Virus record (IMG/VR): IMGVR_UViG_3300034073_000061
Location: 1 to 20,029 of that record
Strand: one strand, 5' to 3'
DNA: 20,029 bases
DNA from: a virus
The notes under the pieces are model-generated. The model was not told where the DNA came from, made no database searches, and saw only the letters and a list, made by a program, of their open reading frames with translations. The position numbers and the translations under genes are program-made. Positions 1 to 20,029 of this stretch are shown here, piece by piece (positions within the stretch are counted from its first letter, which is position 1; each line of letters begins with the position of its first letter).

Positions 1-83
1 TTCTTCCAGTATGATTTTGCATCTTCAAAAGCATCTGCATAGAATTTAGACCAGTAGTTCTTAATGTCAGAATAATTTAACAT
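1..83 (-). CDS. N-terminal fragment of an unknown phage protein (runs off left edge)
   Basis: Only the first 27 codons are inside the window, starting MLNYSDIKNYWSKFYADAFE. The ATG at 81-83 has a strong ribosome binding site (AGGAGA, about 6 nt upstream), and a plausible promoter lies 55-83 nt further upstream. The visible part is a hydrophilic, aromatic-rich helix without a signal peptide or obvious motif. It is the first gene behind the tail-fibre cluster and probably begins a new transcription unit. I do not recognise the family. The start is well supported; the function is unknown. Confidence 0.6.
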   Translation of the reverse strand, partial: MLNYSDIKNYWSKFYADAFEDAKSYWK

Positions 84-137
84 TGAGTTCTCCTTTGAGT
101 AAAAGTTATTTTCTTCAGTCGTATATACCATGAAAGA

Positions 138-166
138 TATATATGTTGCGTTGCAACAAATTTCAA
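138..166 (-). promoter_or_regulatory. Putative sigma70-type promoter with an operator-like inverted repeat in the spacer
   Basis: Read on the minus strand, TTGAAA (161-166) is followed by exactly 17 bases and then TATATA (138-143), a reasonable -35/-10 pair. The spacer contains a perfect inverted repeat, TGTTGC-AAC-GCAACA (144-158), placed where a bound repressor would block RNA polymerase. No T-tract follows, so it is unlikely to be a terminator. It would drive the truncated gene starting at base 83. AT-rich DNA gives many chance -10 matches, so confidence is moderate. Confidence 0.45.
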
Positions 167-168
167 GA

Positions 169-276
169 CTATTTGATGTTTAAATGTTCTTTAACTGATT
201 CAATAATATATTTGGCAATCTCAAACTTCCATTCTGCGTATAAGCCAAGCACTAGTCCAATAATGAAATATGTCAT
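169..276 (-). CDS. 35-aa single-pass membrane peptide
   Basis: The peptide starts MTYFIIGLVLGLYAEWKFEI and continues with an amphipathic, lysine-containing tail ending in HLNIK. Residues 3-14 form one short hydrophobic segment followed by a charged helix. The ATG shares one base with the TAA stop of the 95-aa gene upstream (TAATG), indicating translational coupling. Small membrane proteins with this layout are common at the end of phage tail or lysis cassettes and can act as holins or holin regulators. Nothing here proves that role, and the enzymatic lysin lies at the far end of the window. It is probably a real gene because of the coupled start and coherent membrane pattern. Function is inferred only. 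Confidence 0.6.
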   Translation of the reverse strand: MTYFIIGLVLGLYAEWKFEIAKYIIESVKEHLNIK

Positions 277-563
277 TACTTTTTATCGCACACAAATTTA
301 ATTAAGTCAAAGTCTTTAGTTTTAAGATAATCAATTACTTCTGCAATAGTTTGCTGTCTTATATATTCTTCTTTTATTTCTTGTGATGTAGGTTGTGGCA
401 AAGGCGAATCCCATCTATCTATAATAAATTCACCAGCAGAAGTTAAATCAAAACTAGCATCAGGTGCTAAAGATTTCATTACTGTATTTTCACCCCAAGC
501 AAAACCATTTTCATTAGAATATTTTTTTATTGTTGAACCAATAGATAATTTTCTAACTGTCAT
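276..563 (-). CDS. 95-aa fibre-linked accessory protein (tail fibre assembly-like)
   Basis: This 95-residue protein has an N-terminal half rich in polar and beta-type residues. Its C-terminal helical segment (about residues 57-84) contains SQEIKEEYIRQQTIAEVIDY. A similar 'EIRxEYxRQQTIAEVIxYL' stretch occurs, as far as I recall, in small proteins beside tail fibre genes of cyanophages and other marine phages. Its start overlaps the end of the oxygenase gene by 4 nt (ATGA). A fibre assembly or fibre-associated role fits the location, but no catalytic motif is visible. Coding status is well supported; function is inference from context. Confidence 0.65.
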   Translation of the reverse strand: MTVRKLSIGSTIKKYSNENGFAWGENTVMKSLAPDASFDLTSAGEFIIDRWDSPLPQPTSQEIKEEYIRQQTIAEVIDYLKTKDFDLIKFVCDKK

Positions 564-1171
564 AATATAAGTTCTGTTAGGTTTTTATTATTACCAATAG
601 TTCCTTTAATAAATACATTAAAAGCTAAACTTATTCTAGTATTAGTTCCTTGTTTGGTTTCTACCATGTGGGTTAATGAAGATGGGAATAATATTATATC
701 TCCAGTCTTAACTGGGAACCACCAAGTTTCTGAGTTCCATAAATTCCAATCTTTAATCTCAGGTTTAATCGTTTTATATTTATCATTAAAAAATTTAATC
801 TTATCAAATTTATCATCACAGTTTATATAGAATACTCCTGACACTAATGAGTTAGGGTGTGCGTGTTTATGATGATATTGATTTGTTTCGGTATAGTTTA
901 ACCAAGATTGAGTAATATAAGGTGTTATTGCATCTGTTGGAGATATAACTTTTTGAAAATAATCTTTAACTCTTAAATCTAAATCTATTTTTAAATCTTT
1001 TAATATTTTGTGATTTAAAATATAATTGTCATTAGATGTTGTGTTGCCTTCATTTTTATAAACATCTAATTTAGTCTTATCAATAAATGATAATTCTTGA
1101 TTTGTAAGTTTTCTGTTTAATTTAGAAAAATAAATAGGTGTTGGAAATATACTATTAATTGTTGCTTCCAC
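560..1171 (-). CDS. 2-oxoglutarate/Fe(II)-dependent oxygenase
   Basis: The 203-aa protein matches the phage-borne 2OG-Fe(II) oxygenase family (TIGR02466/PF13759 type). A HHKHAHPNSLVSGVFY block at residues 100-115 supplies the HxH iron-ligand region (His103, His105). The distal iron-binding His168 lies in LFPSSLTH, and Arg179 in NTRISLAFN would bind 2-oxoglutarate. Enzymes of this fold hydroxylate or demethylate substrates using O2 and 2OG; the target of this one cannot be read from sequence. The start codon is GTG at 1169-1171, chosen because a good AGGAAGGAA ribosome binding site lies just upstream. It sits between two fibre-linked genes, so it may modify a virion protein or support infection metabolism. 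Family assignment is confident; the substrate is unknown. Confidence 0.88.
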   Translation of the reverse strand: MEATINSIFPTPIYFSKLNRKLTNQELSFIDKTKLDVYKNEGNTTSNDNYILNHKILKDLKIDLDLRVKDYFQKVISPTDAITPYITQSWLNYTETNQYHHKHAHPNSLVSGVFYINCDDKFDKIKFFNDKYKTIKPEIKDWNLWNSETWWFPVKTGDIILFPSSLTHMVETKQGTNTRISLAFNVFIKGTIGNNKNLTELIL

Positions 1172-1192
1172 TTTCCTTCCTTTCGTTTTAAA

Positions 1193-1588
1193 TTATATTT
1201 CTACTATATCCCAAGTCAATGTTGATTCATTCCAAGTATATCTATTATCATCATTTGGCATAGCAACTGGTGCTTCCCATAAACAAGTATCTTCGTTTAA
1301 TACCCAAGAGTTAAAAGGTTTTTTAGGTATAAAAGCATCTCTATCTTCATCATAAGTATAACCTATTCCTGCATGATTTTTTCTTAAAGGTGTTCCATTA
1401 TTATTATGAACTCCACCATGAGTGTTGTAAGATGTTTGTTTCCAAATAGCCCAACCAGTTAATTTAGTTAAAAAATCAATACCTATAACTTCTTGTTCAA
1501 TTCCATTGGCATCTTTTAATACTTCGTTATTAACTGATTGAACTTCAATCACTTTTCCATTTAATCCTATTTTTGCAAAACTAGCCAT
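1193..1588 (-). CDS. 131-aa marine-phage conserved protein beside tail fibre
   Basis: The protein starts MASFAKIGLNGKVIEVQSV. Its middle holds KQTSYNTHGGVHNNNGTPL, followed by GIGYTYDEDRDAFIPKKPF and two aromatic-tipped turns, WVLNEDTCLWEAP and YTWNESTLTWDIVEI. As I recall, proteins with this block order are widespread in cyanophages and pelagiphages, annotated as hypothetical or structural and usually near fibre genes. Its ATG shares an A with the TAA stop of the 552-aa fibre gene. The repeated Trp/Asn-rich turns suggest a beta-structured binding or assembly protein rather than an enzyme. Function is unknown; a fibre accessory role is inferred. Confidence 0.75.
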   Translation of the reverse strand: MASFAKIGLNGKVIEVQSVNNEVLKDANGIEQEVIGIDFLTKLTGWAIWKQTSYNTHGGVHNNNGTPLRKNHAGIGYTYDEDRDAFIPKKPFNSWVLNEDTCLWEAPVAMPNDDNRYTWNESTLTWDIVEI

Positions 1589-3246
1589 TATGCTGTGTAA
1601 CTCCCTGAACCATTAAATTGTAAAATTGTATTACTACCAGATGTTGTAACAGTTGGCGAACCAGTTGTAGTTGATGAATAACTAGCAGTTGGCATACTTA
1701 ATATAACAACTCCTTTTCCACCAGCAGCACCATTTAAACTTGGTCCATCTCTATCAGAACCTCCTCCTCCTCCTCCAGTATTAGCAGTTCCAGCAGTTCC
1801 ATCTCCAGCAGAACCAGCTCCACCACCACCTGATCCTCCTGCACCTCCTGATGTATCACCACCACCACCACCTCCACCTGCTCTTGTAACAGATGAACCA
1901 GTTATTGAAGAAGCTGTACCAGCACCTCCTACACCACCATTACCACCTGAACCATTACCTCCAACAGCACCTGCTCCTCCACCACCTCCTCCATGTTGGT
2001 CGTCACCAATATTATTTCCACCATTATTTCCCTGACTAGGAGATGTACTTGGGGTGTTTCCAGCATAACCAGTATTATTAACAATACTACCTCCACCACC
2101 AGAACCTCCAGCAGTTCCTGCTACATTAGGAGAGTGAGTTGCACCTCCTCCACCACCTGCTGATGTTATTGTTGTTAAACCTGAACCTGATATTGAAGAA
2201 TCAGAACCATTTGTTCCTCTATTTGGTAATGACCCACCTGCTCCACCATCACCGACTGTTACTGTAATTACTGTTCCTTGCCCAACTGTTTGAGTTGAAG
2301 TTCTATATCCTCCAGCACCACCACCTCCTGCATCATATCTTGAACCACCACCTCCACCACCAGCGATTACTAAAAAATCTATTGAATAAGTTATTGGTGA
2401 TAAAGCATCTGTTCCTTCATTAATTCCTGAGGTTGCTAACCAACCTTGTGTTGAATCTATATAAACTAATAATACTCCTTCTCTTTCACCAGTTAATTGT
2501 AAACTAGCTGTTGCACCTTCTATTTTATTTCCATTAGGAGAAATAGTTAAATTATTTGTATCAAAAGTTCCTGCGTAATCTACTAGTGCTACTTGTTGTC
2601 CAGCAGTTGGTGTTGCAGGTAATGTTACTGTAAATCCTGCCGAAGTAGTGTTACAAAAATATCCTTCTCCAGCAGTTGCTGTAAAACCAGAAGTTTTAAC
2701 TGAAGATTGCCAAGCAATACCAGAAGCAGGAGTTATGAATGAAAGCACACCAGAACCATTTGTACTTAATACTTGTCCATTAGTTCCATCAGTTGCAGGT
2801 AAAGTAAAAGTTAAATCAGCACTAACACTAGCTGGTGCTTTTAATCCGATATAATTTGTTCCATTTGCAGTCGTCTCACGAAAGCGAACTTCTTTTTGAT
2901 TGTCTATAATTAAATTTACTGTTGATGTAGAAGCTGTATCTGAAAGTGTTAATACTGTGCCAGTTGCAGTTGTTGATAGACCAGTAATTGATATTGTTGA
3001 ATCTAACCAGTTTACTGTGTTAGCTGAATGGTCAATAGTTGCTAAAGAAATGTCATCAGCACCATCATAATATTTTAGTGTAGGAGTTGTTGCCGAAGTT
3101 GTGTCTAACCAGATTTGTCCTGCGACAGCACCAGTTGGTCTTGATGTTCCTGAATGAGTTGTTTGAATTGCTGATAGTGCGTTGTTCAGATCGCTTCTAA
3201 AAGCTGGGAAACCTTGGTTAGCTATGTTTAAATCGTGTTGTGCCAT
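1588..3246 (-). CDS. Tail fibre / adhesin with polyglycine-rich tip
   Basis: This 552-aa protein has three parts. Residues 1-75 are a marine-phage fibre N-terminus (starting MAQHDLNIANQGFPAFRSDL) with the GQIWLDTT.....LKYYDG turn. Residues 75-290 are Thr/Ser-rich beta-type repeats resembling fibre shafts. Residues about 295-512 are extremely glycine-rich, with many GGGG or GGxGG runs between short variable loops, then a closing GGKGVVILSMP strand and a C-terminal beta segment. The Gly-rich part resembles polyglycine-sandwich adhesin tips, such as T-even gp38-type receptor binding proteins, where the loops between Gly helices contact the host receptor. It follows the J-like tail tip gene after 19 nt and precedes the 131-aa accessory gene. 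It is very likely the host-recognition protein. The receptor is not predictable. Confidence 0.85.
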   Translation of the reverse strand: MAQHDLNIANQGFPAFRSDLNNALSAIQTTHSGTSRPTGAVAGQIWLDTTSATTPTLKYYDGADDISLATIDHSANTVNWLDSTISITGLSTTATGTVLTLSDTASTSTVNLIIDNQKEVRFRETTANGTNYIGLKAPASVSADLTFTLPATDGTNGQVLSTNGSGVLSFITPASGIAWQSSVKTSGFTATAGEGYFCNTTSAGFTVTLPATPTAGQQVALVDYAGTFDTNNLTISPNGNKIEGATASLQLTGEREGVLLVYIDSTQGWLATSGINEGTDALSPITYSIDFLVIAGGGGGGSRYDAGGGGAGGYRTSTQTVGQGTVITVTVGDGGAGGSLPNRGTNGSDSSISGSGLTTITSAGGGGGATHSPNVAGTAGGSGGGGSIVNNTGYAGNTPSTSPSQGNNGGNNIGDDQHGGGGGGAGAVGGNGSGGNGGVGGAGTASSITGSSVTRAGGGGGGGDTSGGAGGSGGGGAGSAGDGTAGTANTGGGGGGSDRDGPSLNGAAGGKGVVILSMPTASYSSTTTGSPTVTTSGSNTILQFNGSGSYTA

Positions 3247-3265
3247 AATCTATCTAATATATTAA

Positions 3266-6124
3266 TCAATAACCTTTTGCAAGGTAGTCAAATGTTTTAC
3301 TTACACCAGCTCCACTACTGTTTTTAAAAGCTACATCAAAACCATTTATAGTTTTGTTTGTCAGTAAATAAAAATCTCCAGTAGCTAATCCTTGTGCAGT
3401 AATACCAACAGCATAGTTAGCAGAATAAAATGGATTTGTAAATAAGACTGTATAGGTACTTGTGCCTGAAACAATATCATTTCCACTAAATATTCTATCT
3501 GGCATATCAACAGAAACTGATAAAGCACTAATAACTGGAGTAGATGCTAAATCAAATGAACGAAGTGAAACTCTAAATTTATAATATCTAGCTGTATAAT
3601 CGCCAACAACAAAGTTTCTAAATGAAGTATAAGTTACATTGTCATTAGATAAAGCAATCTCAATATGTGCATTACAATTTGCAGGAGTATCTCCATCAAA
3701 GTTAGAAGCACCATCATCAAAATCTCCAGTTCTTGAATCAAACAAGTCATCTAAGTTATCTGAAGTTTGTGTAATAGAAGCAGTTACTCTTGAAGTATAA
3801 ACAGCACCAATATCTATTGGGTTTGCAAATATATAAGTTCCTTCTGAATATAAATCATAAGTTCCAACACCTGAATCAAATAAAGAAGTTGCAGAATCAA
3901 AGTTTCCAGTCGCAGAATCAAATAGTTCTGATGAGTCTAATCTTAATGTTCCATCAACAACAACTGTTTGATTTTTAGTTCCTGAAAATGTAGGTGATTC
4001 AGTTTGTGTAGCAATAGCATTAAAGTTTCCAACTGTTGAAATATTAGTAGCTATAACAGCTTCATTAGATGAGAAGTTACCATTTTTATCTACTGCTTTT
4101 ATTAAATAAGAACCTACTCTTGCTGGAACTGTAACTGAAGTAGCTGGTCTTGCAACTTTTTCAACTAAAGAAACTGAGTTAGCCCAAGATGCACCACTTG
4201 TTAATGTTGAATATCTAATTGCATAATAAGCTAAATCTAAATCAGGTATTTGTGTCCAAGATAAATGAGCATCACTTCCAATAATATTACAAGAAAAATC
4301 TTCAACATCTGCTGGTGGTGCAATTCCACCTACAATAGTTCTTGTTGCAGAAGTATAAGTTGATTGTACTCCTAATGTGTTAAACGCTTTTACTCGCACA
4401 TTGTAAGTTAATCCATCTACGACATTTAATATTCTATGAAATAAACCTTTTCCTTGACCAGCTATAATATAATCTGTCGCTGTACTTAATTTATATTCTA
4501 CTTGGTAATAATCTACGAATGAATCTGGTGATGCACCAATAGTCACATCTAAAGCAGTTATAACAACTCCATCTGAGTATTCAATTAATTGGTCATCAAG
4601 AGTTACTGAAGCTGGTGCAGAAACATTATTAGGATTAGGAAGTGTAGTATCAGCAATAGTTGGTGCTTCTGCTTTTTCTGTCCAAGTGTAAAAGTTATCT
4701 TGATGCTCTATAAGTTTTAAAGAAACTGTTGAATCTGTATTTATACTTAATCCATAAACCCTAAATGGTTTAGCACTAAATCCACCAGTAGAATAAGTTA
4801 AATCAACAATATCACCTATTGTTAAATTTAATGCTTCTGAAGTCACCATAACTTCAACAGCTAAAGCGTTTCTTGATCTTCTTAATATAATTTCACAAAG
4901 TTCTTCAGCTTGGTATGGATTAGTAATTCCCTGAAATGTAAAATTACCTTCTAATTGTGTTCCATTATCTTCAGCTAATAAAGTTGCATATTGATCTCCT
5001 ACTGGCAAACCTGAATCATCTGCTGGTGGAAATGAAACTGTATCTTCTTGCCACTCTTTGTCAGGATTAACGAATGTACCTATAACACGATTGTATTTAG
5101 TATTTTTCTTTTCACCAAAAATTTTAATACCACCTATAATATTATCAGCATTTAAACTTAATTGAGATGAGCCAGTATTTTCAATAATTAAAAAATATTT
5201 ACCTTGCGTATAAGTAAATATTGCTCTCATTGGATTTAATAATTCTCTTACATTATCTATAACTTTTTGTTCTGTATCTATAACTAGGTTTGTTTCAAAT
5301 AAATCAATGTCTGATGGTGCTGAAGTATAAGGAGTGACTTGTGTATCGCAAATGTTTGCACTTGTTTTAAAAGAATCATAATTAGTTTCAAAAGCTGTAT
5401 TCGGCAAACCTTTTCCATATCTAGCGTTTCTTAAATAATCCAAAAGACATAAAGCAGAATTAGCAGAATATGTCCAAGTAGAAGCTGTATCTTGTCTATG
5501 AGAACCTGATCCACCTTTAGTAGAGTCTAGTCTTGGATCATAAATTTTTTTGCCTTTTAAAACTACTTTAACTTCTGGTAATGAACTAAATGCGTCTTGG
5601 TTCCAAGTAAATTTAAATGCAAGATAAGCAACACCAGATAATTTGTGATTGCTTCCCCAATTTGTGCTTTCATCTAATAATGATGAAACTGGTTGATTAT
5701 CTAATCCATAAAACGCCTGAACTGATATTAAACTTCCATCTTTATAAAAATTAGTATCTGAACTATTAACTGTTCGTACTGTTCCATCGGTTAATGCACC
5801 TGACCAAACTACAAGTTTATCATTAACATAAATTTCATCTACTGATTCAATACCATTGCCACCACCCTCACAAAGAACTCCTGCCATATAAAGATATTGA
5901 TTATCTGTTCCTGAAGATTCAACAAATACTCTGGCTATACCTACTTGCCTTCTTCCATAAACTACTGGAATGGCAGTATTGTTTGATGCTTTATTTACTA
6001 AAATACCTTGTGCTGTTTCTTGACCTTGCACATTTCTTTTTGGTGGGTCTGGTTTTAAAACCCAAGAGATTGCTGTTGTGACTACAAGTTGAACTACAAA
6101 CGCTGTTACTGGATCAAAGCCCAT
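3266..6124 (-). CDS. Tail tip / host specificity protein (lambda J-like)
   Basis: At 952 aa this is the largest gene. The N-terminus has a hydrophobic segment (about residues 8-23), then a hub-type beta domain with AIPVVYGRRQVGIARVF near residue 50. A central tail-protein domain covers roughly residues 220-480. Fibronectin-III-like segments follow (for example DVEDFSCNIIG, SWTQIPDLDLAYYAIRYS). A stretch of seven-residue FDS repeats sits at 734-811, and the C-terminal beta domain ends in DYLAKGY. This order matches lambda J-type central tip proteins that form the tail hub and carry distal receptor contacts. Its start overlaps the HlyC-like gene by 11 nt, placing it in the same transcript as the L- and K-position genes. 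Confidence 0.85.
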   Translation of the reverse strand: MGFDPVTAFVVQLVVTTAISWVLKPDPPKRNVQGQETAQGILVNKASNNTAIPVVYGRRQVGIARVFVESSGTDNQYLYMAGVLCEGGGNGIESVDEIYVNDKLVVWSGALTDGTVRTVNSSDTNFYKDGSLISVQAFYGLDNQPVSSLLDESTNWGSNHKLSGVAYLAFKFTWNQDAFSSLPEVKVVLKGKKIYDPRLDSTKGGSGSHRQDTASTWTYSANSALCLLDYLRNARYGKGLPNTAFETNYDSFKTSANICDTQVTPYTSAPSDIDLFETNLVIDTEQKVIDNVRELLNPMRAIFTYTQGKYFLIIENTGSSQLSLNADNIIGGIKIFGEKKNTKYNRVIGTFVNPDKEWQEDTVSFPPADDSGLPVGDQYATLLAEDNGTQLEGNFTFQGITNPYQAEELCEIILRRSRNALAVEVMVTSEALNLTIGDIVDLTYSTGGFSAKPFRVYGLSINTDSTVSLKLIEHQDNFYTWTEKAEAPTIADTTLPNPNNVSAPASVTLDDQLIEYSDGVVITALDVTIGASPDSFVDYYQVEYKLSTATDYIIAGQGKGLFHRILNVVDGLTYNVRVKAFNTLGVQSTYTSATRTIVGGIAPPADVEDFSCNIIGSDAHLSWTQIPDLDLAYYAIRYSTLTSGASWANSVSLVEKVARPATSVTVPARVGSYLIKAVDKNGNFSSNEAVIATNISTVGNFNAIATQTESPTFSGTKNQTVVVDGTLRLDSSELFDSATGNFDSATSLFDSGVGTYDLYSEGTYIFANPIDIGAVYTSRVTASITQTSDNLDDLFDSRTGDFDDGASNFDGDTPANCNAHIEIALSNDNVTYTSFRNFVVGDYTARYYKFRVSLRSFDLASTPVISALSVSVDMPDRIFSGNDIVSGTSTYTVLFTNPFYSANYAVGITAQGLATGDFYLLTNKTINGFDVAFKNSSGAGVSKTFDYLAKGY
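3692..3925 (-). repeat. Seven-residue FDS repeats inside the tail tip protein
   Basis: Two blocks of heptapeptide repeats are encoded. Residues 734-757 read LFDSATG-NFDSATS-LFDSGVG-TYD, and residues 794-811 read LFDSRTG-DFDDGAS-NFDG. Each unit has a hydrophobic/Asn position, Phe, Asp and a small or acidic residue, with regular spacing of 21 nt. Regular Asp/Ser/Gly turns of this kind could bind divalent cations or form a compact beta stack. The two blocks flank about 36 residues of non-repeated beta-type sequence. Confidence 0.8.
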
Positions 6125-6545
6125 TATGAAACTCCCTCTTAAATTTCATAGATCGTCTATAAATTATTGAGTCATCAGAAATTCTTAACCACTTTAAAGG
6201 TTGATTAACTTCTAATAGATTTCTAAAATATTCTTTAGTCCATTTCATTATTTCCCTTAAATTACTTTTTGCTACTGTTTCAATATGCCAAATATTATTT
6301 CCTGACTTCCATTCATTAGCTTTTAATTTACCAGTAGTCATAAATCTTTTTTCAACTTCATCAGATAAAAATGCCCAATTAGTAAATCCTACAACATCTC
6401 CATTAACTTTATGAATTTGATATTGGTCTAAATTAAATGATGGCATAATTGCATTTATCAAATCTTGGTATTTCATTTTGTCGTATCTAGGGAATTGCCT
6501 ATAAAGATGTATAATTTTATATAAATCAGTTACGCTTTGCCCCAT
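6114..6545 (-). CDS. HlyC-like (toxin-activating lysine acyltransferase-type) protein in tail-tip module
   Basis: The 143-aa protein resembles the RTX toxin-activating acyltransferase family. QYQIHKVNGDVVGFTNWAF (residues 41-59) plus LSDE aligns without gaps to the QYALL...PVAYCSWANLSLE region of HlyC. WKSGNNIWHIETVA (79-92) matches the WTSGDRKWFIDWIAP block. In this alignment HlyC's catalytic His23 falls on Tyr21 and its Asp92 on Glu89, so ordinary acyltransferase activity is doubtful. The gene overlaps its upstream neighbour by 16 nt and the tail tip gene by 11 nt. In lambda this slot, between L and J, holds gpK, a cell-wall peptidase. No RTX toxin gene is visible. It may be a structural or repurposed GNAT-fold protein. 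Family resemblance is good; function is open. Confidence 0.7.
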   Translation of the reverse strand: MGQSVTDLYKIIHLYRQFPRYDKMKYQDLINAIMPSFNLDQYQIHKVNGDVVGFTNWAFLSDEVEKRFMTTGKLKANEWKSGNNIWHIETVAKSNLREIMKWTKEYFRNLLEVNQPLKWLRISDDSIIYRRSMKFKREFHNGL

Positions 6546-7084
6546 TTAATATCCTTTGCAGTTTGTGAAGCATAATCAAAACCAACATCAGTAGGAAAGT
6601 GTAATGCTTGTGAATTAGTATTAGTTTTTCTTCCTTTAATTTTATCAAAGTCTGCCCAATGTGAAGCAATAGAAATAGATACAGTAGAATTATTATTATC
6701 TTCTTCAATGCTTAAATTTTCTATTCTTCCATCAAATAATAAAAATGGATAATTTATTAATGCTTGGTTTTCATCTAGGAACCCTCTATATACCCAAGCT
6801 CTTTTGTCCATATAATCATTATTAAGAAATAAAGAGATTATTGTTTGGTCAGCACCACCAAATTTAACTACTAAATTACTTACTGAAACTTCTGAAGATT
6901 CTGCTGATTCTGAACTGCCTAAAAATAATGATGAAGCGACATAAGTATTTCCATCAAAAGAAATATCTTTATAATGATCTGTATAATAACTACCAGTACT
7001 TACTCCTAAATAAACTAATTCAACTGGATTTAATTTATTGGTAGATAATTCTGAAATTAAAGAAGCATTGAGTGATCTAGGCAT
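6530..7084 (-). CDS. Minor tail protein (lambda L-position, tail hub-like)
   Basis: The 184-aa protein starts MPRSLNASLISELSTNKLNP. An early VELVYLGVSTGSYYTDHYKD block is followed by FDGNTYVASSLFLG, SSEVSVSNLVVKFGG and LLFDGRIENLSIEED. A conserved-looking end contains ASHWADFDKIKGRKTN and DIKWGKA. Beta-strand blocks in this order are typical of siphovirus minor tail proteins that join the hub to the tip (L position or DUF2163-like proteins). Its start touches the stop of the 200-aa gene upstream and its end overlaps the HlyC-like gene. Role in the tail tip is supported by position; the exact family is not certain. Confidence 0.7.
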   Translation of the reverse strand: MPRSLNASLISELSTNKLNPVELVYLGVSTGSYYTDHYKDISFDGNTYVASSLFLGSSESAESSEVSVSNLVVKFGGADQTIISLFLNNDYMDKRAWVYRGFLDENQALINYPFLLFDGRIENLSIEEDNNNSTVSISIASHWADFDKIKGRKTNTNSQALHFPTDVGFDYASQTAKDIKWGKA

Positions 7085-7686
7085 TATAACACCTCTATAA
7101 GATCAACTTCATATTGGAAATAGTTTTCTGTGCCTACTGCGAACTCTTGAATATCGTTTGTTAATCCTACTGTAAAATCTACATTGTTATAAATTAAAAC
7201 TGTATTATCAGATAAGTTTGCTCTTAATGGTGGTTCAATAGTTAATGTTCCTGCACCAGAACCATTAGAAGATAAATCTTCTACAACCATATAAACTTTT
7301 GTTTGACCAGTAAATCTTACGAAGTCACCAGCTTTTAATACGCCAGTTAAATTATTACCCATACCATCTACTGCGATTGTAGTATCACCAGCAGTATGTG
7401 AACCCACTACTGAAATAACTGTATTAGCTGAACCTCTTGTATCTGAAATAGTTTCTGGCACATAAGTAAAAGATTCTAGTTGTGATCTTTGTTTCATAAT
7501 AAAAGCCATTATCGGTGCAAACTCTGCTCTAGTCATAACTGGAAATTGTAAAACTAATCCAAATCTTTGCCCATCAATTTGTCTTGCTTGTCGTCTGCCA
7601 GATACAGTTGTGGAAACGATAGTATTTTGTTTTGAACTTATTGATACTGCTCTAGTTGCTGGAGTTGAAGGAAATGTACCACTCAT
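7084..7686 (-). CDS. Minor tail protein (distal tail / lambda M-position)
   Basis: The 200-aa protein comes directly after the tape measure gene and shares a base with it (TAATG). Its N-terminal half contains SISSKQNTIVSTTVSGRRQA and a helix with TRAEFAPIMAFIMKQRSQLE. The C-terminal half is a beta-rich insert with AGDFVRFTGQTKVYMVVEDL and a final strand FQYEVDLIEVL. Proteins in this position and of this size form the distal ring between tail tube and tip. No enzymatic motif is seen. The distal-tail call is from order and fold impression rather than a diagnostic motif. Confidence 0.65.
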   Translation of the reverse strand: MSGTFPSTPATRAVSISSKQNTIVSTTVSGRRQARQIDGQRFGLVLQFPVMTRAEFAPIMAFIMKQRSQLESFTYVPETISDTRGSANTVISVVGSHTAGDTTIAVDGMGNNLTGVLKAGDFVRFTGQTKVYMVVEDLSSNGSGAGTLTIEPPLRANLSDNTVLIYNNVDFTVGLTNDIQEFAVGTENYFQYEVDLIEVL

Positions 7687-9737
7687 TATACTAAACTAGG
7701 TTTTCCTTTACTATTAAGTGCTTGGTTCATAATATTAACAATAGTTGCTCTATTATCTAATAATAATTCTTTAACACCTTTAACATCAGTTGCAACAATC
7801 GTAAAGTTGAAGCTATTCGCTTTAGACTGCAAGTCTTGGTTCGGAACAATAGTACCATCGGAATTTGGTATAAACAGCTCTCTACCACGCTCTCCTACAG
7901 TATAAGGCGTACCTGCATTAACAGCACCACCCTCTGCCATAAAGAATGAACCAAAATCAAAGGAACTAAATATAGAACCCAAATCAAATCCACCACCCCC
8001 ACCACCACCAAATATATTGCCCATACTTCCAACAATATCACCTAGTGAACCACCTATTGAACTGAATATATCTCCAACACTAGAACTTAATGATGATAAA
8101 ATATCACCTATACTGCTTCCTATATTATTAAATATGTCATTAGTATAAGAACCTATGTTAGTAAATATATCTGATACTGATGTTAAAATAGTATCAAATG
8201 AGGTTTTTAATTTAGTCCATAATTCATCAATTATATTTGATAATTGTTTTCTAGCCATTTCTTCTGGACTGGCTACTGTACCTTTTCCTTCTAACTTTGA
8301 TTGTTTTTCTAATTCTGCTGTTCTTGCCTTATCAATAGCTAATCTTTTTAATCCTAATAAAACTGCTATTTCATCTAAAGCTAATAAAGCAATTTTAGCT
8401 AATTGTTCTTCTATTAAACCTGCAATAATTTTTACTAATAAATTTCTAGCTATATCTGCAAATGATGCTTGTAAAGATTTACCAAGAACTATTGATTCAG
8501 CGATTGCTTTTGAAACATCTTTTATTCCACTAACCATTCCTTGTGCAATTACAGAATAAATTTCTTTAAATTGAGCTTTTAAATCAAAAGCGGCAACTTG
8601 TAATGCTTGAACTGTTTTTTGTGTAGCAGATAATTCTACTGGTGTTCTTGTTTCTTGCTCTAATACTGCTGTAGTTTTTGGTGGTATAACTTCAAGCTGT
8701 ATTGGTTTTCCAAAAATGAACTCTTTTAATTCTTTATATTTTTTTCTAACATCATCTAAAAATCCTGCCATTTTTTCAAACGCTTTATTTAAATATTTAT
8801 TAATATTATCTGCGACTGCTTTAATGGGAATAAATAAATCAGATATAATTTCTGAAAATAAACGAATTAATGGATTAATAGTTTCTAATGCTAAAATAAA
8901 ACCTTGTAATATATTTCTAACAAATAAAGTTATAATATCTATAATCGGTTGTAATGCTTTTAATAATTCTGTTAATTGATCTACAAAACCAGTTAATTCT
9001 TTTTGGTCACCAATTTGAAATAAACCTGCTTGGAAAGTTTCAAATAATCTTTTAAAAGATACATTTAGATCATCAACTGGTTTAACAGAATTGTTTGCTC
9101 TTTTTTCTAATCCTATTAATAAGTTATCTAATATTAATTGTGAACCTTCGGCAGTATTAGATAATCTTACTAATGCTTTTTCATCTAATCCTAATTCTTC
9201 TCGTAATATTTGAAATGCTGGAATACCATTGGCAACTAATTGATTTAATGATTGTATATTAAAACCACCTTGTGCGCCTCTAGCAAATAATCTAGTTAAA
9301 TCATTTAAAGCATCTACTTTGTTAGTTGCATTACCAGCAGTTTGTGTGAATATTTTTAAAAGTCTATCAGTGGGTGCTACGCCATTTTGGCTTAATGTTA
9401 AAAATGTTCTACCTAATTCTTGAATACTAAATTGTGTTTTACTTGCAAACTGTGCTAAGGCATTAAAAGTTTCAGTTCCTTTTTCTACAGAACCAACAGC
9501 ATTTATAATGTTTCCTCTTAGTTCTTGAAATGTTTTTGTGACATCTATGATTTGTTTGCCTAATGATACTAGACCAACAGTAGCAAATCCTAATACTGCA
9601 TTTTTAAGTGTGAAAAAACTTTGTTGTGTATTATCGGTTTCTTTACTTACGCCTTTTAAACTATTCTTAACATCATTAAGTGCTTTTGTGGCATTATCTA
9701 TTGCGGAGATTGTTATTTTTACTTGCTGATCTGCCAT
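7686..9737 (-). CDS. Tape measure protein
   Basis: The 683-aa protein starts MADQQVKITISAIDNATKAL, typical of tape measure N-termini, followed by a helical tape-measure core (residues about 50-250, including QFSIQELGRTFLTLSQNGVA). Hydrophobic segments occur near 260-310. A long amphipathic helical region follows, then five 11-residue repeats at 521-575 and a seven-glycine run. The C-terminal tag AEGGAVNAGTPYTVGERGRE is the conserved end of lambda H-like tape measures. At about 1.5 angstrom per residue (general rule) it would set a tail of roughly 100 nm. There is no ribosome binding site at its ATG; the frameshifted chaperone product reads through this start, so its translation is probably coupled. 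Confidence 0.92.
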   Translation of the reverse strand: MADQQVKITISAIDNATKALNDVKNSLKGVSKETDNTQQSFFTLKNAVLGFATVGLVSLGKQIIDVTKTFQELRGNIINAVGSVEKGTETFNALAQFASKTQFSIQELGRTFLTLSQNGVAPTDRLLKIFTQTAGNATNKVDALNDLTRLFARGAQGGFNIQSLNQLVANGIPAFQILREELGLDEKALVRLSNTAEGSQLILDNLLIGLEKRANNSVKPVDDLNVSFKRLFETFQAGLFQIGDQKELTGFVDQLTELLKALQPIIDIITLFVRNILQGFILALETINPLIRLFSEIISDLFIPIKAVADNINKYLNKAFEKMAGFLDDVRKKYKELKEFIFGKPIQLEVIPPKTTAVLEQETRTPVELSATQKTVQALQVAAFDLKAQFKEIYSVIAQGMVSGIKDVSKAIAESIVLGKSLQASFADIARNLLVKIIAGLIEEQLAKIALLALDEIAVLLGLKRLAIDKARTAELEKQSKLEGKGTVASPEEMARKQLSNIIDELWTKLKTSFDTILTSVSDIFTNIGSYTNDIFNNIGSSIGDILSSLSSSVGDIFSSIGGSLGDIVGSMGNIFGGGGGGGFDLGSIFSSFDFGSFFMAEGGAVNAGTPYTVGERGRELFIPNSDGTIVPNQDLQSKANSFNFTIVATDVKGVKELLLDNRATIVNIMNQALNSKGKPSLV
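8013..8177 (-). repeat. Five tandem 11-residue repeats in the tape measure protein
   Basis: Residues 521-575 divide evenly into VSDIFTNIGSY, TNDIFNNIGSS, IGDILSSLSSS, VGDIFSSIGGS and LGDIVGSMGNI. Asp at position 3 and Ile at position 4 are invariant, position 5 is hydrophobic (Phe, Leu or Val), and positions 8-11 are mostly small residues. The DNA unit is 33 nt, five units in 165 nt. The run is followed by a Phe and seven glycines. Eleven-residue periodicity suits an extended right-handed helical bundle within the tail lumen. Confidence 0.9.
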
Positions 9738-10217
9738 AGTTTAGTTTATCTTTTTCTGCCTTCACTTTAAAATACGCTATCCAATAATAAAATTCTTCCT
9801 CAGTTAGAGAAAGCATTTCTTCCATACTTTTTTTTAATTCGTGACCAAGAGCAAGTATGGTGTAAAGCTCTTTGTCAAATCTTACTTTTTTTCGGTATCT
9901 TCGTAAGAAGCACTATTCAACATTTCTGTTGCGACTCTAGCTATAACATTTGCGTCAGCATTATTCAATAATGTTAGCTTGTCATCTAGCTTAAATATTT
10001 TATTTCCTTCAGAGTCTTTTGCTTTTAAAACGATTGCATCTACTAATACTCCTAGATCATCATTCTTAGCACCTTTAAATAGGTTCCTTTTTTCACCAAG
10101 TGTAAATGGTGAACAATAAATTACTAAAGGTTTGCCTTCCTCGCCCCATTCAGCTACCTCAATCTTTTTAATTCCTAAAGATTCAAACTGTGCCTTCACT
10201 CTATCTATTACTGCCAT
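9694..10217 (-). CDS. Frameshifted tail assembly chaperone (G-T fusion), -1 at AAAAAAG
   Basis: The 0-frame chaperone gene ends in GAA AAA AAG TAA. Slipping back one base at A AAA AAG (9885-9891) opens a second frame through to a TAA at 9694-9696, adding 63 codons and giving a 174-aa product. The extension begins VRFDKELYTILALGHELKKS, contains SLTEEEFYYWIAYFKVKAEK, and runs 44 nt into the tape measure gene. The LTEEEFYYWIAYF pattern is typical of T-domains in siphovirus chaperones, which bind the tape measure while the shorter G form coats tail tube subunits. The extension has no start of its own and fills the otherwise empty 144 nt between the two genes. The call rests on sequence and family knowledge; frameshift rate is not known. 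Confidence 0.88.
9847..9891 (-). promoter_or_regulatory. Programmed -1 frameshift signal: slippery heptamer plus stem-loop
   Basis: The heptamer A AAA AAG lies at 9885-9891, in the correct phase directly before the TAA stop. Twelve bases downstream a 6-bp perfect stem can form, AAGAGC (9867-9872) with GCTCTT (9847-9852), around a 14-base loop. A spacer of 12 is slightly long for a bacterial stimulator and the stem is short, so the heptamer is the stronger part of the evidence. Confidence 0.8.
9882..10217 (-). CDS. Tail assembly chaperone, short form (G-like)
   Basis: The 111-aa product starts MAVIDRVKAQFESLGIKKIE, includes EEGKPLVIYCSPFTLGEKRN, and ends EDTEKK. It is the unshifted form of the tail chaperone pair and lies between the tail tube and tape measure genes, the fixed place for this family. 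Size and acidic, helical C-terminal half (DANVIARVATEMLNSASYED) agree with G-type chaperones that keep tail tube subunits competent for assembly. A GGAAG ribosome binding site precedes the ATG. Most ribosomes should stop at the TAA at 9882-9884. Confidence 0.85.
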   Translation of the reverse strand: MAVIDRVKAQFESLGIKKIEVAEWGEEGKPLVIYCSPFTLGEKRNLFKGAKNDDLGVLVDAIVLKAKDSEGNKIFKLDDKLTLLNNADANVIARVATEMLNSASYEDTEKK

Positions 10218-10241
10218 ATATCTTCCTTTTCTAATTAATTA

Positions 10242-10631
10242 TTAATTTGCTGTTCCAATAGTTACTGCACCAGTACCTTGGAAAGTAATTTCTGCTTCAA
10301 CCATTCCATCAAAAGATGCACTTACATTATATCCAGTTACGATTGCATCAACAGCATAAAATTTGTCGCCAGCAGAATTACCTTCTGGGAATAAATTCAA
10401 TGTGATTGATGAACCAACTGTGCATAATAATTGACCAGCATCAGCTTCGTCAAAAAATACACTTGCTGAACCTGAACTAGCTTTTAAACCAGCTTTATAA
10501 GTTCTTACAGAATCACCCATTGAAGTATCTTCAATAGTATCTGATGTTTGTTCAAGCGTATAACTTCTTAATTCACCTAAAACAGTAGAACCAATTTTAA
10601 TTGTTCCTTCTGAACCAGTATGAGTTGCCAT
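10242..10631 (-). CDS. Major tail tube protein
   Basis: The 129-aa protein starts MATHTGSEGTIKIGSTVLGE and continues with LRSYTLEQTSDTIEDTSMGD, the standard opening of siphovirus tail tube proteins of the TP901-1/HK97 type. Alternating beta strands follow (SGSASVFFDEADAGQLL, SITLNLFPEGN), ending in EAEITFQGTG. It would form stacked hexamer rings around the tape measure. A strong AAGGAGAA ribosome binding site precedes the ATG, as expected for a highly expressed virion protein. It lies between the tail terminator and chaperone genes. Confidence 0.9.
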   Translation of the reverse strand: MATHTGSEGTIKIGSTVLGELRSYTLEQTSDTIEDTSMGDSVRTYKAGLKASSGSASVFFDEADAGQLLCTVGSSITLNLFPEGNSAGDKFYAVDAIVTGYNVSASFDGMVEAEITFQGTGAVTIGTAN

Positions 10632-10654
10632 TTTGTTCTCCTTGTTTGTTTATA

Positions 10655-11095
10655 TTAAGGTGTGCCAGATGTGTATTGGTACATAACTCGCACCACCATT
10701 CTGATACCACCTATTGGAAATAAAACTCCCTCATCAGTAGATACTTCTACTATTTGAGTTTGTTTAGCATATCCACCTCGTGTTCTATCAGAATCTAGTC
10801 TAGTTTCAATCGTAGAAATTAATTCATTTCTTTTTGTGTCAATATTTGTTGGTGTTCCTTTGACAAAACCAATAATTACATAATCAACAGTTGCTTGTCT
10901 TGTAATTGTGCTTGATGTCATTGTTTCATCTGATCTTATTTCATTACCAGTTTGAATAAAACAAGCTGGATATTGTTGTTCAGATAATTCATCAACATTA
11001 AATGGTTCTCTAGTAATCTTTTTAATTGTGATTGGTGATGTGCCAGTAGAAATTGTGGTTATTATATTACTAGCTATATTTTCTCTTTTACTCAT
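10655..11095 (-). CDS. Tail terminator protein (gpU/gp17-like)
   Basis: The 146-aa protein starts MSKRENIASNIITTISTGTS. It contains VDELSEQQYPACFIQTGNEI, the strand TRQATVDYVIIGFVKG, a helix NIDTKRNELISTIETRLDSD, and a final strand block GGIRMVVRVMYQYTSGTP. This alternating alpha/beta order and length match tail terminators, which cap the tail tube and join it to the head. Its ATG overlaps the stop of the upstream gpG-like gene by 4 nt, and it directly precedes the tail tube gene. Assignment is by pattern and position. Confidence 0.78.
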   Translation of the reverse strand: MSKRENIASNIITTISTGTSPITIKKITREPFNVDELSEQQYPACFIQTGNEIRSDETMTSSTITRQATVDYVIIGFVKGTPTNIDTKRNELISTIETRLDSDRTRGGYAKQTQIVEVSTDEGVLFPIGGIRMVVRVMYQYTSGTP

Positions 11096-11526
11096 AATTT
11101 ACTTAATTTGTTATATTCTTCCATAAATTTGTTTTTTAGTAATGGTGCTTCAGCATCACCTATTGCAAAGAATTTCCTTTTTCTTTGATTGCCCATAGCT
11201 TTTAATCCTTCTCTAATTGATGAGAAATAAACTTGTGCATAGCTAGGAGTAGATTTTTGTGTCATATTAGATAACATTTTACCAGAAAAGAATAAATCTG
11301 GTTTTAATGGTAATTGTTTTTCTTGTCTAATTTTTCTATATTCAGGAGTATATTTAGCAAAATCCATACCACTAAAATCTTTTCCTTTTGCTGTTCTTCG
11401 TTTAATTAAAAACATTAAAAATTCAGCAGTTCTGCCTAAAGATTTTTTAACTATTAATGGTTGTTCTCTTACTTGTTTTTCAAAGTTATTTACGACTTGA
11501 AGAATATTACTTTCAATAGTAATCAT
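11092..11526 (-). CDS. Phage virion morphogenesis protein (gpG-like, tail completion)
   Basis: The 144-aa protein has an N-terminal helix VVNNFEKQVREQPLIVKKSL, then FLIKRRTAKGKDFSGMDFAK and YTPEYRKIRQEKQLPLKPDL, a hallmark of the Mu gpG-type virion morphogenesis family (PF05069-like). The segment FFSGKMLSNMTQKS and the basic NQRKRKFFAIGDAEAP stretch are also typical, as is the C-terminal helix. Members act at the neck during head-tail joining. It overlaps both neighbours by 4 nt. The family call is confident; the exact step is inferred. Confidence 0.82.
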   Translation of the reverse strand: MITIESNILQVVNNFEKQVREQPLIVKKSLGRTAEFLMFLIKRRTAKGKDFSGMDFAKYTPEYRKIRQEKQLPLKPDLFFSGKMLSNMTQKSTPSYAQVYFSSIREGLKAMGNQRKRKFFAIGDAEAPLLKNKFMEEYNKLSKL

Positions 11527-11987
11527 CTTATAAGTTTAAGTCTATGATAAGGTGCTTTTTCTGCATCAGCAATCGTATTAGAATCATCAGCATCATATTC
11601 AACACCATCTCTTAAAATAGACTCCATTTCATCTGAATACATTTGTTGATAATGTTTCATCATAACTTGAAATCTATCAGGATTATCATTTGAATTAAAT
11701 TTAGTAAGTTGTGGACACGCATAATAACCTATTACTCTATAAACACTTGCTCTTTTAAATTGTGCATCTGTTAATAGTGTTGCGTCCATTTCAGTTGTAT
11801 TTAATATTGCTATATCTCTATAAACTTCCTTAGAATAAACTGGAAACCATTTAATTCTTAATTCTCTCTCAATATCTGCTCTTGCTTGTGCGTGGTAATC
11901 ATTTGGAGAAGTAAAGTTAGCTATTCCAAAAGTTAAAATATCTGGTTGGTAAAATGTTAAATCTGTATCAGTAGAGAAATTAGCCAT
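11523..11987 (-). CDS. Probable head-tail connector / adaptor
   Basis: The 154-aa protein starts MANFSTDTDLTFYQPDILTF and contains ARADIERELRIKWFPVYSKE, TLLTDAQFKRASVYRVIGYY, and a helix QVMMKHYQQMYSDEMESILR. Helical bundles of this type and length, located immediately after the capsid genes, form the adaptor ring between portal and tail. It has a good AAGGA ribosome binding site. No strictly diagnostic motif is visible, so the connector call rests on position, size and helical profile. Confidence 0.7.
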   Translation of the reverse strand: MANFSTDTDLTFYQPDILTFGIANFTSPNDYHAQARADIERELRIKWFPVYSKEVYRDIAILNTTEMDATLLTDAQFKRASVYRVIGYYACPQLTKFNSNDNPDRFQVMMKHYQQMYSDEMESILRDGVEYDADDSNTIADAEKAPYHRLKLIR

Positions 11988-11989
11988 AG

Positions 11990-12190
11990 TTAGTCCTTTA
12001 TAATATATTTTCTTCTTAATGTTCTAGGAGAAATAGATGCAAATATTTCTGCTTCTGTTCTCTCTAGGTCTTTATCAAATCCATAATGTGTAGTTGATGT
12101 GTGTTTAAACCTATCTACTAACACATAACGATAAACATAATCCTTATTCTTAAAATGAAGAATTGTTTTTGGATTGTCTATCTGTTTCAT
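11990..12190 (-). CDS. 66-aa unknown protein between capsid and connector genes
   Basis: The basic protein starts MKQIDNPKTILHFKNKDYVY. It has alternating aromatic and charged residues (YVYRYVLVDRFKHTSTTHYG) and a C-terminal helix with SISPRTLRRKYIIKD. It lies between the GC-rich hairpin and the connector gene and has no clear ribosome binding site; the hairpin ends about 8 nt before its ATG. It could be a small virion or neck protein, or an unknown accessory protein. I do not recognise the family. The reading frame keeps the codon pattern of its neighbours. Confidence 0.6.
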   Translation of the reverse strand: MKQIDNPKTILHFKNKDYVYRYVLVDRFKHTSTTHYGFDKDLERTEAEIFASISPRTLRRKYIIKD

Positions 12191-12198
12191 AATTAAAT

Positions 12199-12220
12199 GG
12201 TGGGGCTTTTACACCCCACC
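12199..12220 (-). terminator. GC-rich hairpin after the major capsid gene
   Basis: A perfect 7-bp stem, GGTGGGG with CCCCACC, encloses an 8-base loop (TGTAAAAG on the minus strand). It begins 11 nt after the capsid stop codon. In such AT-rich DNA this run of G and C is conspicuous. The following bases (ATTTAATT) are a weak U-tract, so partial termination or protection of the capsid mRNA end is more likely than a full stop. It also lies where the next gene's ribosome binding site would be. Confidence 0.55.
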
Positions 12221-12231
12221 GATTATCTTAA

Positions 12232-13080
12232 TTAGATAGTAGTATCAGTTATTACTGCACAACCATAAGATTCTTTAACTGCACCTTTACCATAAGTGAT
12301 AGAAGCTACAATTTCAGTTGCTCTTAGAGAAGCATCTCTTTGAGTTTCAACTTTGAAATCTTCTTTAAGTGCTAAACCTAATGAAGCTGGGTGAAATACT
12401 GCACCATAAGCATCATCATTAGCATCTGGAGTAATATTTGCGTTTTCAAATATTTGAACACCAGCTACAGTTCCAATGAAACCATCTCTTAATGCTTGGT
12501 TTCCAATGTCAGAAAGTGCATTAGCTGAAGTGTTATAACCAGCTTGAGTTAATGTTTTCTTTAAATTGTAAACTGCTCTTGGGTGGAATACTCCATAAAG
12601 TGGAGCTGGAACATTTAACATTCTTAATTTAGCAACTGCTTTAAAAATTAAGTCTGCGTCAAGTTCTGCCGCCGCCGCACCTACTTCGTTTGTTGTAAAT
12701 GATACAAACAATCCAGCTAAATCAGTATCAACTTTTTTAGCGATTGCGTTACCAAATAATACACCAATGTCAGCACCAACATTTCTAGATGCAGAATCTC
12801 TGCCTAGGTCTGTAAGTGTAGTCATCACGCCAACTTCCGATGCTGTGATAGTAGCTTCAGTTGGGTTAATTGCTGTATTAGTTAAATCAGTAGCTTCATT
12901 AACAGCAGAAGCAGATACAGTAGGATATACTGGTACTGATATTGTTTTTCCTGATCCAGTAATTGGATAAGTTGTTACAAGAGGTCTCATTACAGATGTT
13001 TCTTGAAATGTAAAGATTGCTTCTTGTGTTATATTTTCAAATAGCTCGTCCAGCGTACTTGAAGTTGTTTCGTTTGCCAT
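12232..13080 (-). CDS. Major capsid protein (HK97-fold type)
   Basis: The 282-aa protein starts MANETTSSTLDELFENITQE. It shows the coat-protein pattern: an N-terminal helical arm, a TTYPITGSGKTISVPVYPTV strand-turn block (E-loop-like), EATITASEVGVMTTLTDLGR, a spine helix around NVGADIGVLFGNAIAKKVDT, and a C-terminal beta block with ASITYGKGAVKESYGCAVIT. Position between scaffold and connector genes is standard. At 282 aa without a visible protease gene, it probably assembles on the separate scaffold. No Shine-Dalgarno sequence precedes the ATG; the leader is A-rich, which is unexpected for an abundant protein. Confidence 0.88.
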   Translation of the reverse strand: MANETTSSTLDELFENITQEAIFTFQETSVMRPLVTTYPITGSGKTISVPVYPTVSASAVNEATDLTNTAINPTEATITASEVGVMTTLTDLGRDSASRNVGADIGVLFGNAIAKKVDTDLAGLFVSFTTNEVGAAAAELDADLIFKAVAKLRMLNVPAPLYGVFHPRAVYNLKKTLTQAGYNTSANALSDIGNQALRDGFIGTVAGVQIFENANITPDANDDAYGAVFHPASLGLALKEDFKVETQRDASLRATEIVASITYGKGAVKESYGCAVITDTTI

Positions 13081-13085
13081 AGTTT

Positions 13086-13814
13086 TTAGTTTTGTTTAGT
13101 TGTTAGTTTCATTTTAAATAAACCTTGATCTCTTTGTTTCCTCATTTCAGCATATAATTTTCTGTCATTCGGATTATTCAAATCAAGATCACTCATTTTT
13201 ATAGGTTTGGGTGCTAAACCACCAATCTTACTTTGTGAACCTACTCCACTTTGAGTAGCCATCACATGATGAGGATTGTTTTTTAAATATTCGCTAACCA
13301 ATTCATTTACTGACATTGGTTCGCCTTTATCTGAATATCTAGGAGTTCCATCTTCGTTGATAACTTCAACAGAACCTTGTTCATTTAGTCTAACATTATT
13401 TCTTAGTAGTTGTTTAACTTCTGCTGGTTTAACAGCTTTCATTCCACTAGCTACATTGACTAATGTTTCATCTATACGAATCCTTTTTAATTCAGATTCC
13501 AACGATTGAATTTTTGCATCTTTTTTTGATACTGTTTCTTTTAAAACTTTATCAAACTCGCCACGTTGTTTAGCGATCTCAAGTTCCTTTTCTTTTTTCT
13601 CTTGAATTAGCTTTTTGGCTTCTTCAATGTCTATTCCATCAAGTTTATTAGATACAGTTTTTTTATAACGATCTAATCTTCTTTGAACTATTTGTTCTAA
13701 CTGGTCAGCAGTAAAAACTTTGTTCTCTGTTTCTTGATTTTCAGAAACTTCGTTTCCAGCTTTTTCCTGAGGTGCTGTTTTCTCAACCGAGTCTTTTTTA
13801 ACTTGCTCGTTCAT
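13086..13814 (-). CDS. Capsid scaffolding protein
   Basis: The 242-aa protein is highly charged. Residues 1-35 are acidic and Gln/Glu-rich, residues about 36-115 are a coiled-coil (for example EEAKKLIQEKKEKELEIAKQ), and the C-terminal part has GSVEVINEDGTPRYSDKGEP and an end rich in Lys/Arg. This matches siphovirus scaffolds (gp20/DUF4355-like), whose C-terminal helix binds coat protein. A strong AAGGAGTT ribosome binding site precedes the ATG, and the gene ends 5 nt before the capsid start. The upstream 62-nt gap is AT-rich and could hold a weak promoter, not clearly shown. Confidence 0.85.
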   Translation of the reverse strand: MNEQVKKDSVEKTAPQEKAGNEVSENQETENKVFTADQLEQIVQRRLDRYKKTVSNKLDGIDIEEAKKLIQEKKEKELEIAKQRGEFDKVLKETVSKKDAKIQSLESELKRIRIDETLVNVASGMKAVKPAEVKQLLRNNVRLNEQGSVEVINEDGTPRYSDKGEPMSVNELVSEYLKNNPHHVMATQSGVGSQSKIGGLAPKPIKMSDLDLNNPNDRKLYAEMRKQRDQGLFKMKLTTKQN

Positions 13815-13876
13815 AACTTAACTCCTTCATTATTGTTAAGATTATCAAATATCAATAACTGCGAATAAATGCAAGT

Positions 13877-14824
13877 TTAAAGAGTAGAATTGCCTTCTTC
13901 GTCTACCCAGCTAGGATCTACTGGTTGCCAACTATGCCTACAATTATATCCACCTCTTACAATGAATGGACTTCCTTGATCTCTACCCTGTCCAGTATCA
14001 TTGTTCCAAATATCTATAATTTGTTGTTCTGTATAAACTTTACCTGCGTGTTTTCTGCAAAAATCTCTAGAATCTTTTATGAGAGAACCATAATATAAAT
14101 AGCTACTTAAACCTAATTCGTTTGCTCTATATTTGGCGAATTGTCCATCAAAACCCATAATGCTATCAGTTACTAATAAACTTGCATATTTAGCAAAGCT
14201 GTCACCAGTAGTAGTTCGCCCATAGACTTGCTTTAGTTCGTCTATAGCAGTCGTTACTTCTGCTCCATCAGGGTTATTCGCTATATACTCAACTAACTGT
14301 TGGGCTTTAGCGTTATCAGAATATTGATATATTCCATTTATTTTTTCTCTAATGGTATTAACCATTTCATTAAATGATCTTCCTACTAATGTTGATTGAT
14401 AAACTTCACCAGCTAAAGTGTTGGTTAATTCATTTCCTAAATTTTGAAAATTAGTAAATGCTATTTTCTTTAATTGTTGAATAGTTACTAAATCAGCTTC
14501 GGTTATATTTTTAAATTCTGGTGGAATAGGAAGTTTTCCATAAGTTGCTACTATTGTTGCGGCAATCTTATCATAATCTTTTATTAGAGTATTAACTGGT
14601 GTTAAATAAAATTCTTCAATAGCTTGTTGTAATCTAGGTCTAATTTCTATTGCAAGTCTAGTAGAATATAATTCACCAGTTTTAGTAGGAAGTTCAGAAG
14701 CAATATTAACAACCTCTTGTTCTAGTCTTTGTAATGTTTTGAATAATAGTTCTTTGTGTTGTGATTCTAAATTATCTATTGTGCGTTCTCTTATCGCTTG
14801 TAGTTGTTGTAGAATATCTGCCAT
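13877..14824 (-). CDS. Minor head protein, MuF-like
   Basis: The 315-aa protein has a long helical N-terminal region (MADILQQLQAIRERTIDNLE onward) and ends in a MuF-type C-terminal domain. DSRDFCRKHAGKVYTEQQI occurs at about residues 250-270 and GGYNCRHSWQPVDP near 293-306. The paired Cys/His positions are characteristic of this head morphogenesis domain. MuF-like proteins attach near the portal inside the head and help packaging or ejection. No clear ribosome binding site precedes the ATG, and an AATGTTC repeat sits only 8 nt upstream. The gene is separated from the portal gene by a plus-strand gene, an unusual arrangement. Confidence 0.85.
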   Translation of the reverse strand: MADILQQLQAIRERTIDNLESQHKELLFKTLQRLEQEVVNIASELPTKTGELYSTRLAIEIRPRLQQAIEEFYLTPVNTLIKDYDKIAATIVATYGKLPIPPEFKNITEADLVTIQQLKKIAFTNFQNLGNELTNTLAGEVYQSTLVGRSFNEMVNTIREKINGIYQYSDNAKAQQLVEYIANNPDGAEVTTAIDELKQVYGRTTTGDSFAKYASLLVTDSIMGFDGQFAKYRANELGLSSYLYYGSLIKDSRDFCRKHAGKVYTEQQIIDIWNNDTGQGRDQGSPFIVRGGYNCRHSWQPVDPSWVDEEGNSTL

Positions 14825-14832
14825 GTTTATAC

Positions 14833-14861
14833 AATGTTCACTAAATGTTCCATTAATGTTC
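14833..14861. repeat. Three AATGTTC direct repeats at exact 11-bp spacing
   Basis: Identical AATGTTC copies start at 14833, 14844 and 14855 on the plus strand, so all lie on one face of the helix. The last two are also enclosed by an inverted pair, CACTAA (14839-14844) and TTAGTG (14862-14867). TTCACTAA recurs at 14885-14892. The array lies between the divergent MuF gene and the plus-strand gene, where a regulator could control both. No protein that binds it is known from the window. Confidence 0.75.
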
Positions 14862-14883
14862 TTAGTGTAGAATCTAAAAGTTA

Positions 14884-14912
14884 TTTCACTAATAGCTTTT
14901 AAGAAATAATAT
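14884..14912 (+). promoter_or_regulatory. Possible promoter for the plus-strand 63-aa gene
   Basis: TTTCAC (14884-14889), 17 bases, then TAATAT (14907-14912) make a weak sigma70-like pair on the plus strand. The transcript would start shortly before the AAAGGA ribosome binding site at 14936-14941, 7 nt from the ATG. The gene has no upstream plus-strand neighbour, so some promoter is required here. AT-rich sequence makes this exact assignment uncertain. Confidence 0.4.
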
Positions 14913-14948
14913 ATATTCTAAATATTAACTAAAAAAAAGGATAATAAA

Positions 14949-15140
14949 ATGATAAATACAGAAAAACAAATACAATGGGAATTATATCAATTACTTTTAC
15001 ATATTGAATACAATCCTGAATATACTGTAAAAGAAATTAAAAAAGATATTGCTGATATTTTAGCTGATGTAAATGGTATTAAAAGATACCAAGTTTTAGA
15101 TACTGTTAAAGAGGAAGTTAGTAATTTTAATCAAGAATAA
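14949..15140 (+). CDS. 63-aa unknown protein, only plus-strand gene in the head operon
   Basis: The protein starts MINTEKQIQWELYQLLLHIE and contains EYTVKEIKKDIADILADVNG. It is small, helical and acidic, without signal peptide or cysteines. It has a good ribosome binding site (AAAGGA) and codon use like its neighbours. It runs against all other genes: convergent with the portal gene (5 nt apart) and divergent from the MuF gene. Such an isolated reversed gene is typical of an inserted accessory gene expressed at another time, for example an early or host-directed function. It could equally be a small regulator. I do not recognise the family. Confidence 0.7.
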   Translation: MINTEKQIQWELYQLLLHIEYNPEYTVKEIKKDIADILADVNGIKRYQVLDTVKEEVSNFNQE

Positions 15141-15145
15141 AATTA

Positions 15146-16543
15146 TTAAACTGTCGGTAATGTTATTGGTTGTTGTGGAAATTCTCCTAGAGCTTGTGTG
15201 TTAGTTTCAATTTCAGCATCTATTATTACTAACTTTTCATCATCATCAATTACAGTTCTAGCAATTTGTTTATCTAGTTCTTTTGTGAAAGTAGATGATT
15301 TAATATTACTTGCTTTAGCTTGTTGTAATAATTCTAAATCTGTTGCCCAATCTCTAATATCAAAAGTTTCTGGATATTTAACTTCACCATCAAATATTGT
15401 TTCTTGCCATAAAGCATATAATCTCCAAATTTGTTCTTCAGCTAATTCCATTAATTTTGATTTTTGAGATAGTCTAGCATTTAATAATTCAAATTCAGTT
15501 CTCAATGCAATACCAGAAGCAACTCTTTCGCTTGTTGCTCTAATAGAACCTACGTGGCTTAATCTATTTATTGCATCAACTTTATTTGATATTGATTTTA
15601 ATACACCATCTAAATTACTTCCACTTGGTTGTAAGATATAAGGTTTTAAGTTAGCATCAATGTTATCAGGAATTTCAATTATAGAACCTGCACCAGCACC
15701 AGCATCAGTATCTCTTGTTTTAACTAATGATGGGTGATTTGATAATCTAATAATCTGTTCTATTTCAGATAGTTCGTTATAAATTGCTTTTTGTAAATCA
15801 GCGACATCTGTTAAATCAGAAATACCAACTGCTCTCATTGGTGATCTTTGATTGTATAAAATAACTGCTGGTATTTTGCCTATTGGGTTTTCTAATGTTT
15901 GAGTTAATTTAGGTTCTTCTCTACTGTTTGTTGATAAGAAAACACAATCAACTCTGTCCTCATACCAAATTTTATAATACTCACCATTTTGATCTATTGA
16001 TTCTCTGATTTTTAAATATTCTAAATAATAATAACCAGATTCATTTCTTCTGTAATTCCAATCAATAACATTTTCAGGAGTATAAATATTTAGATATGGT
16101 CTTATTCCTTGATTTAATTCTTCTGCTCTTGTCATTACATTTGTTGATGGTTTATCTAGTAATAACCAAGTATGTCCATAGATACTTGCATAAGTTTGTG
16201 CTTCACGCATTAAACTATTAAATGATCTTCCTTCTAAATCAGCATCTTGTAAAAAATATTGAACTGTTGCATCTTGTTCTAACGCACCTAATTCTCTAGT
16301 AGGTAATACTCTAAATAGAAATGATGAATAAATATCTATTACATTACGACAATGATTGTCTAATGGTGTGTAAGATAATCTTTTAAAATATTCTGATTCT
16401 AATTCTAATTGATATGCTTGTAAAAACTTACCATCTTGAAACTCTTTGCCACCTAAATAACTTCTTATAAAGTATTCCCATCTAGGCATCATACCTTTAT
16501 AAAATTGATGTTGCTGTTCTATGTCTTGTCTTGTGTATGCCAT
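15146..16543 (-). CDS. Portal protein (DUF4055-like)
   Basis: The 465-aa protein starts MAYTRQDIEQQHQFYKGMMP and contains YLGGKEFQDGKFLQAYQLEL and YTPLDNHCRNVIDIYSSFLF near the N-terminus, as in DUF4055-type portals. The central stem and clip region includes SDLTDVADLQKAIYNELSEI, and the long helix around ATSERVASGIALRTEFELLN is typical of portal wings. Portals form the dodecameric ring for DNA entry and bind the terminase. The ATG shares a base with the TerL stop (TAATG). Order TerL-portal-MuF supports it, despite the inserted opposite gene downstream. Confidence 0.88.
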   Translation of the reverse strand: MAYTRQDIEQQHQFYKGMMPRWEYFIRSYLGGKEFQDGKFLQAYQLELESEYFKRLSYTPLDNHCRNVIDIYSSFLFRVLPTRELGALEQDATVQYFLQDADLEGRSFNSLMREAQTYASIYGHTWLLLDKPSTNVMTRAEELNQGIRPYLNIYTPENVIDWNYRRNESGYYYLEYLKIRESIDQNGEYYKIWYEDRVDCVFLSTNSREEPKLTQTLENPIGKIPAVILYNQRSPMRAVGISDLTDVADLQKAIYNELSEIEQIIRLSNHPSLVKTRDTDAGAGAGSIIEIPDNIDANLKPYILQPSGSNLDGVLKSISNKVDAINRLSHVGSIRATSERVASGIALRTEFELLNARLSQKSKLMELAEEQIWRLYALWQETIFDGEVKYPETFDIRDWATDLELLQQAKASNIKSSTFTKELDKQIARTVIDDDEKLVIIDAEIETNTQALGEFPQQPITLPTV

Positions 16544-17775
16544 TATGAAAATCTCTTAGGTGTTGATTTAGGTAAATTTGAAGTAATTGGAAATAAATAA
16601 TCTATTGCGTAACCAAGTGCATCAGTCATATGATCGTAACCATTATTTTTTTCTGGTTGATTTGTGCCTTCTTTATAGACTTGTTTCATTAAACTATTTA
16701 TTAGTGTTTTACAAGAATGATCTATAAATATAGATCGCTTTCCGTCAAAACTTTTTAATTTTGAATTAACAGCGTTAATCCTATCCCTTATTAAAGGGTG
16801 ACTAGACTTACATTTAACATTAAGCCCAGCATTTTGCAATATAGTTAAGTCAGTTCTTCCACCTGCTGATGTTTTGCGTTGCCTACTAGCTGGGTCTGGA
16901 TATATAACTATCTTTTGTTTTGGGTACCTACTAAACAATTCATCAATAAATTCATCAGTATTTGAACTGTAAATAACTATTTCATCAAATACTTCTACAA
17001 TATTATTTTTAATATGAAATAAACAAGCACTCATTGGGTCAATGTTAAAGTCCATACCCAAATGAATAACAGCATCTTTATCATATTTACATTCTTTAAT
17101 ATTTTCTTCTCTACTAAAGTTATAATAAACAACACCAGCATAAGTTTCAAATGATGCTAGATATTCTTGTCTAAATGTCCTTTCATCTAAATCTTTTTTA
17201 GCTTGTTCAATTTCAGCTTGTTCTACTTGCCCACCCTCTAGTGTTGTGTACTTGAAAGACTTCCATTCTTTATCATCACCCAATCCTCTTTGGTAAATGT
17301 TATATGACCAGCTACCAAATCCTCTTGGTGTTCCAGTAAATAATACAGAACCATTTGCGTGTTTATCAGATATTGTTGGTCTTAATACTTCAGTCCACGC
17401 TTCTTCTGGTATATCTGCAAACTCATCAAGAACTAAAAAGTTTAATCCTACTCCTCTTAAATTATCTGGAGATTTATCAGCACCTTTTAAACTTATTTGA
17501 CAACCATTTTTAAGTATTAATGTTAAGTCAGATTCATTAGTATATTTTACCCATCTACAATCAGTAACCTTTTTCTTTAATGGCTTCCACATTATTTCTT
17601 TACTCATTCTGTAGGTTGGGCTTACATAGAATATCTTTCCATTTTTATTTCGTGAGGCAAATCTTAATAACTCATACATAGCTAAATGAGTCTTACCAAA
17701 TCTTCTGCCAGTAATTAAAACTCTGAATCTATTCGGACAAGTGAATACAGCTTTTTGTGCCTCGCTAAATGACAT
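16543..17775 (-). CDS. terL: Terminase large subunit
   Basis: The 410-aa protein holds both terminase domains. The ATPase has a Walker A GRRFGKTH (23-30), a Walker B with acidic pair FLVLDEF (113-119) and the coupling motif TGTPRG (147-152). The C-terminal RNase H-like nuclease has MDFNIDP (241-247), DPAS (294-297) and DHMTDALGYA (381-390), giving the acidic metal ligands Asp242, Asp294 and Asp385. It pumps DNA into the prohead through the portal and cuts the concatemer. It directly follows a 61-aa gene and has no strong ribosome binding site. Domain content is complete. Confidence 0.96.
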   Translation of the reverse strand: MSFSEAQKAVFTCPNRFRVLITGRRFGKTHLAMYELLRFASRNKNGKIFYVSPTYRMSKEIMWKPLKKKVTDCRWVKYTNESDLTLILKNGCQISLKGADKSPDNLRGVGLNFLVLDEFADIPEEAWTEVLRPTISDKHANGSVLFTGTPRGFGSWSYNIYQRGLGDDKEWKSFKYTTLEGGQVEQAEIEQAKKDLDERTFRQEYLASFETYAGVVYYNFSREENIKECKYDKDAVIHLGMDFNIDPMSACLFHIKNNIVEVFDEIVIYSSNTDEFIDELFSRYPKQKIVIYPDPASRQRKTSAGGRTDLTILQNAGLNVKCKSSHPLIRDRINAVNSKLKSFDGKRSIFIDHSCKTLINSLMKQVYKEGTNQPEKNNGYDHMTDALGYAIDYLFPITSNLPKSTPKRFS

Positions 17776-17961
17776 TTAATTATTTGATCTTAAATGTTTC
17801 TCTAAATCATCTTCTAGTTTTTTTATGATTAAATTAAGTTTTTGAATTTCTTCTTTATAAAAATCATTCTGTTTTAATGATTCATAAAGTCTTACTTCCA
17901 AGTCGTGAGTACCACGCATTTTTTTATCAATCATATTCGTTGGTTTTTTTCTTCCACACAT
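17776..17961 (-). CDS. 61-aa coiled-coil protein upstream of TerL
   Basis: The protein starts MCGRKKPTNMIDKKMRGTHD and then forms one long charged helix, YKEEIQKLNLIIKKLEDDLE, with a heptad pattern. It overlaps the previous gene by 31 nt and ends one base before the TerL start, so its translation may feed TerL expression. The basic N-terminus with one Cys followed by a coiled coil suggests an oligomeric binding protein. I do not recognise it. Confidence 0.6.
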   Translation of the reverse strand: MCGRKKPTNMIDKKMRGTHDLEVRLYESLKQNDFYKEEIQKLNLIIKKLEDDLEKHLRSNN

Positions 17962-18152
17962 TTGAACATTAAATCCTTATATATAATACCTTGTTCGTTT
18001 AAAGTTTCTACAATTAAATCTCTTTGTTTATAACCAAAATTATAACAATCTTCTAATGTCTTAAATGTTCTATTATCTTCCATCTTTAAAAATATGGGTC
18101 TATATTCATAGCCATTAGAAATAAACAGTAGGAATATAACAAAATATTCCAC
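17931..18152 (-). CDS. 73-aa protein with N-terminal signal or membrane segment
   Basis: The GTG start at 18150-18152 overlaps the upstream TAG stop by one base. Residues 3-12 (YFVIFLLFIS) are hydrophobic and fit a short signal peptide or membrane anchor. The remainder is polar, with two cysteines (in LEDCYNFGYKQ and MFKCVEEK) that could pair in the periplasm. Small exported proteins with this look are frequent in marine phages, from memory. A role in lysis or in altering the envelope is possible but not shown. Confidence 0.6.
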   Translation of the reverse strand: MEYFVIFLLFISNGYEYRPIFLKMEDNRTFKTLEDCYNFGYKQRDLIVETLNEQGIIYKDLMFKCVEEKNQRI

Positions 18153-18475
18153 TACTTTTTCTTATTCTGATACGCCTTCAAATATCTTCTACCTAAAGCT
18201 ACTGCTTCAGATTTACTTTTTCCTCTATAACCCCATGCCTCTAGTGATAGTTTTAATCTAGTTTTTCTACCCTTATTATCAAACAATCTTCCTTGTGAAC
18301 TACCCATTCTAACTAGAAATGAACCTTTGCGTCTATATTCAGATAAAGTATCTGGTCTATTTCTTACTGGTGGTCTTAAATTGCTACCAGTTGCTCTATT
18401 AATTTTTGCTCTACCTGAAGCTGATAATCCACCTTTTGGATTTTTATCTGATTTAGTTAATCTATATCTTCTCAT
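18152..18475 (-). CDS. 107-aa conserved phage protein (DUF6321-like)
   Basis: The strongly basic protein has NPKGGLSASGRAKINRATGS at residues 12-31, then LRPPVRN, SFLVRMGSSQG, DNKGRKTRLKLSLEAWGYRG and a basic helix at the end. This KGGLsakGRa..NraTGsNL pattern is known from a family of small phage proteins often found near terminase genes (I believe Pfam DUF6321). The Arg/Lys content and Gly turns suggest nucleic acid binding, possibly in packaging, but its function is not established. It overlaps the 53-aa gene upstream by 14 nt. Confidence 0.75.
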   Translation of the reverse strand: MRRYRLTKSDKNPKGGLSASGRAKINRATGSNLRPPVRNRPDTLSEYRRKGSFLVRMGSSQGRLFDNKGRKTRLKLSLEAWGYRGKSKSEAVALGRRYLKAYQNKKK

Positions 18476-18623
18476 ATTTTTTTAAGTTTAAACTTACTGG
18501 TGCTTGTTTTTTTACTTTTAAATTATGTCTTTTCATTAATAACTTAACAACACAATCATTACACGCTTTAATTCTTTGTTCTAGTTTATTAACTATAGTT
18601 GTTCTGCAAAAGATACATTTCAT
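18462..18623 (-). CDS. 53-aa zinc-ribbon-like protein overlapping TerS
   Basis: This small gene starts at ATG 18621-18623, overlapping the TerS stop by 4 nt (ATGA), and ends at TAG 18462-18464 inside the next gene. The product begins MKCIFCRTTIVNKLEQRIKA and continues CNDCVVKLLMKRHNLKVKKQ. The cysteines are C3, C6, C21 and C24, two CxxC pairs 14 residues apart, a classical zinc-ribbon arrangement, followed by a basic tail. It fills a gap of about 145 nt with no other gene. A nucleic acid-binding role with the terminase is plausible but inferred. Confidence 0.72.
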   Translation of the reverse strand: MKCIFCRTTIVNKLEQRIKACNDCVVKLLMKRHNLKVKKQAPVSLNLKKYEKI

Positions 18624-18946
18624 AAAATATCATCAATAGGTAATGGGCTATAATCATCACCAACATTCTGATCATTTTGACCTAATATTTGTTTTCCTAG
18701 CCAAATTAACATAGTTGTATTACCTTTCATGGCTACTTCAAATTGCTTCCTTCTTAGCTTTATTTTACCACTAGCCTTCCCTTTTGCTATTTCTGGTGAA
18801 TAATTATTTGTAAGGGTATGTCTATCGCACTTAAAGAAACTTGCCATTTCCTCTAAAGTACAATGATAACTTGCTAATGCAGTAACCTGCTCTTTGTCTA
18901 AAACTATTGCTGGTCGCCCAGCTTTTTTCTTTTCTTCATTTTCCAT
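18620..18946 (-). CDS. terS: Terminase small subunit
   Basis: The 108-aa protein has the short basic start KKKAGRPAIVLDKEQV, a helix-turn-helix around residues 17-50 (LEEMASFFKCDRHTLTNNYS), and a helical oligomerisation part (KLRRKQFEVAMKGNTTMLIW, LGKQILG). This is the usual outline of small terminases, which recognise the packaging site on phage DNA and recruit TerL. Four small genes separate it from TerL, a wider gap than usual. A short 36-nt gap precedes it, and it overlaps the zinc-ribbon gene. Confidence 0.8.
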   Translation of the reverse strand: MENEEKKKAGRPAIVLDKEQVTALASYHCTLEEMASFFKCDRHTLTNNYSPEIAKGKASGKIKLRRKQFEVAMKGNTTMLIWLGKQILGQNDQNVGDDYSPLPIDDIL

Positions 18947-18982
18947 AATTAACCGATAATGTAATCGTAAATATGGCTATTA

Positions 18983-19306
18983 TTACTTTTTAAGTGATTT
19001 GTAAAGAAACTCTAATAGATTCTGATTTTGATATAGTATATGGCAAATTCCATTAGCTAGTGAATTACAAGTTATTTCCTCAGCTTTAGCTGATAAATCT
19101 ATTTTGTATTCATCGTGAATTAAATGAAATATCTCGTGAAATAAAGTATTGCTCATTTCAATATTGTTTAATGATTTATCTATAGTCATTATGTTTTTGT
19201 CTGAGTCAAATTCACCAAATATTTTTTTCTTAGATGCTATTTCCTTGTCAATGTAGTCTAACTTAATTAGTCTGCTTCCAAAGACTATCTCGTTAGGTAA
19301 ACTCAT
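18983..19306 (-). CDS. Small HExxH zinc metallopeptidase (ImmA/IrrE-like)
   Basis: The 107-aa protein carries NTLFHEIFHLIHDEYKIDLS with the zinc ligands His57 and His61 and catalytic Glu58. An AEEITCNSLANGI helix (about 75-87) provides a candidate third ligand (Glu76 or Glu77). A preceding beta hairpin, GEFDSDKNIMTIDKSL, completes the minimal ImmA/IrrE (DUF955) fold. Such enzymes cleave regulators or other proteins; no helix-turn-helix partner domain is present here. It is coupled by ATGA overlap to the basic 57-aa gene upstream. The substrate is unknown; it could act on a host protein during infection. Confidence 0.78.
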   Translation of the reverse strand: MSLPNEIVFGSRLIKLDYIDKEIASKKKIFGEFDSDKNIMTIDKSLNNIEMSNTLFHEIFHLIHDEYKIDLSAKAEEITCNSLANGICHILYQNQNLLEFLYKSLKK

Positions 19307-19476
19307 TTTCTTTTAAGTTTTTTAGCTATATAAAGGTTTTTAACAAGACTAGTTTTTTTACCAAATTTTTGACCAGCAGATCTTCTTGCTGTTTTATATT
19401 TCTTTGATTTTGTATTAAATGGTTTTGGTTTACCATACTTAGCAGGTCTTTTTCTTTCCCATACAGGTTTTTTCAT
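19303..19476 (-). CDS. 57-aa highly basic protein
   Basis: This short gene begins MKKPVWERKRPAKYGKPKPF, continues with KSKKYKTARRSAGQKFGKK and ends LYIAKKLKRK. More than a third of the residues are Lys or Arg, with no acidic cluster. It starts 4 nt inside the 35-aa gene and ends 4 nt inside the metallopeptidase gene, both as ATGA overlaps, which supports real translation. Its charge suggests binding to nucleic acid or to the cell envelope. The family is not recognised. Confidence 0.65.
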   Translation of the reverse strand: MKKPVWERKRPAKYGKPKPFNTKSKKYKTARRSAGQKFGKKTSLVKNLYIAKKLKRK

Positions 19477-19580
19477 TTTTTCTTTTTTGGTTTTTTAGGT
19501 TTATAAACTCTATAACTGCCTTTAGCTTTTTGTGGTGTTATGAGAACACTTACTGATGTTGATGTAGTTTCATTTGCCAT
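19473..19580 (-). CDS. 35-aa peptide with basic tail
   Basis: The peptide begins MANETTSTSVSVLITPQKAK and ends with a Lys/Pro-rich tail (YKPKKPKKKK). Its first seven residues, MANETTS, are the same as the first seven of the major capsid protein, with different codons at three of them. It overlaps the genes on both sides. Coding status depends on the overlap pattern and on closing the gap; there is no clear ribosome binding site. Function unknown. Confidence 0.5.
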   Translation of the reverse strand: MANETTSTSVSVLITPQKAKGSYRVYKPKKPKKKK

Positions 19581-19668
19581 TTTTTAATCTTTTATTTCTT
19601 TGTTTATTAATATGATTCCAAATTAACCTATCTAATAAACTATTAATTTTAATTAATAATTTAATCAT
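19570..19668 (-). CDS. 32-aa cationic amphipathic peptide after the lysin
   Basis: The peptide begins MIKLLIKINSLLDRLIWNHI and continues NKQRNKRLKNGK. Residues 1-20 alternate hydrophobic and charged positions, giving an amphipathic helix, and the tail is strongly basic. An AAAGG ribosome binding site and ATGA overlap with the lysin stop support translation. Placement directly after a cell-wall enzyme invites a role in lysis, for example disturbing the inner membrane, but no family match is known to me. Confidence 0.5.
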   Translation of the reverse strand: MIKLLIKINSLLDRLIWNHINKQRNKRLKNGK

Positions 19669-20029
19669 ATTTTACCTTTGTATTTAATTAGTATCTGCTT
19701 AACATGATTTGCATATTCTTTACTAGTGCTAAAATTATCTAAAGTATCTGCTAAAATCATTGGGTCTTTCGTTCTATTTCTCACAATTCTAAATTCTTGA
19801 TAATGATGATTAGTATTTAATAGATTAATGTAGAATTTAACTGATTGGCATTTAGTTTTAAATGTTTTAACTCTCCAATTTATTGATGGTTCTTGTTTAA
19901 GTGGCAACATACCATTCTTAGACCATACTTTTATGCCAAATAAGTTTCCACCTTCTATTGCAAATCTTGATGTACCAAAATTAGATTCTACGATTGCTTG
20001 TGCTATAATTAATGATGATGGTATTTGTT
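19665..20029 (-). CDS. Lysin: Bax/FlgJ-like endo-beta-N-acetylglucosaminidase, partial at right edge
   Basis: The open frame continues without a stop to the window edge, so 120 residues are visible and the N-terminus lies outside; an internal ATG at 19910 is not the real start. The visible part opens with PSSLIIAQAIVESNFGTSRF, containing the catalytic Glu of the glucosaminidase (PF01832) family, then EGGNLFGIKVWSKNG. The Bax-like end includes FKTKCQSVKFYINLLNTNHH, YQEFRIVRNR and STSKEYANHVKQILIKYK. Such enzymes cut the glycan strands of peptidoglycan; in phages they serve as endolysins or virion hydrolases. It starts the run of overlapping genes leading to the terminase, so an endolysin role is likely. 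Confidence 0.85.
   Translation of the reverse strand, partial: QIPSSLIIAQAIVESNFGTSRFAIEGGNLFGIKVWSKNGMLPLKQEPSINWRVKTFKTKCQSVKFYINLLNTNHHYQEFRIVRNRTKDPMILADTLDNFSTSKEYANHVKQILIKYKGKI

Follow-up and report, generated by a model that had tools for sequence, protein, structure and literature searches.

A recurrent antisense accessory-gene slot at the portal-MuF junction of pelagiphage-like viruses, with a candidate host-type LexA box

The junction between the portal and MuF-like genes of pelagiphage-like viruses is, as judged from the comparison of related phages, a recurrent moron hot spot, and the 63-aa plus-strand gene of our window (the whole stretch of 20,029 nt of DNA analysed here) is one such insert. 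This assignment follows from inserts lying at the same point, from the antisense direction of all readable cargo, from the 25 families of cargo, and from the common promoter-like leader and one-way terminator in most marine copies. We put at roughly 60% the probability that this moron cassette has its expression tied to the SOS state of the host via a LexA box, as the motif in its leader suggests. The recurrent hot spot and the host SOS (LexA) box motif within it go beyond the earlier idea of an inserted cassette.

The window and its plus-strand gene

The window represents a pelagiphage-like virus and carries on its minus strand a structural operon of terminase, portal, MuF-like protein, scaffold, capsid and tail genes. 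All recognisable genes of the window lie on this strand, and the 63-aa ORF is the sole plausible gene on the plus strand. The portal shows 55-57% identity to those of the Pelagibacter phages HTVC202P, HTVC026P, HTVC111P and HTVC112P, and this similarity to pelagiphages points to a SAR11-type host; no prophage copy of the window portal was found in the bacterial and archaeal genomes searched. The gene downstream of the insert matched PHROGs and no Pfam MuF model in the Pfam scan, so that the name MuF should become MuF-like. The features of the junction are as follows.

13877..14824, minus strand: MuF-like head morphogenesis gene, downstream of the insert (head maturation/morphogenesis PHROGs, E 1.9e-7)
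14825..15145, no strand: whole insert, 321 bp, from the MuF-like start codon to the portal stop codon, missing at 121 of the 163 distinct related junctions
14825..14828, plus strand: GTTT, a degenerate fourth half-site in the 11-bp register, abutting the MuF-like start (one-mismatch match at 14825-14839)
14836..14861, plus strand: GTTCACTAAATGTTCCATTAATGTTC, three perfect GTTC half-sites with an 11-bp period, equal to two overlapping GTTC-N7-GTTC; candidate LexA/SOS box from shuffles and relatives
14885..14912, plus strand: weak candidate cargo promoter TTCACT-N16-TAATAT, read by eye
14937..14941, plus strand: Shine-Dalgarno-like AAGGA, 7 nt 5' of the cargo ATG
14949..15140, plus strand: cargo gene, 63 aa, ATG start, predicted helices at 4-21, 27-42 and 46-62
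15118..15149, plus strand: AT-only inverted repeat at the cargo 3' end, possible weak terminator
15146..16543, minus strand: portal gene, upstream of the insert (phrog_145, E 3e-59; SPP1_portal)

The first-pass annotation had placed a 63-aa plus-strand gene between portal and MuF, opposite to all others, and the ORF at 14949-15140 is indeed present and coding-like. An ATG ORF of at least 63 aa arose in only 0.5% of dinucleotide shuffles of the insert (P about 0.005), and the codon usage of the ORF, scored against the other genes of the window, is +0.31 per codon as compared to -0.41 for shuffles, with 0 of 2000 shuffles as high. Of its proposed expression signals, the ribosome binding site was recovered as the AAGGA element, whereas the possible promoter did not rise above chance in a consensus scan. 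A terminator scan found no GC-rich terminator in the window cassette. The product is predicted to form a three-helix bundle (AlphaFold2, single sequence, pLDDT 90.9), for which no significant fold match was found in PDB and viral fold libraries. No homologues were detected in IMG/VR, phage records, 197 SAR11-order genomes, PHROGs, Pfam or PADLOC, and the product is unrelated by BLASTP to HTVC202P gp29.

Some further observations were made elsewhere in this operon. The window encodes on its minus strand a putative 2OG-Fe(II) oxygenase near the tail/fibre end (560-1171, PF13759, E 2e-22) and, among the tail genes, an HlyC-like lysine acyltransferase (6114-6545, PF02794, E 2e-19) with annotated counterparts in the isolates HTVC111P, HTVC112P and HTVC026P. 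Beside the packaging genes lies a small zinc-peptidase-like protein (18983-19306, minus strand) with a HEIFH motif and a weak Peptidase_M78/IrrE match, which is conserved in relatives such as L011. In the lake phage relative DSL-LC06 (L083) the capsid gene is followed by an antisense gene for an HNH endonuclease (8604-9023), which suggests further antisense insertion points in this operon. HTVC111P gp45 (L085:18179-18331) and HTVC112P gp41 (L086:19123-19269) are annotated as antisense just before the tape measure gene; at the matching place the window has a small sense ORF (9694-9825), and the antisense annotation of both may be a misannotation.

Filled and empty junctions

The relatives were gathered by portal search and from isolate records, and after removal of identical junction sequences 163 distinct junctions were left. 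The portal-MuF gap is only 1-4 bp in 121 of these, which are empty, and the other 42 are filled at exactly the insertion point of the window with inserts of about 220-790 bp. A would-be 43rd insert (L369) proved to be false, as its portal match was only partial, and L312 was dropped because a contig end cuts it. The first-pass annotation had regarded the gene as an inserted accessory cassette and had proposed this comparison of junctions in related phages; it is borne out by the close relatives, whose sites are empty, and by the variety of antisense inserts that occupy this one point. In five relatives with 98% portal identity to the window (L001-L005) the portal stop is directly followed by the MuF start (TAATGTGGCACAAG), hence the insert is young in the lineage of the window. 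Among the isolates, HTVC202P (gp29) and HTVC111P (gp32) are filled and have annotated cargo, and HTVC026P and HTVC112P are empty. The MuF-like start codon is ATG in all 42 filled junctions and GTG in 81 of the 121 empty ones, which is what a loss of coupling to the portal would produce.

Wherever an insert has a readable ORF, this cargo runs antisense to the operon, and sense ORFs reach at most 59 aa. The cargo proteins, 55-215 aa long, fall into 25 unrelated families by BLASTP clustering, several of them with two to four members. Scans of the cargos, that of the window included, against Pfam, PHROG and PADLOC gave no function; none of the families scanned had a clear Pfam or PADLOC match, and two match PHROGs of unknown function.

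Read in the cargo direction, most marine inserts begin with the MuF start, TTTGTTCTAATTTTGTTC, a CTAG-rich dyad and TTGACC-N17-TAATAT or a close variant; after this promoter-like element come AAAGGAGAG, the cargo, and finally a GC-rich hairpin plus T-run that adjoins the portal stop. Type-1 leaders are those with this element and a ribosome binding site. A second leader type (L109, L116, L121, L122, L146, L154, L167) has other sequences with a TATAAT-like -10, and the second-type leader AACGCAAAAAGTGTTTTAGTGTCGCATCAATAGTGAAACACC, for which L155 is also listed, shows dyad symmetry and no GTTC box. The cargo-strand terminator beside the portal stop is found in 31 of the 42 copies and is absent from the window and the L029 type; a weaker terminator match on the late strand occurs in eight. 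The freshwater-like copies, namely the window and L029/L068/L074 (55-aa cargo), are shorter and have no GC terminator. The -10/5'UTR part of the HTVC111P leader resembles a stretch (34 nt, 88%) in front of gp11, a leftward early gene of that phage. As different genes are framed by common flanks, the cargo may be exchanged by homologous recombination within the flanks.

The GTTC-N7-GTTC box and the host LexA system

The GTTC half-sites of the window begin at 14836, 14847 and 14858. When the 124-nt window leader was shuffled by dinucleotides, at least one box appeared with P=0.0003, and none of 20000 shuffles contained two. Of the 33 inserts (window included) that were not fetched by the motif, 25 have an exact GTTC-N7-GTTC no more than 45 nt from the MuF start, a count whose members are not independent, as common ancestry links some of the leaders; the nine inserts obtained by searching for the motif were excluded from this frequency. 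As for the remaining eight, L029 has one mismatch and the seven type-2 leaders have no box. The half-sites persist in leaders whose spacers (TAATTTT, TAATTAT, TATATCT, CTATTTT, TTATTTT, ACTAAAT) and remaining sequence have diverged. The box of the main marine leader is found near -79, about 37 bp upstream of the best -35 element, and that of the L029-type leader abuts the candidate -35.

The same pattern was seen at two other places. At the scaffold gene start (GTTCATTGTTTGTTC) it was rejected as a coincidence of Shine-Dalgarno sequence and start codon. An exact GTTC-N7-GTTC, GTTCGTTAAATGTTC, recurs in a short gap upstream of a terminase small-subunit-like gene (L011:2477-2491 and many relatives). 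This one was set aside; it could be a second SOS-like box or a chance match fixed by common descent.

The alphaproteobacterial LexA consensus is GTTCN7GTTC, and the phage box is identical in form to the lexA/umuD box of the host. In the SAR11 genomes, which were reached through proteorhodopsin loci, LexA scored over the cut-off in 94 of 117 SAR11-order genomes. GAAC-N7-GAAC was located 38-48 bp upstream of the conserved LTKKQK/LTRKQK codon in all 35 SAR11 lexA loci examined, and a GTTC-N7-GTTC box abuts the start of the host umuD-like gene (GAACAAAACAAGAACATG). Phage L074 and the umuD-like start in genome G001 have the 18-mer GAACAAAATAAGAACATG in common. The pattern occurs about ten times per SAR11 genome with no enrichment over a reversed control, so the case for the box rests on position and conservation, and presence alone is no proof. 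Two features expected of a LexA regulon member were found, namely a box near the gene start in the window and LexA in SAR11-order genomes, the probable host group. Host recA, lexA, umuD and umuC reportedly rise on infection by pelagiphage HTVC027P (PMC12753301).

Interpretation and relation to known systems

In the reading that we favour, the insert would carry one accessory gene that sits antisense in the virion operon, at a junction which tolerates insertions, and is expressed apart from the operon, as the antisense orientation implies. The proposal in the first-pass annotation that the timing of the two must differ, or that one excludes the other, is plausible. Recombination probably keeps the flanks (leader by MuF, terminator by portal) and swaps the cargo. 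Host LexA would bind the box and hold the cassette down while LexA is intact; DNA damage, for instance from the infection itself, would then lead to RecA-driven LexA cleavage and release of the unit. The cargo may be a small host-interaction or anti-competitor factor. Several findings count against this reading. A box near -79, as the main marine leader has it, would be an unusual placement if LexA simply repressed the cargo, the seven second-type leaders are devoid of the box, the promoter and terminator of the window are themselves weak, and the GAAC repeat adjoins MuF too, where a role is possible. Since the box is about 37 bp from the marine -35 and touches the MuF start as in host umuD, it could possibly control MuF, both genes, or neither.

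Three other explanations were weighed. The cassette may be a moron under ordinary host sigma-70 transcription with no SOS control, the GTTC repeats being incidental or an inherited flank. The strong sigma-70-like promoter well away from the box in type-1 leaders speaks for it, as do the same architecture in type-2 leaders without the box and the resemblance of the HTVC111P leader to that of its early gene; yet exact half-sites with an 11-bp period have persisted in marine and freshwater leaders despite their divergence, and the window has three of them, and we consider this explanation unlikely, though deserving of some weight. Slightly less probable is that the box serves the MuF and late-operon direction, with LexA at 0-5 bp from the MuF start acting as a roadblock or as a repressor of an SOS promoter for the head genes. 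The box does abut the MuF ATG in the orientation and position seen in host umuD (GAACAAAAC/TAAGAACATG), but it occurs only where the cassette is present, no convincing promoter toward MuF was found, and there is no clear reason for capsid genes to await SOS.

An insert that is only an antisense RNA or a recombination scar, with the ORF untranslated, appears very improbable. The cargo transcript would be antisense to the late message and the 63-aa product has no known homologue, both as this explanation predicts, but the codon bias, ribosome binding site and confident fold of the ORF oppose it, as do the proteins encoded at this place in relatives and the cargo families that have more than one member.

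A temperate-phage explanation was also examined by searches for integrase, resolvase and S24, which had no matches. The 13 near-complete relatives, whose records may be incomplete, yielded no tyrosine integrase, serine recombinase/resolvase or S24 repressor; the isolates do have annotated small HTH proteins, and the window itself is a fragment. The cassette-bearing phages thus look lytic from their gene content, and a role in lysogenic conversion is not favoured.

The closest known systems are the morons found in lambdoid and P22-like phages, above all the 'ant moron' of the P22 late operon (PMC2629481). An extra gene in an operon when relatives are compared, by which a moron is recognised, is what the filled and empty junctions display. 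As in those phages, accessory genes that are, or here would be, independently expressed occupy a fixed place in a virion operon with varying content, and empty versions are known. Unlike them, the pelagiphage slot belongs to seemingly lytic phages, its gene is almost always a single one and invariably antisense, and it has very many unrelated cargo types and a host-SOS-box motif. On the sequence comparisons made here, the feature is a moron of unusual form, in that its slot is fixed, takes a single antisense gene and bears a host SOS-box motif. At the same junction, HTVC111P gp32 and HTVC202P gp29 are antisense hypothetical genes in phages with 55-57% portal identity; the cargo of the window differs from theirs, and their strong GC-rich terminator is absent in the window.

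LexA-controlled antirepressor genes of temperate phages (186 tum, N15 antC, Gifsy gfoA/gftA; PMC3121763) are likewise small phage proteins outside the immunity region with a host LexA box upstream, which is a candidate box in the present case. In contrast to those phages, the near-complete relatives of the window yielded no cleavable/S24-type repressor or integrase. The 63-aa product of the window showed no sequence relation to a known antirepressor, having no significant Pfam or PHROG match, and one common antirepressor role is unlikely because the cargo families are unrelated to each other. The phage box has the same GTTC-N7-GTTC as SAR11 lexA/umuD and abuts MuF in the cassettes as it abuts the umuD start codon in the host, whereas in the phage it sits between two divergent genes, downstream of no clear MuF promoter.

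To our knowledge, phage-host control in SAR11 is almost unstudied. It is possible, if somewhat doubtful, that lytic phages of SAR11, the most abundant bacteria of ocean and fresh water, keep in the capsid operon an SOS-gated, LexA-controlled antisense single-gene slot, whose cargo is freely swapped while the control flank and terminator are kept, and which deploys one of many host-takeover or anti-competitor proteins once infection sets off the DNA-damage response of the host. The proposed control can be tested in existing isolates, as HTVC111P and HTVC202P carry the cassette and HTVC112P and HTVC026P are without it. If the reading is true, one junction in a very abundant phage group would index small accessory genes, with 25 families from a modest survey, and accessory-gene expression would be coupled directly to the DNA damage of infection through a host SOS box in a phage that seems to be lytic.
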